64,000 nucleotides of DNA from contig NZ_CP118224.1 in NCBI RefSeq assembly GCF_030849025.1, positions 666,001 to 730,000 on the forward strand, in the 5' to 3' direction. A model generated the notes under the pieces. The model was given only the letters and a program-made list of their open reading frames with translations, had not been told where the DNA came from and searched no databases. Source of the DNA: Oceanimonas pelagia. GTDB taxonomy: Bacteria; Pseudomonadota; Gammaproteobacteria; Enterobacterales; Aeromonadaceae. Of the stretch, positions 1 through 64,000 are shown one piece after another (within the stretch, counting starts at the first letter, position 1; each line of letters begins with the position of its first letter). The translations under genes were made by a program, and so were the position numbers.

Positions 1-27
1 CCAGCGCGCTTATCAAGGAGCCATGGT

Positions 28-405
28 ATGGACATTCCAGCCCCCACCAACCGGCAGCAAACCGCCGCCGAGGTAAGTACCCAGCCGCGCCAGGCGCCGG
101 CCCCGTTAACCCCGGCCCAGGCCGAGGCCACGCAAACCAGGCAGGCGGTGCAGGCCGGCGCCGAGGCCGGTGAGGCCAATCTCTCTGCCGAGCAGTTGAA
201 AGATATGGCCGGGCAGATGCAGGAGTTTATCGGCAGCTTTAACCGCAGCCTGCAGTTTCGGGTGGATGAAGACTCGGGCCGCAATGTGGTCACCGTGCTG
301 GACGATCAGGGCGAAGTGATACGGCAAATTCCCAGCGAAGAGCTGCTGGATGTGATTACCCGCCTGGCCGAGGCCAGCGGCGGGCTGATCGACACCCGAG
401 CCTGA
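28..405 (+). CDS. flaG: FlaG family flagellar protein
   Basis: FlaG is a small protein of polar-flagellated bacteria that affects filament length; its gene normally precedes fliD, as here. The 125-residue product has an Ala/Gln/Pro-rich, probably disordered first 50 residues. The conserved FlaG part follows from about residue 52, including FNRSLQFRVDEDSG and NVVTVLDDQGEVIRQIP. The ATG at 28 is chosen because AAGGAG lies seven bases ahead; an ATG at 23 is in another frame. It is followed by fliD after 46 bases and is probably the first or a middle gene of a flaG-fliD-flaI-fliS unit whose promoter lies outside the window. No signal peptide is seen, as expected for a cytoplasmic or flagellar-exported protein. 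Confidence 0.92.
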   Translation: MDIPAPTNRQQTAAEVSTQPRQAPAPLTPAQAEATQTRQAVQAGAEAGEANLSAEQLKDMAGQMQEFIGSFNRSLQFRVDEDSGRNVVTVLDDQGEVIRQIPSEELLDVITRLAEASGGLIDTRA

Positions 406-416
406 CAAACACGCGC

Positions 417-424
417 GCCGATAA
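417..424 (+). promoter_or_regulatory. Possible sigma28 -10 element before fliD
   Basis: GCCGATAA is an exact match to the FliA (sigma28) -10 consensus, placed so that transcription would start about 20 bases ahead of the fliD start codon. The sequence at the expected -35 position (GAGCCTGA) does not match TAAAGTTT, so this may be chance. An internal FliA promoter for late genes would make biological sense, but the evidence is weak. Confidence 0.25.
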
Positions 425-451
425 CGACACGCGCCAGAAAGGAGACGCAAC

Positions 452-1834
452 ATGGGTGATCTCAAACTGCCCGGGGTGGGCTCGGGTTTTCCCATTCAGA
501 GCTTTGTGGATGCCACCGTCAACGCCGAGCGCGGCCCCAAGGAGCAACTGCTTAACAAGCGGGCGGCCGACATTAACGTTAAGCTCTCGGCCTATGGCTC
601 CCTTACCGGCGCGCTCGACGGCTTTAAAACCGCCCTCGGCAAGCTGGAGGGTAACGACGCCTTTCAGAAACGCTCCACCAGCTTCAGTGAAAGCGGCTTT
701 GTTTCCGCCAAAGCCGGCAAAAATGCCGTGGCCGGCAGCTATACCCTGGTGGTGGAGCAACTGGCACAGGCCCACAAGGCGGGCAGCCAGGCCATCGACA
801 AAAGCACCAAGCTGGGCGAGGGCAGCCTCAACATCAGCGTGGGAGATCAGTCCTTTGCCGTGACGGTGGAAAAAGACCAAAGCACCCTGTCCGGCATTGC
901 CCAGGCTATCAACAGCGCCGAGAACAACAAGGGCGTAAAGGCCACTGTGGTGACCGATGACGCCGGCTCGCGGCTGGTGCTGTTTTCCGAAAAAACCGGC
1001 ACCGACCACCAGATTGGCCTCACCGTCAGCGAAGGCACCCCGGGCGGCCTGTCGCAACTGCTGGATGCGGACGGCAAGCTCACCGAGGTGCAGGCGGCCA
1101 AAAACGCCGAGCTCACCATAGACGGCGCCCGGGTTACCAGCCAGAGCAACGAAATAAAAGACGCCATCGCCGGCGTGACCCTGACCCTGGACAAGGCCAA
1201 TACCACCGAAAAGCCCGACACCCGGCTGACCATTGGTTACGACAAAAAGGCGGTGGAAACCAACATCAAGAGCCTGGTGGATGCCTTTAACAAGGTGGCC
1301 AGCACGGTGGGCTCGCTCACCAGTTACGACGCCGATGCCGGTAAGGCGTCGCCGCTGAATGGCGACACCAGCACCCGCAATTTAATGTCGCAGTTAAGGC
1401 GCATGATGAGCGCCCCGCTGGCAGGCGCCCAACCGCCGGTGCAGAGCCTGGCGGATCTGGGCATTACCACCAACAAGGACGGCAGCCTGGAGCTGGACAG
1501 CGAGCAGTTGCAGCAACAGCTGGATGACAACTTTGAACAGGTTGGTCTGCTTCTTGCTGGCGACAAGGGCCTTACCGGTCAGTTAAAGGGCCTGGCCGAC
1601 GATTTTGTGGGCAAGGAAGGGGTCATCACTCAAAAGGGTGAAACGCTCAGCCAGCAAATGAAAAAGCTGGAAAAAGAGAAGGCGTCGTTCGACGAATACA
1701 TGGAGCAGTACGAGGCGCGGGTGTACAAGCAGTTTTCCGCCATGGACATGGTGGTGTCGCAAATGAACCAGCAGCTCAGCTCGGTGATCAGCGCCTTTGA
1801 AAACATGCCCGACTTTTATGGCAGCAAGAAATGA
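452..1834 (+). CDS. fliD: Flagellar hook-associated protein 2 (filament cap)
   Basis: FliD forms the pentameric cap at the filament tip under which exported flagellin subunits fold. The 460-residue length is normal. The N-terminal FliD domain is visible (GVGSGFPIQSFVDATVNAER), followed by variable middle domains, the C-terminal domain around residues 270-440 (SLVDAFNKVAS; GSLELDSEQLQQQLD) and a final coiled-coil stretch (QMKKLEKEKASFDEYM). AAAGGAG sits about eight bases ahead of the ATG. The stop codon overlaps the start of the next gene (ATGA), so the cap protein and its putative chaperone are translationally coupled. Confidence 0.95.
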   Translation: MGDLKLPGVGSGFPIQSFVDATVNAERGPKEQLLNKRAADINVKLSAYGSLTGALDGFKTALGKLEGNDAFQKRSTSFSESGFVSAKAGKNAVAGSYTLVVEQLAQAHKAGSQAIDKSTKLGEGSLNISVGDQSFAVTVEKDQSTLSGIAQAINSAENNKGVKATVVTDDAGSRLVLFSEKTGTDHQIGLTVSEGTPGGLSQLLDADGKLTEVQAAKNAELTIDGARVTSQSNEIKDAIAGVTLTLDKANTTEKPDTRLTIGYDKKAVETNIKSLVDAFNKVASTVGSLTSYDADAGKASPLNGDTSTRNLMSQLRRMMSAPLAGAQPPVQSLADLGITTNKDGSLELDSEQLQQQLDDNFEQVGLLLAGDKGLTGQLKGLADDFVGKEGVITQKGETLSQQMKKLEKEKASFDEYMEQYEARVYKQFSAMDMVVSQMNQQLSSVISAFENMPDFYGSKK

Positions 1835-2130
1835 GTCTTACCGAACAACTGGAAACCCTGGATGCCGGGCTGCTGGCTCGCTTTGGCGCGCCGGAGCAGC
1901 TGGATGGCGAACAGCTGCAGGAACTGCTGGCCGAGCGGGCACGCCTGCTGGCGCTGCTGCTGGAGCAGGAAATGCTCAGCCCCGGGCAGGTCAATGCATT
2001 AATGGCGCGTTCCGAGCAGCTTAAACAGCAGGCCGAACACACTCGTCAACGGCTGGCCGAGCAACTGGCTGGCATGCAAAAGGGCCGCCGTTCGGTGGGG
2101 GCCTATCAAAAAATCAAACATCAGGAGTAA
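1831..2130 (+). CDS. FlaI/FliT-like flagellar chaperone
   Basis: This 99-residue, almost entirely helical protein occupies the position of flaI in Vibrio and fliT in enterics, between fliD and fliS. FliT-type proteins bind FliD and keep it from polymerising before export. The sequence is rich in Leu, Glu, Gln and Arg with heptad spacing and has a basic end (KGRRSVGAYQKIKHQE). There is no diagnostic motif, so the assignment rests on size, helicity and context. The start overlaps the fliD stop (ATGA), and fliS starts three bases after it. Confidence 0.75.
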   Translation: MSLTEQLETLDAGLLARFGAPEQLDGEQLQELLAERARLLALLLEQEMLSPGQVNALMARSEQLKQQAEHTRQRLAEQLAGMQKGRRSVGAYQKIKHQE

Positions 2131-2133
2131 GCG

Positions 2134-2529
2134 ATGCGTGGCTCACTTAAAGCCTATAAATCGGTGGCGGTCACCAGCCAGAAGGACGTGGCCAGCCCCT
2201 ATAAAATGGTGCAAATGCTGCTGGCCGGTGCCCTGGAGCGGCTGGCCCGGGCTCGGAGCGCCATGGAGCAAAATCAGCCCGCTCAAAAGGGCGAGCTGAT
2301 CGGCGCGGCCCTGGCCATTGTGGCCGAGCTGCAGGCGGCGCTGGATGTGGAAGCTGGTGGTGACATTGCCGCCAACCTCGACAATCTCTACGATTTTGCC
2401 GCCCGCGAGCTGATGCTGGCCAACAGCGAAAACAGTGCAGTCCGGCTGGAGAACGCCGCTGGTGTGCTGCGGGAAATCAAAGCCGCCTGGGATGCCATTC
2501 CGGCCGAACAGCAGGAAGTACCGGCCTGA
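2134..2529 (+). CDS. fliS: Flagellar export chaperone FliS
   Basis: FliS binds the C-terminus of flagellin in the cytoplasm and prevents premature polymerisation. The 131-residue protein shows the family features: YKSVAVTSQKDVASPYKMVQMLLAGALERLA near the N-terminus (split here as the helix that binds flagellin), the NLDNLYDFAARELMLAN segment, and a helical C-terminus. AGGAG lies eight bases upstream of the ATG. It is the last gene of the cap/chaperone unit; a GC-rich hairpin and a 270-base AT-rich gap separate it from flrA. Confidence 0.93.
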   Translation: MRGSLKAYKSVAVTSQKDVASPYKMVQMLLAGALERLARARSAMEQNQPAQKGELIGAALAIVAELQAALDVEAGGDIAANLDNLYDFAARELMLANSENSAVRLENAAGVLREIKAAWDAIPAEQQEVPA

Positions 2530-2536
2530 GCCCATG

Positions 2537-2555
2537 GGGCGGCCGCAGGCCGCCC
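2537..2555 (+). terminator. Hairpin after fliS
   Basis: An 8-bp perfect GC stem (GGGCGGCC / GGCCGCCC) with a 3-base loop begins seven bases after the fliS stop. There is no run of T after it, so it is at best a weak intrinsic terminator or an mRNA 3' end stabiliser. Confidence 0.4.
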
Positions 2556-2627
2556 GTTATCACCGCCGCGTTCAAAGCACGAAAATAGTTACAAACGTCA
2601 GAAATATGCCACAACCGCTCGCCATTT

Positions 2628-2649
2628 AATCATTGATTGCTCAATGATT
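2628..2649. promoter_or_regulatory. Inverted repeat upstream of flrA
   Basis: Perfect 9-bp arms (AATCATTGA and TCAATGATT) flank a 4-base centre TTGC. The element lies in an AT-rich stretch about 200 bases ahead of flrA and is followed, centre to centre 27 bp later, by a second palindrome. It could be an operator; the protein that binds it cannot be named from sequence. Confidence 0.5.
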
Positions 2650-2656
2650 GTTCTTT

Positions 2657-2674
2657 AATTGATTCTGATCAATT
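2657..2674. promoter_or_regulatory. FNR/Anr-type box upstream of flrA
   Basis: The core TTGATTCTGATCAA (2659-2672) is a perfect match to the FNR consensus TTGAT-N4-ATCAA, extended by two more base pairs to 7-bp arms. FNR-type regulators sense oxygen through an iron-sulfur cluster. The site lies about 180 bases ahead of the flrA start codon in the only gap upstream of the flagellar master regulator. Whether FNR binds here, and whether it activates or represses, cannot be told without a mapped transcription start. Confidence 0.5.
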
Positions 2675-2852
2675 CCACGCCGAGAATCCGTCTTTTTCGT
2701 TCGCCAACTTTTGACACCCATGTCAGAATGTCGTCTTGCCTTGAAATGAAAGGCTCGTTTGAAACTGCTATGGTGTAATGCTCTCGTTTCTGCAGGAATG
2801 AATGTGCGAGAGACGCTTACTCTTGAAAAGACTAACGAGGAAATTCTCCATT

Positions 2853-4301
2853 ATGAGCTTTAGCGGCCGCATTCTGATCATGGATCACGACCAGGAACGT
2901 CGAACAAGGCTGGAAGCTATTCTCTCTTTTATGCAGGTCGAGTGGCGCAGTGGCAGCCGTGCCAGTGATCTGGCCTGGCTGCAGGAGCAGGCTCATACCA
3001 TAACGGTATTGCTGGGCGACATTAACGCACCCTTGCACGAACTGCCAGAGCAGTTTGCGCATCATGTGTTTATCAGTCTGCAGCCCCTTCGCAGCTCGGC
3101 GCCCAATTTGCTGGGCACCCTGAGTGAACTGACCTACGACGAACTTACCCGCCTGCTGGGGCAGGCCGAGCAGTGGCGCCCGGCGGCGCAAAGCCTGCAG
3201 CATGAGCAGTGCCTGAAAGAGCTGCTGGTGGGAGAAAGCACGGCCATGCAGTCGGTTAAGGGGCTGATCCAGCAGGTGGCCGACAAGCAGGCTAATGTGC
3301 TGCTGCTGGGGGAGTCCGGCACCGGCAAGGAAGTGATCGCCCGCGCCATTCATTTGCTGTCGCAGCAGGCGAAAGGTCCCTTTGTGCCCATTAACTGCGG
3401 CGCCATTCCGGCGGATTTGCTGGAAAGCGAGCTGTTCGGTCACGAAAAGGGCGCCTTTACCGGCGCGGTGTCGGCGCGCAAGGGCCGTTTTGAACTGGCC
3501 GATGGCGGCACTCTGTTTCTGGATGAAATCGGCGACATGCCCCTGCCCATGCAGGTAAAGCTGCTGCGGGTGTTGCAGGAGCGCAGCTTTGAGCGGGTGG
3601 GGGGCACCCGTCCCATCAAGGCCAATGTGCGCATCATTGCCGCCACCCACCGGGATCTGGAAGCCATGATCCAGGAGCAGCGTTTTCGCGAAGATCTCTA
3701 CTACCGGCTGAACGTGTTTCCCATTACCGCCCCGCCGCTGCGCGAGCGCCGCGACGACATTGCCCTGCTGCTGAGGGAGCTGGTGGCACGCCACCGCAAC
3801 GAGCACAAGGTGGATCTCGACTTTTCGCCGGCGGCCATTCAAACCCTGCAGGGCTACCGCTGGCCCGGTAACGTGCGCGAACTGTCGAACCTGGTGGAGC
3901 GCATGATGATCCTGTGCCCCGGACAGCAGGTGCAGCCGGCCGATTTGCCGGAAAAATACCGGGGTGACCATGTGCCCGAGTCCTTTGATGACATGGACGA
4001 GCAGGCGGCGCTGGCATCCATTTTTTCCGACGAACCCGTTGAGTTCGACGACGCAGGCACCACCTTCTTTGACTTTGAACCGGAAGACGAAGTACCGGTG
4101 CTCAATGGCGAACTGCACATTCCCGACATCACCGCCGAAGGCGTTAACCTCAAGGAAATGCTGGCCAATATCGAGGTGGAGATGATTGGCAGGGCGCTGG
4201 ACGCCCACGACGGCGTGGTGGCCCGGGCCGCCGAGCATCTGGGCATGCGCCGCACCACTCTGGTGGAGAAAATGAAAAAATACGGCATCGGGCGCGATTG
4301 A
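2853..4301 (+). CDS. flrA: Sigma54-dependent flagellar master regulator FlrA/FleQ
   Basis: FlrA (FleQ in Pseudomonas) sits at the top of the polar flagellar cascade and activates sigma54 promoters, including flrBC. The N-terminal ~120 residues resemble the FleQ receiver-like domain ([11 protein letters not shown]) with no obvious phospho-acceptor. The AAA+ domain follows (Walker A GESGTGKE, the sigma54-contacting GAFTGA, Walker B LFLDEIGD). After an unusually acidic linker comes a Fis-type helix-turn-helix ([20 protein letters not shown]). I chose the ATG at 2853, giving 482 residues, like Vibrio FlrA; an in-frame ATG at 2802 would add 17 unrelated residues. The c-di-GMP-contact motif LFRSLVG of FleQ reads LKELLVG here. 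Confidence 0.93.
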
Positions 4302-4313
4302 ACAATTTGCGAG

Positions 4314-4329
4314 TGGCACGCATTTTGAA
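4314..4329 (+). promoter_or_regulatory. Sigma54-type promoter of flrBC
   Basis: TGGCACGCATTTTGAA matches the sigma54 consensus TGGCACG-N4-TTGCA except that the -12 GC is GA. It is the only such match in the flrA-flrB gap and fits the known FlrA/sigma54 control of flrBC in Vibrio. With standard spacing, transcription would begin at about 4340, one base before the flrB ATG, so the transcript would be nearly leaderless. Confidence 0.6.
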
Positions 4330-4340
4330 TCATCGCTGCC

Positions 4341-5372
4341 ATGAGCACATTCACACCCACTCAATCCGCCCCCCATGCCTCCTGGCTTGCCCTGCTGGGC
4401 CCGGCACGTCTTGAAGAGGTGCTTCACACCCTGCCCGGTGGCCTGCTGTGGGTGGATGGCCAGGGCGTGGTCAGCCGGGCCAACGCCGCCGCCCGGGCGC
4501 TGCTGGGCGAGCCTTTGCTCAATACTCCCTGGCTTGACGTGATCGCCCGGGCCTTTGCGCCCAGGCCCGATGATGGCCTGCAGGTGTCGCTGCACGACGG
4601 CCGCAGGGTGCAGCTGGCCATTTCCCATCTGCCCGGCCTGCCCGGTCAGCTGGTGCAACTGACCGATTTTACTCCCACCCGGGCCTGGGCCGAGCAGCAG
4701 GGCCACGCCGAGCGGCTGGCGGCCCTGGGGCGCATGGCGGCCACCCTGGCGCATCAGATCCGCACGCCCTTGTCGGCGGCCATGCTGTACGGCGCCAATC
4801 TGGCCAGCCCCGGGCTGGATCTTTCACAACGTCAGCGCTTTCAGCAGCGGCTGATGGACAGGCTCGGCGATATTGAGCGTCAAATAAGCGACATTCTGCT
4901 CTATGCCCGGCCCGATCAGGCGGCCCTGGCCGAGCCGCTGTGTGTGAACACCCTGCTGAATGCCGCCGTCGAGGCGGCGGCGCCCCTGCTGGCAGGCAAG
5001 GCCAGTCTTGAGTGCCGGGTGGAGCCCGGGCTCGAGGTGCTGGGCAACGGCAACAGCCTGCAGGGTATAGTGCTCAACCTGCTGGAAAACGCCGTCGAGG
5101 CCGGTGCCGATGCGTTGACCCTGGTTGCCGGGCGCGAAGGAGACTGGGCTCTTATCCGCCTTGCCGACAATGGCAAGGGCATGGATGAGGCTCTGCAAAA
5201 GCAGATCTTCACGCCCTTTTTCACCACCCGCAGCCAGGGCTCGGGGCTTGGGCTGGCGGCGGTGGCCTCGGTGTTGCGCGCCCATCAGGGCAGGGTGGAG
5301 GTCAGCTCGGCACCGGGGCGAGGCAGTTGTTTCAGCCTGTGGTTGCCACTGGCGGCCAACAAGGAGGCATGA
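4341..5372 (+). CDS. flrB: Flagellar two-component sensor kinase FlrB/FleS
   Basis: FlrB phosphorylates FlrC to switch on class III (hook-basal body) genes. The 343-residue cytoplasmic protein has a PAS-like segment (residues ~20-110, LHTLPGGLLWVDGQGVVSRANAAARALLG), the HisKA domain with the phospho-accepting His in LAHQIRTPLS, and a C-terminal HATPase with N, G1 and G2 boxes (LLENAVEA; LADNGKGMD; GSGLGLAAV). There are no membrane segments. The ATG at 4341 has no recognisable ribosome-binding site; in-frame GTG codons at 4419 and 4452 are no better and would cut into the PAS region. The stop overlaps flrC. Confidence 0.92.
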   Translation: MSTFTPTQSAPHASWLALLGPARLEEVLHTLPGGLLWVDGQGVVSRANAAARALLGEPLLNTPWLDVIARAFAPRPDDGLQVSLHDGRRVQLAISHLPGLPGQLVQLTDFTPTRAWAEQQGHAERLAALGRMAATLAHQIRTPLSAAMLYGANLASPGLDLSQRQRFQQRLMDRLGDIERQISDILLYARPDQAALAEPLCVNTLLNAAVEAAAPLLAGKASLECRVEPGLEVLGNGNSLQGIVLNLLENAVEAGADALTLVAGREGDWALIRLADNGKGMDEALQKQIFTPFFTTRSQGSGLGLAAVASVLRAHQGRVEVSSAPGRGSCFSLWLPLAANKEA

Positions 5373-6700
5373 TGAACACCGATATTCTGGTTGTGGAAGA
5401 CGACACCGGTCTGCAGCAGGCGCTGCAGGATACCCTGGAGCTGGCCGGCCTTGAGTGCACCTGTGTGGTCAGTGCCGAAGACGCCATGATTTATCTGCAA
5501 CAGGCGCCGGTGCGTATGGTGATCACCGACGTGCAAATGGCCGGCATGAATGGCCTGGAGCTGCTCGGCTGGATAGGCGAGCGCCTGCCCGGGCTGCCGG
5601 TGCTGGTGATCACCGCCCACGCTCAGGTGGCGGGGGCGGTGGCCGCCATGCGTGCCGGTGCCGTGGATTATCTGGCCAAGCCCTTTACCCCCGATGCCCT
5701 GCTGGAGCGAGTGCGCCGTTATGTGCGTCCGGCGCTGCACAGCCATGAAGATCCCATTGCCGAAGACGCCGCCAGCCGCCAGTTGCTGCAACTGGCGGCC
5801 AGAGTGGCGGCCACCGATGCCAGCGTGATGATCTCGGGTCCCAGCGGCACCGGCAAGGAAGTGCTGGCGCGCTTCATTCACCGCCGTTCAAGCCGGGCCG
5901 ACAAACCTTTTGTGGCCATCAACTGCGCGGCCATTCCCGACAACATGCTGGAAGCCACCCTGTTCGGCTATGAAAAGGGCGCCTTTACCGGCGCGGTGCA
6001 GGCCTGTGCCGGCAAGTTCGAGCTGGCCCAGGAAGGTACCCTGTTGCTGGACGAGATCACCGAAATGGACGTGGCGCTTCAGGCCAAGCTGCTGCGGGTG
6101 CTGCAGGAGCAGGAAGTGGAGCGGCTGGGCGGACGCAAAACCCTGAGGCTGAACGTGCGGGTGCTGGCCACCAGCAACCGGGATCTGCGTCAGGCGGTCA
6201 GTGAAGGCAGTTTCAGGGAAGATCTCTACTACCGGCTGAATGTGTTTCCGCTGGCGTGGCCGTCCCTGGCCGATCGCCCCGCCGACATTCTGCCCCTGGC
6301 CCGCTTTCTGCTGAACTGCCACGCTCGGGCGCAGGGCCGGCATGGTGTGGTGTTGTCTGCCGAGGCCGAATTCCGGTTGCAGGGCTGGCACTGGCCGGGC
6401 AATGTGCGCGAGCTGGATAACGTGATGCAGCGGGCGCTGATCCTGGCCGCCGGCACCGAGATAACGGCCGGCGACATTTTGCTGGACGACGGCAGCCCGG
6501 TTTCCGTGCCGGTGCCGGCCGCCACCGCTGCGGAGCTGGGAGAAGCGCTGGAAAACCAGGAGCACCGCATTATTCTGCAGGCGCTGCACAACAGCGGCGG
6601 CAGCCGGCGTGAAGTGGCGGAGCGGCTGGGCATCAGTCCGCGCACCCTGCGTTACAAGCTGGCGCGCATGCGCGAAGCGGGGATAAAGGTACCCGCCTGA
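5372..6700 (+). CDS. flrC: Sigma54-dependent response regulator FlrC/FleR
   Basis: FlrC, phosphorylated by FlrB, activates sigma54 promoters of hook, basal-body and export operons, three of which lie downstream in this window. Receiver domain: residues 1-115 with ILVVEDD, the phospho-acceptor Asp in VITDVQMAGMNG and the conserved Lys in LAKPFTP. AAA+ domain: GPSGTGKE, GAFTGA, LLLDEITEMD. C-terminal HTH: SRREVAERLGISPRTLRYKL. Two ATGs are adjacent (5369, 5372); the second has a proper four-base spacing from AAGGAGG, giving 442 residues. It overlaps the last base of flrB. Confidence 0.93.
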   Translation: MNTDILVVEDDTGLQQALQDTLELAGLECTCVVSAEDAMIYLQQAPVRMVITDVQMAGMNGLELLGWIGERLPGLPVLVITAHAQVAGAVAAMRAGAVDYLAKPFTPDALLERVRRYVRPALHSHEDPIAEDAASRQLLQLAARVAATDASVMISGPSGTGKEVLARFIHRRSSRADKPFVAINCAAIPDNMLEATLFGYEKGAFTGAVQACAGKFELAQEGTLLLDEITEMDVALQAKLLRVLQEQEVERLGGRKTLRLNVRVLATSNRDLRQAVSEGSFREDLYYRLNVFPLAWPSLADRPADILPLARFLLNCHARAQGRHGVVLSAEAEFRLQGWHWPGNVRELDNVMQRALILAAGTEITAGDILLDDGSPVSVPVPAATAAELGEALENQEHRIILQALHNSGGSRREVAERLGISPRTLRYKLARMREAGIKVPA

Positions 6701-6716
6701 CGCTGAAAAGATGAAC

Positions 6717-6732
6717 TGGCCCGGCCTTTGCA
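6717..6732 (+). promoter_or_regulatory. Sigma54 promoter of the fliE operon
   Basis: TGGCCCGGCCTTTGCA has the GG-N10-GC core and matches TGGCACG-N4-TTGCA at all but one position. The predicted start at about 6743 leaves a 38-base leader before the fliE ATG. It probably drives fliEFGHIJ under FlrC control. Confidence 0.8.
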
Positions 6733-6780
6733 TTAAGATGCGTGTTCGCATGAGTGTTTACTGATTGAGGAGCCAAATTG

Positions 6781-7095
6781 ATGGAGATTAAAGCCGCCGC
6801 GCTGCTGGCCGAGATGCAGTCAATGCAGGGCGAGGCCCAAAACCTGGCCCCGGTGCAGGGCACCGGCCCTCGTCAGGACTTTGCCGAATTGCTGGGCCAG
6901 GCCGTAAACAAGGTCAATGGTCTGCAGCAAACCACCAACGAGCTGCGCACCCGCTTTGAGCTGGGCGACGAGTCGGTGGGCCTGGAGCAGGTGATGATCT
7001 CGGCCCAGAAGTCGAGCATCGCCTTTGAGGCCACCGTGCAGGTACGCAACAAGCTGGTGGATGCCTACAAGACCATCATGAACATGCCGGTGTAA
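6781..7095 (+). CDS. fliE: Flagellar hook-basal body complex protein FliE
   Basis: FliE links the MS ring to the proximal rod and is one of the first rod proteins exported. The 104-residue product has the family's C-terminal core (FAELLGQAVNKVNGLQ; VGLEQVMISAQKSSIAFEA; VQVRNKLVDAYKTIMNMPV). GAGGAG lies eight bases ahead of the ATG at 6781; the TTG just before it is not needed. First gene of fliEFGHIJ, directly behind the sigma54 promoter. Confidence 0.95.
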   Translation: MEIKAAALLAEMQSMQGEAQNLAPVQGTGPRQDFAELLGQAVNKVNGLQQTTNELRTRFELGDESVGLEQVMISAQKSSIAFEATVQVRNKLVDAYKTIMNMPV

Positions 7096-7106
7096 GGAGC
7101 TGACGG

Positions 7107-8813
7107 GTGGCTGACAATCCGCTGGCGGAAACCGACAAGAGCACGCTTCCTGCCAATAACGGCGGCGCCGCCATGGAGGCGCAGGAGCGCAAGAGCACGC
7201 CCTTTGCCCTGCTGGGCAATGCCGATGTGCTGCGCCAGATAGTGATTGTGCTGGCCCTGGCCATTTGTCTGGCCATGGCGGTGTTTGTGCTGCTGTGGGG
7301 CAAGGAGCCGGAAATGCGGCCGCTGGGGGTATACAACAATCAGGAACTGATTGAAACCCTCGACTTTCTCGATGCTCAGAAAATAGAATACAAAATCGAC
7401 GGCAACAGCGTGCTGGTGCGCGCCGATCAATATGCCGACATTCAGCTCGGCCTGCGTCGTTCCGGCCTGACCCAGGCGCCGCCCGAGGGCGACAGCATTC
7501 TGCTGTCCGATCCCGGCTTTGGCATCAGCCAGCGGCTGGAGCGCGAACGTCTTAACCTCAGCCGGGAGCGCCAGCTGGCCCGGGTGATTGAACAATATAA
7601 CAGTGTGTCCCGGGCTCAGGTGCTGCTGGCCATTCCCCGGGAAAATGTGTTTGTGCGCGACAAGCGCAAGCCCAGCGCTACCGTGGTGCTGAACCTGCGC
7701 CGGGGCACCAGCCTGCGTCAGGAAGAAGTGGATGCCATTGTGGATACGGTGGCGTCGGCGGTGCCGGATCTCACCCCGGGCCGGGTAACGGTGACCGATC
7801 AGAACGGCCGCCTGCTCAACTCCGGCTCTCAGGATCCCCTGGCCGCCCGTAACCGGCGTGAGTTTGAACTGCAGCAAAAGCAGGAAGAGGAATACCGCCA
7901 GAAGATTGACGCCATTCTCAGCCCGGTGCTGGGGCTGGGCAATTACACCGCCGAGGTGGATCTGCGCCTCGATTTTCGCCGTCGTCAGCAAACGGTGAAA
8001 ACCTATAACCCCGACATGCCGGCAATCCGCTCGGAAATGGTGATGGAAGACAACACCTCCGGTCGCGGTGCCATCGGTATTCCCGGTGCGCTCACCAACC
8101 AGCCTCCGGTGGACAGCGATATTCCCGAGCAGGCCGGCGAGGCTTCGGAAAAAACCGGGACCGAGCGCAGCCGGCGCGAGGCTACCCGCAACTTTGAGCT
8201 CGACACCACCATCAGCCACACCGAAAGCGCCGTGGGCGACATTCGCCGGCTCACGGTGTCGGTGGCGGTGGACTACAAGACGGTGACGCAGGCCGACGGC
8301 AGTCTGGAGCGGGTGCCGCTCGACGCCGCCGAGCTGGCCCGCATCGAGCGATTGCTCAAAGGCGGGCTGGGCTTTGATGTGAGCCGGGGCGATGCCATCG
8401 AGGTGGTCAGCATGTCATTCAACCGCCCCGATCTCGACACCGTGGCCGATATTCCCTTTTATGAGCAGGCCTGGTTCTGGCGGCTGGCCCGCATTCTCGG
8501 CGCCGTGCTGGTGCTGGTGGTACTACTGCTGGCGCTGGTGCGTCCCATGATGAAACGCCTGCTCAACATCGATGAAAAGCCCGACGAACTGGGGCTCGAT
8601 GGTCAGAGCGCCCTGGCGGGCAGTGACGAGCTGGACATGCTGGCCCAGCAGGCGGAGCTGGAAGACGGCATGTTTGGCATTCGGGACGGACAGCTCAGGC
8701 TGCCCAACCTCAACAAGGATGAAGATCTGCTGTCGGCGGTACGGGCGCTGGTGGCCAACGAGCCGGATCTGGCGGCGCAGGTGATTAAAGACTGGGTACA
8801 AAGCGATGAGTGA
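7107..8813 (+). CDS. fliF: Flagellar MS-ring protein FliF
   Basis: FliF builds the MS ring in the inner membrane, the base for rod, export gate and C ring. The 568-residue protein has an N-terminal membrane helix (residues ~37-58, IVIVLALAICLAMAVFVLL), the periplasmic YscJ/FliF ring-building modules (LNLSRERQLARVIEQYNSV; DKRKPSATVVLNL) and a second membrane helix near residue 465 (ILGAVLVLVVLLLALV), ending in the FliG-binding tail. It starts at GTG, seven bases after AAGGAG. The last eight bases overlap fliG. Confidence 0.95.
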   Translation: MADNPLAETDKSTLPANNGGAAMEAQERKSTPFALLGNADVLRQIVIVLALAICLAMAVFVLLWGKEPEMRPLGVYNNQELIETLDFLDAQKIEYKIDGNSVLVRADQYADIQLGLRRSGLTQAPPEGDSILLSDPGFGISQRLERERLNLSRERQLARVIEQYNSVSRAQVLLAIPRENVFVRDKRKPSATVVLNLRRGTSLRQEEVDAIVDTVASAVPDLTPGRVTVTDQNGRLLNSGSQDPLAARNRREFELQQKQEEEYRQKIDAILSPVLGLGNYTAEVDLRLDFRRRQQTVKTYNPDMPAIRSEMVMEDNTSGRGAIGIPGALTNQPPVDSDIPEQAGEASEKTGTERSRREATRNFELDTTISHTESAVGDIRRLTVSVAVDYKTVTQADGSLERVPLDAAELARIERLLKGGLGFDVSRGDAIEVVSMSFNRPDLDTVADIPFYEQAWFWRLARILGAVLVLVVLLLALVRPMMKRLLNIDEKPDELGLDGQSALAGSDELDMLAQQAELEDGMFGIRDGQLRLPNLNKDEDLLSAVRALVANEPDLAAQVIKDWVQSDE

Positions 8814-9852
8814 TCAACAGGAGCTGGTGATTACCGACGCGCAGCGGGAGATGCTGTCGCGCATGACGGGCACCGAAAAGGCCGCATTGCTGATGCTGAG
8901 CCTGCGGGAAGAGGACGCCGCCCAGATCTTTCGCCATCTGGATCCCAAGCAGGTGCAGCGCCTGGGCATGAAAATGGCCGCGATGAATGACTTTGGTCCG
9001 GATCGGGTGAGTGCCGTGCACCGGCTGTTTATTGAGGATATTCAGCGCTTTACCAAGATTGGCGTGGGCAGCCAGGACTTTGTGCGCAATGCCCTGGTGG
9101 CGGCCCTGGGGGAAGACAAGGCGGGCCGGCTGGTCAACCAGATTTCGGCCGGTGCCGGCTCTCGTGGCCTCGACTCGCTCAAGTGGATGGATGCCCGTCA
9201 GGTGGCCGGCATTATTCACAACGAGCACCCGCAAATTCAGACCATAGTGCTGTCGTACCTCGACGCCGATCAGGCGGCGGCCATATTGCAGCAGTTTCCC
9301 GAGCCCATGCGGCTGGATCTGATCATGCGCATCGCCGAGCTGGAAGAAGTGCAGCCGGCGGCGCTGCAGGAACTGAACGACATCATGGAAAAGCAGTTTG
9401 CCGGCAAGAGCAACGCCAAGGCGGCCAAGATGGGGGGGCTGAAGACCGCCGCCGACATCATGAACTACCTCGACACCGCCGTGGAAGGGGCGCTGATGGA
9501 GTCCATTCGCGACCAGGATGAAGAAATGAGCATGAAGATTCAGGATCTGATGTTCGTGTTCGAAAACCTGATCGACGTGGACGACCGGGGCATTCAGGTG
9601 CTGCTGCGCGAGGTTAACCCGGAGCTGCTGCAGCGGGCACTCAAGGGCGCCGACGATCAGCTCAAGGAGAAATTTTTCCGCAACATGTCGAAGCGGGCGG
9701 CGGAAATGCTGCAGGAAGACCTGGAGGCCATGGGCCCGGTGCGGGTCAGCGATGTGGAAGGGGCCCAGCGGGATATTCTGGCGGCCGCCCGGCGCCTGGC
9801 CGACAGCGGCGAGATGATGCTGGCCAAGGGTGGCGGGGATGACTACCTGTGA
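8806..9852 (+). CDS. fliG: Flagellar motor switch protein FliG
   Basis: FliG is the C-ring component that contacts the stator and FliM. The 348 residues match the usual three-domain layout: N-terminal FliF-binding (LTGTEKAALLMLSL-type start, here MTGTEKAALLMLSL), middle domain with the EHPQ motif (NEHPQIQTIVLSYL), and C-terminal domain with the charged torque helix (IQDLMFVFENLIDVDDRG). Translation overlaps fliF upstream and fliH downstream, the tight coupling expected of stoichiometric basal-body parts. Confidence 0.96.
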   Translation: MSDQQELVITDAQREMLSRMTGTEKAALLMLSLREEDAAQIFRHLDPKQVQRLGMKMAAMNDFGPDRVSAVHRLFIEDIQRFTKIGVGSQDFVRNALVAALGEDKAGRLVNQISAGAGSRGLDSLKWMDARQVAGIIHNEHPQIQTIVLSYLDADQAAAILQQFPEPMRLDLIMRIAELEEVQPAALQELNDIMEKQFAGKSNAKAAKMGGLKTAADIMNYLDTAVEGALMESIRDQDEEMSMKIQDLMFVFENLIDVDDRGIQVLLREVNPELLQRALKGADDQLKEKFFRNMSKRAAEMLQEDLEAMGPVRVSDVEGAQRDILAAARRLADSGEMMLAKGGGDDYL

Positions 9853-10652
9853 GCATTAAAAAAGGCTACAACCCCGAGGATAGGGTACCGGCGGGCCTGA
9901 ATGCCTGGCAATGGCCCGAGATGGAAGTGGCCCGTGCGCCCCGGGAAGAACGCGTGGCGCTGCATCTGCGTACCGAGCACGAACCCGAGGCTGAAGCCGC
10001 CGAGCCCGGCGAGGAAGCCGCGTCCGAGCCCCTTACTGCCGAGGCGCTGGAAGCCATTCGTCAGGCCGCCTTTGAGGAAGGCCATGCCGAGGGCAAGGAG
10101 CAGGGCCTGGCCGAAGGCCGCGAGCAGGGCCGGCTGCAGGGCATGCAGGAAGGCCACGAGGCCGGCCTGCAGCAGGGGCTGGAGCAGGGGCTGGCGGAAG
10201 GCCGTGAGCAGATCCGGCAGCGGCTGGAGCAACTGAATGCCCTTGTCGAGCGGCTGCAGGCGCCGCTGGCGCAAGTGGACCATACCGTGGAGCAAAGCCT
10301 GGTCACCCTGGCCATGGAGCTGGCCCGCAATCTGCTGAAGGCCGAGGTCAGCGCCTCGCCCAAACTGTTGCTGGCCACGGTGCAGGAGGCGCTGCAGGCG
10401 CTGCCCCGCCATGACGGTCCGCTTACCTTTTATCTGCATGCCGACGACATGGCGATGCTGGCCGAGCACTATAACGACGAAGCCCGGGCCAAACGGGGCT
10501 GGGAGTTTGTGGTTGAGCCCGGGCTGGAACGGGGCGAGCTCAGGCTCACCACTGCCATGTCGCAGCTGGATGTCAGTCTGGCCGGCCGTATCGATGAGTT
10601 GATGGCCAATTTTATCAAGGCCAACTGGAGCCGTTTCCATGACGCTGGCTGA
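9849..10652 (+). CDS. fliH: Flagellar assembly protein FliH
   Basis: FliH is the peripheral stalk of the export ATPase, binding FliI and the C ring. The 267-residue protein starts at a GTG overlapping the fliG stop. After a variable acidic N-terminus, residues ~75-122 form a run of Gly-x-x-x-Gly/Ala repeats ([18 protein letters not shown] and onward), a known FliH hallmark that allows close helix packing. The C-terminal FliH/VirE domain follows ([31 protein letters not shown]). The end overlaps fliI by 14 bases. Confidence 0.93.
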
Positions 10653-11970
10653 GCGTCTTTGTGCTTACCAGACCGCCGGCCTGACCCCGTCCATGGCCGC
10701 CAGCGGCAAACTCACCCGGGTGGTGGGGCTCACGCTGGAGGCGGTGGGCTGCACCGCCGCCGTGGGCAGCCAGTGTAAGGTGCAGACCCAGTTCGGGGAA
10801 ATGGACGCGGAAGTGGTCGGCTTTGCCGACAACAAGCTCTACCTTATGCCGAGCGAGTCCCTGAAAGGCGTGATCCCCGGGGCCAGAGTCACGCCGGCGG
10901 GCAATGGTGCCGGCGTGCCCGTGGGCATGGCACTGCTGGGCCGGGTGATCAACGGCATTGGCCAGCCTCTGGACGGCCTGGGCCCCATCAACACCGCCAC
11001 CACCGCCGATTTCGTGTCCCGCCCCATTAACCCCATGGCGCGCAGGCCCATCGAGACGCCGATGGACGTGGGGGTGCGTGCCATCAATTCGGTGCTGACC
11101 GTGGGCCAGGGCCAGCGCATGGGGTTGTTTGCCGGCTCGGGGGTGGGCAAGAGTGTGCTGCTCGGCATGATGACCCGGGGCGCCAGGGCCGACGTGGTGG
11201 TGGTGGGGCTGATTGGCGAGCGCGGCCGGGAGGTGAAGGAGTTTATCGACGTGATCCTGGGCGACCAGGGCCGGGCCCGCTCCGTGGTGGTGGCGGCCCC
11301 CGCCGACGCCTCTCCGCTGATGCGGCTGAAGGGTTGTGAAACCGCCCTGACCCTGGCGGAGTATTACCGGGATCAGGGGCTGAATGTGTTGCTGCTGATG
11401 GACTCGCTCACCCGCTATGCCCAGGCCCAGCGGGAAATCGCGCTGGCGGTGGGTGAGCCACCGGCCAGCAAGGGCTATCCGCCTTCGGTGTTCGCCAAAT
11501 TGCCGGCGCTGGTGGAGCGGGCCGGCAACGGTGGTGACGGGCAGGGCAGCATTACCGCCTTTTTTACCGTGCTCACCGAGGGTGATGATCTGCAGGATCC
11601 CATTGCCGATGCCGCCCGGGCCATTCTCGACGGCCATATTGTGCTGTCGCGGCAGCTGGCCGACAGCGGCCACTACCCGGCCATCGATATCGAGAAGTCC
11701 ATCAGCCGGGTGATGACGGCGGTTACCACTCCCGAGCACCAGCAACAGGCCCGGGCACTGAAGCAGGCCTATGCCCTCTATCAGCAGAATCACGATCTGA
11801 TCAACCTGGGGGCCTACAAGAGCGGCGCCGATCCTAGGCTGGACATGGCCATTACCATTCGCCCCCGGCTGGAGCGCTTTCTGACCCAGGGCATGACCGA
11901 GGTGTTTGATCTTGAAACCTGCCTTAACGAGCTGCATATGGTGGCCATGCCGCTGATGAGGGCCGGCTGA
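10639..11970 (+). CDS. fliI: Flagellum-specific export ATPase FliI
   Basis: FliI is the hexameric ATPase of the flagellar type III export apparatus, homologous to the F1 beta subunit. The 443-residue protein shows Walker A AGSGVGKS, Walker [12 protein letters not shown], the catalytic Glu in [11 protein letters not shown], and [16 protein letters not shown]. The start overlaps fliH, and the stop shares a base with fliJ (TGATG). No unusual features; standard length. Confidence 0.97.
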
Positions 11971-12407
11971 TGAGCAGGGCGCTGACCCTGCTGCTGGAGC
12001 AGCTGGATGGTGAAGAGCGCAAGGCGGCGGCGGAGCTTGGTGGCGCGCAACTGCAGTTGCAGCAGATGGAGCAGCAGCAACAGACCCTGAGCCAGTATCA
12101 GCGACAGTATGTGCAGACCTTTCAGCAGCGCGGCCAAAACGGGCTGGAAGCCCACCAGTTCGGGCATTTTCGCGGCTTTATCGACAAGCTGGAAATGGCC
12201 CGGCAACAGCAGCAGCAGGGCCTGCAGCAGGCCCGGGAGCAGCTTGCCCATAGCCGTGACGCCTGGCTGGCGGTGCGTGCCCGCAAACAGGCCATTGAAA
12301 AGCTGATGGCCCGAGAAAGCGAGCGCAAGCAGCAGGAAGCCGCCCGTCAGGAGCAGAAGATGCTCGACAACCTCGCCATTTACCGTTTTCACCAGAAGCC
12401 GCTGTAG
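11970..12407 (+). CDS. fliJ: Flagellar export protein FliJ
   Basis: FliJ is the coiled-coil central stalk that activates the FliI ATPase and recycles export chaperones. The 145-residue product is rich in Gln, Glu, Lys and Arg and predicted to be one long antiparallel coiled coil, with the usual QFGHFRGFIDKLEMA-type middle. Assigned from size, composition and the invariant position after fliI. It ends the fliEFGHIJ unit; a 150-base gap holding a sigma54 promoter follows. Confidence 0.9.
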   Translation: MSRALTLLLEQLDGEERKAAAELGGAQLQLQQMEQQQQTLSQYQRQYVQTFQQRGQNGLEAHQFGHFRGFIDKLEMARQQQQQGLQQAREQLAHSRDAWLAVRARKQAIEKLMARESERKQQEAARQEQKMLDNLAIYRFHQKPL

Positions 12408-12465
12408 TTTGCCGTTGTTTCCGTGAAGTTCGATGGGCTTGTGCTTTATGGATGTTCTATAAAAC

Positions 12466-12481
12466 TGGTACATAACTTGCT
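12466..12481 (+). promoter_or_regulatory. Sigma54 promoter of the fliK operon
   Basis: TGGTACATAACTTGCT fits the degenerate sigma54 consensus TGGYRCR-N4-TTGCW at every position. The predicted start is about 12492, which leaves a 67-base leader to the ATG at 12559. It probably drives fliKLMNOPQR-flhB under FlrC. Confidence 0.85.
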
Positions 12482-12558
12482 TTATTTTAAGGTGTCCGGC
12501 CACTGTGCAGTTCGCGGAACAGCTGGCCTGTTTGTCCGAGTTTGAACAAGGTGCAGGC

Positions 12559-13782
12559 ATGACCATATTGATGACCGGAATGGCCGGCCCCAAGACGGCT
12601 GTAAACGAAAGTGGAAGCGGGCGAGCCGGCAAGGCCGGTGCAGACACCGACTTTGACAAGGTGATGGCGCAGACCGAGCAGGCAAAGACTGCCCCTTCAT
12701 CAGGCAAAGCGGAGAAACAGGCCGAGACGCCGGCCTTGCCGACAGACGCTGATGCTGAAAATGGGGAGCCATTGCCGCAGAGTGAGGAGGGGGGCAAGCA
12801 GTTGCCGCTCAAAGAGCTGACTCCATTGCAGGATGCGGAAGACTTGCGTTTGAACGAGGATGAGCAGGAAGAGGCTCCTTTGGTGGTAACGACGGCCCCT
12901 GAGACCAGAACATCCGAGGTGCTGGCAATTGTGCTTCCCGATGCGGCTCATGGTCAGGGGGAGCAAGACAGTGCTGTGCCGAAGCTTCAGGATGACGCTG
13001 AGCCTGACTGGCTGGCCCAGATCAGGCATGGTCAGCGCTGGCAAACCGGCTTGCATCAAAGCAACAAGCCCGAGCCGGCCGCCACTGAAGCCAAATTCAG
13101 CGAACCAACTCACAGCGATCCGACCAGCGAAGCCGGCAGTCGGCTCAGTGACCAGGCAAGCATGCTGCAGCCAGAGCAGGCGGCCGGTGAGGCGGGATTC
13201 TTGTTGAAAACGGTTGAAAACGGTTCTTACAGTGCGGATGACTCGGCGCTGCCCAATCAGCCTGAGGGTGTCTTGCCGTTGCAGGGGCGGGATCAGGGAA
13301 TTCCGCTTAATGAGCGAGCGCAGTCGCTGACGGGGGAACGGACACTGTCTTTGCATCAGGGGGCGCCGGAGCAGAACGCCCGCCAGATGGCTCAGCAGGT
13401 GCAAGTGCTGGTTAATCAGAATATGCAGCAGGCTGATATTCAGTTGAGCCCATCCGAGCTGGGGGGCTTACGGATCCACATCAGGGTGGAGCAGGGGGAA
13501 GCCAGCATTCAGTTTCTGGCTCACCACCCCCAGGCCCGGGAGATGCTGGAGCAGGCCATGCCCAGGTTAAGAGACATGCTGGGGCAGCAGGGCATACAGC
13601 TGGGGCAGGGGCAGGTGGGCGGTTTTACCGGGCAGGGCGGCAATGCCGAAAACAGGGAGCCGGGGCAGAGAGGGGCCGGCACAACGGCCGCGAGTGGCGT
13701 GCCGGAAGAAGAAAGCTGGCAGCCGGTATCCGGTTTTTCTGCCCGTTCGGAAGACCGCGGCCTGATTGATTATTTTGCTTAA
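12559..13782 (+). CDS. fliK: Flagellar hook-length control protein FliK
   Basis: FliK is the secreted ruler that sets hook length and triggers the export switch through FlhB. The conserved part is the C-terminal hook-length domain (residues ~285-365: VQLSPSELGGL-type signature, here IQLSPSELGGLRIHIRVE, then FLAHHPQAREMLEQA and RDMLGQQGIQLGQ). The long N-terminal and central part is Glu/Ala/Pro/Gln-rich and poorly conserved, as usual. I place the start at ATG 12559 (AAGG seven bases ahead, 407 residues); a GTG at 12505 lies only 13 bases from the predicted transcription start. Codon use in the middle is less GC-rich than in neighbouring genes. Confidence 0.88.
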   Translation: MTILMTGMAGPKTAVNESGSGRAGKAGADTDFDKVMAQTEQAKTAPSSGKAEKQAETPALPTDADAENGEPLPQSEEGGKQLPLKELTPLQDAEDLRLNEDEQEEAPLVVTTAPETRTSEVLAIVLPDAAHGQGEQDSAVPKLQDDAEPDWLAQIRHGQRWQTGLHQSNKPEPAATEAKFSEPTHSDPTSEAGSRLSDQASMLQPEQAAGEAGFLLKTVENGSYSADDSALPNQPEGVLPLQGRDQGIPLNERAQSLTGERTLSLHQGAPEQNARQMAQQVQVLVNQNMQQADIQLSPSELGGLRIHIRVEQGEASIQFLAHHPQAREMLEQAMPRLRDMLGQQGIQLGQGQVGGFTGQGGNAENREPGQRGAGTTAASGVPEEESWQPVSGFSARSEDRGLIDYFA

Positions 13783-13812
13783 ATGCGGTGAAACAACAAG
13801 GAATAAACAACA

Positions 13813-14292
13813 ATGGCGGATAACCTTACCATTCCCAAGGTGTCATGGTACAAGCGCAAACCGGTGCTGATTGTACTGCTGGTAGTGCTGGTAGCCGGTG
13901 CTGGCGGAATCGCCTGGTTTTTGATGCCCTTCTCATCGGGGCCCGGGACGGTTGAAGAAAATGAGGCCGAACGCTCGGCCAGATATGTGAGTCTGTCTCA
14001 GCCTTTTGTGTTCAGTGTGTCCGGAGGTAGCCGGGACCGGCTGGTGCAGATAGAGGCCCAGCTGATGGTGCGGGGGGATACCAACGCCAATCTTGCGCAG
14101 AAACACCTTCCCCTGCTTGAAAGTACGTTGCTGGATGTGTTCAGCCGCCAGAGCGCCGATAACTATTCCTCTGCGGCAAGCAAGCAGGCCTTGCGGGAAG
14201 AAGCCCTGAGCGAGCTGAATCATGCTTCTGCCGAGGTGCTGGAAAAGCGGTTGTTCGAGAAAGTGTTGTTTACCAGCATAGTGATGCAATAG
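13813..14292 (+). CDS. fliL: Flagellar basal body-associated protein FliL
   Basis: FliL is a single-pass inner-membrane protein that sits around the stator and helps torque generation. The 159-residue product has a short cytoplasmic N-terminus, one membrane helix (residues ~16-37, VLIVLLVVLVAGAGGIAWFLM) and a periplasmic domain (YVSLSQPFVFSVSGG; LLESTLLDVFSRQ; VLFTSIVMQ at the end). AAGGAAT precedes the ATG. Second gene of the fliK unit, eight bases before fliM. Confidence 0.93.
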   Translation: MADNLTIPKVSWYKRKPVLIVLLVVLVAGAGGIAWFLMPFSSGPGTVEENEAERSARYVSLSQPFVFSVSGGSRDRLVQIEAQLMVRGDTNANLAQKHLPLLESTLLDVFSRQSADNYSSAASKQALREEALSELNHASAEVLEKRLFEKVLFTSIVMQ

Positions 14293-14299
14293 GTGAGTC

Positions 14300-15355
14300 G
14301 TGAGCGATCTGTTATCCCAGGATGAAATCGATGCCCTGCTGCACGGGGTGGACGACATCGAAGAAGAGGATGCCGGTACCGAAGATGGTATTGCCTCCTT
14401 TGACTTCTCTTCGCAGGATCGTATCGTTCGGGGTCGCATGCCGACCCTGGAAATGGTGAACGAGCGTTTTGCCCGTCATATGCGCATCAGCCTGTTCAAC
14501 ATGATGCGCCGCACCGCCGAGGTCTCCATTAACGGGGTGCAGGTCATCAAATACGGCGAGTACGTGCACTCGCTGTTTTTGCCCACCAGTCTCAACATGG
14601 TGCGCTTTCGCCCCCTCAAGGGCATTGGCCTGGTGACCATGGAGGCCCGGCTGGTGTTCATTCTGGTGGACAACTTTTTTGGGGGCGACGGCCGTCACGC
14701 CAAGATTGAGGGCCGGGAGTTCACCCCCACCGAACGCCGGGTGATCCAGCTGTTGCTGAAGCTGGTGTTTGAGGATTACAAGGAAGCCTGGGCGCCGGTG
14801 ATGGACGTGGAATTCGAGTACCTCGACTCCGAGGTAAACCCCACCATGGCCAACATAGTGAGCCCCACCGAGGTGGTGGTGGTGAGCTCCTTTCACATCG
14901 ATCTCGACGGCGGCGGCGGCGACTTTCACGTGACCCTGCCCTACGGCATGCTGGAGCCCATTCGCGAGCTGCTGGATGCCGGTGTGCAGAGCGACAAGGG
15001 CGAAAATGATCTGCGCTGGGGCAAGGCCCTGCGCGATGAAATTCTCGACGTGGAAGTGGAAATGACCACCCGGCTGCTGGAAAAGCAGGTCAGCCTGGGC
15101 GAGCTCATGAACTGGAAGGCCGGTGATATTATTCCCGTCGATATGCCCGAGCACCTGCTGGTGTCGGTGGAAGAGCTGCCCACCTTTCGCGCCCAGCTGG
15201 GCCGCGCGGGGGAGAAAATGGCCATTCGCATTACCGAAAAGATCAAGCGGCCGGAAACCGTCAAGACCGAGTTGCATGAAGTGACCCGCCGCGGCGTGCG
15301 CATTGATGGCGAAGCCGAGCTGGAAGAACTGGAAAGAACCATTGAGGACGCATAA
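14300..15355 (+). CDS. fliM: Flagellar motor switch protein FliM
   Basis: FliM is the C-ring protein that binds CheY-P and passes the signal to FliG. The N-terminal CheY-binding peptide is clear (LSQDEIDALLHG, residues 5-16), followed by the CheC-like middle domain with the FliG-contact sequence GG-D (VDNFFGGDGRHAKIEG) and the C-terminal SpoA domain (DIIPVDMPEHLLVSVEELP). The 351-residue length is normal. It starts at GTG 14300, and the stop overlaps fliN (ATAATG). The CheY-binding peptide resembles repeated motifs in the CheA encoded at 25738. Confidence 0.96.
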   Translation: MSDLLSQDEIDALLHGVDDIEEEDAGTEDGIASFDFSSQDRIVRGRMPTLEMVNERFARHMRISLFNMMRRTAEVSINGVQVIKYGEYVHSLFLPTSLNMVRFRPLKGIGLVTMEARLVFILVDNFFGGDGRHAKIEGREFTPTERRVIQLLLKLVFEDYKEAWAPVMDVEFEYLDSEVNPTMANIVSPTEVVVVSSFHIDLDGGGGDFHVTLPYGMLEPIRELLDAGVQSDKGENDLRWGKALRDEILDVEVEMTTRLLEKQVSLGELMNWKAGDIIPVDMPEHLLVSVEELPTFRAQLGRAGEKMAIRITEKIKRPETVKTELHEVTRRGVRIDGEAELEELERTIEDA

Positions 15356-15750
15356 TGAGCGAGCAGAACGATCAAAGCGAGCTGGATGATATCTGGGGCG
15401 AGGCCATGGCGGAGCAGGAAGGGGGGGTGAAACCCGCCGAACTGGACGATTTCAGTGCCGACGGCCAGGCGCCCATTACCCAGGAGGAGCGGCGCAAGCT
15501 CGACACCATTCTGGATATTCCGGTGACCATTTCCATGGAAGTGGGCAAGAGCCAGATCAGCATTCGCAACCTGCTGCAGCTGAACCAGGGATCCGTGGTG
15601 GAGCTGGACCGGCTGGCGGGGGAGCCGCTGGACGTGATGGTCAACGGCACCCTGATCGCCCACGGCGAGGTGGTGGTGGTGAACGACAAGTTCGGTATTC
15701 GCCTGACCGACGTGATCAGCCAGACCGAACGGATTAAAAAGCTGAAATGA
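15355..15750 (+). CDS. fliN: Flagellar motor switch protein FliN
   Basis: FliN forms the base of the C ring with FliM. The 131-residue protein carries one SpoA domain (residues ~50-128: ILDIPVTISMEVGKSQISIR; VVELDRLAGEPLDVMVNG; VVVVNDKFGIRLTDVIS). The N-terminus is acidic (SELDDIWGEAMAEQ), which is the typical family start. It overlaps the last base of fliM, and its stop overlaps the likely fliO start. Confidence 0.96.
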   Translation: MSEQNDQSELDDIWGEAMAEQEGGVKPAELDDFSADGQAPITQEERRKLDTILDIPVTISMEVGKSQISIRNLLQLNQGSVVELDRLAGEPLDVMVNGTLIAHGEVVVVNDKFGIRLTDVISQTERIKKLK

Positions 15751-16238
15751 GATGCGCAGGCCCCATCATTAATGCATGTCGGCGTTTAATGCGTGCTGCC
15801 GTAGGCGCCGCTTTGGCCGGCGCAAGCCCGCACACGGCCGGGTCTTCACGGCCTGTTGCACTGGCCCTGCCAACTAAAGTGCCAGCTACCCTGTTTTGTT
15901 TAATGATGACGGCACCAGCTTGTGCCCAGGGCGGACCGGAGATCCAGTGGGGGTCCTGGGCCGTGTCGTCGGCCTTGGTGATCGGCCTGCTGCTGGCGCT
16001 GGGCTGGGGGCTGCGGCGGCTGAAACTGCCGGCCCTGGGCGGCAATCGTCAGTTGCGGGTGATCACCAGCCTGGCCCTGGGCCACAAGGAAAAGCTGGTG
16101 GTGGTGCAGGTGGGCGAGGAGCAGTGGCTGCTCGGCATTACTCCTCAGAACATCAACCGTCTGGGCAAGCTGGAGCAGCCGCTGGAAGTGCCCGAGAGCC
16201 AGTCGTTACTCAGAAGCTTTACTGAGCCGTCATCCTGA
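15747..16238 (+). CDS. fliO: Flagellar biosynthetic protein FliO
   Basis: FliO is a small membrane protein that helps assemble the FliP/Q/R export gate. The recognisable part is the membrane helix (GSWAVSSALVIGLLLALGWGLRRLKL) and the following FliO domain (NRQLRVITSLALGHKEKLVVVQVGEEQWLLGI, split across residues ~100-135). The start is uncertain: ATG 15747 overlaps the fliN stop but adds an odd Ala-rich N-terminus; in-frame later starts (ATG 15789 or 15903) would shorten it toward the usual ~120 residues. The stop codon lies inside a REP-like hairpin, so the last three codons may come from that element. Confidence 0.85.
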   Translation: MRCAGPIINACRRLMRAAVGAALAGASPHTAGSSRPVALALPTKVPATLFCLMMTAPACAQGGPEIQWGSWAVSSALVIGLLLALGWGLRRLKLPALGGNRQLRVITSLALGHKEKLVVVQVGEEQWLLGITPQNINRLGKLEQPLEVPESQSLLRSFTEPSS

Positions 16239-16288
16239 CGAAAGTCAGGAGCTTTGTGCAAAAGATACCGGGTCAGGCCCGGTATGAC
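16229..16288. repeat. REP-like paired hairpin element
   Basis: The element is bounded by GTCAT and ATGAC and contains two hairpins: TCCTGAC/GTCAGGA with loop GAAA, and ATACCGGG/CCCGGTAT with a 5-base loop. This is the layout of REP/BIME-type extragenic repeats. It overlaps the fliO stop codon and fills half of the 122-base fliO-fliP gap in an otherwise overlapping operon. Similar elements occur at 41192 and 44109. Confidence 0.65.
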
Positions 16289-16360
16289 AGAGACTTAACT
16301 TTAAGTGCCATTTCAGCAAGTGATGGTTTGGGAGCAGATGTACATGAAAAGGGATAACGG

Positions 16361-17107
16361 GTGAGCCGTATCAGTTACTTGCTGCCGCTGCTGTTGTTGC
16401 TGGCCATGCCGGCCCTGGCCCAGCAGGGCATGTCGGCGGTGACCGTCACCACCAACCCGGACGGCAGCCAGGAATACAGCCTCACCCTGCAGGTGCTGGC
16501 GCTGATGACGGCGCTGTCGTTTTTGCCGGCGGTGGTCATCATGATGACCTCCTTTACCCGCATTATCGTGGTGCTGTCCATTTTGCGGCAGGCACTCGGC
16601 CTGCAGCAGAGCCCGTCCAACCAGGTGCTGATCGGCATCAGCCTGTTTCTGTCGTTCTTTATCATGGCGCCGGTGCTGGACCGGGTGAACGCCGAGGCAC
16701 TGCAGCCCTATCTGGCGGAAGACATAGGGTCAAAGGAAGCCCTGTCCCGGGCCGAGCTGCCCATTCGCGACTTTATGCTGGCTCAGACCCGGGTCAAGGA
16801 TCTGGATACCTTTCTCAATATCGCCAACGTGCAGGTAGAGAATGAGGCCGAGGTGCCCCTGCGGGTGCTGATCCCGGCCTTTGTGACCAGTGAGCTCAAA
16901 ACCGCCTTTCAGATCGGCTTTATGCTGTTTCTGCCGTTTCTGGTGATCGATCTGGTGGTGGCCAGCATTCTGATGGCCATGGGCATGATGATGCTCTCGC
17001 CCATGCTGATCTCGCTGCCGTTCAAGCTGATGCTGTTTGTGCTGGTGGACGGCTGGAACCTGATCATGGGCACGCTCGCCACCAGCTTTGGACTGGGAGC
17101 CCCGTAA
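16361..17107 (+). CDS. fliP: Flagellar export gate protein FliP
   Basis: FliP is the main subunit of the FliP5Q4R1 export gate in the MS ring. The 248-residue product has a cleavable signal peptide (residues 1-20, [18 protein letters not shown]) and the conserved membrane core: [58 protein letters not shown] and [20 protein letters not shown] start with AAGGGA nine bases ahead. The stop overlaps the fliQ start. Confidence 0.96.
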
Positions 17108-17376
17108 TGAGCCCGGAAACCTTCGTCGATCTGTTCCGCAGCGCCCTCTGGCTGGTCACGGTACTGGTGTCGGCGGTGATTTTTCCGAGCCTGGCGGTGG
17201 GCCTGCTGGTGTCCATCTTTCAGGCCGCCACTTCCATCAACGAGCAGACCCTGAGCTTTCTGCCCCGGCTGCTGGTCACCCTGGGGGCCCTGGCGGTGGG
17301 GGCCCACTGGGGCTTTGGCATGCTGATCGACTATTTTCACGAGCTGGCGAGCCAGATCCCCCAGGTGGTGGGCTAG
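17107..17376 (+). CDS. fliQ: Flagellar export gate protein FliQ
   Basis: FliQ supplies four copies to the export gate. The 89-residue protein is two hydrophobic helices (LWLVTVLVSAVIFPSLAVGLLV; FLPRLLVTLGALAVGAHWGFGML) with the conserved link FQAATSINEQTLSFLP. It starts directly at the fliP stop (TAATG) and is followed two bases later by fliR. Confidence 0.96.
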   Translation: MSPETFVDLFRSALWLVTVLVSAVIFPSLAVGLLVSIFQAATSINEQTLSFLPRLLVTLGALAVGAHWGFGMLIDYFHELASQIPQVVG

Positions 17377-17378
17377 GG

Positions 17379-18167
17379 GTGAACTACACCACCGCCGAGC
17401 TGATGCAATGGCTGGCGTCCTACCTCTGGCCGCTGTTTCGCATTGCCGGACTGATGATGACCATGGTGATGTTCGGCGCCCAGCTGACGCCTGTCTACAC
17501 CCGGCTGCTGCTGGCGGTGGCCATTACCATTGCGGTGGCGCCAGTGCTGCCGGCCATGCCGGCGGTGGAGCTGTTTTCGGTGCAGGGCTTTCTGATCACC
17601 CTTCAGCAGGTGCTGATAGGCGCCGTGATTGGCCTGCTGTCCCAGTTTTTGCTGCAAACCTTCGTGACCGCCGGCCAGATCATCGCCATGCAGACCAGCC
17701 TGGGATTTGCCTCCATGGTGGATCCGCTGAACGGCCAGTCGGCCCCCGTGGTGGGCCAGTTGTATCTGATGCTGGGCACGCTGCTGTTTCTCGGCCTCGA
17801 CGGTCACCTGGTGATGATCGAGGCCATCGTGCTCAGCTTCAGCTCGGTGCCGGTGTCGGCCAGCGGTTTTTCCGTGGGCGACTGGCAACACCTGGCCGGC
17901 CTGCTCACCCTGCTGTTTCAGGCGGCGGTGGCCATGTCACTGTCGGCCATTGTGGCCATGCTGCTGATCAATTTCAGTTTTGGCGTCATGACCCGGGCCG
18001 CGCCCCAGCTCAACATCTTCAGCGTGGGATTTGCCATCAGCATGGTGTGTGGCCTGTTCATCATGTGGCTGACCCTGGGCGGCTTTATGGATCACTTTGA
18101 AAATCAGTGGCTGCGCCTGCAACAGGTGATGTGCGACAGCCTGAGACTGACCTGCGAAGGAGGCTGA
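17379..18167 (+). CDS. fliR: Flagellar export gate protein FliR
   Basis: FliR is the single-copy gate subunit that contacts FlhB. The GTG at 17379, right after the fliQ stop, gives 262 residues, equal to the E. coli protein. Conserved segments include WPLFRIAGLMMTMVMFG, IGLLSQFLLQTFVTAGQIIAMQ, GFASMVDPLNGQSAPVVGQ and NFSFGVMTRAAPQLNIFSVGF. Several membrane helices are evident. flhB starts two bases after its stop codon. Confidence 0.95.
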   Translation: MNYTTAELMQWLASYLWPLFRIAGLMMTMVMFGAQLTPVYTRLLLAVAITIAVAPVLPAMPAVELFSVQGFLITLQQVLIGAVIGLLSQFLLQTFVTAGQIIAMQTSLGFASMVDPLNGQSAPVVGQLYLMLGTLLFLGLDGHLVMIEAIVLSFSSVPVSASGFSVGDWQHLAGLLTLLFQAAVAMSLSAIVAMLLINFSFGVMTRAAPQLNIFSVGFAISMVCGLFIMWLTLGGFMDHFENQWLRLQQVMCDSLRLTCEGG

Positions 18168-18168
18168 C

Positions 18169-19302
18169 ATGGCAGAGTCGGATGGTCAGGAAAGAACGGA
18201 ACAGCCCACGGAGCAGCGACTTCGGCAGGCGCGGGAAAAAGGCCAGATCCCCCGCTCCAAGGAGCTGGGCACGGCGGCGGTGCTGCTCAGCGCGGCCGCC
18301 GCCCTGCTGATGCTGGGCGATTCACTGGGGGCGGCCCTGTCCAGGGTGTTTGAGCAAAGTTTCCGGCTGGAGCGGGCGGCCATTTTTGACCCGGCCGCCA
18401 TGATGCCGGCGCTGGCCGAGGCCATTGGCGGCCTGATGTGGCCGCTGCTGGGCATGTTTGCCGTGGTGCTGGTGGCGGCCCTGGTGGGTAACAGCCTGTT
18501 GGGCGGTTTTAACTTCAGCACCCAGGCGATGATGCCAAAATTCAGTCGCCTCAGTCCCATGAACGGCCTCAAGCGCATGTTCGGGGTGCAGGCGCTGGTG
18601 GAGTTGCTGAAGTCCATCGCCAAGGTGGTGTTTATCGCCACCATTGCGGTCTGGCTGCTGTGGGGGCAGTTCGATCACATTCTGCGTCTGAGCGGCGAAA
18701 CCCTGAACCTGGCGATGAAGGACGCGCTGGAACTGCTGCTGTGGATGGGGCTGGGGCTGTGTCTGGCACTGCTGCCCATTGTGGCCATCGACGTGCCCTT
18801 TCAGGTATGGAACCACACTCGCCAGCTCAAGATGACCCTGCAGGAAATCAAGGACGAATACAAGAATACCGAGGGCAAGCCTGAGGTGAAAAGCCGTATT
18901 CGCCGGCTGCAGCAGGAAATGGCCAACCGCCGCATGATGGCCGAAGTACCTACCGCCGACGTGGTGGTGGTGAACCCGACCCACTTCTCGGTGGCCCTGC
19001 GTTACGACAAGGACAAGCCCGGCGCCGCTCCCGTGGTGGTGGCCAAGGGGCTGGACGAAATCGCGCTCAAGATTCGGGAAGTGGCCCGGGAATACCAGGT
19101 GCCGGTGATCTCGTCGCCGGCCCTGGCCCGGGCGGTGTACTTCTCGACCAGGCTGGATCGGGAAATTCCCGACGGCCTGTTCGTGGCCGTGGCCCAGGTG
19201 CTGGCCTATGTGTTCCAGCTGAACGCCTGGCGCAAGGGCCAGGGCAACAAGCCGCTGCCGCTCAAGGACGACTTGCCCATCCCCGATGAGTACCGGGTGT
19301 AA
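18169..19302 (+). CDS. flhB: Flagellar export switch protein FlhB
   Basis: FlhB controls the change from rod/hook to filament export by autocleavage within NPTH. The 377-residue protein has the N-terminal ERTEQPTEQRLRQAREKGQI signature, four membrane helices, the linker and a cytoplasmic domain with the cleavage site VVVVNPTHFSVALRYD (residues ~264-279). Near-standard length. Last gene of the fliK unit; a 93-base gap containing a sigma54 promoter separates it from flhA. Confidence 0.96.
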   Translation: MAESDGQERTEQPTEQRLRQAREKGQIPRSKELGTAAVLLSAAAALLMLGDSLGAALSRVFEQSFRLERAAIFDPAAMMPALAEAIGGLMWPLLGMFAVVLVAALVGNSLLGGFNFSTQAMMPKFSRLSPMNGLKRMFGVQALVELLKSIAKVVFIATIAVWLLWGQFDHILRLSGETLNLAMKDALELLLWMGLGLCLALLPIVAIDVPFQVWNHTRQLKMTLQEIKDEYKNTEGKPEVKSRIRRLQQEMANRRMMAEVPTADVVVVNPTHFSVALRYDKDKPGAAPVVVAKGLDEIALKIREVAREYQVPVISSPALARAVYFSTRLDREIPDGLFVAVAQVLAYVFQLNAWRKGQGNKPLPLKDDLPIPDEYRV

Positions 19303-19342
19303 AAATATTAAGGGATTAGCATGGCCCATTCTCCAGGATGAT

Positions 19343-19358
19343 TGGCTCATTTCTTGCA
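19343..19358 (+). promoter_or_regulatory. Sigma54 promoter of the flhA operon
   Basis: TGGCTCATTTCTTGCA has GG-N10-GC and a perfect TTGCA -12 element; one base of the -24 element differs from consensus. The predicted start at about 19369 leaves a 27-base leader to flhA. It probably drives flhA-flhF-flhG-fliA and may read into the che genes. Confidence 0.78.
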
Positions 19359-19395
19359 TTCCCCCGACCATGATTTTTGATTTTCCGCGAGTGTC

Positions 19396-21495
19396 ATGGA
19401 GTTAAGGGCAAGGCTTTCACAGGCAAAACAGTGGTCCCGGTGGGTGAACAAGGGCATGGGTACGCCGCTGCTGGTGCTGGCGGCGCTGGCCATGGTGGTG
19501 TTGCCCATTCCGCCCCTGATGCTGGACGTGCTGTTCTCCTTCAATATTGCCCTGGCGCTGGTGGTGCTGCTGGTGGCGGTATACACCCAGCGCCCCCTCG
19601 ACTTTGCCGCCTTTCCCACCGTGCTGCTGGTGGCCACCCTGCTCAGGCTGGCGCTCAACGTGGCGTCTACCCGGGTGGTGCTGCTGGAAGGCCACGAAGG
19701 GGGCAATGCCGCCGGTAACGTGATCGAGGCTTTTGGCTCGGTGGTGATCGGTGGCAACTATGCGGTCGGTCTCATCGTGTTTCTGATCTTGATGATCATC
19801 AACTTCGTGGTGGTCACCAAGGGGGCCGGCCGGATCTCCGAAGTGAGCGCCCGCTTTACCCTGGACGCCATGCCCGGCAAGCAGATGGCCATCGACGCCG
19901 ACCTTAACGCGGGGCTTATCAACCAGGACGAGGCCCGCACCCGCCGGGACGAAGTCACTCAGGAAGCCGACTTCTACGGCTCCATGGACGGTGCCTCCAA
20001 GTTTGTCAAGGGCGACGCCATCGCCGGCATCATGATCCTGTTTATCAACATTCTCGGCGGCTTTCTCATCGGCATGGCCCAGCATGGGCTGAGCTTCGGC
20101 GACGCCGCCCGGGTTTATACCCTGCTCACCATAGGGGACGGCCTGGTGGCGCAGATCCCCTCGCTGCTGCTGTCCATCGCCGCCGCCATTATCGTGACGC
20201 GGCAAAACACCCGGGAAGACATGGGCCAGGCCATGCTGGGTCAGCTTTTTGACAACCCGCGCTCGCTGGCCATTGCCGCCGGCATTCTCATCGCCATGGG
20301 GCTGGTGCCGGGCATGCCCCATTTTGCCTTTCTGCTGCTCGGCGCCCTGTCCGCCGCCGGCGCCTGGTGGATGCACAAGCGCCAGGGGGAGCGGCAGCAA
20401 CAGCAGGAAGAGGCCGGTGCCCAGCCGCCGGCGGTGGCTGGCAGTGAAAACCGCGAGCTGAGCTGGGATGATGTGATGCAGGTCGACACCATCGGCCTGG
20501 AAGTGGGTTACCGGCTGATCAGCCTGGTGGACATCTCTCAGGGCGGGGAGCTGCTCAGCCGCATCAAGGGCGTGCGCAAAAAGCTGTCCCAGGAGCTGGG
20601 TTTTCTGATCCCCGCCGTGCACATTCGCGACAACCTGGAGCTGGGCCCCAACCAGTATCAGATCACCCTGATGGGGGTCAGCTCGGGGCTCGCCGACATC
20701 TATCCCGAGCGGGAGCTGGCCATCAACCCGGGGCAGGTGTTCGGGCCGGTGCAGGGCATCGATACCCGGGATCCGGCCTTTGGTCTGGAAGCCACCTGGA
20801 TTGCCCGGGACCAGATCGAACACGCCCAGAGCCTGGGTTACACGGTGGTGGATGCCGCCACCGTGGTGGCCACTCATCTCAGTCAGTTGCTGACCAACAA
20901 TGCCGCCGTGCTGCTGGGTCATGAAGAGGTGCAGAACCTGATCGATCAGGTGGGGCGCAGCCAGCCCAAGCTGGTGGAGGGGCTGGTGCCCAATACCCTG
21001 AGTCTGGCCCTGGTCACCAAGGTACTGCAGAGTCTGCTGAACGAAGGCGTGTCCATTCGGGACATGCGCACCATTTTGCAGACCCTCACCGAATACGCAC
21101 CCAAGAGCCAGGATCCGGAAGTGCTCACCGCCGCCTGCCGCATTGCCCTGCGGCGTTTTCTGGTGCAGGAAATCGCCGGCACCGAGCGCGAGCTGCCGGT
21201 TATTACCCTGGCACCAGAGTTGGAACAGATTTTGCAGAACTCTTTGCAGGCCGGTGGCGCTCAGGGCAGCGGCATAGAGCCGGGGCTGGCGGAGCGCATG
21301 CAGCAGTCCCTGAGCCAGGCCGCCGCCAACCAGGAGCTGGAAGGTCAGCCGGCGATACTGCTGACCTCGGGCATGTTGCGTACCACCCTGGCGCGCTTTG
21401 TCAAACACACCATTCCCAGTCTGCGGGTGCTGTCTTACCAGGAAGTGCCGGATGATCGCCAAATCCGCATAGTGGCGTCGGTCGGGCAGCAGTAG
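19396..21495 (+). CDS. flhA: Flagellar export gate protein FlhA
   Basis: FlhA forms the nonameric ring under the export gate that couples proton flow to export. The 699-residue product has about eight membrane helices in the first 330 residues and the conserved cytoplasmic FHIPEP-type segment (VVTKGAGRISEVSARFTLDAMPGKQ is the family signature region, with GKQMAIDADLNAG). The C-terminal domain is complete. The Shine-Dalgarno sequence is weak (GCGAG). Normal length and no lesions. Confidence 0.96.
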   Translation: MELRARLSQAKQWSRWVNKGMGTPLLVLAALAMVVLPIPPLMLDVLFSFNIALALVVLLVAVYTQRPLDFAAFPTVLLVATLLRLALNVASTRVVLLEGHEGGNAAGNVIEAFGSVVIGGNYAVGLIVFLILMIINFVVVTKGAGRISEVSARFTLDAMPGKQMAIDADLNAGLINQDEARTRRDEVTQEADFYGSMDGASKFVKGDAIAGIMILFINILGGFLIGMAQHGLSFGDAARVYTLLTIGDGLVAQIPSLLLSIAAAIIVTRQNTREDMGQAMLGQLFDNPRSLAIAAGILIAMGLVPGMPHFAFLLLGALSAAGAWWMHKRQGERQQQQEEAGAQPPAVAGSENRELSWDDVMQVDTIGLEVGYRLISLVDISQGGELLSRIKGVRKKLSQELGFLIPAVHIRDNLELGPNQYQITLMGVSSGLADIYPERELAINPGQVFGPVQGIDTRDPAFGLEATWIARDQIEHAQSLGYTVVDAATVVATHLSQLLTNNAAVLLGHEEVQNLIDQVGRSQPKLVEGLVPNTLSLALVTKVLQSLLNEGVSIRDMRTILQTLTEYAPKSQDPEVLTAACRIALRRFLVQEIAGTERELPVITLAPELEQILQNSLQAGGAQGSGIEPGLAERMQQSLSQAAANQELEGQPAILLTSGMLRTTLARFVKHTIPSLRVLSYQEVPDDRQIRIVASVGQQ

Positions 21496-21508
21496 CGGGA
21501 GAGATTGA

Positions 21509-22867
21509 ATGAAGATTAAACGGTTTTTTGCCAAGGACATGAGAGCCGCGCTGGCCGAGGTCAAGGAAGTGCTCGGGGCCGATGCGGTGATCATGTCCAA
21601 CAAGAAGGTGTCAGGCGGCATCGAAATCGTGGCCGCCGTGGATGACGACGACGGCGCGCCGGTTGAACCGCCTTCACGGGCCCTGAGTGACGACAATGTC
21701 AGAATCTCGTCGCAGGCCCGTCAATTTGTCCCGCCGCTCAGCCAGCAGCAGCAGGCCGACTCGCTGCAGGCGCTGCTCAACCGCGGCAAAACCGAGCCCT
21801 CGCCCAAAACCCTGGCCGAGCAGGTGGACTGGGGCCAGCCCGAACGGCGCCGGGAGCCGGTGCTGAGCCAGCCTGCGCCGCTGTTTGCCGGCGGAGGCAA
21901 AAGCAGCCGGCAGAAGGAAAGCGCCAAGGACAAAGAGCTGAACGCCATGCGTCAGGAAATCGCCAGCATTCGCCGGCTGCTGGAACACCAGGTGTCCGGC
22001 CTGATGTGGCAGGAGGTGGAGCGGCGCGAGCCGGTGCGGGCCATGGTGATCAAGCAGCTCAAGCAGCTGGGGTTCAGCGATGGCTTTGCCGATATGCTGG
22101 CCATGCGGGTGCACGAGCGGGCCGCGCCCCACGAGGCCTGGGCCCAGATTGAAGCGGCGCTGAACGAACTGCTGGTGACCGGGGAAGACGAAATCATGCG
22201 TCAGGGCGGGGCTGTGGCCCTGCTCGGCCCCACCGGGGTGGGCAAGACCACCACCATCGCCAAGCTGGCGGCCCGCTTTGCCGCCCGCCACGGTGCCGAT
22301 CAGCTGGCGCTGATCACCACGGATCATTACCGTATCGGCGCGCACGAACAGCTGCAGACCTACGGCCGCATCATGGGCGTGGCGGTCAAGCAGGCGCGGA
22401 CCTATCAGGAACTGGCCCAGGCGCTGTATCAGCTGCGCCACCGCCGTCTGGTGCTGATCGACACCGCCGGCATGGGCCAGCGGGACATGCGCCTCAATGA
22501 GCAGCTCGACAACCTGGTGGGGGATCGCCAGATCCGCATTCGCAATTACCTGGTGCTGCCGTCCACCGCCCAGCGCCGTGTGCTGCAGGAGGCGGTGGAG
22601 CATTTTCGCCGCATTCCCCTGGCGGGCTGCATTCTCACCAAACTGGACGAGAGCCTGTCGCTGGGCGATGTACTCGACATCAGCATTCAGAACAGCCTGC
22701 CCATCAGTTATGTCACCGACGGCCAGCGGGTGCCGGAAGATCTGCGCCTGGCCAGGGCCGACGAGCTGGTGCGCCAGGCCCTGGGGACGGTAGAGCAGCA
22801 ACGGGAAGACCCTTACTACTGGGAAGCTTCCGATGCCGACCAAGAGGATGCGCGTTTTTATGAATAA
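21509..22867 (+). CDS. flhF: Flagellar placement GTPase FlhF
   Basis: FlhF is an SRP-family GTPase that marks the pole where the flagellum is built. Residues 1-~170 are the variable basic B domain (starting MKIKRFFAKDMRAALAEVKE). The NG domain follows with G1 GPTGVGKTTTIAKLAARF, TTDHYRIGAHEQL, G3 LIDTAGMGQRD and TKLDESLSLGDVLD. The 452-residue length fits the family. It overlaps flhG by eight bases, matching the paired control of flagellar placement and number. Confidence 0.95.
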   Translation: MKIKRFFAKDMRAALAEVKEVLGADAVIMSNKKVSGGIEIVAAVDDDDGAPVEPPSRALSDDNVRISSQARQFVPPLSQQQQADSLQALLNRGKTEPSPKTLAEQVDWGQPERRREPVLSQPAPLFAGGGKSSRQKESAKDKELNAMRQEIASIRRLLEHQVSGLMWQEVERREPVRAMVIKQLKQLGFSDGFADMLAMRVHERAAPHEAWAQIEAALNELLVTGEDEIMRQGGAVALLGPTGVGKTTTIAKLAARFAARHGADQLALITTDHYRIGAHEQLQTYGRIMGVAVKQARTYQELAQALYQLRHRRLVLIDTAGMGQRDMRLNEQLDNLVGDRQIRIRNYLVLPSTAQRRVLQEAVEHFRRIPLAGCILTKLDESLSLGDVLDISIQNSLPISYVTDGQRVPEDLRLARADELVRQALGTVEQQREDPYYWEASDADQEDARFYE

Positions 22868-23741
22868 TTGGTTTCAGGACCAGGCAAGCGGACTGCGGCT
22901 TATGCAAAAAATGAACAGAGTGCAGGTGATTGCCGTGACCGGCGGCAAGGGTGGGGTCGGCAAGACCAACATTACCCTCAACATGGCCTCGGCCATGGCG
23001 GCCCAGGGCAAGCGGGTGATGGTGCTGGACGCCGATCTGGGGCTGGCCAACGTGGACGTGTTGCTGGGCATTCGGGTGCGCCACAACCTGTCCCACGTGC
23101 TGCGGGGCGAATGCACCCTGGATGAGGTCATGGTGGAAGGCCCGCAGGGCATCCGCATCATCCCCGCCACTTCCGGCAACCAGTCGATGACCGAGCTGTC
23201 GCCGCTGGAGCACGTCAGTCTGATCCGGGCCTTCAGCGAAATGCGCACCCCGGTGGATGTGCTGCTGGTGGACACCGCCGCCGGCATCTCCGACATGGTG
23301 CTGAGCTTTGCCCGGGCGTCCCAGGAGGTGCTGGTGGTGGTGTGCGACGAGCCCACCTCGATCACCGACGCCTATGCCCTGATCAAGCTGCTTTCCCGGG
23401 AGCATGGCGTATTTCGCTTCAAGATAGTGGCCAACATGGTGCGCAGCCAGCGCGAGGGCATGGAGCTGTTTGCCAAGCTCACCCGGGTTACCGACAAGTT
23501 CCTTGATGCGTCCCTCGAGCTGGTGTCCTGCATTCCCTTTGACGGCAACCTGCGCATGGCGGTACGCCGCCAGAGCCTGGTGGTCAACCAGTATCCCAAG
23601 TCGCCCTCGGCCATGGCCATTCGCGCCCTGGCGGCCAAGGCGCTGAACTGGCCCACGCCCCACCGGGCGGAAGGACACCTGCAATTCTTTGTTGAGAGGC
23701 TGCTGGCCAACCCGGTCGCAGAGCAGGATGTTCGGGGGTAG
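22860..23741 (+). CDS. flhG: Flagellar number regulator FlhG/FleN (MinD-like ATPase)
   Basis: FlhG (FleN) is a MinD-like ATPase that limits flagellar number by restraining FlhF and FlrA/FleQ. The start at ATG 22860 gives 293 residues and the family opening, NNWFQDQASGLRLM; ATGs at 22833 and 22848 would add residues overlapping flhF. Walker A is GGKGGVGKTN, followed by VMVLDADLGLANVDVLLG and VDVLLVDTAAGISD, and the C-terminus ends in an amphipathic stretch. AGAGGA lies 12 bases ahead. It overlaps fliA by 14 bases. Confidence 0.94.
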   Translation: MNNWFQDQASGLRLMQKMNRVQVIAVTGGKGGVGKTNITLNMASAMAAQGKRVMVLDADLGLANVDVLLGIRVRHNLSHVLRGECTLDEVMVEGPQGIRIIPATSGNQSMTELSPLEHVSLIRAFSEMRTPVDVLLVDTAAGISDMVLSFARASQEVLVVVCDEPTSITDAYALIKLLSREHGVFRFKIVANMVRSQREGMELFAKLTRVTDKFLDASLELVSCIPFDGNLRMAVRRQSLVVNQYPKSPSAMAIRALAAKALNWPTPHRAEGHLQFFVERLLANPVAEQDVRG

Positions 23742-24450
23742 CAAGGCGCAGGCCTACGCCCGGCACAATACCCAGGGGCTGGTGGAGCGCCATGCCGATC
23801 TGGTGCGCCGCATTGCCCAGCATTTGCTGGCACGTCTGCCCGACAGCGTGTTGCTCGACGATCTGATCCAGTCGGGCATGGTGGGCCTGCTGGAGGCGGC
23901 GAAAAACTTTGACGCCTCCAAGGGGGCCAGTTTCGAGACCTTTGCCGGTATTCGCATTCGCGGCGCCATGCTCGACGAAATTCGCCGGGGCGACTGGGTG
24001 CCGCGTTCGGTGCACCGCAACGGCCGTCAGATTGCCGAGGCCATGCACAGCATTCAGCGGCGGGAAGGGCGCCCGGCCCAGGACCGGGAAATTGCCGAGG
24101 AGCTGGGGGTCTCTATCGGTCAGTATCACGCCATGCTGGCGGACGTGAATCACGGCAAATTGCTGGAGATGGACGAGTTTGAGCAGGGCGTAGAGTATCA
24201 GGCCTGCTCCTCGGTCCATGCCGGCAGCCCCTTTGAAGGCATGGCCAGAGACCGTTTTCAGCACGCCCTGGCCGAGGGCATTCGCAAGTTGCCGGAGCGG
24301 GAAGCCCTGGTGCTGTCGCTCTATTACGACGAAGAGCTTAATCTGCGGGAAATCGGTCAGATCCTGGAGGTATCCGAGTCCCGTGTGAGCCAGATACACA
24401 GTCAGGCCATGCTGCGGCTGAAATCGCGCCTGAAAGACTGGAAAATTTGA
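23728..24450 (+). CDS. fliA: Flagellar sigma factor FliA (sigma28)
   Basis: FliA directs late flagellar (flagellin, motor, chemotaxis) transcription. ATG 23728 gives 240 residues. Conserved regions: sigma2 (LVRRIAQHLLARLPDSVLLDDLIQ; GLLEAAKNFD; RIRGAMLDEIRRGDWVPRS), sigma3 (REIAEELGVS) and sigma4 (LPEREALVLSLYYDEELNLREIGQILEVSESRVSQIHSQA, spread over residues ~185-225). The start lies inside the end of flhG. In relatives FliA is held back by the anti-sigma FlgM, which is not encoded in this window. Confidence 0.95.
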   Translation: MFGGSKAQAYARHNTQGLVERHADLVRRIAQHLLARLPDSVLLDDLIQSGMVGLLEAAKNFDASKGASFETFAGIRIRGAMLDEIRRGDWVPRSVHRNGRQIAEAMHSIQRREGRPAQDREIAEELGVSIGQYHAMLADVNHGKLLEMDEFEQGVEYQACSSVHAGSPFEGMARDRFQHALAEGIRKLPEREALVLSLYYDEELNLREIGQILEVSESRVSQIHSQAMLRLKSRLKDWKI

Positions 24451-24491
24451 TTTTGACAACAAGTTAAGTGAGATAATCCGCAACTTCTCGC

Positions 24492-24518
24492 TTAAGAAGC
24501 CGGAGTTTCTGCCGACTA
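24492..24518 (+). promoter_or_regulatory. Possible FliA (sigma28) promoter before cheY
   Basis: TTAAGAAG, 11 bases, then GCCGACTA resembles TAAAGTTT-N11-GCCGATAA with exact spacing; five of eight -10 positions (GCCGA) match in a row. It lies in the 130-base gap between fliA and cheY and would start transcription about 55 bases ahead of cheY, consistent with FliA control of chemotaxis genes. Confidence 0.45.
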
Positions 24519-24582
24519 GTTAACAGTGGGCGTCTCTTATCATGTTCAGCGGCTGTTGGTTCAGCAGAACAGGAGGAATGGG

Positions 24583-24966
24583 TTGGACAAGAACATGAAA
24601 ATCCTCATCGTGGATGATTTTTCCACCATGCGCAGGATTATAAAAAATCTGCTCAGGGATCTGGGCTTTAACAACACGCACGAGGCGGATGACGGCCTGA
24701 CGGCCCTGCCCATGCTTAAGAACGGCGACTTCGATTTTGTGGTGACCGACTGGAACATGCCGGGCATGCAGGGCATTGACCTGCTCAAGGCCATTCGTGC
24801 CGACGAAAAACTCAAGCACCTGCCGGTGCTGATGGTGACCGCCGAGGCCAAGCGCGAGCAGATCATCACCGCCGCCCAGGCGGGGGTGAACGGCTATGTG
24901 GTCAAGCCGTTTACCGCCGGCACCCTTAAGGAAAAACTCGAGAAGGTTTTCGAGCGCATCGGATAA
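24583..24966 (+). CDS. cheY: Chemotaxis response regulator CheY
   Basis: CheY-P binds FliM and reverses the flagellar motor. The single receiver domain shows the acidic pair in [13 protein letters not shown], the phospho-acceptor Asp in [15 protein letters not shown], the Thr in MVTAEAKRE and the Lys in [16 protein letters not shown] place the start at a TTG (24583): AGGAGG sits six bases ahead, and it gives the usual opening [12 protein letters not shown]; the ATG 12 bases later would be too far from that site. 127 residues. cheZ follows nine bases on. Confidence 0.96.
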
Positions 24967-24975
24967 GGGTCTCAC

Positions 24976-25728
24976 ATGACACAACCACAAGGACTGATCA
25001 GTCTGGAACAGGCCCGAAACCTGGTGGCACTGCTGGAGCAGGGAGATCAGGCCGGGGCCGATCGTTTTATGACCGAGGTCTGCATGCCTCATGCGGACGC
25101 CCTGCTGGAGCAGGTGGGGCAGCTGACCCGTCAGCTGCACGATGCGCTGCAGGAGTTTCGTAACGACCCCCGTCTGCCGGAGCTGGCCCAGACCGATATT
25201 CCCGATGCCCGTGAGCGCCTGAATTACGTCATCGACATGACCGACAAGGCCGCCAACCGGACCATGGATGCGGTGGAAGCCAGCCTGCCCATTGCCGACC
25301 GGCTCAACGATCGCATTCAGCAGGTGATGCCGGGCTGGCGCGGGTTGATGCAACGGCAGCTTGAGCTTAACAAGTTCAAGGAACTTTGCTACCAGCTCGA
25401 CGATTTTCTCCAGGATTCCGAACAGGATGCCGACCGGCTGCGCCAGTTGCTGACCGAGATCCTGATGGCCCAGGACTACCAGGATCTCACCGGTCAGGTG
25501 ATTCGCCGGGTGATCAAGCTGGTGCAGGAGGTGGAAGCCAAGCTGGTAGACATTCTGTCGGTATTTGGTCGCCTGACCGGTGAGCAGGCAGGCAACCGGA
25601 CCCCGCCGGCGGCCGGCCGGAGCGAGGCCATTGAGGCCGAGGGGCCCATCATCAACAGGGAACAGCGTGATGACGTGGTCTCGGATCAGGATGAAGTGGA
25701 CGATCTGCTGTCCAGTCTGGGATTTTAA
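24976..25728 (+). CDS. cheZ: CheY-P phosphatase CheZ
   Basis: CheZ accelerates CheY-P dephosphorylation and so resets the motor. The 250-residue helical protein has the catalytic helix with Gln in ILMAQDYQDLTGQVIRRV (residues ~164-181), and a flexible linker ends in the C-terminal CheY-docking peptide DQDEVDDLLSSLGF. That peptide is similar in pattern to FliM's N-terminus and to motifs in CheA. Located between cheY and cheA, as in Pseudomonas and Vibrio. Confidence 0.95.
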   Translation: MTQPQGLISLEQARNLVALLEQGDQAGADRFMTEVCMPHADALLEQVGQLTRQLHDALQEFRNDPRLPELAQTDIPDARERLNYVIDMTDKAANRTMDAVEASLPIADRLNDRIQQVMPGWRGLMQRQLELNKFKELCYQLDDFLQDSEQDADRLRQLLTEILMAQDYQDLTGQVIRRVIKLVQEVEAKLVDILSVFGRLTGEQAGNRTPPAAGRSEAIEAEGPIINREQRDDVVSDQDEVDDLLSSLGF

Positions 25729-25737
25729 GGAGCAAGC

Positions 25738-27783
25738 ATGGGCTTTGAGGTAGACGAGGATATTCTGCAGGACTTTCTGGTGGAAGCATCGGAAATTCTG
25801 GAGCAGCTGTCGGAGCAACTGGTGACCCTGGAGCGTCAGCCCGACGACAAGGATCTGCTGAACGCCATCTTCCGCGGCTTTCACACCGTCAAGGGCGGTG
25901 CCGGCTTTTTGTCACTGACCGCTTTGGTGGACACCTGCCACAAGGCCGAGAACGTGTTTGATATTCTGCGCACCGGTCAGCGTCGGGTGACCTCCGAGCT
26001 GATGGACGTGATCCTGCGGGCGCTGGATACGGTGAACGCCATGTTTGCCCAGATTCAGAACCGCCAGGAGCCCACCCCGGCAGATCCGGCCCTGCTGGAA
26101 GAGCTGGGTTTCTATTGCCAGCCCGAGCAGCCGGACGAAACACCGCCGCCGGCGGTTGAGACCCCGGCGGCCGGCACCCCGGCCGAAGACAATAGCATCG
26201 AGTCCCTCAGCGAGCAGGAATACCGGCAAATGCTGAACGAGCTCGATGGCGAGCAGGCGGCCAGCGACAGCGACGACATTACCGACGACGAATTCGAAGC
26301 CCTGCTTGACCAGCTGCACGGCGCCGGCAAACACGGCGGCGTGCCGCAGAGCGGCGCCGTGGCCCGCCCCGAGCCGGTGGCCGGCGCCGCCGGCAGCGGC
26401 GACGACGATTTGATTGACGACAGCGAATTCGAAGCCCTGCTGGACCAGCTGCACGGTGCCGGCAAGGGCCCCACCGCCACGCCGGCGCCGGGAGGCGCCG
26501 TGCCCACCGGCGCCGTGCAGCCCGCGGCCGCGAAACCCGAGGCGTCCGTTGCGGCGGCCAAACCCGCTGCCAAGGCAGAAGCTGCCAGGCCGGCGGCCCA
26601 CCAGCCGCCCCCCGCCGATACCACGGTGCGGGTGGACACCAGGACCCTCGACAGCATCATGAACATGGTGGGTGAGCTGGTACTGGTGCGTAACCGCCTG
26701 CTCAGCCTGCAGTCCGGCCACGAGAACGAGGAAATCACCAAGGCGGTGACCAACCTCGACGCCGTGACCGGCGATCTGCAGGGCGCGGTGATGAAAACCC
26801 GCATGCAGCCCATCAAGAAGGTGTTCGGTCGCTTTCCCCGGGTGGTGCGGGATCTGGCCCGCAGCATGAAAAAGGAAATCGAGCTGGAAATGGTGGGGGA
26901 AGAGACCGATCTCGACAAGAACCTGGTCGAGGCCCTGGCCGATCCCCTGGTCCACCTGGTGCGCAACTCCTGTGATCACGGCATTGAAACCCCGGAAGAG
27001 CGGGAAGCCGCCGGCAAGCCGCGCAAGGGGGTGATCCGGCTGACCGCGTCCCAGGAAGGGGATCATATTCTGCTCGGCATTGAAGACGACGGCGCCGGCA
27101 TGGATCCGGAAAAGCTCAAGGGCATTGCCATCAAGCGCGGCATTCTCGATGCCGACGGCGCCGCCCGCATGAGCGACCACGAGGCCTACAACCTGATCTT
27201 TGCGCCCGGCTTTTCCACCAAGGTGGAGATCACCGACGTGTCTGGCCGGGGCGTGGGCATGGACGTGGTCAAGACCGGCATCAGCTCGGTGAACGGCTCC
27301 ATCTTTATCGATTCGGAAAAAGGCAAGGGCACCAAACTGCAGATCAAGGTGCCGCTGACCCTGGCCATCCTGCCCACCCTGATGGTGGTGGTGGGAGAGC
27401 AGACCTTTGCCCTGCCGCTGACCAACGTCAACGAAATCTTCCACCTGGACCTGACCAAGACCAGCATGGTGGACGGCCAGCTCACCGTGGTGGTGCGCAA
27501 CAAGGCCATTCCGCTGTTCTATCTGCAGGACTGGCTGCTGCGCGGCGGCAAGCGCGAGCGCAAGGCCCACGGCCATGTGGTGATCGTGATGATCGGCAAT
27601 CAGCAGGTGGGGTTTGTGGTGGATGGCCTGATCGGCCAGGAGGAAGTGGTGATTAAACCGCTGGATCAGCTGCTGCACGGAACCCCCGGCATGGCCGGCG
27701 CCACCATTACCAGCGACGGCGGCATCGCTCTGATCCTCGACATTGCCGGCCTGATCAAGGCCTACGCGCGTCGTTACGCCTGA
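25738..27783 (+). CDS. cheA: Chemotaxis histidine kinase CheA
   Basis: CheA is the array kinase that phosphorylates CheY and CheB. HPt domain: residues 1-~110 with the phospho-accepting His49 in [12 protein letters not shown]. From ~135 to ~295 there is no folded P2 domain but a Pro/Ala-rich linker carrying three related motifs: [11 protein letters not shown] (161-171), [11 protein letters not shown] (185-195) and [11 protein letters not shown] (230-240). Then come dimerisation ([14 protein letters not shown]), the HATPase ([33 protein letters not shown]) and a C-terminal CheW-like domain. 681 residues, complete. AAGGAG precedes the start. Confidence 0.96.
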
Positions 27784-27811
27784 CGCCATAACAGGGAGCA
27801 CGACAATAATA

Positions 27812-28948
27812 ATGACTATTCGGGTTTTGGTGGTCGACGATTCCAGTTTTTTCCGCCGGCGGGTCAGCGAGATCCTGGCGCAGGATCCCTTGCTGGAGGT
27901 GATCGACACCGCCGCCAACGGCCGCGAGGCGGTGGAAAAGGTGAAGACGCTGCGACCGGACGTGATCACCATGGACATAGAAATGCCGGTGATGGACGGC
28001 ATCAGCGCGGTGCGCGAGATCATGAAGGTTTCGCCCACGCCGGTGCTGATGTTTTCTTCCCTCACTCACGAGGGCGCCCGGGCCACCCTGGAGGCACTGG
28101 ACGCCGGTGCCATGGATTTTTTGCCCAAGCGCTTTGAAGACATCGCCCGCAGCAAGGAAGAGGCCATTTTGCAGCTGCAGCAGCGGGTGCGCGCCATTGC
28201 CCGGCGCCGGCCGCGGGTGGCAAGCCCGCGGCCGGCCTCCACGCTGTCGTCGCTGCCGTCCCGGACCGCGCCGGTGCGCGCTCCCGCGGCCGCCTTCAGC
28301 CGCCCGAATGCCGGTGAGCCGGCTCAGCCGGTGGTGGCAGCGGAGCGGCGCAGTCTGCCCCGGCGCAGCGGCAAGAGTTACCAGCTGCTGGCTATTGGCA
28401 CTTCCACCGGCGGCCCGGTGGCGTTGCAGGCGGTGCTGACCAGGCTGCCGGCCAACTTTCCCCATCCCATCGTGCTGGTACAGCACATGCCGGGCACCTT
28501 TACCACCGCCTTTGCCGCCCGGCTCGACGGCCTGTGCCAGATCCGCGTGAAAGAGGCGGAAGACGGCGACGTGTTGCGTCCGGGCCATGCCTACCTGGCC
28601 CCCGGCGGCCGGCAGATGATGTTTGAAGGCCGCCCCGGCGCGGCCCGGCTGCGCATTCTCGACGGTAACGACAAGGTCAATTACAAGCCCTGTGTCGACA
28701 TTACCTTCGCCTCGGCCGCCAAGGTATATGGCGGCAAGGTGCTGGCGGTGGTGCTCACCGGCATGGGTGCCGACGGCCGCGACGGCGCCCGCCTGCTGAA
28801 AGAGCAGGGCGCCAGCGTCTGGGCCCAGGACGAGGAAACCTGCGTGGTCTATGGCATGCCCCAGGCGGTGGCCAAGGCCGGCATCGCCACCGAGTCGCTG
28901 CCGCTGCCGCTGATCGGTGAGGCCATCGTTCACGAAATGGCGGGCTGA
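27812..28948 (+). CDS. cheB: Chemoreceptor glutamate methylesterase CheB
   Basis: CheB demethylates and deamidates chemoreceptors, giving adaptation. The receiver domain is residues 1-~130 ([13 protein letters not shown]; phospho-acceptor Asp in [13 protein letters not shown]). After a Pro/Arg/Ala-rich linker, the methylesterase domain shows the catalytic Ser in [12 protein letters not shown], His in [10 protein letters not shown] and Asp in [12 protein letters not shown]. 378 residues. The next gene, a stator subunit, starts one base after the stop codon. Confidence 0.96.
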
Positions 28949-28949
28949 G

Positions 28950-29693
28950 ATGGCATTGGCCGGTCTGCTGCTCGCCCTTGGCTGTATCGCCCTGGCCCAG
29001 TGGTGGCACGGAGGCGAGCTGTCGGTGCTGCTGGACGGCCCGGCGCTGCTCATTGTGCTGGGAGGTAGTCTGGGGGCGGTCTGGCTGCAAACGCCCTGGT
29101 TTCAGGTGCGCGCCGCCATCGGGGCCCTGGCCGGGGTGTTTTCGCGTCCGGCCTGGCCCTTTCAGGAGCAGAGCGCGCGTCTGCTGCGCTGGTCCCACGA
29201 GGCGCGCCAGGGCGGGTTTCTGGCGCTGGAAGGGCGACTGCACAGTGACCGGCTCGACGACTTTACCCGGCAGGGGCTGCAATGGCTGGTGGACGGTACC
29301 GAGCCGGCCATGATGGAGCAGTTGCTCGACAATGAGCTGGCGCGCATCGAGGAGCAAAAGGAGCTGGAGGCCCGGGTATTTGAAGCCATGGGCGGCTACA
29401 GCCCGACCATTGGCATTATCGGCGCCGTGCTGGGGCTGATCCAGGCCATGTCGCACCTGGAAGATCCGGCCCGGCTGGGCAGCGGCATTGCCGTGGCCTT
29501 TGTCGCCACCCTCTACGGCGTGGGCCTGGCCAACCTGCTGCTGCTGCCCCTGGCCAACCGGCTGCGGGCCATTTACCGGCTGGAGCTGCGTTACCGCGAG
29601 CTGACCGCCATCGGCCTGCTGGCCATTGCCCGGGGGGAGGGCAGCCTGTCGGTCAGCCGCCAGCTCAGCCAGTATCAGGGAGGCCGGCAATGA
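28950..29693 (+). CDS. motC: MotA/PomA-family stator subunit, MotC type
   Basis: A MotA/TolQ/ExbB-type ion-channel subunit of the flagellar stator. In Pseudomonas the second stator pair MotC/MotD lies at exactly this place, between cheB and a ParA gene, so MotC is the best name. The 247-residue protein has N-terminal helices (LLLALGCIALAQWW; LLIVLGGSLGAVWLQ) and the conserved later pair (YSPTIGIIGAVLGLIQAM; GIAVAFVATLYGVGLANLLLLPLAN). The ATG at 28950 directly follows the cheB stop. A main stator pair would have to lie elsewhere in the genome. Confidence 0.88.
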   Translation: MALAGLLLALGCIALAQWWHGGELSVLLDGPALLIVLGGSLGAVWLQTPWFQVRAAIGALAGVFSRPAWPFQEQSARLLRWSHEARQGGFLALEGRLHSDRLDDFTRQGLQWLVDGTEPAMMEQLLDNELARIEEQKELEARVFEAMGGYSPTIGIIGAVLGLIQAMSHLEDPARLGSGIAVAFVATLYGVGLANLLLLPLANRLRAIYRLELRYRELTAIGLLAIARGEGSLSVSRQLSQYQGGRQ

Positions 29694-30532
29694 AGCGGCG
29701 TTCGTTGCTGCCCGCCCGCCACGACCAGCATACCGAGCGCTGGCTGGTGTCCTACGCCGACTACATGACCCTGGCCTTTGCGCTGTTTGTGATGCTGTAT
29801 GCGGTGCATGCCTCGCGCAGTGAACTGCGCCAGCCGGTGGTGGACGGGGTACAGCAGGCGCTGGGGCAGCTGGGCATGCGCCCCGACAAACAGGGGGCGC
29901 TGGAGCGCCAGGGCCAGCCGGCACTGCCGGTGAGCGCACAGCCGGCGGCGACGTCTTCCGCCAACAGCCTGCACGAATTCAGCCTGGGCCTGGGAGAGCG
30001 GCTGGCACCCCTGGTCGAGCGCCGTCTCGCCAGCATTGAGCAGGGCGAAAACGAGCTGGTGCTGACCCTGGACGGCCGCCTGCTGTTTGCCGAGGGCAGC
30101 GCCCTGCTCGGGGCCAACAGCGAGCCGGTGTTTGCGGCCCTGCTGCCGCTGCTGGCCCGGGATAATCATTTTTTGCGGGTGCGCGGCTTTGCCGACAACG
30201 TGGCGGTGAGCAACGAGCTGTATGTGTCTGACTGGCAGCTGTCCGCCGAGCGCGCCCGGGTGGTGCTGGAGCGCCTGGCCGGCGGTGGTGTCGCTCCCCA
30301 GCGGCTGCGGCTTGAGGCCTATGGCCAGTACCGCCCCGCGGAGCGGGACAGAGGAGAGGCCGGGCGCTCCCTCAACCGGCGGGTGGAAATCGCGGTTTCC
30401 AGCCGGTGCTGGCAGCCCCCCGAGAGGCCGGCACCGGTCCGCACCCTGCCGCCGGACGACAACGGCGGCCTGCAGGTGTATGAGCTGCCGGGGGGCGGCA
30501 TTCGCATTACCAACGACAGGATGACCCCGTGA
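29690..30532 (+). CDS. motD: MotB-family stator subunit, MotD type
   Basis: The partner of the preceding gene. The single N-terminal membrane helix carries the ion-binding Asp in SYADYMTLAFALFVMLYA. A linker and an OmpA-like peptidoglycan-binding domain follow (LRVRGFADNVAVSNELY; WQLSAERARVVLERL; RSLNRRVEIAV), anchoring the stator to the wall. 280 residues, start overlapping the motC stop (ATGA). Residues in the helix fit a proton- or sodium-driven channel; the ion cannot be decided from sequence alone. Confidence 0.9.
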   Translation: MKRRSLLPARHDQHTERWLVSYADYMTLAFALFVMLYAVHASRSELRQPVVDGVQQALGQLGMRPDKQGALERQGQPALPVSAQPAATSSANSLHEFSLGLGERLAPLVERRLASIEQGENELVLTLDGRLLFAEGSALLGANSEPVFAALLPLLARDNHFLRVRGFADNVAVSNELYVSDWQLSAERARVVLERLAGGGVAPQRLRLEAYGQYRPAERDRGEAGRSLNRRVEIAVSSRCWQPPERPAPVRTLPPDDNGGLQVYELPGGGIRITNDRMTP

Positions 30533-31314
30533 TAGTCTGGACCGTAGCAAATCAGAAAGGCGGCGTCGGCAAAACCACCTCGGTGGTGGCTCTGGCCGGC
30601 CTGCTGGCGCAGCGCAACAAGCGGGTGCTGCTGATCGACACCGATCCCCACGGTTCGCTCAGCGCCTACCTGGATTACAACTCCGATACCCTGGCCGGCA
30701 CCCTGTTTGATCTGTTTCAGGTGCCCGGGGCGGGGCGCGCCGAGCTGGAGCGGGTGGCACTGGCCACCCGCTTTGAGGGCATCACCCTGTTGCCCGCATC
30801 CATCTCCCTGGCCACCCTGGAGCGTACCTCCAGCAGCCGGGAAGGCATGGGGCTGGTGCTCAAGCGGCTGCTGGCGCAGGTGAAAGACGAGTTCGATGTG
30901 GCCATTATCGACTGCCCGCCGGTGCTGGGGGTGATGATGGTTAACGCCCTGGCCGCCTGTGACCGCATTCTGGTGCCGGTACAGACCGAGTTTCTGGCGC
31001 TGAAGGGGCTGGAGCGCATGGTCAGCACCTTTAAACTGATGCACAAGGCGCGCAAGGACGGATTTAATTACACCGTGGTGCCGACCATGTATGATCAGCG
31101 CACCCGGGCCTCGGTGCAGAGCCTCGAGAGCCTGAAAGAACAATACGGCGACCGGGTGTGGCCGGCGGTGATTCCGGTGGACACCAAGTTTCGTGACGCC
31201 AGCCTGCGCCACGAGCCACCATCCTATTTCGCCAGGGGCAGCCGGGGGGTGTATGCCTACCAGACCCTGCTGCGCTATTTGTGGCGTCTCGACGGAGGAG
31301 ACCAGCCATTATGA
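30529..31314 (+). CDS. ParA-like ATPase of chemotaxis array positioning (ParC)
   Basis: A ParA/Soj family ATPase. In Vibrio the homologue at this position, ParC, brings chemosensory arrays to the cell pole together with ParP. The 261 residues show the deviant Walker A NQKGGVGKTTS, Walker A' VLLIDTDPHGS and Walker B VAIIDCPPVLG. GTG start overlapping the motD stop; it overlaps the next gene by four bases. Named by family and context; it is not a chromosome-segregation ParA because no ParB gene accompanies it. Confidence 0.9.
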   Translation: MIVWTVANQKGGVGKTTSVVALAGLLAQRNKRVLLIDTDPHGSLSAYLDYNSDTLAGTLFDLFQVPGAGRAELERVALATRFEGITLLPASISLATLERTSSSREGMGLVLKRLLAQVKDEFDVAIIDCPPVLGVMMVNALAACDRILVPVQTEFLALKGLERMVSTFKLMHKARKDGFNYTVVPTMYDQRTRASVQSLESLKEQYGDRVWPAVIPVDTKFRDASLRHEPPSYFARGSRGVYAYQTLLRYLWRLDGGDQPL

Positions 31315-32096
31315 ACCAACGTCAGTTTGCGGCTCTCGATGATTACTTCGGCGCCCTGCTGGAAGAGAGCGAGCCCCGGCCGCAGGCGGCGGTCGTGTCC
31401 GCCAGGCCCGAGCCCGTGGTGCCGGCCTATGCGGATCCGCAGGAGGACGAGCGGCGCCGGTCGCTGGAGACCCTGCTGGCCACGGTGGCCGAGCTGAAGG
31501 AAGAAGAGGCGGCCGCCGCCGAGCCGGCCGAACAGCTGCCCGATCAGGCGCCGAAGGTGACGCCGCAAGTCAAAACCGAGGCGCCGGCTCCGGTGGCAAC
31601 TCCGGAGCCGGTGGTGCAGCCGGAGCCTGCCGCGCCGGCCTGGCGCAACATGGACACCGAGGCCCGCTTTCAGGCGCTGTTTTTCGAGGTGGCGGGCATG
31701 ACCTTTGCCGTGCCGCTGACCCACCTGGGGGGCATTTATCAGCTGTCGAAGCTGACCAGCCTGTTTGGCAAGCCGGCCTGGTTTTCCGGCATCATGACCG
31801 AGCGGGAACGCCAGCTCAGCGTGGTGGACACCGCCCGCTGGGCCATGCCTGGCCATACCCAAGACGAGGAATACCAGTATGTGGTGACCCTGGGCGAGAG
31901 CAGCTGGGGGCTGGCCTGTCATCAGCTCAAGGGCACCGCCCAGCTTTCCCGGGAGCAGGTGAAGTGGCGCACCACGCCGGGCTCCCGGCCCTGGCTGGCG
32001 GGCATGGTCAAGGAAAAAATGTGTGCCCTGCTGCACGTGGATGCATTGATCGCATTGCTGGAGCAGGGCAAAAATATCGACGGACAACGGGTCTGA
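31311..32096 (+). CDS. CheW-domain protein ParP
   Basis: ParP links the ParC ATPase to CheA and receptors and keeps arrays at the pole in Vibrio. The 261-residue protein has an N-terminal segment (NQRQFAALDDYFGALLEE), an Ala/Pro/Glu-rich linker (residues ~90-120) and a C-terminal CheW-like domain (LFFEVAGMTFAVPLTHLGGIY; GIMTERERQLSVVDTARW; MCALLHVDALIALLE). The start at ATG 31311 has GGAGGAG about ten bases ahead and overlaps the ParC gene. Assigned by domain and conserved neighbourhood. Confidence 0.88.
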   Translation: MNQRQFAALDDYFGALLEESEPRPQAAVVSARPEPVVPAYADPQEDERRRSLETLLATVAELKEEEAAAAEPAEQLPDQAPKVTPQVKTEAPAPVATPEPVVQPEPAAPAWRNMDTEARFQALFFEVAGMTFAVPLTHLGGIYQLSKLTSLFGKPAWFSGIMTERERQLSVVDTARWAMPGHTQDEEYQYVVTLGESSWGLACHQLKGTAQLSREQVKWRTTPGSRPWLAGMVKEKMCALLHVDALIALLEQGKNIDGQRV

Positions 32097-32115
32097 GAGA
32101 CATAAGGGTGAGTGT

Positions 32116-32604
32116 ATGAGCAATCATCGCAATCTGGCGGAAAATCTGGCTGAAGACGAAGTGTTGCAGTGGGTGACCTTTCGCCTCGACAACGAAACCT
32201 ACGGCATCAATGTGATGCAGGTGCAGGAGGTGCTGCGCTACAGCGACATCGCGCCGGTGCCCGGCGCCCCCGACTATGTGCTGGGTATCATCAACCTGCG
32301 CGGCAACGTGGTCACCGTGCTCGACACCCGGCTGCGCTTTGGCCTGCAGCCCGCCGAGGTCAGTGACAACACCCGCATCGTGATCATCGAGGCGGAAAAG
32401 CAGGTCATCGGCATTCTGGTGGACAGCGTGGCCGAGGTGGTTTACCTCAAGTCGTCGGAAATCGAAAGCGCCCCCAATGTGGGCACCAGCGAGAGCGCGC
32501 GCTTTATTCAGGGCGTGTGCAACCGGGAGAACGAGCTGCTGATCCTGGTGGATCTCGACAAGCTGCTGTCCGACGACGAGTGGGAAGAGCTGAGCCAGCT
32601 CTGA
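32116..32604 (+). CDS. cheW: Chemotaxis coupling protein CheW
   Basis: CheW couples chemoreceptors to CheA. The 162-residue protein is a single CheW domain (WVTFRLDNETYGINVMQVQEVLRY; VLGIINLRGNVVTVLDTRLRFG; VDSVAEVVYL; ENELLILVDLDKLL). A short N-terminal extension (NHRNLAENLAEDE) is typical of polar-flagellate CheW proteins. GGTGAG precedes the ATG. The stop shares a base with the following DUF2802 gene. Confidence 0.95.
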   Translation: MSNHRNLAENLAEDEVLQWVTFRLDNETYGINVMQVQEVLRYSDIAPVPGAPDYVLGIINLRGNVVTVLDTRLRFGLQPAEVSDNTRIVIIEAEKQVIGILVDSVAEVVYLKSSEIESAPNVGTSESARFIQGVCNRENELLILVDLDKLLSDDEWEELSQL

Positions 32605-33011
32605 TGATCGGCGAAACCGCACTGATCCTGGCGGTGCTGGCGCTGTTGCTGGCCATGGCCGCCATGGGCATCGCCTGGATGATGTGGCGCCGCAGCCAGC
32701 GCAAGCTGGAGGCCATGAGCACCCTGATGCGGGAGCTGTCCCGCAGCCGCGACAGTTACCGCAAGCAGCTGGAAGAGCTGCAGGCGGCCAATATCGGCCT
32801 GGGCAAAAAGCTCACCGAGCTGGGCCGGCAGCTGGTGAGCCTGCGCGAACAGCAGCAGGAGCTGGCGCTCAAGGATCCCCAGAGCCGGCTCTACAGTCGC
32901 GCCGCCCGCATGGTGCAGCTGGGGGCCGACATCGAGGAGATCATGGCCGAGTGTGAAATGCCCCGGGCCGAGGCCGAGTTGTTGCTGTCGCTGCACCGGC
33001 AACGGGGCTAA
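32604..33011 (+). CDS. DUF2802 family membrane-anchored coiled-coil protein
   Basis: A 135-residue protein of unknown function that closes the chemotaxis operon in many polar-flagellated gammaproteobacteria. It has one N-terminal membrane helix (ALILAVLALLLAMAAMGIAW), a basic coiled coil (residues ~30-90, rich in Lys, Glu, Gln and Leu) and a conserved C-terminal segment (YSRAARMVQLGADIEEIM; EMPRAEAELLLSLHRQ) that looks like a small helix-turn-helix. The start overlaps the last base of cheW, implying translational coupling. A role at the polar array or flagellar base is inferred from position only. Confidence 0.85.
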   Translation: MIGETALILAVLALLLAMAAMGIAWMMWRRSQRKLEAMSTLMRELSRSRDSYRKQLEELQAANIGLGKKLTELGRQLVSLREQQQELALKDPQSRLYSRAARMVQLGADIEEIMAECEMPRAEAELLLSLHRQRG

Positions 33012-33180
33012 TCCCGGCACTGTCACGCCGCACCGAATCGCCTGCAGCAGGGATCCCGGCCCGCGGGCCGGAATAACGGTGCCATCATGTTGTGCACCAG
33101 CCTCAAGTTTGTTCCAGCGCAATAAACTCCCGTTAATTCAGCTTCATGGCCCCAAGGGGCGAGTCTGCGCCGGCACCTTG

Positions 33181-33189
33181 TGCTAGACT
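33181..33189 (+). promoter_or_regulatory. Candidate extended -10 promoter of the ccm operon
   Basis: TGCTAGACT fits an extended -10 element (TGn plus a TATAAT-like hexamer) and would give a start near 33196, 28 bases before ccmA. An alternative reading is TTGTGC at 33178 with TTGAAT 17 bases on. The 212-base che-ccm gap otherwise holds a perfect GC palindrome at about 33054-33069 without a T run. Confidence 0.4.
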
Positions 33190-33223
33190 GGCGGCCATTT
33201 TTGAATGGCCTGAATTCTTACCT

Positions 33224-33856
33224 ATGCTTGAAGCCAACGCCCTGACCTGCGTTCGCGAGGAACGCACCCTGTTCAGCGAGCTGTCGCTTACCGTCTCGCC
33301 CGGCGAGCTGGTGCAGATCGCCGGCCCCAACGGCGCCGGCAAGACCAGCCTGCTGCGCCTGCTGGCGGGCCTGTCCCGGCCCTACGGCGGCGAGGTGCTC
33401 TGGCAGGGTGAAAACATCGAGCACTGCCGCGACAACTACCATCAGGAACTGTTCTACCTGGGCCACCAGGCCGGCATCAAGCACGAGCTGACCGCCTATG
33501 AAAACCTGGCCTTTTTTCGCCGCATGCACCATCAGGGCAGTAACGCCAACCTGTGGGAGGTGCTGGCGCGGGTGGGGCTGGCGGGGCTGGAAGAGCAGTA
33601 TGCCGGCCAGCTTTCTGCCGGGCAGAAGCGGCGGGTGGCCCTGGCCCGGCTGTGGCTGGGCGGTCCCCAACTGTGGATCCTCGACGAGCCCTTTACCGCC
33701 ATCGACAAGCACGGCGTCAAGGTGCTGGAACGGCTGTTCCTCGAGCACACCGACGCCGGCGGCATGGTGCTGATCACCACCCATCAGGATCTCAACCTCT
33801 GCGCCGACCGGGCGCGCATTCTTCACCTGGCGCCCCCCCGGGAGGACACCCCATGA
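33224..33856 (+). CDS. ccmA: Cytochrome c maturation ABC transporter ATPase CcmA
   Basis: CcmA is the ATPase of the CcmABCD complex that releases heme-loaded CcmE. Walker A is [11 protein letters not shown], the signature is [14 protein letters not shown], and Walker B is [12 protein letters not shown]. The ATG at 33224 gives 210 residues, like E. coli; the ribosome-binding site is weak. First gene of ccmABCDEFGHI; it overlaps ccmB. The che-to-ccm order is also found in Vibrio and Pseudomonas. Confidence 0.96.
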
Positions 33857-34521
33857 TGCACACCTTTACCGGCGTGGTGCGCCGGGAACTGGTCAGCGCC
33901 CTGCGCCGGCGCGCCGACATTCTCAACCCGCTGTGGTTTTTCGTGATCGTCATTACCCTGTTCCCGCTGGGGGTGGGGCCGGAGCCGGCGCTGCTGGCGC
34001 GCATCGCCCCCGGCATTGTGTGGGTGGCGGCGCTGCTGGCTTCCCTGCTGGCGCTGGAGCGACTGTTTCGTGACGACTTTATTGACGGCACCCTGGAACA
34101 AATGATGCTGATGCCCTGTCCTCTGGGAGTGGTGGTGCTGGCCAAGGTGCTGGCCCACTGGTTGCTGACCGGGCTGCCGCTGCTGCTGCTGTCACCCCTG
34201 GTGGCGGTGCTGCTGAGCATGGACATGAGCGGCTTTGCCGGCATGTTCTGGACCCTGCTGTTGGGCACCCCCATTCTCAGCCTGCTGGGCGCCATCGGCG
34301 TGGCGCTGACCGTGGGCATCGGCAAGGGCGGTGTGCTGCTCAGCCTGCTGACCCTGCCGCTGTATATTCCGGTGCTGATCTTCGCCACCTCGGCCATCGA
34401 AACCGCCGGGCTGGGGCTGCCTTACAGCGGCCAGCTGGCGATACTGGGAGCCATGCTGGCGGGCAGCGTGACCCTGGCGCCCTTTGCCATTGCGGCGGCG
34501 CTGCGGGTGAGCGTGAACTAG
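33853..34521 (+). CDS. ccmB: Heme exporter subunit CcmB
   Basis: Integral membrane partner of CcmA with six predicted helices. Conserved features include [22 protein letters not shown], the [18 protein letters not shown] region and [19 protein letters not shown]. Two ATGs are adjacent at 33853 and 33856; the first overlaps the ccmA stop as ATGA, giving 222 residues, and GGGAGG lies nine bases ahead. A 107-base gap follows before ccmC, the largest within the operon, so ccmC may have its own promoter. Confidence 0.95.
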
Positions 34522-34628
34522 GCTCGCTTGAAGCCGATCAGGCCGGCAAAGGTTTTTAAAGGGGGCGGATTTGGGGTATCTTAAGCCCGCCCGAACAATG
34601 CGTTGTATACAAAAGGTCTTTGAGCAAG

Positions 34629-35375
34629 ATGTGGAAATGGTTACACCCTTACGCCAAATCGGAAGAAGCCTACCGAATTGCCGGCCTGTGGCTGCCCTGG
34701 TTTGCCGTGTTCAGCGCGGTCTCCTTTGTAACAGGACTGGCCTGGGGGCTGGCGTTCGCGCCCGCCGATTATCAGCAGGGTGACGCCTTTCGCATCATCT
34801 ATATTCACGTGCCCGCCGCCATCATGTCGATGGGGGCCTATTCCTCCATGGCGGTGGCCGCTTTTATCGGCCTGGTATGGCAGATAAAAACCGCCGACAT
34901 GGCGGTGGCGGCCATCGCCCCGGTGGGGGCGGTGTTCACCTTTATTGCCCTGTTTACCGGGGCCGCCTGGGGCAAGCCCATGTGGGGCACCTGGTGGGTG
35001 TGGGATGCCCGCCTCACCTCGGAGCTGATCCTGCTGTTCCTTTACCTCGGCGTTATCGCCCTCTACAACGCCATTTCCGACAAGGTGCTGGCGGGCCGTG
35101 CCGCCGGCATTCTGGCGCTGGTGGGGGTGATCAACCTGCCGATCATTCACTACTCGGTGGAGTGGTGGAACACCCTGCATCAGGGCGCCACCATCACCAA
35201 GTTTGACCGGCCATCCATTTCCAACGACATGCTCTGGCCGCTGCTGATCATGATTTTTGCCTTTATCTGTTTCCTGGGCGCCGTCACCCTGATGCGGCTG
35301 CGCAACGAACTGATACGGCGTGAGGCTCATCGCCCATGGGTGCTGAAGCTGGCGGAGGAACATCATGAAATTTGA
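34629..35375 (+). CDS. ccmC: Heme transporter CcmC
   Basis: CcmC binds heme at the periplasmic face and loads it on CcmE. Six membrane helices and the tryptophan-rich heme-handling motif GKPMWGTWWVWDARLTSEL between conserved histidines (YIHVPAAIMSMGAYSSMA; HYSVEWWNTLHQG). The ATG at 34629 gives 248 residues beginning MWKWLHPYAK, as in E. coli; a TTG at 34620 is possible. The end overlaps ccmD by 11 bases. Confidence 0.95.
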   Translation: MWKWLHPYAKSEEAYRIAGLWLPWFAVFSAVSFVTGLAWGLAFAPADYQQGDAFRIIYIHVPAAIMSMGAYSSMAVAAFIGLVWQIKTADMAVAAIAPVGAVFTFIALFTGAAWGKPMWGTWWVWDARLTSELILLFLYLGVIALYNAISDKVLAGRAAGILALVGVINLPIIHYSVEWWNTLHQGATITKFDRPSISNDMLWPLLIMIFAFICFLGAVTLMRLRNELIRREAHRPWVLKLAEEHHEI

Positions 35376-35571
35376 TAGCTGGTCGGCCTTTCTGGCCATG
35401 GGTGGCTACGGCTTTTATGTGTGGCTGTCCTTTGCCGTCACCCTGCTCGCCCTGCTGGGGCTGGTGGTGGCCACCATAACAACAAAAAAACGCTTGCTGC
35501 GCGAGGTCAGCCAGAAACAGGCCCGGGCTGCCCGACGTGAGGCCGCCCGCAAGTTGGAGAACACCCTATGA
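35365..35571 (+). CDS. ccmD: Heme exporter small subunit CcmD
   Basis: CcmD is a small single-pass membrane protein needed to release CcmE from CcmC. The 68-residue product has the expected aromatic start ([18 protein letters not shown]), one helix, and a basic cytoplasmic tail ([19 protein letters not shown]). It lies between overlapping ccmC and ccmE (ATGA overlap), which secures the assignment despite the short length. Confidence 0.93.
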
Positions 35572-36062
35572 ACCCCAGACGTAAAAAGCGAATGACCCTG
35601 CTGCTGGCCGTGGTGGCCGGGCTGTCGGTAATGATTGGCCTGGTGCTTTATGCCCTGCAGCAGAACATTGACCTCTTCTACACGCCCACCGAGCTGGTGC
35701 AGGGCAAGGGCAAGGATCATCTCAAACCCCAGGTGGGGCAGCGTCTGCGCATTGGCGGACTGGTGGTGCCGGGCTCGGTGGAGCGGGATCAGCAAAGCCT
35801 CAAGGTCAGCTTTGATCTGGTGGATGCCGGCGGCGAGCAGGTAACGGTACGGTTTGACGGTATTCTGCCGGATCTGTTCCGGGAAGGGCAGGGCATAGTG
35901 GCGCAGGGAACCCTGGCCGATGCCCGCACCATCGACGCCTTTGAGGTACTGGCCAAACACGACGAAGAATACATGCCACCGGAGGTGGCGGAAGCGCTCA
36001 AGGGAATGGAGCACTTCAAACCCGAATACACGGAGGCGCAGCTGAAGGGTAGCAACCTATGA
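35568..36062 (+). CDS. ccmE: Periplasmic heme chaperone CcmE
   Basis: CcmE holds heme covalently through one histidine and delivers it to CcmF/H. The 164-residue protein has a basic start, one membrane anchor ([20 protein letters not shown]), a beta-barrel OB domain ([35 protein letters not shown]) and the heme-binding His131 in [12 protein letters not shown]. Overlaps ccmD and ccmF by four bases each. Confidence 0.96.
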
Positions 36063-38014
36063 TCCCCGAGCTTGGTCAATTCACCCTGGTGCTGGCGCTG
36101 GCCAGTGCCCTGGTGCTGAGCATTTACCCCCTCACCGGGGCCCTTCGCGGCAACACCGCCATGATGCTGCTGGCCCGGCCCCTGGCCTATGCCCAGTTCG
36201 GCTTTTTATTCGTGTCGTTTCTGTGCCTGACCTGGGCCTTTGTGGAGCACGACTTTACCGTGCTCTATGTGGCGTCCAACTCCAACAGCCTGCTGCCCCT
36301 GGCCTACCGCATTTCGGCGGTATGGGGTGCCCATGAAGGCTCGCTGCTGCTGTGGGTGCTGATCCTGGCGGGCTGGACCGCCGCCGTGGCCCGCTTCAGC
36401 CGGGCGCTGCCGCTGGATGCCGTGGCCCGGGTGCTGAGCGTGATGGGCATGATCGCCATCGGCTTTCTGCTGTTTGTGCTGTTTACCTCCAACCCCTTTG
36501 AGCGCACCCTGCCGTATTTTCCGGTGGATGGCCGGGATCTGAACCCGCTGCTGCAGGATCCGGGGCTGATTTTCCATCCGCCCATGCTCTACATGGGCTA
36601 TGTGGGCTTCTCGGTGGCCTTTGCCTTTGCCATTGCCTCGCTGATGACCGGCAAGCTGGATGCTGCCTGGGCCCGCTGGTCCCGGCCCTGGACCATGGCC
36701 GCCTGGATTTTCCTGACCTTAGGCATTTCGCTGGGCTCCTGGTGGGCCTATTACGAGCTGGGCTGGGGCGGCTGGTGGTTCTGGGATCCGGTGGAAAACG
36801 CCTCCTTTATGCCATGGCTGGCGGGTACTGCCCTTATTCACTCCCTGGCGGTGACCGAAAAACGGGCCAGCTTCAAGGCCTGGACCGTGCTGCTGGCGAT
36901 CCTGGCGTTTTCGCTCAGCCTGCTGGGTACCTTCCTGGTACGCTCCGGGGTGCTGGTGTCGGTGCATGCCTTTGCCTCCGACCCGACCCGGGGATTGTTT
37001 GTGCTCATCTTCCTGCTGCTGGTGGTGGGCTCGTCGCTGCTGCTGTACGCCATCAAGGGCGCCGAGGTACGCAGTCACGGCAAGCACGAGCTGGCCAGCC
37101 GGGAGAGCCTGTTGCTGGGCAACAATATCGTGCTGATGGCCGGTCTGGTGGTGGTACTGATTGGTACCCTGCTGCCGCTGGTGCACAAGGAACTGGGGCT
37201 GGGCAGCATTTCCATTGGCGCGCCCTTCTTCAACAGCCTGTACGCCTGGCTGATCATTCCCTTTGCCCTGCTGCTGGGGGCGGGGCCGCTGTTCCGCTGG
37301 CGCCGCCAGCCGATGAAGGAAGTGAACGGCAAGCTGCTGCTGGCGCTGGTGCTGAGCATGGTGCTGGGCATGGGTCTGCCGGCGCTGTTCGCGGATCACT
37401 TCGAGCCCTGGGCGGCGGTGGGCATTGGCCTGGGCGTGTTTATCACCATTACCAGCCTGCAGGAGACCTGGATTCGGGCCACCCACCGCCACTCCTTTTT
37501 TACCGGGGTGCGCAAGCTGGGCAACAGCCACTGGGCCATGATCCTGGGGCACATTGGCCTGGCGGTGACCATAGTGGGCATCAGTTGCACCCAGCTCTAC
37601 AGCATTGAGCGGGACGTGCGCATGAGTGAGGGCGACACCGTCACCTTTGCCGATTACACCTTTACCTTTGAGGGCATTCGCGAGGCCGACGGCCCCAACT
37701 ACGACGGTTTCAAAGGGGTGATCAGCGTGGCCAAAAACGGCCGGCCGCTGACCGAGCTCAAGGCCGAAAAGCGCATGTACCTGGTGCAGCGCATGTCCAT
37801 GACCGAGGCCGCCATTGATGCCGGCGTAACCCGGGACCTTTACGCCGCCCTGGGTGAAGAGCTGGACGACGGCGCCTGGGCGGTGCGGCTGTACTACAAG
37901 CCCTTTGTGCGCTGGATCTGGTTTGGTGCCCTGCTGATGGCCATTGGCGGCGCCATTGCCATCGTCGACAAGCGTTATCGTTTTGGCCGCAAGCAGACCG
38001 TGGAGGCGCAATGA
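36059..38014 (+). CDS. ccmF: Heme lyase subunit CcmF
   Basis: CcmF takes heme from CcmE and, with CcmH/I, attaches it to apocytochrome c. The 651-residue polytopic protein shows the WWD signature [34 protein letters not shown] and [20 protein letters not shown], plus a periplasmic domain near the end. About 14-15 membrane helices. Normal length. Overlaps ccmE and ccmG. Confidence 0.96.
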
Positions 38015-38544
38015 ACCGTCGCATTCTGATTTTGTCCATTCCGCTGGTGCTGTTTCTGGCGGCCAGTGTGTTCCTGTACAAGGGGTTGTTTTCCGACCCT
38101 ACCAAGCTGGAGTCGGTGCTGATCGATCAGCCCGTTCCCGAGTTTACCCTGCAGGATCTGCACGAGCTCGACAAGCAGCACGACAAGAGCATCTTCACCG
38201 GCCGGCCCATGCTGCTCAATGTGTGGGCCACCTGGTGTCCCACCTGTTATGCCGAGCACGAATACCTCAACGAGCTGAAGGCCAAAGAGGGCGTCTACAT
38301 CATCGGCATGAACTACAAGGACGAGCGGGACAAGGCCCTGCGCTGGCTCAGCAACCTGGGCAATCCCTATGCCATCGATCTGTATGACCCCCGCGGCATG
38401 CTGGGGCTGGATCTGGGCGTGTATGGCGCCCCCGAGACCTTTCTGATCGACAGCAAAGGGGTCATTCGCTACCGCCATGTGGGGGATGTGAATGCGCAGG
38501 TGTGGGAGCAGACTCTCAAACCCATTTTCGAGCAAATGGAGTAA
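38011..38544 (+). CDS. ccmG: Thiol:disulfide interchange protein CcmG/DsbE
   Basis: CcmG reduces the CxxCH disulfide of apocytochrome c before heme attachment. The 177-residue thioredoxin-like protein has an N-terminal membrane anchor (ILILSIPLVLFLAASVFLY), the active site NVWATWCPTCYAEH, the conserved GxYGAPETFLID cis-Pro region (GVYGAPETFLIDSKG) and a full fold. Overlaps ccmF by four bases. Confidence 0.96.
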   Translation: MNRRILILSIPLVLFLAASVFLYKGLFSDPTKLESVLIDQPVPEFTLQDLHELDKQHDKSIFTGRPMLLNVWATWCPTCYAEHEYLNELKAKEGVYIIGMNYKDERDKALRWLSNLGNPYAIDLYDPRGMLGLDLGVYGAPETFLIDSKGVIRYRHVGDVNAQVWEQTLKPIFEQME

Positions 38545-38550
38545 GCCCCC

Positions 38551-39027
38551 ATGTGGATGAAAATGTGGATGCGAACACTGATGCTCACGGCCCTGCTGTG
38601 GCTGCCGATGGCCCAGGCGGCCATCGACGTGTATGAGTTTGACGATCCGAAACAGGAAGAAGTGTTCCGCGAACTGCTGCGGGAGCTGCGTTGCCCCAAG
38701 TGCCAGAACCAGGATATTGCCGACTCCAACGCTGAACTGGCCAAGGATCTGCGCGACAAGACCCACCAGATGTTGCAGCAGGGCAGCAGCAAGCAGGAGG
38801 TCATCGACTACATGGTGGCCCGCTACGGCAACTTCATTCTTTACAAGCCGCCGGTGATGCCCTCCACCCTGATCCTCTGGGCCGGTCCGGTACTGGTGCT
38901 GGTGATCGGCGCCCTGGTGGTGCTGATGCGCACCCGCAAGAAGTCTGCCACTGCCCACGGCGAGGCCCTCAGCGACGAGGAAAAGCAACGCCTCGACCGC
39001 CTGCTGAACAAGAACAAAGAGAGCTGA
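38551..39027 (+). CDS. ccmH: Cytochrome c maturation protein CcmH
   Basis: CcmH is a membrane-anchored oxidoreductase working with CcmG and CcmF. It has a signal peptide (LMLTALLWLPMAQAA), the redox motif LRCPKCQNQDIADSNAELA, a three-helix bundle and a C-terminal membrane helix (LILWAGPVLVLVIGALVVLM). 158 residues. Unlike in E. coli, where CcmH carries the TPR part as a fusion, that part is the separate next gene ccmI. Confidence 0.95.
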   Translation: MWMKMWMRTLMLTALLWLPMAQAAIDVYEFDDPKQEEVFRELLRELRCPKCQNQDIADSNAELAKDLRDKTHQMLQQGSSKQEVIDYMVARYGNFILYKPPVMPSTLILWAGPVLVLVIGALVVLMRTRKKSATAHGEALSDEEKQRLDRLLNKNKES

Positions 39028-39028
39028 C

Positions 39029-40243
39029 ATGACAGTATTCTGGATCCTCAGCGCCGCCTTGGTGGCGCTGCTGGCGGTAGTGATTGTGCTGCCGCTGACC
39101 CGAGGCCGGGCCGAGTCGAGCCAAAGCCGCAATGAACTCAATACCCGGCTCTATCGCCAGCGTCTGAAAGAGCTGGAGCAGGACAGCGAACTGGGCCTGC
39201 TGGAAGACGATGAGGCGCTGCAGCAGGAGCTGCAGAAAAGCCTGCTGGACGATGTGGTGAGCGACGAGCCCGTGGCCCGCCGCGGCCGCAGCCCGCTGGT
39301 GCTGATTTCCGCCCTGGCGCTGGTGGTGCTGGTGAGCTACGGCGTGTACTGGCAACTGGGCGCGCACCGCCAGGTGGCGGAATGGCAGCGGGTGGCCGCC
39401 GAGCTGCCGGAGTTGTCCCGCCATGTGCTCATTCAGCCCGACGAAACCGTGACCGATCAGGACGTACGCGAGCTGATGCTGGCGCTGCGCACCCGGCTGC
39501 ACCAGGACGGCGATGACTACCGCGGCTGGCTGCTGCTGGGCCGGCTGGCACTGGAGCTGCGCGACGGGGAAACCGCCCGCGATGCCCTGGAAAAGGCGCT
39601 GAACCTGACCGACGAGCCCGATGCGGTACGCGTGCCCTATGCCGAGGCCCTGGCCATGACCGGCGAAAGCCTGCGCGCCGAGCGGCTGGTGCGGGACGTG
39701 CTGACCCGCCAGCCCGGTAATCTGGAAGCCTGGTCGGTATTTGCCTTTATGGCGTTGCAGCAGAGTGATTACGGTCTGGCCATTGCCCGCTGGCAGCAAA
39801 TGCTGGAGATCATGCCTGCCGACAACCCGCGCTACGCCATGGTGCAGCGCTCCATCGCCTTTGCCGAGCAGCAGCTGACGGGCAGCGAGCAGGCGCCGGT
39901 CACCGGGCCACGCTACCAGGTGGAGATCAACACGGCCAGCAGTGTGCCTTATCACCCGGGGGCTGTGCTGTTCGTGTTTGCGGTGGATGCCAACGGCGGC
40001 GACATGCCCCTGGCCGCCCGGCGTATTGAGCAGCCATCCTTTCCCATGAGCATTACCCTGACCAACGCCGACGCCATGGTGCCCGAGAACAACCTGAGCA
40101 GCCGTGAGGCGGTGATCATCAAGGCGCGCATTGCCCCCAGCGGCAACGTGACCGACGCCACCGATGCCTGGGAAGGACGCAGTGGTGTGCTTGCCACCGA
40201 TGCTGACAGCCAGCTGAGTGTGCTGATCGACACGCCCCTGTAA
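39029..40243 (+). CDS. ccmI: Cytochrome c maturation TPR protein CcmI
   Basis: CcmI holds apocytochrome c for the heme lyase. The 404-residue protein has two N-terminal membrane helices (ILSAALVALLAVVIVLPL; LVLISALALVVLVSYGVYW), a cytoplasmic loop with leucine-zipper-like heptads between them, TPR repeats (residues ~150-265: WLLLGRLALELRDGETARDALEKAL and following) and a C-terminal beta-rich domain. Starts one base after ccmH. A long hairpin follows and closes the operon. Confidence 0.93.
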   Translation: MTVFWILSAALVALLAVVIVLPLTRGRAESSQSRNELNTRLYRQRLKELEQDSELGLLEDDEALQQELQKSLLDDVVSDEPVARRGRSPLVLISALALVVLVSYGVYWQLGAHRQVAEWQRVAAELPELSRHVLIQPDETVTDQDVRELMLALRTRLHQDGDDYRGWLLLGRLALELRDGETARDALEKALNLTDEPDAVRVPYAEALAMTGESLRAERLVRDVLTRQPGNLEAWSVFAFMALQQSDYGLAIARWQQMLEIMPADNPRYAMVQRSIAFAEQQLTGSEQAPVTGPRYQVEINTASSVPYHPGAVLFVFAVDANGGDMPLAARRIEQPSFPMSITLTNADAMVPENNLSSREAVIIKARIAPSGNVTDATDAWEGRSGVLATDADSQLSVLIDTPL

Positions 40244-40278
40244 ATTGCGGCTGGCCGTGATGGCCGGCCCTCGGTAGT

Positions 40279-40321
40279 ATTAGGGTCTGTTGACCATAAA
40301 GGTCAACAGACCCTAATTTTT
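40279..40321 (+). terminator. Terminator hairpin of the ccm operon (may include a promoter)
   Basis: A 17-bp perfect inverted repeat (left arm includes TTAGGGTCTGTTGACC, right arm its exact complement) with a 5-base loop is followed by TTTTT: a strong intrinsic terminator for ccm. The same sequence contains TTGACC, 17 bases, then CTAATT, a plausible sigma70 promoter for mlaA, which starts 26 bases later. Confidence 0.75.
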
Positions 40322-40346
40322 CGATAACAACAACAATGAGCGACTG

Positions 40347-41141
40347 ATGATGTGGCATCGAGTGCTGATGCCCGCCGCCGGTATATTGCTGACCGGCTGC
40401 GCGGCACACCAGGGCGTGAAGCAGGAGCGGGTGAACGATCCCTTTTCGCCGGCCGTTCCGGCGGACTACGCCAAATCCACCGCGGCCGATCCCCGGGATC
40501 CCTTTGAGCCGGTAAACCGGGCCAGCTGGGTGATCAACTACGACATCGCGGATCCTTACGTGGTGCGCCCGGCGGCCCATGCCTATGCCGACTATGTGCC
40601 CCGTTCGGTGCGGGTGGGCATTCAGAACGTGGTGCTCAACCTGGAAGAGCCGGCCAGCTTTGTGAACCACCTGGTCACCGGGGACTTTCCGGGGGCGGGC
40701 ACCAACCTGGTGCGCTTTGGCATGAACAGCACGGTCGGGGTGCTGGGCTACTTCGATGTGGCGAGCAGATTTTCGTTTGAGCCCAGATCCAAGGACTTCG
40801 GCCAGGTGCTGGGGCAGATGGGCGTGGGCGACGGCCCCTACCTGATGATCCCCCTGATGGGGCCGACCACCCTGCGCCAGTTGTCCGGCGACATGGTGGA
40901 CAGCCTGTACTTTCCCTACGATGTCATGACCTTTGCCATGCGCACCGGCAAATGGGTGATGGACGGCCTGTATCAGCGCAGCGAGCTCATCGAGCGGGAA
41001 GCCATTATCGACAATTCCCTCGATCCCTACGGCCTGACCCGGGATCTGTATCTGCAGTACCAGGACGCCAAGGTGGGTAAGGACTTCGAACCCGCCTCGG
41101 ATGAAGAGCTGGACGCCTTTATGGACGAAATCGACGGCTAG
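40347..41141 (+). CDS. mlaA: Outer-membrane lipid asymmetry lipoprotein MlaA (VacJ)
   Basis: MlaA sits in the outer membrane with porins and removes misplaced phospholipids from the outer leaflet, passing them to MlaC. The 264-residue product has a lipoprotein signal (AAGILLTGC, lipidated Cys18) and the family core: DPFEPVNRASWVINYDIADPYVVRP, VRVGIQNVVLNLEEPASFVNHL, FGQVLGQMGVGDGPYLMIPLMGP. The acidic C-terminus is usual. The other mla genes are not in this window. Confidence 0.95.
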   Translation: MMWHRVLMPAAGILLTGCAAHQGVKQERVNDPFSPAVPADYAKSTAADPRDPFEPVNRASWVINYDIADPYVVRPAAHAYADYVPRSVRVGIQNVVLNLEEPASFVNHLVTGDFPGAGTNLVRFGMNSTVGVLGYFDVASRFSFEPRSKDFGQVLGQMGVGDGPYLMIPLMGPTTLRQLSGDMVDSLYFPYDVMTFAMRTGKWVMDGLYQRSELIEREAIIDNSLDPYGLTRDLYLQYQDAKVGKDFEPASDEELDAFMDEIDG

Positions 41142-41191
41142 CCGAAAACCAGGGGATTGGGGAATAGGGACTGGTATGGCCTGAAACCTCC

Positions 41192-41271
41192 GTCACTCCG
41201 GGCTTGCCCCGGAGTCTATGGCTGGTCGAATGGTCGCCCGCAGAATGGATTCCGGCCTTCGCCGGAATGAC
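41192..41271. repeat. REP-like paired hairpin element
   Basis: Two imperfectly matched hairpins: ACTCCGGG/CCCGGAGT near the left end, and ATTCCGGC/GCCGGAAT with loop CTTC near the right end, bounded by GTCAC and ATGAC. Same architecture as the element at 16229. It fills the space between mlaA and the converging small gene and may also act as a bidirectional transcription or mRNA-decay barrier. Confidence 0.65.
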
Positions 41272-41274
41272 ACT

Positions 41275-41565
41275 TTATTTTTTCCATCTCAGTGCCGCCA
41301 GCAGCCGTTTGTACCAGGGCGGTGAAAAGCGGCGGCTGTGCTCGGCGGCGAACAGCGCCTTTTGCAGGGCGCCGGGGCTGGGCCGGTAACCGTAATGCTG
41401 CTGCCAGCTGGTGGCCACTTCGTCCAGGATCAGCCGGCACTGGTGATCATACAGGGTATTGTAATCGTAAGACGGCGGGCTTCGCCGGTAATCCACACCG
41501 TAGTGATCCAGAATGCGTCGCAGGGCGGCGACCAGCTCCCGGTATTCGTGTTCGTTCATGGCCAT
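41275..41565 (-). CDS. Small hypothetical protein
   Basis: A 96-residue protein I do not recognise. On its strand AAGGAG lies five bases before the first ATG (a second ATG is two codons on), the open frame is complete, and it stands alone in a gap that otherwise lacks a gene, which favours a real gene. The protein is mostly helical and rich in Tyr, Arg and Ala (EYRELVAALRRILDHYGV; ILDEVATSWQQHYGYRPSP), soluble, with a basic C-terminus (KRLLAALRWKK). No signal peptide or known motif. Its stop lies next to a REP-like repeat. Confidence 0.6.
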   Translation of the reverse strand: MAMNEHEYRELVAALRRILDHYGVDYRRSPPSYDYNTLYDHQCRLILDEVATSWQQHYGYRPSPGALQKALFAAEHSRRFSPPWYKRLLAALRWKK

Positions 41566-41767
41566 GTCGGCTCCTTATGTATGCTCATTATAGATGTGAC
41601 CCGCCCGCGGCTCTTTTCTGCGCACTTGGCACTCCGGCACCAAAATAACGGCCATTTGCACCATCCCGGGCTTTGCAAGCCCGGCCAGCCTTGGTATGGT
41701 GAAGGTGGTTGCGTAAAAGAGAAATAGTCATAAGTCAAACACGAGTGACCTTTTCTTTTTATTTGGT

Positions 41768-41785
41768 TGTAAGAAAAAGTTTACA
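41768..41785. promoter_or_regulatory. TyrR box ahead of aroF
   Basis: TGTAAG-N6-TTTACA differs at one position from the TyrR operator consensus TGTAAA-N6-TTTACA. It ends two bases before the aroF Shine-Dalgarno sequence (GAGGA). In E. coli TyrR represses aroF-tyrA with tyrosine. A possible -35/-10 pair (TTGGTA at 41691, TAAAAG at 41714, 17-base spacer) lies upstream, which would put this operator in the transcribed leader. Confidence 0.7.
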
Positions 41786-41799
41786 GTGAGGATGTCATC

Positions 41800-42870
41800 A
41801 TGCAGAAAGACACATTGAACAATATTCATATTCAGTCCGAGAAGGTGATGATCACCCCGGCCGAGCTCAAGGAAAAACTGCCCATCTCCCGGGGGGCTCT
41901 CGACTTCATCGGCCAGGCCCGGCAGACCATCTCGAATATTGTTCATCGCAAGGATCACCGCCTGCTGGTGATCTGCGGCCCCTGTTCCATTCATGACATC
42001 GATGCAGCCAAAGAGTACGCAACCCGCCTCAAAAAACTGCATGATGAATACAGTGACAGCCTTTATATCGTGATGCGCGTCTATTTTGAAAAGCCGCGCA
42101 CTACGGTGGGATGGAAAGGCTTTATCAATGATCCTCACCTGGACGGCAGCTTTGACATCGAACTCGGTCTGCACAAGGCCCGTGAGTTGCTGTGCTGGCT
42201 GGCCGAGCTGGAATTGCCCCTGGCCACCGAGGCACTGGATCCCATCAGTCCGCAATACCTGGCCGAGCTGTTTTCCTGGTCCGCCATCGGCGCCCGCACC
42301 ACCGAATCCCAGACCCACCGGGAAATGGCCTCGGGCCTGTCGATGCCGGTGGGCTTCAAGAACGGCACCGACGGCAACCTGGGCACCGCCATCAATGCCA
42401 TGAAGGCGGCCGCCGAGCCCCATGCCTTTATGGGCATCAACCAGGAAGGCCAGGTGGCGCTGCTGGTGACCCAGGGCAACCCCGACGGCCATGTGATCCT
42501 GCGCGGCGGCAAGCACCCCAACTACGACTCGGTGAACATCGCCCTGGCGGAAAAGGCCATGACCGCCGCCGGCCTGACGCCGCGGCTGGTGGTGGACTGC
42601 AGCCACGGCAATTCCAACAAGGACTACAGCCTGCAGCCCCTGGTCACCGAAAACGTGGTACACCAAATTCAGGAAGGCAACCGCTCCATTCTGGGCATCA
42701 TGCTGGAATCCCACCTGTTTGAGGGCAATCAGTCCAGCGAGCAGCCGGTATGCGACATGCAGTACGGTGTGTCCATTACCGATGCCTGCATCGGCTGGGA
42801 TACCACCGCCGAGCTGCTGGCACGTTGCCACAAGCAATTGTCGGCGGCGCTCAAGGCCCGGGTGGCCTGA
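41800..42870 (+). CDS. aroF: 3-deoxy-7-phosphoheptulonate synthase, tyrosine-sensitive type
   Basis: First enzyme of the shikimate pathway: condenses phosphoenolpyruvate and erythrose 4-phosphate. The 356-residue sequence is closest to E. coli AroF (start [77 protein letters not shown]). All metal- and substrate-binding motifs (Cys in GPCSI, KPRT, DCSHGN) are present. Tyrosine feedback sensitivity is inferred from similarity and from the neighbouring tyrA and the TyrR box. Confidence 0.95.
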
Positions 42871-42911
42871 GGCCGCGACTGTCGGTTTCGAGCTTAAACA
42901 GGCATAATGAA

Positions 42912-42938
42912 AAGGCGCCGGGCTTGGCCCGGCGCCTT
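42912..42938 (+). terminator. Hairpin between aroF and tyrA
   Basis: A 12-bp perfect stem (AAGGCGCCGGGC and its complement) with loop TTG lies 41 bases after aroF. It is followed by AATTCT, not a T run, so it probably causes partial termination or stabilises the aroF message rather than separating the two genes fully. tyrA starts 18 bases later. Confidence 0.5.
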
Positions 42939-42956
42939 AATTCTGGGATGGAATCA

Positions 42957-44087
42957 ATGGTAGATGAACTCAAGATCCTGCGGGATCAAATCGATGAAGT
43001 CGATCAGCAGCTGGTGGAGCTGTTTGCCAAGCGACTGAAGCTGGTGGCCAGTGTGGGCGAAGTCAAAAGCCGCAACGGCGTGCCCATTTACGCCCCCGAC
43101 CGGGAAGCGGACATGCTGGCCCGGCGCCGGGCCGAGGCCGAGGCCCGGGGGGTACCGCCGGATTTGATTGAAGACGTGCTGCGCCGGTTCATGCGCGAAT
43201 CCTACGCCAGTGAAAAAGATACCGGCTTCAAGTGTGTGAATCCGGCCTTGCGCAAGGCGGTGGTGATTGGCGGCGGCGGCCAGCTGGGCGGTCTGTTTGC
43301 CCACCTGCTGACGCTGTCCGGCTATCGCGTCGAGGTGCTGGAGAAGGACGACTGGGCCAGTGCCGAGACCCTGCTGGCCGACGCCGGCCTAGTGATGATT
43401 GCCGTGCCCATCGATCAGACGGTGGCGGTGATTGAACGCCTGCCGGCCCTGCGCGAAGACTGTTTGCTGGTGGATCTGACCAGCGTCAAGAGTGAGCCGC
43501 TGGCGGCCATGCTCAAGGCGCACGCCGGCCCGGTACTGGGGCTGCACCCCATGTTCGGGCCCGATGTCTCCAGCCTGGCCAAGCAGGTGATTATTCATTG
43601 CGACGGCCGCGGCGCCGAGCGGTATGAATGGCTGCTGGCACAGATCCGCATCTGGGGGGCCCGGCTGCAGGCGGTGCCCGCCGAGGAGCATGACGAGGCC
43701 ATGAGCCTGGTGCAGGCCCTGCGTCATTTCACCAGCTTTGCCTATGGTGCTCATCTGTGTGCCGAAGGGGCCGATCTGGCCCAGCTGCTGCGCCTGAGCT
43801 CGCCCATCTACCGGCTGGAGCTGGCCATGGTGGGACGCTTGTTTGCCCAGGATCCGGCACTGTACGCCGACATTATTCTGTCGTCGCCCCGTAACCTGGC
43901 GATGATCCGGCGTTATCATAGCCGCTTCGGCGAATTGCTGGAACAACTGGAAAGCGGTCAGCGCACCGCCTTTGTGCGTCAGTTCGAGGCTGTAAGCGCG
44001 TTCTTCGGCGAGTATGCCGACACCTTCCTCAAGGAAAGCCGCCTGCTGCTGGCCCAGGCCAACGACAGCCGCCATTACGCGGACTGA
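42957..44087 (+). CDS. tyrA: Chorismate mutase / prephenate dehydrogenase (T-protein)
   Basis: Bifunctional enzyme of tyrosine synthesis: chorismate to prephenate, then oxidative decarboxylation to 4-hydroxyphenylpyruvate. Chorismate mutase domain (AroQ) residues 1-~90 ([42 protein letters not shown]). The dehydrogenase domain follows with an NAD-binding start [34 protein letters not shown] and the conserved [12 protein letters not shown]. The ATG at 42957 gives 376 residues and the E. coli-like opening MVDEL; an ATG at 42948 is also in frame. TGGGATGG precedes it. Confidence 0.95.
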
Positions 44088-44108
44088 GGTAGCTCGCAGG
44101 AGTGAGAA

Positions 44109-44130
44109 GCCGGGCCATGCCCGGCATGAC
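44109..44130. repeat. REP-like half element
   Basis: GCCGGGC, CAT, GCCCGGC, then ATGAC: one hairpin of the same type, with the same ATGAC border, as the paired elements at 16229 and 41192. It lies between the tyrA stop and the shared tyrA/pheA terminator. Confidence 0.5.
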
Positions 44131-44137
44131 GGACAAC

Positions 44138-44167
44138 AAAAAGCCCGGCCAGCTGGCCGGGCTTTTT
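44138..44167. terminator. Bidirectional terminator shared by tyrA and pheA
   Basis: A 30-base perfect palindrome: AAAAAGCCCGGCCAG followed by its exact complement. GC stem with A-tract and T-tract on both sides, so it can terminate transcription from tyrA on one strand and from pheA on the other. Confidence 0.85.
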
Positions 44168-44185
44168 ACGTCTGCTCCGCGTTAT

Positions 44186-46063
44186 TTAACCGCGATACAG
44201 GCTGCGGGCCAGCCGTGCCAGGGCGGAGTCGTCAACGCTCACATCCAGGCAGAAACCGCCGACGCCGGCGGCATTGAGCGCCTCGCCCAGGCGGGGCAGG
44301 GTGGCGGCATCGCCGCCGAGGCGGCTGACCAGGGGCAGGTGGGTCTGGTTGTTCAGCTCCAGCAGGCGTGCCAGGGGCAGGGCCTGGCTGTCCAGCAAGG
44401 CCAGTTGCTGGTTGCCCTGTTGCAGAATACGCTGGGCCAGGCTCAGGCTGTGCTCCGGAGTGCCGGCAAGCTCCAGCAGCAGAGGCCGGGTGCAGCGACC
44501 GGCGGCGCTGATCAGCTCCTCGTTGCCGGCGGCCTCGGCGCCCAGCAGCAGCAGATCCACCGACTCGGCGGCCCTGTGCACCTGCTCGGCACTGCCGACC
44601 CGGGTCATGGCGGCCAGATCAAAGCGGGCGGCGGTGGTGTGCAGCTGCTGCAAGCGCTCGAGCCCCTGCTCCACGTTCACGTTGGCGAAGCAGTCCAGGG
44701 CCAGCACCTGGCCACCCTGCTCTTTGATATGGCGGGCCGCTTCATGCAGCCGGGTCTCGCCGGGCCAGCCGGCCAGTTCGGCGATCAGCAGGGGCTCGTC
44801 ACCGCCCAGGGTGAAGGGGCCAACCTGCACCTGGGTGTTGTCGGCCTTGTAATGGCGGCTGTAGCGCACCGGTTCGGCGTTGTCGCCGCGCCGGGGCTGG
44901 TTCAGCAGCCGCGCCGGAATGCGGGTGGGCGCCACTTCGGCACTGGGATAGCAGCCCAGCACCTTGATAAAGCGGGTAATGCGGCCCAGCTCCTTCATGG
45001 CGGCCTGCATGCCATCGCTGTTGACGTTGGCGGCCACATCCACATAGAACATTTCTTCCCAGGGGTTGCCGATAATGGGGCGCGACTCCAGCCGGGTCAT
45101 GGTAATGCCGTGGTTGCGCAGCACCAGCAGGGCTTCCACCAGGGCGCCGCTCTGCTGGCCGGTAGACATGATAAAGCTGGTCTTGGCGGGGATCTGCTCC
45201 GCCACCTCAATGGGCTTGCGCGCCACCACGATAAAGCGGGTCATGTTCTGCTTCTGGTTGGCCAGGCCTTCCACCAGGGGCTTGAGACCGTGCAGCTCGC
45301 CGCCGTCGGCGCTGCCCAGGGCGGCCACGTCGGGGCGGTTCAGGCGTGCCACCTGCTCCATGGCGTTGGACGAGGCGGCGCAGAATTTCACCTCCAGCTC
45401 GCCCAGCCGGCTCAGGTACTGGGAGCACTGCTGGTAGGGCTGGGAGTGGGTGTAAAGGGTCTTGATGTGCTCAACGCGGGTGTCGGTGGCCACCAGCAGG
45501 CAGTGTTCAATGGGCTGGGTCAGCTCGCCCACAATGGACAGGCTGGTATGCTGCATCAGATCGAACACGTCGTTGATGGAGCCGGAGCTGGTGTTTTCAA
45601 TGGGCAGAATGCCGTACTGGGCCTGGCCCGATTCCACGGTTTCAACGATTTGCTGAAAGGTGTCGCAGTTGTGCTCCACCAGCGGCGCCTGAAAGCGGGA
45701 CAGGTATTTGCGCGCCGCCATGTTGGAGTAGGAGCCCTTGAGGCCGAGAAAGGCCACGCTGATGGCGGGCACCTGGTCCTGGGGATTGAGCAGATCTTGC
45801 AGCAGTGCCTGCTGGGACAGCACCGAATCCTCGATAATGGTGTGAAAGACGCGGGTAACAAAGTAGGCGTCCAGGCCGAGCCGGCGCCCCTGGTTGACCA
45901 GCTCCACCAGCAGGGCCTGCTCCCGCTGCTGATCGCGAATGGGGCGCGGGTTTTCCAGTTTGGAGCGGGCCACGTCCAGGCTCAGTGCCTTGCGCTGGGC
46001 CAGCAGGCTGAGCAGCTCCCGGTCCAGGCGGGTGATTTTGCTTCGTATCTCGTCCAGATTCAT
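44186..46063 (-). CDS. pheA: Chorismate mutase / prephenate dehydratase (P-protein) with extra C-terminal barrel-like domain
   Basis: Makes phenylpyruvate from chorismate. Residues 1-90 are the AroQ mutase (IRSKITRLDRELLSLLAQRK); 101-285 are prephenate dehydratase (AFLGLKGSYSNMAARKY; PIENTSSGSINDV; catalytic Thr275 in NMTRF); 293-375 are the ACT domain that binds Phe (TGQQSGALVEAL; LESRPIIGNPWEEMFY). E. coli PheA ends here at 386 residues; this one has 625. Residues ~411-625 show eight beta-strand-like segments and a DAHP-synthase (type I beta) pattern, but the catalytic Cys, KPRTS and DPSH motifs are missing. ATG 46063 has GGAAGG eleven bases ahead. Controlled by the upstream attenuator. Confidence 0.95.
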   Translation of the reverse strand: MNLDEIRSKITRLDRELLSLLAQRKALSLDVARSKLENPRPIRDQQREQALLVELVNQGRRLGLDAYFVTRVFHTIIEDSVLSQQALLQDLLNPQDQVPAISVAFLGLKGSYSNMAARKYLSRFQAPLVEHNCDTFQQIVETVESGQAQYGILPIENTSSGSINDVFDLMQHTSLSIVGELTQPIEHCLLVATDTRVEHIKTLYTHSQPYQQCSQYLSRLGELEVKFCAASSNAMEQVARLNRPDVAALGSADGGELHGLKPLVEGLANQKQNMTRFIVVARKPIEVAEQIPAKTSFIMSTGQQSGALVEALLVLRNHGITMTRLESRPIIGNPWEEMFYVDVAANVNSDGMQAAMKELGRITRFIKVLGCYPSAEVAPTRIPARLLNQPRRGDNAEPVRYSRHYKADNTQVQVGPFTLGGDEPLLIAELAGWPGETRLHEAARHIKEQGGQVLALDCFANVNVEQGLERLQQLHTTAARFDLAAMTRVGSAEQVHRAAESVDLLLLGAEAAGNEELISAAGRCTRPLLLELAGTPEHSLSLAQRILQQGNQQLALLDSQALPLARLLELNNQTHLPLVSRLGGDAATLPRLGEALNAAGVGGFCLDVSVDDSALARLARSLYRG

Positions 46064-46100
46064 GAATAGGGCTTCCTTCCTCGCCAGACTGCGCGTGAAT

Positions 46101-46127
46101 AAAAAAAGCCTCCCGGTGGGGAGGCTT
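46101..46127 (-). terminator. pheA attenuator terminator
   Basis: On the minus strand AAGCCTCCC, loop CACC, GGGAGGCTT and a T run form a strong intrinsic terminator between pheL and pheA. An upstream GGGAGGC (46165-46171) can pair with its left arm to form an antiterminator. A further 13-bp pairing links the pheL codons at 46188-46200 with 46138-46150. A ribosome at the pheL stop would cover GGGAGGC and allow termination; one stalled on Phe codons would leave it free. Confidence 0.85.
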
Positions 46128-46175
46128 GGCTGTTCGTCTTTCGCTTGTTTCTCGCCAGACCCGTGCCTCCCGGAC

Positions 46176-46220
46176 TCAGGATGCAAAAAACAAGCGAAAG
46201 AAAAACAGGTGTACCGGCAT
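46176..46220 (-). CDS. pheL: phe operon leader peptide PheL
   Basis: A 14-residue peptide, MPVHLFFFRLFFAS, with five phenylalanines, located between raiA and pheA exactly as in E. coli (whose leader also has Phe runs). GAGAG lies nine bases before the ATG. Translation senses Phe-tRNA supply: stalling at the Phe codons favours the antiterminator and pheA expression. It is too short for usual gene finders. Confidence 0.88.
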   Translation of the reverse strand: MPVHLFFFRLFFAS

Positions 46221-46251
46221 GCTGGATGGCTCTCGATTAACGCAATCCATA

Positions 46252-46280
46252 GAAATACTGAAAAGCAGCGGTGCTGGCAA
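46252..46280 (-). promoter_or_regulatory. Candidate pheL-pheA promoter
   Basis: TTGCCA, 17 bases, TATTTC on the minus strand, with a predicted start about 25 bases ahead of the pheL ATG. Spacing is ideal and the -35 good; the -10 is weak. Confidence 0.5.
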
Positions 46281-46311
46281 GCCTTTTCCCGGCTTTTTGC
46301 CCCATTGATGC

Positions 46312-46336
46312 AAAAAAGCGGCGAAATCGCCGCTTT
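46312..46336 (-). terminator. Terminator of raiA
   Basis: A 10-bp perfect stem (AAAGCGGCGA with its complement, two-base loop) followed by T residues on the minus strand, 27 bases beyond the raiA stop. It separates raiA from the pheL-pheA transcription unit. Confidence 0.8.
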
Positions 46337-46362
46337 GCAAAAAATTCGAGAGGGAGCGAAGG

Positions 46363-46686
46363 TTATTCTTCTTCAACCACCGGCTGGGCAGCCTGGGCGC
46401 GTTGGGCCAGGGGCTTTTCCGCGTAGCGGGTCAACTGGCGCTCCAGCTTGTGGCCCAGTTCATTGATGGCGGCGTAGAGGTTTTCGTCTTCCGCCTGGGC
46501 GAACAGGGTTTCACCGGGCAGGCCGGCACTGGCTTCCACCTGATAGTTCAGACCTTCCTTCTGAATCATGACATGGGGGTTAATCAGCGCAATCTGGCGC
46601 CGGTTGAGCTTCTCGAAGCGACTTTCAATCCGTTCACGAATGGCGGGAGTGATGTCGATAACATGGCTGGAAATGGCAATGGACAT
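46363..46686 (-). CDS. raiA: Ribosome-associated inhibitor A / hibernation factor (RaiA, YfiA)
   Basis: RaiA binds the small ribosomal subunit in stationary phase or cold and blocks translation. The ATG at 46686 gives 107 residues (SIAISSHVIDITPAIRERIESR; RRQIALINPHVMI; AAINELGHKLERQLTRY; acidic tail VVEEE), closely matching E. coli RaiA in length and ends. The short C-terminal tail rules out the long hibernation-factor type. AGGGGG lies about ten bases ahead. Upstream of pheL-pheA as in E. coli. Confidence 0.92.
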   Translation of the reverse strand: MSIAISSHVIDITPAIRERIESRFEKLNRRQIALINPHVMIQKEGLNYQVEASAGLPGETLFAQAEDENLYAAINELGHKLERQLTRYAEKPLAQRAQAAQPVVEEE

Positions 46687-46909
46687 AAAAGACCCCCTGA
46701 TGTTTTTGTTTACTTGCCGCAATGGCCTGCAATGGCGTGTTGCGTTTGGATGACGGTTTCAGATTACCCCCTTCGCAGATTCGTGTTGTGAGCTGGATCA
46801 AGTAAACAGAGTTGGCCCTGAATGAAACCGGTTTACAGAGTCCGGCTATTCGGTCGGGCGCCCGGTGACTCCCTGTGTCCGAGGCGATAAAAGAATTTTC
46901 CGTCCCCCA

Positions 46910-46938
46910 TTGGCAGCCCTGTCGCCATTTCTTACGAT
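46910..46938 (+). promoter_or_regulatory. Sigma70-type promoter of slt
   Basis: TTGGCA, 17 bases, TACGAT; predicted start near 46945, about 26 bases ahead of the GTG start of slt. Good -35, optimal spacing and a four-of-six -10. Confidence 0.6.
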
Positions 46939-46970
46939 AGCGTCATGACAGGGGCGCAGGAGAGACAAGC

Positions 46971-48878
46971 GTGTTCAAACGGGTAGGATTGGGAATGTTG
47001 TTACTGAGCCTGGGGCTGGCCGCCCAGGCATCGCCCCAGCGGGAGCAATACCGCCAGGCGGAGCAGGCCCTGGTGCAGGGCAAAACCGGCGAATACCGCC
47101 AGCTGCGGCAGGGGCTCGACGGCTACCCGCTGGTTTCCTACCTGGATTACCGTTATCTGGCCGACCGGCTGAAAGACATCGGCATCAAGGACGTGCGCGG
47201 CTTTATGGTCCGCTATCCCGACTCCCTGCTGGCCGACCGGCTGGAGCGGCAGTACCTGTTCCGGCTGGCCCGGGATCAGCGCTGGCAGGAATTTCTTGCC
47301 CTTTACCCCGAATTGCCCAACAGCACCGAGCTGCAGTGCGCCCATTACCGGGCCAAGTGGGCCACCGGCCACCAGGCCGAAGCCGTCAAGGGGGCCGAGC
47401 GGCTGTGGTTGTACGGCCGCTCCCGTCCCGATGCCTGCGAGCCCCTGTTCAATGCCTGGAAGGCCCAGGGCGGGCTGAATGATGAACAGGTATGGCAGCG
47501 CATGCTGCTGGCCTATGAGTCCGGTCAGAGTGGCCTGCTCAAATACCTGTCCGGCCTGCTGGGCGGTGCGGCCCGGCAAAGCGGCGAGTTGCTGGTGGCG
47601 CTGGATCGTAATCCCGCCCTGGTGGCCGAAAGCGAGCGCTTCAGCGCCACCAACCCTCGTCATCAGGCCGCCATGGCGGTGGCGCTGGCGCGTCTGGCGG
47701 ATCGGGACCCGGGCCTGGCCATGACCCTGTATCCCCGTTACCAGCGAGCCCCCGGGCTGACTTCGCTGCAGGTGGCCGAGGTGGAGCGCAGCCTGGCCCG
47801 GCGGCTGATGTTCAACCGCACTCGGGAATACCGCGGCTGGCTCGACCGGCGCCTGCCCGAAATCGGCACTGACGCCCTGTTTGAGCTGCGTGCCCGGCTG
47901 GCCATCTGGGAGCAGGACTGGCGTCATCTGGTGGACTGGATAGACAGGTTGCCGGCGAGTGAGCAGAACAGCAGCCGCTGGCAATACTGGCGCGGACGGG
48001 CGCTGGCAAGCACCGGCAAGCAGGCGGCGGCAGACGCGGCCTGGGCCAGGGCTGCCGGCGAACGGGATTATTACGGCTTTCTTGCGGCCCAGCGCAGCCA
48101 GCGGCCGTTCTCCCTCAATCGTCAGGCGCCGCCTGCGGCACCCGACTGGCAGCAGGCGGTGACGCGCTGGCCCGCGGTGGCGCGAGTGGCGGAATGGCTG
48201 GCGCTGGGCAACAAGGCGGCGGCGCGCAGCGAGTGGTATCACCTGCTGGGGCGGGTCAGCGAGGCCGAGCAACTGGCGCTGGGGGCGCTGGCGCTGGAGC
48301 GGGGCTGGCACGACAAGTCGATTCTGGCCAGCATTCGCGCTCAGGCCTGGGATCAACTGGAGCTGCGTTTTCCGGTGGTGTACCGGGAGGTGTTTCGCGG
48401 CCAGGCCGCCCGCCTCAATCTCGAGGAGGCCACGCTGTTTGCCATCGCCCGTCAGGAAAGTGCCTTTTATGAGCAGGCCCGTTCGCCGGTGGGCGCCGGC
48501 GGCCTGATGCAGCTGATGCCGGCCACTGCCCGGGAAACCGCGCGCAAGCATGGCATCAGCGGTTATCGCCGGGCGGACGATGTGTATGTGCCCGAAGTTA
48601 ATGTGCAGCTTGGCGCCAGTTACTTCAAGGAGCTGCTGGAGCGCTACCAGGGCAACCGTATTCCCGCCATTGCCGCCTATAACGCCGGTCCCGGTCGCAT
48701 CAACCGCTGGCTTGAAGACAGCGCCAGCCGCCCGCTGGATGTGTGGGTGGAAAACATTCCCTACAAGGAAACGCGGGGTTATGTGCAGAACGTGCTGGCA
48801 TATTCGGTGATTTACCAGGATATGCTGGGCAAGAAAAAGACCTTTGTCACGCCGCTGGAGCTGGGATATGTCTACTGA
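46971..48878 (+). CDS. slt: Soluble lytic murein transglycosylase Slt70
   Basis: Periplasmic exo-acting transglycosylase that cleaves peptidoglycan to 1,6-anhydromuropeptides. A signal peptide (VGLGMLLLSLGLAAQA) is followed by the large alpha-superhelical U/L domains (residues ~25-450) and a C-terminal lysozyme-like domain with catalytic Glu496 in FAIARQESAFYEQARSPVGA, GLMQLMPATA, and AYNAGPGRINRW. 635 residues, like E. coli Slt. GTG start with AGGAGAG upstream. In E. coli slt is next to trpR; here an NAD(P)-binding protein overlaps its end. Confidence 0.94.
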   Translation: MFKRVGLGMLLLSLGLAAQASPQREQYRQAEQALVQGKTGEYRQLRQGLDGYPLVSYLDYRYLADRLKDIGIKDVRGFMVRYPDSLLADRLERQYLFRLARDQRWQEFLALYPELPNSTELQCAHYRAKWATGHQAEAVKGAERLWLYGRSRPDACEPLFNAWKAQGGLNDEQVWQRMLLAYESGQSGLLKYLSGLLGGAARQSGELLVALDRNPALVAESERFSATNPRHQAAMAVALARLADRDPGLAMTLYPRYQRAPGLTSLQVAEVERSLARRLMFNRTREYRGWLDRRLPEIGTDALFELRARLAIWEQDWRHLVDWIDRLPASEQNSSRWQYWRGRALASTGKQAAADAAWARAAGERDYYGFLAAQRSQRPFSLNRQAPPAAPDWQQAVTRWPAVARVAEWLALGNKAAARSEWYHLLGRVSEAEQLALGALALERGWHDKSILASIRAQAWDQLELRFPVVYREVFRGQAARLNLEEATLFAIARQESAFYEQARSPVGAGGLMQLMPATARETARKHGISGYRRADDVYVPEVNVQLGASYFKELLERYQGNRIPAIAAYNAGPGRINRWLEDSASRPLDVWVENIPYKETRGYVQNVLAYSVIYQDMLGKKKTFVTPLELGYVY

Positions 48879-49680
48879 GCGAAGCCTGGCCATACTCGGG
48901 CTGGGCTGGCTGGGCGAGCCGCTGGCCCGCACCCTGCTGGAGTCGGGCTGGCGCGTGTGCGGCACCAGCCGCGACGCCGGCAAGGCCGGGCGGCTGGAGC
49001 AGGCCGGCATTGCCACCCGGCTGTGGGACTTCAACACGCCGTTGCCGGCCCGCTGGCCCGATGAACTGACGGCCGGCACCCTGCTGCTGTGTGTGCCGCC
49101 GGGCAAGGTGGCAGACTACCCGAATACCCTGGGCCAGCTGGCCCGGCTGGCGGTGAACGGGGGAGTGCAGCGGGTGATTTTTACCAGCGCCACTTCCGTG
49201 TATGCCGGCACGGGGGTGAAAACCGAGGTCGATGCCGCCCCCGACGGCCCTCGGGGCGAGCGTATGCTGGCCGCCGAGCGGGCGGTGCAGGCCTGTGGCG
49301 CCCGCAGTGTGCTGATCCTGCGCCTGTCCGGCCTGGTGGGCGGCAGCCGGGAGCCCGGTCGTTTTTTGTCGGGAAAGCGCTTTGACGGCGGTGATGAGCC
49401 GGTCAACCTGGTGGCACTGGAGGATTTGCTGCGCCTTCTGCCCGCCCTGCTGGAGCGCAACGACTGGCCGGCGGTGCTCAACGTCAGCGCCCCCCATCAT
49501 CCGCACCGCTGCGACTTCTACGGTGAGGCGGCCCGGTTGCAGGGGCTGCCGCCGCCCGAGTTCAGCGGCGGCGGCGAGGGCAAAATCATAGACGGCAGTG
49601 CCCTGTGTCGCTGGCTGGGGCTGGAATATACGGTGACCGACTGGTTTCGGTGGCTGGCGGCGCGCCGGCCCCAAGCCTGA
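48868..49680 (+). CDS. NAD(P)-binding Rossmann-fold protein (YeeZ-like epimerase family)
   Basis: A 270-residue extended short-chain-dehydrogenase-like protein similar in outline to E. coli YeeZ. The N-terminal dinucleotide-binding motif is LAILGLGWLGEPLARTLL; GVQRVIFTSATSVYAGTG carries the Ser/Tyr region, and VLILRLSGLVGGSREPGRFL follows. The substrate is unknown. The ATG at 48868 lies 11 bases inside slt, with GGAG eight bases ahead, so the two are probably co-translated. Confidence 0.8.
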   Translation: MSTERSLAILGLGWLGEPLARTLLESGWRVCGTSRDAGKAGRLEQAGIATRLWDFNTPLPARWPDELTAGTLLLCVPPGKVADYPNTLGQLARLAVNGGVQRVIFTSATSVYAGTGVKTEVDAAPDGPRGERMLAAERAVQACGARSVLILRLSGLVGGSREPGRFLSGKRFDGGDEPVNLVALEDLLRLLPALLERNDWPAVLNVSAPHHPHRCDFYGEAARLQGLPPPEFSGGGEGKIIDGSALCRWLGLEYTVTDWFRWLAARRPQA

Positions 49681-49692
49681 GCGGAGCGGCAA

Positions 49693-49721
49693 TTGCCGGC
49701 GGCAACAAGGCGGTCTATGAT
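49693..49721 (+). promoter_or_regulatory. Sigma70-type promoter of yciA
   Basis: TTGCCG, 17 bases, TATGAT; predicted start near 49728, 33 bases ahead of yciA. Both hexamers are close to consensus and spacing is optimal. Confidence 0.65.
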
Positions 49722-49760
49722 GCCGGCTTTCCGTACGACACAACATAGAGAAGTGCAATC

Positions 49761-50159
49761 ATGAGCGAACCACAAAGTCCCCGCGGAGACCTGCTGTTGC
49801 GCACCATGGCCATGCCCGCCGACACCAATGCCAACGGTGACATTTTTGGCGGCTGGATCATGTCGCAGATGGATCTGGGAGGCAGTCTGCTGGCCAATGA
49901 AATCGCCCTGGGCCGAGTATGCACCGTGGCGGTAGACAAAATGGTGTTCGCCCGCCCGGTGCAGGTGGGCGACGTGATTTGCTGTTACGGCGAGCTGGTC
50001 AGGGTGGGCCGAAGCTCCATTACCATCAAGGTGGAGGTCTGGGTCAAGCCGGTGCTGACACCGGAAAATGGCCCGCGCTACCCGGTGGCCGGGGCCGAGT
50101 TTGTTTACGTGGCCATTGACGAGAACGGACGCCCCCGTGCGGTTGCAGGGCGCGACTAA
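49761..50159 (+). CDS. yciA: Acyl-CoA thioesterase YciA
   Basis: Hot-dog-fold thioesterase that hydrolyses a wide range of acyl-CoAs. The 132-residue sequence closely follows E. coli YciA: LLLRTMAMPADTNANGDIFG, GWIMSQMDLGGSLLA with the catalytic Asp, and FARPVQVGDVICCYGELV. Preceded by a good promoter. Its 3' end overlaps the next gene by 23 bases in another frame. Confidence 0.95.
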   Translation: MSEPQSPRGDLLLRTMAMPADTNANGDIFGGWIMSQMDLGGSLLANEIALGRVCTVAVDKMVFARPVQVGDVICCYGELVRVGRSSITIKVEVWVKPVLTPENGPRYPVAGAEFVYVAIDENGRPRAVAGRD

Positions 50160-50964
50160 AACGCTGCTGCTGGGGGCCGCGCTGGCCCTCGGCGGTTGTC
50201 TGGAAGTGCCCGAGCGGGCCTTGTTGAGCAATGCCTTCGCGCCCACCGCCGACTGTCTTTATCCTTCCCTGACGCCATTCCGGCCCTTGCCCGCGCGCTT
50301 TTCAGTGCTGACCTGGAACATATACAAGCAGCAGGGAGAGTGGCAGCCGGAGCTGGCCCGCTGGGCCGATGGCACCGACCTGCTGTTGCTGCAGGAGGCC
50401 AGTGGCCGCGAGCGGCTGTATGGCTGGCTGAATGAGCGCGACCTGACCTGGTTTCAGGCCGCCGCCTTTGAGTGGCAGCGGCTGCCCACCGGGGTACTGA
50501 CCGCCAGCCGGGGCAAGGCCGCTCAGATCTGCGCCGAGCGCATTACCGAGCCGGCCACCCGCATCCCCAAGTCGCTGCTGATCAGTCGCTATCCGGTGCG
50601 GGGAGCGGCGGAGCAACTGCTGGTGGTGAACCTGCATGCGGTGAATTTTTCCCTGCGCGGGCGCACCTATCAGGCTCAGCTCGATATGATCAGCCGGGCG
50701 CTGAGCGGTCATCACGGCCCGGTGATCGTGGCCGGCGACTTTAATCGCTGGAACGCCCGTCGCCAGCGCCTGCTGCAGCGGTGGGCGGAGCAGGAGGGGC
50801 TGAGCGAGGCGCTGCCCACGCCGGACGTGCGCACCCGTTTCTGGGGATATCCGCTCGATGCCATCTATTACCGGGGGCTGACCCTGGAGCAGGCCGAGAG
50901 CATGCTGTCTCACGCTTCGGATCATGCTCCGCTGAAAGCGGTATTCAGCGTTCCGTCGCGGTAA
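50137..50964 (+). CDS. YafD-like endonuclease/exonuclease/phosphatase family protein
   Basis: Member of the metal-dependent endonuclease/exonuclease/phosphatase fold, like E. coli YafD (UPF0294), which has the same neighbours mltD and gloB. Matching segments: LTWNIYKQQGEW, DLLLLQEASG (catalytic Glu), VVNLHAVNFSLRGRTY, GPVIVAGDFNRWNARRQ and ASDHAPLKAVF (catalytic His). The GTG at 50137 gives 275 residues and a lipoprotein-like signal ending ALALGGC, suggesting export and lipidation. The true start is not certain because no strong ribosome-binding site is seen. The biological substrate is unknown. Confidence 0.85.
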   Translation: MRLQGATKTLLLGAALALGGCLEVPERALLSNAFAPTADCLYPSLTPFRPLPARFSVLTWNIYKQQGEWQPELARWADGTDLLLLQEASGRERLYGWLNERDLTWFQAAAFEWQRLPTGVLTASRGKAAQICAERITEPATRIPKSLLISRYPVRGAAEQLLVVNLHAVNFSLRGRTYQAQLDMISRALSGHHGPVIVAGDFNRWNARRQRLLQRWAEQEGLSEALPTPDVRTRFWGYPLDAIYYRGLTLEQAESMLSHASDHAPLKAVFSVPSR

Positions 50965-50979
50965 TATGGGGATACAACA

Positions 50980-51006
50980 AAAAAGGAGCCGAAAAGGCTC
51001 CCTTTT
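50980..51006. terminator. Terminator between yafD-like gene and mltD
   Basis: GGAGCC, loop GAAAA, GGCTCC with an A run before and CTTTT after. It sits between two converging genes and can serve both strands. Confidence 0.7.
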
Positions 51007-51025
51007 GCATTGAGCGGGTAACAAC

Positions 51026-52408
51026 TCAGCCGGAGTTGGCGGCCACAATCAGTTGCTGGCCGGCACGCAGCATGTGCCGGTTGCTGAGCCGGTTCCAGCG
51101 CAGCAGATCGGCGATGCTGACGCTGAAGCGGCTGGCGATCACCGACAGCGAGTCGCCGGCCTGCACGCGGTAGGTGCCCTGCTCGCTGCCGGCGCGGGAC
51201 GGGGCCGGAGCGGCGGAGCTGGGCACCAGCAGGGTCTGGCCAATGCGAATGGTGTTGCCACTCAGGTTGTTGGCCTGCTTCAGCGCCAGCACCTGGGTGC
51301 CGTAACGGCGAGCGATTATGCCCAGGCTGTCGCCCCCCTTGACCCGGTAGCGCTGATAGTTCCGGCGCTCTTCGGCGGGCAGGTCGGCCATGGCCAGCTC
51401 AAAGTTTTCGGCATGGCGCACCGGCACCAGAATTTCGGTCTCGATCAGCGGCGAGGTGGCGGTATGCCTGAACGCCGGGTTCAGCTCTTTCAGCTGGCTG
51501 CGGCTGACCCCGGCCAGATCCGCCGCCATGTTCAGATCCACCTGTCCTTCCACCGTGACCGCCGCCACCTGAGGGCGGTTGGGCAGGGCGGGCACGTCCA
51601 TGCCGTAGTGATCGGGCTGCTTGAGAATATCGGCCAGGGCCATGAGCTTGGGCACATAGTTCTGGGTTTCCTTGGGCAGCGACAATGACCAGTAGTCGGT
51701 CGGCTTGCCGTGGCGACGGTTGGCGCGAATGGCCCGCTGCACCCGGCCTTCGCCCGAGTTGTAGGCGGCCAGGGCGTGGGTCCAGTTGCCGTCAAAGAAC
51801 TTGTGCAGATATTCCAGATAGTCGAGGGCCGCACGGGTCGAGGCCATGATGTCGTAACGACCGTCATACCAGCTGTCGTAGTGCAGGCCAAAGTTTTTGC
51901 CGGTGCCCTTCAGCATCTGCCACAGGCCGGCGGCATGACCGTGGGAATAGGCCCGGGGATCAAAGGTGCTTTCCACCACCGGCAACAGCGCCAGCTCCAT
52001 CGGCATGTCCCGCTTTTCTATCTCTTCCTTGATGAGATAGAGAAACGGTCTGGCCCGTTCGGAGACGGCGCGCATGTAGTCCGGCTGCTTCAGGTACCAC
52101 TTGCGCTGGGCCACCACCCGGGGGTGGTCGGCGGGAATGTCCAGCATCATGTCGTCGGCGATGGCCTGCCACAGATCCTGCTGGCGGGCTTCCCCCCGTT
52201 GCTGCTGCGGGCCTTCATCGGAGGAATGGCGGCTGTCGCGGCTGGCGGCCCTGAGGGCGCGGTAGTTACCTGATTTGGGGTACAGCGGCTGGCTTGTTTG
52301 CTCTTCGGCGCTGTTCTGGTGGCCATGGGGCTGGCGCGCCGAATCGGTCGATACCGCCTGGCAGCCAGCCAGGAGCAAGGCACCGGATAAAAGGCAAAGT
52401 CTTATCAT
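51026..52408 (-). CDS. mltD: Membrane-bound lytic murein transglycosylase D
   Basis: Outer-membrane lipoprotein that cleaves peptidoglycan. Lipobox LLAGC (Cys16); lysozyme-like domain around residues 120-260 with catalytic Glu in LLPVVESTFDPRAYSHGHAAGLWQM and ALAAYNSGEGRVQRAI; then two LysM peptidoglycan-binding repeats (YRVKGGDSLGIIARRYGT; YRVQAGDSLSVIASRFSV). 460 residues, similar to E. coli. AGAGAAG lies about ten bases ahead. Next to gloB as in E. coli. Confidence 0.95.
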   Translation of the reverse strand: MIRLCLLSGALLLAGCQAVSTDSARQPHGHQNSAEEQTSQPLYPKSGNYRALRAASRDSRHSSDEGPQQQRGEARQQDLWQAIADDMMLDIPADHPRVVAQRKWYLKQPDYMRAVSERARPFLYLIKEEIEKRDMPMELALLPVVESTFDPRAYSHGHAAGLWQMLKGTGKNFGLHYDSWYDGRYDIMASTRAALDYLEYLHKFFDGNWTHALAAYNSGEGRVQRAIRANRRHGKPTDYWSLSLPKETQNYVPKLMALADILKQPDHYGMDVPALPNRPQVAAVTVEGQVDLNMAADLAGVSRSQLKELNPAFRHTATSPLIETEILVPVRHAENFELAMADLPAEERRNYQRYRVKGGDSLGIIARRYGTQVLALKQANNLSGNTIRIGQTLLVPSSAAPAPSRAGSEQGTYRVQAGDSLSVIASRFSVSIADLLRWNRLSNRHMLRAGQQLIVAANSG

Positions 52409-52471
52409 TGTGTCTGCTTCTCTGAAAAACGGCGGCCAGTGTATGCTTTGTGAGCAGCTTAATCAAGTTCG

Positions 52472-53239
52472 TTAAAAATGGTCCTTCCAGCGCCGAAGTG
52501 CGGCGAACACTTGACAGTCTTCGTTTAACTCCTCCATTGCCTGCAGTTGTGCGGTGGCCCGAACCGCCGGCTCGGCGGTGCGCAGGAACACATTGACGGC
52601 TTTTTCACGGCCAATGCTCGAGGGCAGGGTGGGCACATCCTGCTGGCGCAATTTGGCCACTTCCTTCATGTAATTCAGCAGCGCCGGGTTGTCGGGCTCC
52701 ACCGCATGGCAGAAGGCCAGGTTGGCCTGAGTGTATTCGTGGGCGCAATACACCCGCGTGTCGTCGGGCAGGGCGGCCAGCCGGCCGAGGGAGTGATGCA
52801 TCTGCTCGGGCGTGCCTTCAAACAGCCGGCCGCAGCCGCCGGAAAACAGGGTGTCGCCGCAAAACAGCATGCCGTTACCGTAGTAGGCGATGTGCCCGAG
52901 GGTGTGGCCCGGGACGGACAATACTTGCAGCTCAAGCGCCAGCCCCGGCAGCGCCACGCTGTCGCCGTCCGCCAGGGCGGTGGCGCCGGGCGCGGGCAGG
53001 CGTTCACCGGCGGGAGCATACAGGCTGGCCTCGGGCCAGGCGGCCAGCAGCTCGCGCACGCCGCCGGTGTGATCCTGATGGTGGTGGGTGATCAGAATGG
53101 CAACCAGCTCCAGGTTGCGCTCGGCCAGCGCGGCGCTGACCGGGGCGGCATCGCCCGGATCGATCACGGCGGCCTGGCGGCCATTGCCAATCAGCCAGAT
53201 ATAGTTATCGTTAAAGGCACGTAGCGAAATGACGTTCAT
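52472..53239 (-). CDS. gloB: Hydroxyacylglutathione hydrolase (glyoxalase II)
   Basis: Hydrolyses S-lactoylglutathione to lactate and glutathione, finishing methylglyoxal detoxification. Metallo-beta-lactamase fold with the binuclear zinc motif THHHQDHTGG (His52, His54, Asp56, His57), the His in PGHTLGHIAYY, the Asp in FCGDTLFSGGCGRLFEG and AHEYTQAN. The ATG at 53239 gives 255 residues and the family opening MNVISLRAFNDNYIWL. Divergent from a YafS-like methyltransferase; the 52-base gap holds a palindrome. Confidence 0.95.
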   Translation of the reverse strand: MNVISLRAFNDNYIWLIGNGRQAAVIDPGDAAPVSAALAERNLELVAILITHHHQDHTGGVRELLAAWPEASLYAPAGERLPAPGATALADGDSVALPGLALELQVLSVPGHTLGHIAYYGNGMLFCGDTLFSGGCGRLFEGTPEQMHHSLGRLAALPDDTRVYCAHEYTQANLAFCHAVEPDNPALLNYMKEVAKLRQQDVPTLPSSIGREKAVNVFLRTAEPAVRATAQLQAMEELNEDCQVFAALRRWKDHF

Positions 53240-53253
53240 CGTTGAGTACACCC

Positions 53254-53274
53254 TTGGCATAAACAGAATGCCAA
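53254..53274. promoter_or_regulatory. Operator-like inverted repeat in the gloB / yafS-like gap
   Basis: TTGGCAT-N7-ATGCCAA: a perfect 7-bp inverted repeat in the middle of the 52-base gap between divergent genes. Half-sites lie 14 bp centre to centre, longer than one helical turn but possible for a dimeric regulator. It could instead form an mRNA hairpin. Confidence 0.45.
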
Positions 53275-53291
53275 AGCTTAACAGAGGGATC

Positions 53292-54008
53292 ATGAACACA
53301 GCCAGCAAGACACCGCCGCCGGCCCCGGACAGCTGGCGCGCGCTGCCCCGGGGCGCTTACATTGCCGAACAGCTGCAACAGCGCCTGGATCGCTGGGCCC
53401 CGGGGCTGTTTGGTTTTACCCTGCTCAAGGTGGACGCCCTGAGCGCGGCGCTGTCGCTGGAAGGCAGCCGGCTGCGCCAGGGAGTGGTCATGGCCCGGGC
53501 CGAGCAGGAAGGAGTGGATCTGATTGGCGATGCCACCGCCATGCCCTTTGCCCCGGGCAGCCTGGACGCCTGTCTGCTGGCCCATGTGCTCGATTACAGC
53601 GAGCATCCCCATGCCATCTTGCGGGAAACCGAGGTGGTATTGCGGGATGACGGCTGGCTGGTGCTGACCGGCTTCAATCCCTACGGCAGTGCCGGCTGGG
53701 CCCGCTGGCTGCCGGGCTGGCGCCGGCGGTTGCCGGGCTGGCGCCATATGCTGGCCCCGGCCCGGGTGGAAGACTGGCTGAAATTGCTGGGGTTTGAAGT
53801 GATCGAGCGGGACTATATCGGCTTTACCAATATCATGCCCTGGCTGGACCGCTGGCAGCGCCGCCGTTGCCCGCATTTCTGTCCGTCGCCGGCGGCGGTG
53901 TATATCGTGCTGGCGCGCAAGCGCCGTTTTCCGCTGACGCCGGTGCGGGAGCGCCAGCGGGTGGCGGTTCCGGTCACCCGGCCGGAAATGGCCCGTCAGC
54001 GGGAATAG
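53292..54008 (+). CDS. SAM-dependent methyltransferase, YafS-like
   Basis: A class I methyltransferase-like protein of 238 residues in the position of E. coli yafS (between gloB and rnhA). The middle has [26 protein letters not shown], the Asp/post-I region of the methyltransferase_11 family, then [26 protein letters not shown]. The usual glycine-rich motif I (ExGxGxG) is not evident, so SAM binding is unproven. The substrate is unknown. ATG at 53292 with GAGGGAT five bases ahead. Its last 13 bases overlap the end of rnhA. Confidence 0.82.
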
Positions 54009-54460
54009 CCTTCGTCTTCCTGATGGCAGGCCGGGTTCAGGGCCGCTTCCCGGGCCAGATCGTCGCAGCGTTCGTTTTCCGGATGGCCGGTATGGCCGCG
54101 CACCCAGTGCCACTGCACCCGGTGGCGCTGGCAGAGTTCGTCCAGCTGCTGCCACAAATCGGCGTTTTTCACCGGGGTTTTGGCGGCGGTGCGCCAGTTG
54201 TTGCGTTTCCAGCCGTGAATCCACTGGGTGATGCCCTGGCGCACATACTGGCTGTCGGTGGTCAGCTCCACCGCGCAATCGTGGCTCAGGGTTTCCAGCC
54301 CCTTGATGGCGGCCATCAGTTCCATGCGGTTGTTGGTGGTCAGCCGGTAGCCGCCGCTCAGCTCCTTGCGGTGCTGCTTGTAAATCAGCACGGCGCCGTA
54401 GCCGCCGGGGCCCGGGTTGCCGAGGCAGGAGCCGTCGGTAAATAGCTGAACCTGTTTCAT
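53996..54460 (-). CDS. rnhA: Ribonuclease HI
   Basis: Cuts RNA in RNA-DNA hybrids (R-loops, primer removal). The 154-residue sequence matches E. coli Rnh[20 protein letters not shown] (catalytic Asp9), [14 protein letters not shown] (Glu), [19 protein letters not shown] (Asp), [17 protein letters not shown] (His and Asp). All catalytic residues are present. The start at 54460 agrees with E. coli. Divergent from dnaQ as in enterics; its 3' end overlaps the methyltransferase gene. Confidence 0.96.
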
Positions 54461-54537
54461 GGTGTTGCCCGTTCGGTAAATGCAGTGAAGGGCGCAGTCT
54501 GCCACAGGCGGCGGTGACGGAGCCAGTCCGGCGGGCC

Positions 54538-54566
54538 TTATCATGCGCAGGCACAGGCGATATACT
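54538..54566 (+). promoter_or_regulatory. Sigma70-type promoter of dnaQ
   Basis: TTATCA, 17 bases, TATACT; predicted start near 54573, about 23 bases ahead of the dnaQ GTG. Good -10 and optimal spacing. Confidence 0.6.
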
Positions 54567-54595
54567 GGCCGCCGACTTTGCGGAGGAAGAACACA

Positions 54596-55330
54596 GTGAT
54601 CACCGAATCTGGCTATCAGCGGCAGGTGGTGCTCGATACCGAGACCACGGGCATGAACATGGACTCAGGTCCGCACTATCTCGGACACAGGGTGATCGAG
54701 ATAGGCTGCGTGGAAGTGGTCAACCGACGCCTGACCGGCCGGCACCTGCACCTTTATCTCAAGCCGGACCGCCAGGTGGACGAGGAAGCCATTCGCGTGC
54801 ACGGCATTACCGATGAGTTTCTTGCCGACAAGCCGGAATTTTCCAGCAAGGTCGACGAATTTCTCGACTTTATTCGTGGCGCCGAAATGGTCGCCCACAA
54901 CGCGCCCTTCGACGTGGGCTTTCTCGATTACGAAATGGAGCTGATGGGCCGGCCCGAACGCATGGCCGAGTTGTGCAAGGTAACCGATACCCTGGCCCTG
55001 GCCCGCCAGCTTTATCCGGGCAAGCGCAACAACCTGGACGTGCTCTGCGACCGCTACGGCATCGACAACAGCCACCGTACCCTGCACGGGGCCTTGCTGG
55101 ATGCCGAAATTCTGGCCGACGTGTATCTGCTGATGACCGGCGGCCAGACCAAACTCAACCTGCAGACCGACGCCGGCCAGCAAAACGGCAACGGCGGCGA
55201 ACTGCGCCGGCTGCCGGCCGATCGACCACCGCTGCGGGTGATTCGGGCTCAGGGCGCCGAGCTGCAAGCCCATGAAAGCCGGCTCGATCTCATCGAGAAA
55301 AAAGGCGGCAGTTGCCTGTGGCGGCCCTGA
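54596..55330 (+). CDS. dnaQ: DNA polymerase III epsilon subunit (proofreading exonuclease)
   Basis: The 3'-5' proofreading exonuclease of the replicative polymerase. DEDDh motifs: VLDTETTG (Asp14, Glu16), [15 protein letters not shown], and [15 protein letters not shown]. The C-terminal alpha-binding tail ends [14 protein letters not shown], nearly as in E. coli. The GTG at 54596 (GGAGGAAG about eight bases ahead) gives 244 residues. The stop shares a base with the next gene. In E. coli tRNA-Asp (aspV) follows dnaQ; here one gene intervenes. Confidence 0.96.
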
Positions 55331-56436
55331 TGCGGCGGCTTCTGCCGGTGCTGGCGCTGTTGCCGGCCTTTTTCGTCTCGTCCGAAGAACAGCACGCCCG
55401 CTGGCTGGGCAATACCTTTCGCATCGATCCTTCGGTACGGGAGCTGACCCTGTTTATCGAGCGGGAGTCGCAGTCCATGCCGGTGGTGCTGATAAGGCCC
55501 GACGGCAGCAAGTATTATTACCAGCGCCACCCCGACACCGTGAGCTGGGCTTCCACTCCCACCCGGGATGTGATTACCCTGTGGCAGCCGGAGCCGGGCC
55601 CCTGGCAGGCCACCGGCAAAATTGCCGGCGAGCACGGCATTACCCTGCTCAGCGTATTCCGGCTGGCGCTCGACCGGCTGCCGGACAGGCTTTATCAGAA
55701 CGAGGTGGTCCGGCTGCACGGCCAGTTGCTGCATGACGACACCATTCTGGATGCCAATTATTACCTCGATGGCCTGCGGCTGACGGCACAGCTGTTTTCC
55801 ACGGGCGAGGCGCAGCCGGCCGATCCCTTTGAGCGGGCGCCGCTGCTGCTGGGGGAATTTGTGGATGACGGCACCGGGCTGGATGCGTTGCCCGGCGATG
55901 GCAACATGACCGCGGAAGTGGTGTTCGATGCGCTGCCCGGCAGTTACCTGTTTCAGGCCGAGGTATCAAACGGCGTGCTGGCACGCTATGCGGAACATCC
56001 GCTGACCCTTTATCCCACACCGGTGCGCGCTCGTTTTACCGCGCCCGACAGCCAGCGCCACTGGCGCATTGAACTGGAGGTTGACAGCGATATTGTTGCC
56101 GACAGCCTGGCTGTGACGGGGCAGCTGATCAATCCGCTGGAGCAGCCCCTGGCCATTTCCGGGCACGGGCGTCATATCGAGTTGCCGCCGGCGCGCCAGC
56201 CGGGCAACTATCGCTGGCAGGGACGGGCCTATGCCACCACGGTGGATGGCCGGGAGGTACAGCTGCAACTGAACGAGCAGGTAGTGCGGGTGGTGCCGCC
56301 CTTGCCGGAAGTGACCAGGGCACCCGCCGAGGCGGCGAGTGAATGGCAGGGCTGGCCGCTGTGGGCGGGGCTGGCCGGACTGATGCTGCTGCCCGCCGGT
56401 GGCGGTTTATGGTGGTGGCGACGTCGCCGTGGCTGA
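55330..56436 (+). CDS. TIGR03503-type conserved periplasmic/membrane protein
   Basis: A 368-residue exported protein resembling the TIGR03503 family seen after dnaQ in marine gammaproteobacteria. It has a signal peptide (LLPVLALLPAFFVSS), a large beta-rich periplasmic region (VRELTLFIERESQSMPVVLIRPDG; ANYYLDGLRLTAQLF; YPTPVRARFTAP) and a C-terminal membrane helix with a very basic end (WAGLAGLMLLPAGGGLWWWRRRRG). This layout suggests a sortase-like or rhombosortase-like (GlyGly-CTERM-like) anchor, but I do not see a clear GG-CTERM motif. Function unknown. The start overlaps the dnaQ stop (TGATG). Confidence 0.75.
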   Translation: MRRLLPVLALLPAFFVSSEEQHARWLGNTFRIDPSVRELTLFIERESQSMPVVLIRPDGSKYYYQRHPDTVSWASTPTRDVITLWQPEPGPWQATGKIAGEHGITLLSVFRLALDRLPDRLYQNEVVRLHGQLLHDDTILDANYYLDGLRLTAQLFSTGEAQPADPFERAPLLLGEFVDDGTGLDALPGDGNMTAEVVFDALPGSYLFQAEVSNGVLARYAEHPLTLYPTPVRARFTAPDSQRHWRIELEVDSDIVADSLAVTGQLINPLEQPLAISGHGRHIELPPARQPGNYRWQGRAYATTVDGREVQLQLNEQVVRVVPPLPEVTRAPAEAASEWQGWPLWAGLAGLMLLPAGGGLWWWRRRRG

Positions 56437-56506
56437 TTGAAAAATCATCTTTTTGGCACTTTGAGCATAAAAAATAACCGAAAGAAATAAAATGCTTACT
56501 TTTGGC

Positions 56507-56535
56507 TTGACGGCCACCCGTGCCGGCCCTATTAT
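56507..56535 (+). promoter_or_regulatory. tRNA-Asp promoter
   Basis: TTGACG, 17 bases, TATTAT, followed by a GC-rich discriminator (TCGCCCCGC). Near-consensus sigma70 promoter; the discriminator fits stringent control of stable RNA. The predicted start is about 25 bases before the tRNA. Confidence 0.8.
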
Positions 56536-56565
56536 TCGCCCCGCTTGCAGCGAAAGCCAAGCGCC

Positions 56566-56642
56566 GGAGCGGTAGTTCAGTTGGTTAGAATACCGGCCTG
56601 TCACGCCGGGGGTCGCGGGTTCGAGTCCCGTCCGCTCCGCCA
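56566..56642 (+). tRNA. tRNA-Asp (anticodon GTC)
   Basis: A 77-base cloverleaf with acceptor stem GGAGCGG/CCGCTCC, anticodon stem CCGGC/GCCGG around the GTC anticodon at 56600-56602, T-arm GCGGGTTCGAGTCCCGT and encoded CCA. It differs from the E. coli tRNA-Asp at only a few positions. It sits downstream of dnaQ, like E. coli aspV, with its own promoter and terminator. Confidence 0.97.
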
Positions 56643-56650
56643 CATTTAAG

Positions 56651-56684
56651 AAGCCCTTAGCTAGTTGATAGCCAAGGGCTTTTT
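56651..56684 (+). terminator. Terminator of tRNA-Asp
   Basis: AAGCCCTT, 15-base loop, AAGGGCTT and a T run, directly after the tRNA. Confidence 0.8.
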
Positions 56685-56930
56685 GCTTTTATGCCTTCAG
56701 TCAAATCACTCACCTGCATTCTGTCAAACTCCCCACGTGACCAAAGCGTGACCCAGAGCCTGTTTTGACCAGAGGTTAAAATGGAGCTTCAGTCGAGTCA
56801 CCTTTCTGCTCGCTATCCGGCTCTTTGGTGTCATAAAGAGTAGTGAGAAGCTGCAACCGGTTAAGGTGGCCTGTTGATGGCAGGGGGCAGAGAAAGTGAT
56901 GTCTTGGGAGAAAAGACCATTCGGCCCTCC
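56685..56930. other. Intergenic stretch after tRNA-Asp with possible relic coding sequence
   Basis: No intact gene. On the minus strand a short open stretch ending with TAA at 56776 reads LTTLYDTKEPDSEQKGD and looks like a protein C-terminus, but no start or known domain is visible. Because tRNA genes are common integration sites, this could be a scar of a lost element; no duplicated tRNA 3' end was found in the window. Confidence 0.25.
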
Positions 56931-57395
56931 CTACAGCCCGATATCCCGCACGTTCTCCATTACCACAAAGGTGCTGGTTTGCAGCACATGGGGCAAGGCG
57001 GAGATCTTTTCACCCAGCACCATGCGGTAGGAGGCCATGTCTTTGGTGCGGACCTTCAGCAGGTAGTCAAAGCCACCGGCGATCATGTGGCACTGTTCGA
57101 CTTCCGCGATTTTGAGCGCGGCCTTGTTGAAAGCGGTAAGTGCCTTGCTGCTGGTGTCGTTGAGGGTGACCTGGACGAAGGCGATATGACTGAGGCCAAG
57201 CTTGTTATGATCCACCAGCGCCGTGTAGCCGGTGATGTAACCCTGCTCTTCGAGCCGGCGCATGCGCAACTGGCAAGGGGTTTTCGACAGGCCGACCCGG
57301 GATGCCAGCTCGGTGAGGGTGATGCGGGAGTTTTCCCTGAGCTCCTGGATGATCAGTAAATCCGCCCTGTCCAGATTTCCTGCCTTTTCCGCCAT
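56931..57395 (-). CDS. Lrp/AsnC family transcriptional regulator, probable PutR-type regulator of putA
   Basis: Feast/famine regulator with an N-terminal winged helix-turn-helix (DLLIIQELRENSRITLTELASRVGLSKTPCQLRMRRLE region, residues ~12-48) and a C-terminal RAM ligand-binding domain (IAFVQVTLNDTSSKALTAF; CHMIAGGFDYLLKVRTKDM). 154 residues. It is divergent from putA across a 418-base gap. In Agrobacterium and Rhodobacter a PutR of this family activates putA with proline, and the PutA here lacks its own DNA-binding domain, so regulation of putA is a reasonable inference. Confidence 0.88.
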   Translation of the reverse strand: MAEKAGNLDRADLLIIQELRENSRITLTELASRVGLSKTPCQLRMRRLEEQGYITGYTALVDHNKLGLSHIAFVQVTLNDTSSKALTAFNKAALKIAEVEQCHMIAGGFDYLLKVRTKDMASYRMVLGEKISALPHVLQTSTFVVMENVRDIGL

Positions 57396-57813
57396 TTTCT
57401 GTCTCTCGGTCTGTTTTATGGGTTGAATGTGCCTTTTAAGTCTACACCCGTTCTTTTATCGGTAAAATCGACCACTGCATCTTCTGATGGTAGGGGCGTG
57501 TGCTTCCACGATCCCGAATGACACGCGGCGCTGCCGGCTTGCCCGGGAGCGTATTTTCCTGGGCCGGCGTGGTCAGGGGTCAGAAGCCGCGGTGGCGTGC
57601 TTTCCTGAGGTGTTACCGGCAAGGGATGAGCAGGCTTCTGAGGCTGTCTAGGAAGTTTTCCTGTTTATGTGTCTTTTATATGGTTTTTTTCCGGTTTTTG
57701 TGTGATTAAAAAGTGAAAATGATGGCCCTTTGCCTTGGTTATGGGAAATGTGCCTCCTGGTCTTTGAGTAGAATGGCGACCATAACATTGCACATACCGA
57801 GGGAGAAGGTCGG
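57396..57813. promoter_or_regulatory. Divergent lrp-type / putA control region
   Basis: 418 bases without a gene. The half next to putA (from about 57640) is AT-rich with T- and A-tracts, as expected for Lrp-type binding and bending. A CAGAAGCC/GGCTTCTG inverted repeat spans 57581-57640 with a 44-base interior. No convincing -35/-10 pair for putA was found; GGGAGAAGG precedes its ATG. Confidence 0.5.
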
Positions 57814-60800
57814 ATGAAAGAACAAGCACTGTCGCTGGCGGCTTGCCGGGAGCAGGTTCGTGGTCATTACCTGGCGGATGAGGCCGGCGTGATTGGAGAG
57901 CTGGCCAGCGGGGCCGCCATTTCCGCGGAGGTGCGCCAGCGCATCTCCGCCCGGGCCGCCGAGCTGGTGCGCCAGGTGCGCGCCAACTCCACCCCGACCA
58001 TGATGGAAAAGTTTCTGGCCCAGTATGGCCTCACCACCAAGGAAGGCGTGGCCCTGATGTGCCTGGCCGAGGCACTGCTGCGGGTACCCGACAGAAGCAC
58101 CATCGACGAGCTGATCGAAGACAAGATCTCCTCCGGCAACTGGGGCGAGCACCGTGGCCGCTCCAGCTCCTCGCTGATCAACAGTTCCACCTGGGCACTG
58201 CTGATCACCGGCAAGCTGCTGTCGCCGGTCGACCGCCAGGGCCTGTCCGCCACCCTGCGGGGCATGGTCAAGCGCCTGGGCGAGCCGGTGGTACGCACCG
58301 CCGTGGGCCAGGCCATGAAAGAGATGGGCCGCCAGTTTGTGCTGGGTCGCAACATCGAAGAAGCGCTCAAGCGCGCTCAGAAGTACGAGGCCCGTGGCTA
58401 TACCTATTCTTACGACATGCTGGGGGAAGCGGCCCGCACCGATGCCGACGCCCTGCGTTACCACAAGGCCTACTCATCCGCCATTGCTTCCCTGGCGCCG
58501 CATTGTGCGCACCAGGACATTCGCAAGAACCCCGGCATTTCGGTCAAGCTGTCGGCCCTGCACGCCCGTTACGAGTTCGGCCAGAAAGCACGGGTAATGC
58601 AGGAGCTGGTGCCCCGTACCCTGGAGCTGGCGCAGCAGGCCAAGGCGGCCAACATGGGCTTTAACATCGATGCGGAAGAGGCGGATCGCCTGGATCTGTC
58701 CCTGGATGTGATCGAAGCCGTGCTGTCCGATCCGTCACTGGCGGGCTGGGATGGTTTCGGCATTGTGGTGCAGGCCTTCAGCAAGCGCGCCGCCCCCGTG
58801 CTCGACTGGCTCTACGCCCTGTCCGAAAAACTGGATCGCCGCATCATGGTGCGGCTGGTGAAGGGGGCTTACTGGGATGCGGAGATCAAGCGCGCCCAGG
58901 TGATGGGCCTGGCAGGCTTTCCGGTGTTCACCCGCAAGGTCAACAGCGATCTGTCCTACATGGCCTGTGCCAAAAAACTGCTGGGCATGACCGATCGCAT
59001 CTACCCGCAGTTCGCCACCCACAATGCCCACTCGGTGTCGGCCATTCTTGAGCTGGCCCAGGACAAGGACTGCTTTGAATTCCAGCGTCTGCACGGCATG
59101 GGCGAATCCCTGCACGACGCCGTGCTCACCGGCCAGGGCACCCGCTGCCGCATTTACGCGCCAGTAGGCGCCCATCAGGATCTGCTGGCCTACCTGGTGC
59201 GTCGTCTGCTGGAAAACGGCGCCAACAGCTCCTTCGTCAACCAGATTGTCGACACCCGCATTCAGCCCGAAGACATTGCCCGGGATCCCTTCGACACGGT
59301 GGCGGCCATGGGGAACGAGGTATCGAGCAGGCTCATTGCGCGCCCCGCCGATCTTTACGGTGCCGGCCGGCGTAACGCCAGGGGCTGGGATATCACCAAC
59401 CCGGTGGAAATGGCGGAAGTCGAGGCGGCCCGTGGCGCCTTCAAGGCGCATCAGTGGCAGGGTGGCCCGGTGATTGCCGGGGCGGTGACCAGCACCGAAG
59501 CCGAAGAGGTACGCAACCCGGCGGTGCCGGCAGACAGGGTGGGCCAGGTGGTACAGGCCAATGCAGACGACATTGAAACCGCCATTTCGGCGGCCCGTAC
59601 CGGCTTTGAAATCTGGTCTGCCCTGCCGGTGGCCGAGCGCAGCGCGCGCATTCGTAAGGTTGCGGATCTGTTTGAAGAGCACGCCCCCGAGCTGTTCGCC
59701 CTGGCCACCCGGGAGGCGGGCAAGACCATGGCGGATGCGGTGGCGGAAATTCGCGAGGCCGTGGACTTCGCCCGCTACTATGCGAACGAAGCCGAACGCA
59801 ACCAGGACTTCGGCAGCGGTCGCGGCGTGATCGCCTGTATCTCGCCCTGGAACTTCCCCCTGGCCATTTTTGCCGGCCAGGTGCTGGCTGGGCTGGCGGC
59901 CGGCAACGCGGTGATCGCCAAGCCCGCGGGCCAGACTGCGCTGATCGCCACCCGGGCGGTTGAGCTGATGCATCAGGCCGGCATTCCTCGCGAAGCCATT
60001 CAGCTGCTGCCCGGCAGCGGCAGCACGGTGGGCGCGGCTCTGACCTCGGATCCGCGTATCGACGGCGTCTGCTTTACCGGCTCTACCGCCACCGCCCAGC
60101 GCATCAACAAGGTGATGGCCGGGTCGATGAGGCCGGACGCGCCCCTGGTGGCGGAAACCGGTGGCCTGAACGCCATGATAGTGGACTCCACCGCGTTGCC
60201 GGAGCAGGTGGTGCGCGACGTGCTGGCGTCTTCTTTCCAGAGTGCCGGTCAGCGCTGCTCCGCCCTGCGCATGCTCTATGTGCAGAAGGACATCGCCGAT
60301 CACCTGCTGGCCATGCTGTTCGGCGCCATGGACGAGCTGCGTCTGGGCAACCCCTGGGATCTCTCCACCGATGTGGGCCCGGTGATCGACGACAATGCCA
60401 AACGTGGCATTGAGGCGCACTGCGAGAAATTCGCGCGCATGGGGCGGGTGCTCAAGCAGCTGCCGGTGCCCGCCGAAGGCCTGTTCGTGGCGCCGACCGT
60501 GATCAGGCTGGAAGGCATTCACGAGCTGGAAGAAGAAATCTTCGGCCCGGTACTGCACGTGGCCACCTTTGAGGCCCATGAGCTCGACCGCGTGGTGGAT
60601 CAGATCAATGCCAAGGGCTTTGGCCTGACCTTTGGCCTGCATACCCGGGTCGACAAGCGGGTGGAGCGCATCACCAGCCGCATCAGGGTGGGCAATATCT
60701 ACGTCAACCGTAACCAGATTGGCGCCATCGTCGGCTCCCAGCCCTTTGGCGGTGAAGGCCTCTCGGGCACCGGCCCCAAGGCGGGCGGCCCCCAGTATGT

Positions 60801-61431
60801 GCGCCGCTTTATGGCCAGCGCCAACGGCACCGGGATGCCACCGGCGCAAGCGGCGGCGGTCACCGCGGCCCAGGTGCAGGCGGCCATTGCACAGCTGGAC
60901 GGCAAGGACTGGGCTCAGCCCCAGAGCCGGGCCGAGCGGCTGGCCGCTATCTTCGGCAGCGTGCCCGCGGCGCTGGACGCCCACGCGGAAGAGATGCCGG
61001 GCCCGACCGGTGAGCTTAACCGGCTGCGCTGTTTTGCCCGTGGCACCATCCTCTGCCTGGGGCCTGACCTGGCCTCGGCCATGACCCAGGCCGGTACCGC
61101 CCTGTCTCAGGGCAACGCCGTGGTGGTGGTGGCGCCGGGGGCGCAGGCCGCGCTGGAAGGCGCGGCAGCGGCGGGCATTCCGGTCATCGGCCTGGACGGT
61201 CTGCTGCGGCCCGAGGCGCTGGAAACCCTCACCGGTTTCGAGGCGATCACCAGCGTGGCCGACACCGCCACCCTGCGTGCATACCGGATGGCCCTGGCCC
61301 GGCGTGACGGCGCCTTGCTGCCGCTGATCACCGAGCAGGCCCTGCCCGAACGCTTCGTGATCGAGCGTCACCTGTGCGTGGATACCACCGCCGCCGGCGG
61401 CAACGCCAGCCTGATCGCGACATCGGAATAA
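57814..61431 (+). CDS. putA: Bifunctional proline dehydrogenase / delta-1-pyrroline-5-carboxylate dehydrogenase PutA
   Basis: Oxidises proline to glutamate in two steps with substrate channelling. Residues ~1-480 are the FAD-dependent proline dehydrogenase barrel (GNWGEHRGRSSSSLINSS; MVRLVKGAYWDAEIKRAQ; FQRLHGMGESLHDAV). Residues ~500-1000 are the aldehyde dehydrogenase (ACISPWNFPLAIFAGQV-like; AETGGLNAMIVDS; catalytic Cys815 in SAGQRCSALRML; EEEIFGPVLHV). The last ~200 residues are the ALDH-like C-terminal domain of long PutAs. At 1205 residues it lacks the ribbon-helix-helix DNA-binding domain of E. coli PutA, so it cannot repress itself. Confidence 0.95.
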   Translation: MKEQALSLAACREQVRGHYLADEAGVIGELASGAAISAEVRQRISARAAELVRQVRANSTPTMMEKFLAQYGLTTKEGVALMCLAEALLRVPDRSTIDELIEDKISSGNWGEHRGRSSSSLINSSTWALLITGKLLSPVDRQGLSATLRGMVKRLGEPVVRTAVGQAMKEMGRQFVLGRNIEEALKRAQKYEARGYTYSYDMLGEAARTDADALRYHKAYSSAIASLAPHCAHQDIRKNPGISVKLSALHARYEFGQKARVMQELVPRTLELAQQAKAANMGFNIDAEEADRLDLSLDVIEAVLSDPSLAGWDGFGIVVQAFSKRAAPVLDWLYALSEKLDRRIMVRLVKGAYWDAEIKRAQVMGLAGFPVFTRKVNSDLSYMACAKKLLGMTDRIYPQFATHNAHSVSAILELAQDKDCFEFQRLHGMGESLHDAVLTGQGTRCRIYAPVGAHQDLLAYLVRRLLENGANSSFVNQIVDTRIQPEDIARDPFDTVAAMGNEVSSRLIARPADLYGAGRRNARGWDITNPVEMAEVEAARGAFKAHQWQGGPVIAGAVTSTEAEEVRNPAVPADRVGQVVQANADDIETAISAARTGFEIWSALPVAERSARIRKVADLFEEHAPELFALATREAGKTMADAVAEIREAVDFARYYANEAERNQDFGSGRGVIACISPWNFPLAIFAGQVLAGLAAGNAVIAKPAGQTALIATRAVELMHQAGIPREAIQLLPGSGSTVGAALTSDPRIDGVCFTGSTATAQRINKVMAGSMRPDAPLVAETGGLNAMIVDSTALPEQVVRDVLASSFQSAGQRCSALRMLYVQKDIADHLLAMLFGAMDELRLGNPWDLSTDVGPVIDDNAKRGIEAHCEKFARMGRVLKQLPVPAEGLFVAPTVIRLEGIHELEEEIFGPVLHVATFEAHELDRVVDQINAKGFGLTFGLHTRVDKRVERITSRIRVGNIYVNRNQIGAIVGSQPFGGEGLSGTGPKAGGPQYVRRFMASANGTGMPPAQAAAVTAAQVQAAIAQLDGKDWAQPQSRAERLAAIFGSVPAALDAHAEEMPGPTGELNRLRCFARGTILCLGPDLASAMTQAGTALSQGNAVVVVAPGAQAALEGAAAAGIPVIGLDGLLRPEALETLTGFEAITSVADTATLRAYRMALARRDGALLPLITEQALPERFVIERHLCVDTTAAGGNASLIATSE

Positions 61432-61473
61432 TCCCGGCAGACGGGCCAAGCGGCCCGCCGTTGCCCGTTTGAC

Positions 61474-61500
61474 CACAAGCCCGCCCAGTGCGGGCTTGTG
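61474..61500 (+). terminator. Hairpin after putA
   Basis: CACAAGCCCGC, loop CCAGT, GCGGGCTTGTG: an 11-bp perfect stem 42 bases after the putA stop, without a T run. The rest of the 360-base gap to the transporter gene (61501-61791) turns AT-rich from about 61680 and must hold the transporter promoter, though no clear -35/-10 pair is seen. Confidence 0.5.
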
Positions 61501-61791
61501 CGTGTTCAGGGCCTGATGCTTGTTGATGGTGTTCCCGGGCCGGGCCAGCGTGACACGGTCCGAATTGAGGCCGCCTGAGCCGAGGTGGTGTCAATCCGGG
61601 TGAACTATGCTTGGTGGGGTCTGGTGGGGAGAAATGGACGGGGCGCAGAACGTTAACTTTGCGGCTGGTGTCGCCCCCGGTTTTTGCCTCGAAATAGCCG
61701 TTTTTTACTACGATTATGATTTATATGGCTTTTTGTGGTAGTTTTACATCGTTTTTTGATCATGACTCTGACTATAAAGGCGAGGAAGCCA

Positions 61792-63429
61792 ATGACAGAA
61801 CAAGACAATCATGATGCGATTGCGCCCGAGGGCAAGGCCAATCCCATCGACACCGATTATCAGATCGGGCAGGACAATATCGCCCTGCAGATAGGGCCTT
61901 TCGGACTGGATATTCACAACCGGGTGTTCATGATCTCCGGCCTGGCCATTGTGGCCTTTGTGTTTCTGACCCTGGCCTTTCAGAACCAGGTGGGCCCCAT
62001 GTTCAGCAGCCTGCGTGGCTGGCTGACCTCCACCCTCGACTGGTTCTTCCTGAGTGCCGCCAACCTCATTGTACTGGTGTGTCTGGGGCTGATCATCTCG
62101 CCCCTGGGCCGGGTGCGCATTGGCGGCACTCAGGCCAGCCCCGACTTCAGCTACCTGGGCTGGTTCTCCATGCTGTTTGCCGCCGGCATGGGCATTGGCC
62201 TGATGTTTTTTGGCGTGTCCGAGCCGCTTACTCACTTCGGCACCGCCATGGCCGGCACCACGGTGGAGAACGGTGTGCGTACCGACTGGGCGCCGCTGGG
62301 GGCGGCGGCGGGCAATGCCGCCGAGGCCACCCGGCTGGGCATGGCTGCCACTCTGTATCACTGGGCACTGCACCCCTGGGCCATTTATGCGGTGCTGGCG
62401 CTGGGGCTGGCGATTTTCTCCTTTAACAAGGGTCTGCCGCTGACCATGCGCTCGGTGCTTTATCCGCTGCTGGGCGAGCGGGTGTGGGGCTGGCCGGGCC
62501 ACATCATCGACATTCTGGCGGTGGTGGCCACCCTGTTCGGTCTGGCCACCTCGCTCGGTTACGGTGCCTCTCAGGCCGCCGCCGGCCTGAACTTTCTGTT
62601 CGACATTCCCGGTGGCATTACTACCCAGGTGATACTGGTCATTCTGATCACCGCGGTGGCACTGGTGTCGGTGCTGGCGGGATTGGATGCGGGGGTCAAG
62701 CGGCTGTCGGAAATCAACATGGCGCTGGCGGCGCTGCTGCTGGTGTTTGTGATTATTGTGGGGCCGACCCTGCTGATCTTCACCGGCTTTTTCTCCAACC
62801 TGGTGTCCTACCTTGAGTATTTTCCGGCACTGTCCATGCCCTTTGGCCGGGAAGACGCCAACTACTCCCAGGGCTGGACCGCCTTTTACTGGGCCTGGTG
62901 GATCTCTTGGTCACCCTTTGTGGGCATGTTTATCGCCCGGGTCTCCCGGGGCCGGACCGTGCGCGAGTTTCTGATCGCCGTGCTGCTGGTGCCCACCACC
63001 GCCTGCATGCTGTGGTTCAGTGCCTTTGGTGGCACCGCCATTCACCAGCTGGTCGGCGAGGGCTATCAGGCGGTGGCCGAGGCGGAGTTGCCCCTGCAAC
63101 TGTTTGTGATGCTGCAGGATCTGCCGCTGACCGCCATCACTTCCTTTATCGGCATCGTGCTGGTGGTGGTGTTCTTCGTTACCTCGTCCGACTCCGGCTC
63201 GCTGGTGATCGACACCATCGCCGCCGGCGGCAAGGTCAATGCACCCAAGCCCCAGCGGGTGTTCTGGTGTACCTTTGAGGGGCTGGTGGCCATTGCCCTG
63301 ATGCTGGGGGGCGGCCTGGCCGGCCTGCAGGCCATGGCGGTGTCGACCGGCTTTCCCTTCACCATAGTGCTGCTGATATCCTGCGTGGCCCTGATCAAGG
63401 GGCTGATGTCGGAGCCCAGGGGCGACTGA
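61792..63429 (+). CDS. BCCT family betaine/choline/carnitine-type transporter
   Basis: A sodium- or proton-coupled transporter of trimethylammonium or related compounds. The 545-residue protein has 12 predicted membrane helices and family signatures: the glycine-rich substrate-site helix FAAGMGIGLMFFGVSEPL (GMGIG is typical of sodium-coupled members), WALHPWAIYAVLAL, and the Trp-rich WAWWISWSPFVGMFIARVSRG. The C-terminus is short, lacking a long osmosensing tail. ATG 61792 with GAGGAA just ahead. Substrate unknown; proximity to putA hints at proline betaine or proline, which is only an inference. Confidence 0.92.
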   Translation: MTEQDNHDAIAPEGKANPIDTDYQIGQDNIALQIGPFGLDIHNRVFMISGLAIVAFVFLTLAFQNQVGPMFSSLRGWLTSTLDWFFLSAANLIVLVCLGLIISPLGRVRIGGTQASPDFSYLGWFSMLFAAGMGIGLMFFGVSEPLTHFGTAMAGTTVENGVRTDWAPLGAAAGNAAEATRLGMAATLYHWALHPWAIYAVLALGLAIFSFNKGLPLTMRSVLYPLLGERVWGWPGHIIDILAVVATLFGLATSLGYGASQAAAGLNFLFDIPGGITTQVILVILITAVALVSVLAGLDAGVKRLSEINMALAALLLVFVIIVGPTLLIFTGFFSNLVSYLEYFPALSMPFGREDANYSQGWTAFYWAWWISWSPFVGMFIARVSRGRTVREFLIAVLLVPTTACMLWFSAFGGTAIHQLVGEGYQAVAEAELPLQLFVMLQDLPLTAITSFIGIVLVVVFFVTSSDSGSLVIDTIAAGGKVNAPKPQRVFWCTFEGLVAIALMLGGGLAGLQAMAVSTGFPFTIVLLISCVALIKGLMSEPRGD

Positions 63430-63447
63430 GGTAAATCAACCGTGACC

Positions 63448-63472
63448 AAGGCAGCCCAGTGCTGCCTTTTTT
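63448..63472 (+). terminator. Terminator after the BCCT transporter gene
   Basis: AAGGCAGC, loop CCAGT, GCTGCCTT then a T run; 19 bases after the stop codon. Confidence 0.85.
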
Positions 63473-63491
63473 CGCTTTGCAGGAGAGAGCA

Positions 63492-64000
63492 ATGGAAGCG
63501 GAGCAGCTGGAAGTACTGAACTTTATTCGCCAGTGGGCGCCTTTCACGGCCTTGCCGGAGGAGGTGCTGGAGCGCATTGCCACCCAGGTGGAGGTGGCCT
63601 ACTACCGGGCCGGCACCATCATTCTCAAATATGGCGATCCGGTGCACGATCTCTATCTGGTGCGCAGCGGGGCGGTGGAGCTGTACCGGCGCAACGGCGA
63701 GCTGCATAACCGGCTGAGCGAGGGCAGCCTGTTCGGCCAGATGGGACTGCTGATGCACAACAAAAACCGCCTGCCGGCCACGGCGCTGGAAGATACCCTG
63801 ATCTACTGCCTGCCCGAGGCCCTGTTCAACGAGTTGTACGAAGGCTTTGAAGCCTTCTCCGACTTTGTGGAAGTGGGCGAGAGCACCCGGCTGCGCCATG
63901 CGGTGTCCCGCCATCAAGGGGCCAACGAGCTGATGACCTCCAGCATACGCGAGCTGATCTCCCGGGATCCGGTGTCCATCGGTTGCTCGGCCAGCGTGTT
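63492..64000 (+). CDS. Cyclic-nucleotide-binding-domain protein, probable CBS/DUF294 nucleotidyltransferase (partial)
   Basis: The gene starts at ATG 63492 with AGGAGAG close by and runs off the window end. The ~170 visible residues hold a cyclic-nucleotide-binding-type domain (FTALPEEVLERIATQVEVAYYRAG; YGDPVHDLYLVRSGAVELYR; GSLFGQMGLLMHN) followed by the likely start of a CBS domain (IRELISRDPVSIGCSASV). This order is typical of CNMP-CBS-DUF294 proteins related to GlnD-like nucleotidyltransferases, often next to solute transporters; the rest is outside the window. Confidence 0.8.
   Translation, partial: MEAEQLEVLNFIRQWAPFTALPEEVLERIATQVEVAYYRAGTIILKYGDPVHDLYLVRSGAVELYRRNGELHNRLSEGSLFGQMGLLMHNKNRLPATALEDTLIYCLPEALFNELYEGFEAFSDFVEVGESTRLRHAVSRHQGANELMTSSIRELISRDPVSIGCSASV

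Follow-up and report, generated by a model that had tools for sequence, protein, structure and literature searches.

A repeated acidic peptide in the linker of one clade of CheA kinases: a possible CheY-docking stand-in for the P2 domain

The chemotaxis operon and the linker of its CheA

A chemotaxis operon with the gene order cheY-cheZ-cheA-cheB-motC-motD-parC-parP-cheW was identified among the open reading frames of the window, that is, the whole stretch of Oceanimonas pelagia DNA analysed here (64,000 nucleotides). The genes cheY, cheZ, cheA, parC, parP and cheW were checked against Pfam, and the names cheB, motC and motD are presumptive, given by the look of the sequences. A receiver match was obtained at cheB; the genome has 45 such matches in all. 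Very long antisense open reading frames lie over cheA (25912-28065, minus strand, 717 aa) and flhA (19417-21696, minus strand, 759 aa), by which simple picking of open reading frames was misled. At three related loci (L137, L128 and L149), cheY lies immediately 5' of cheA, and cheZ was not found within the locus. The coordinates of the features discussed below are collected in Table 1.

Table 1. Genes, peptides and motif copies in the window (numbered from its first nucleotide)
Feature	Position	Strand	Remarks
FliM N-terminal peptide LSQDEIDALLHG	14312..14347	+	FliM start reads VSDLLSQDEIDALLHG
cheY, proposed partner	24595..24966	+	Lys at the residue equivalent to E. coli 117
CheZ C-terminal peptide SDQDEVDDLLSSLGF	25681..25725	+	aligns with the end of the 1kmi CheZ chain
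cheA	25738..27783	+	681 aa; Hpt-linker-P3-P4-P5, no P2 found (open reading frame and Pfam)
CheA linker, residues 126-290	26113..26607	+	Pro/Ala-rich, mostly predicted disordered
Copy 1	26206..26250	+	degenerate; core from 26218; 17.5 bits; replaced share 0.60; predicted helix
Copy 2	26278..26331	+	canonical; core 26290-26322; 54.4 bits; replaced share 0.07; predicted helix
Copy 3	26413..26466	+	canonical; core 26425-26457; 45.7 bits; replaced share 0.15; predicted helix
parC, ParA-type ATPase	30529..31314	+	named by position and homology
parP, CheW-like C-terminus	31281..32096	+	named by position and homology

The window CheA contains the Pfam domains Hpt (residues 8-100), H-kinase_dim (residues 295-354), HATPase_c and CheW. 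The two families of the P2 or CheY-binding domain (PF07194 and PF09078) gave no Pfam match in this protein, and no P2 match was obtained in six relatives (two Vibrio, Pseudomonas alcaligenes, Shewanella xiamenensis, Aeromonas sobria and Marinobacter). Over 92 N-terminal halves of CheA, neither P2 family ranked within the top 25 of 112 Pfam families; since the 25th-commonest family has 3 members, P2 families could match at most 3 of the 92. As a control, PF09078 matched 15 of 56 other CheAs. A profile of the 92 searched against the PDB (E up to 1) gave matches over P1 or P3 and none to P2; two unrelated chains were matched at chance level (E 0.25 and 0.89).

The structure of the region was predicted with AlphaFold from a read-through of the window cheY-cheZ-cheA (671 residues, 50 rows; mean pLDDT 68.4, pTM 0.30). 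Most of the predicted linker has a pLDDT below 50 and it contains no strand, and no folded alpha/beta domain was found between P1 and P3 in the prediction. Helices were predicted at CheA residues 159-170 (copy 1 of the motif), 183-193 (copy 2) and 228-238 (copy 3). In this model the copies are short helices within a disordered region. The earlier note had described a Pro/Ala-rich linker without a recognisable P2 domain, a description borne out by the Pfam search, the PDB search and the strandless prediction alike.

The motif has a consensus of about I(T/S)(D/E)(D/E)EFEALLD(Q/E)LHGxGK. Three segments of the linker had been named as copies, from 26218, at 26290-26322 and at 26425-26457, and all three were found at these positions, each led by acidic residues. 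The count of three needs qualification: copies 2 and 3 are canonical, whereas copy 1 is degenerate and at chance level, its 17.5 bits falling below the 18.5 bits that the CheA-copy profile gives at the C-terminus of the MlaA lipoprotein. The MlaA site was dismissed as a chance match. Judged by profile score and codon constraint, the window CheA is a kinase with two firm copies and one decayed copy. Copies 2 and 3 fall within a 67-nt direct repeat with 82% DNA identity, and they are close in DNA in the window despite the presence of copies at like places elsewhere. In Aeromonas, of the same family (genus by named relatives), the first-position copy is also near canonical (DEISADEFERLLDELHG). 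A purely local, recent duplication was considered and rejected, since separate copies stand at like places in other genera.

Two other short elements of the operon were noted. The C-terminal tail of CheW (LSDDEWEELSQL, window positions 32566-32601) is kept in related CheWs, a loose pattern of it being present in 113 of 151 tails; it is the top chemotaxis match of the CheA profile outside CheA, with run-off at the end unpenalised. The N-terminus of ParP (window about 31320-31350) shows the conserved pattern Y-(L/F)-x-x-L-L-x-(E/D), which resembles EIDALL of FliM and falls within the part of ParP reported to bind ParC.

Distribution and constraint of the motif

A CheA match at 1e-90 was obtained in 129 of 276 genomes of the class. 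From these, 118 stretches were fetched, and 94 loci (L061-L154) hold this CheA type. A motif profile was made from 221 instances at 90 loci, with the family of the window left out. A copy scoring at least 15 bits was found in 91 of the 92 CheAs parsed from the 94 loci, the same loci that supplied the profile; the two unparsed were L092 (a variant copy) and L148 (masked). The sole exception, L152, is a different CheA picked by the script, and the F6-type CheA of L152 has one copy. The first motif pattern had missed the variants of L092 and L096, and L081, L148, L154 and L155 were left unparsed by it; for L081, L092, L096 and L154 the linker was inspected visually. In the family of the window, with the window counted, all 11 of 11 CheAs contain a copy of at least 15 bits. 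The same holds for 80 of 80 named genomes, in 74 of which three copies are present; being the best 80 of 589 matches, these are near relatives and an uneven sample. No CheA of these 80 duplicates one used for training (L278 is identical to L102, which lay outside the training set). The number of copies per CheA ranges from one to four and is usually two or three.

The motif was found in none of the 56 other CheAs parsed, out of 64 loci. The outside-clade CheA nearest to it is that of L335, with DADIDFDALLADLD at 9.8 bits. A tree of 184 CheAs was built from P3 onward without the linker, with 20 of the 80 named loci used and L148 left out. The 123 carriers (at least 10 bits) form one clade with a local support of 0.944, with zero carriers outside the clade and zero non-carriers inside. 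Across the sampled sequences, the motif is the mark of one whole kinase clade, which includes Vibrio, Shewanella, Pseudomonas, Aeromonas, Marinobacter and others. We tentatively take this clade to be class F6, an assignment with which the gene order and the single clade agree.

Two carrier loci of one family, L114 and L143, have a shortened motif (ITDEEFELLLQMREQ in L114) after an LPEG-DPD stretch. In both, cheW instead of cheB stands beside cheA, and ParC and ParP were not found. The DQLHG half of the motif is lost in these loci, which indicates that the FliM-like half is the most firmly kept.

According to a survey, more than half of CheAs are without P2, and P2 is there judged dispensable (PMC10782961). 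At least 40 of the 56 other CheAs are without a Pfam P2 and are motif-free, so the copies track the clade and not the loss of P2 generally, and the loss of P2 does not require the motif. The motif as a general stand-in for any P2-less CheA was rejected on the count of zero in 56 outside the clade. The CheA of Pseudomonas putida has been described as having five domains like that of E. coli (PMC11978298).

The constraint on each copy was estimated by a codon comparison of the window cheA with 18 genomes of its genus, in which the proportion of codon changes that alter the amino acid was counted pairwise against the window, uncorrected for shared descent. This share was 0.07 for copy 2, 0.15 for copy 3 and 0.60 for copy 1, and outside the copies it was 0.14 for P1, 0.22 for P3-P5 and 0.74 for the remaining linker. 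By this measure, the constraint on copies 2 and 3 is comparable to that on the folded domains, and copy 1 is nearly free. The frequency of the majority residue, taken over 92 aligned N-terminal halves (the window and 91 loci), has a mean of 0.70 in copies 2 and 3 together, and is 0.71 in P1, 0.71 in P3 and 0.30 in the remaining linker.

Likeness to the peptides of FliM and CheZ and to the P2 helix

The FliM of the window begins VSDLLSQDEIDALLHG and its CheZ ends SDQDEVDDLLSSLGF, as the earlier note had read them, and the end of CheZ aligns with the end of the 1kmi chain. The CheA copies contain the FliM/CheZ-type sequence core (D/E)E-hydrophobic-(D/E)-x-L-L. When a profile made from CheA only was run over the FliMs of 30 loci, the N-terminus was the top site in 25 of the 25 scored; the other 5 loci had no FliM matching the N-terminal pattern. 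With the same profile, the C-terminus of CheZ ranked first in only 87 of 180. In a background of 141,337 positions from 415 gene-like open reading frames, 6 positions scored above the FliM site and 10 above the CheZ site. This background covered 464 kb of this genome, with CheA and CheZ absent from it, displaced by long antisense open reading frames. An internal site in FlhA scores nearly as well as the FliM site (median 4.1 bits, 78 loci), and the SHOCT family (PF09851) matches the motif in 82 of 92 CheAs; these matches indicate that some of the resemblance is what any N-capped amphipathic helix would show. Of the likeness proposed in the earlier note between CheA, FliM and CheZ, that to FliM is the sharper and that to CheZ the weaker. 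The conserved DQLHGxGK half of the CheA motif is without a FliM counterpart.

The first P2 helix of a P2-bearing CheA (SEIDLLLEEL) is paired with copy 2 by profile alignment and by BLAST alike. In six P2-type CheAs (L221, L216, L217, L222, L223 and L225), the first P2 helix reads E-I-D-L-L-L-E-E-L, with the spacing of the CheA, FliM and CheZ peptides. Residues E171, E178 and H181 of the E. coli P2 helix are CheY contacts. This first helix of E. coli P2 runs E171-VDLLEEELG-H181 (numbering from the alignment to 6s1k). In none of the six P2-type CheAs does the profile put the P2 helix first (rank 2 to 8), so the likeness of copy 2 to it is suggestive only. It is also suggestive only that the P2 helix and the peptides of CheA, FliM and CheZ look as if they made one kind of CheY contact.

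On the side of CheY, Lys or Arg is present at the position of E. coli residue 117 in 161 of 182 CheYs. The change K117E, in the helix that meets FliM, has been reported where an F6-type CheY works with an F7 CheA (PMC7184735).

Proposed function and comparison with known systems

The conservation of the copies, their confinement to one clade, the lack of P2 and the likeness to FliM and CheZ make a shared CheY-docking peptide the best reading. Tandem, disordered docking peptides of the FliM/CheZ type probably stand in for P2 in these kinases. The linker would serve as a flexible arm with between one and four helix-forming peptides, most often two or three. These would dock the receiver of CheY on its alpha4-beta5-alpha5 face and would keep the docked CheY near the phospho-histidine of P1; the receiver of CheB may be docked by the linker peptides as well. 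In this way local concentration and multivalency could replace a folded domain in the job of P2. The binding of CheY, the face that is bound and the effect on phosphotransfer are inferred from sequence. What a docking site may be worth is indicated by the dissociation constants reported for E. coli CheY, about 0.5 uM for P2 and about 900 uM for isolated P1 (PMC5705603).

Another partner than CheY may be docked by the motif, mainly the receiver of CheB or else CheW, P5, P4 or P1, so that kinase activity, adaptation or array packing would be tuned. The CheB of the operon does have a receiver domain, and a half of the motif (DQLHGxGK) that FliM does not share is conserved. Yet where one half is lost (L114 and L143) it is the FliM-like half that is kept, and the surface charge of CheY suits an acidic peptide; we consider such a partner unlikely. 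That the copies have no receiver as partner and act only as helical spacers, or as an oligomerisation element of the SHOCT kind, is very improbable. The sequence is indeed that of a generic N-capped amphipathic helix, as the FlhA match indicates, and the SHOCT matches are widespread, that of L313 (Pseudomonas alcaligenes) even exceeding the cut-off (29.1 against 27 bits). However, no whole-model SHOCT match above the cut-off was found: the window CheA reaches 21.0 bits over model positions 12-27 of 28, the match of L313, the one above the cut-off among six named CheAs, covers positions 12-27 only, and all seven CheAs shown in full match within positions 11-27, six of them below the cut-off. 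Constraint as strong as that of folded domains is, moreover, unexpected of a spacer. The Pfam matches to SHOCT and GemA were considered and set low.

A further alternative equates the motif with the core of the CheA LID, which binds the AIF domain of ParP and so anchors the arrays at the cell pole. The LID of Vibrio is described as lying between P2 and P3, binding ParP and being limited to CheAs with ParC/ParP (PMC5706961, PMC7534058). For V. cholerae CheA, a review gives this placement between P2 and P3, and the motif lies between P1 and P3; parC and parP belong to the same operon as the window cheA, Vibrio CheAs carry three copies, and the LID and the copies may overlap. Against this stand seven genomes from five families in which ParC and ParP were not found and the FliM-like half is kept. 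ParC was searched in 17 genomes, comprising 15 with fetched loci without parC, this genome and one positive control; loci without parC outside this search include, for example, L079, L081 and L085. Nine genomes scored above 190 bits and eight at 132 bits or less, the level of a generic second ParA here (128 bits), and seven of these eight had a readable linker. ParP was sought by profile, a single-sequence search being insensitive; in the seven genomes the profile gave matches at the level of CheW (26-33 bits) or nothing, and the three controls gave 102-275 bits. The seven loci contain two copies (L096 and L114), one (L128 and L149), four (L133), three (L143) or a degenerate motif (L146). In them cheA is followed by cheB, motC or cheW, and no parC or parP was found in the fetched stretches. 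Since these genomes keep the motif, it is not simply the LID, though the LID may overlap it, and we regard an identity of the two as distinctly unlikely.

For the docking of CheY by tandem peptides, a consequence can be drawn from the motor. Phospho-CheY is reported to be bound by FliM about 20-fold better than CheY (PMC7355467). A kinase with the same peptide may, as a prediction, retain its product in like manner. P2, in contrast, is not known to hold on to the phosphorylated CheY product. In a wider and more tentative form, to which we give somewhat less than an even chance, the kinase, the motor and the phosphatase would compete for one face of CheY through a peptide code shared across the F6-type clade, the kinase having one to four copies per subunit in place of P2, possibly as a multiplied mimic of the first P2 helix, and retaining phospho-CheY. 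If so, the speed with which the signal leaves the array would be set by the number of copies, and models of signal flow would have to let kinase, motor and phosphatase compete for a single CheY surface. The question of how P2-less kinases hold CheY would receive a concrete answer for one large clade, Pseudomonas included. A search of the openly licensed literature, by the letters of the motif as well, found no paper naming such a motif. CheY-binding peptides and P2-less CheAs are known; their tandem use in a kinase clade would be new.

Four known systems can be compared with the motif. The P2 domain shares with it the position in the chain, the presumed job and a helix, E-(I/V)-D-L-L-x-E-E-L, with which copy 2 aligns. 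P2 is folded, whereas CheAs with the motif have a disordered linker with repeated copies, no strands and no P2 match. The LID of Vibrio occupies the same stretch of chain in the same kinases but is described as limited to species with ParC/ParP, and the motif is not so limited. The FliM peptide, for which we take 1f4v to be the structure with CheY, shares the acidic lead, the E-hydrophobic-(D/E)-A-L-L core and a flexible setting; FliM has one N-terminal copy in the motor, whereas CheA has several internal copies and the added DQLHGxGK, with Phe in place of the Ile or Val of FliM and CheZ. The CheZ peptide is a flexible tail, E-V-D-D-L-L-x-x-L-G, that resembles the CheA motif in its LLxxL portion, and it is present as a single C-terminal copy on the phosphatase (E. 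coli CheZ chain of 1kmi as reference).
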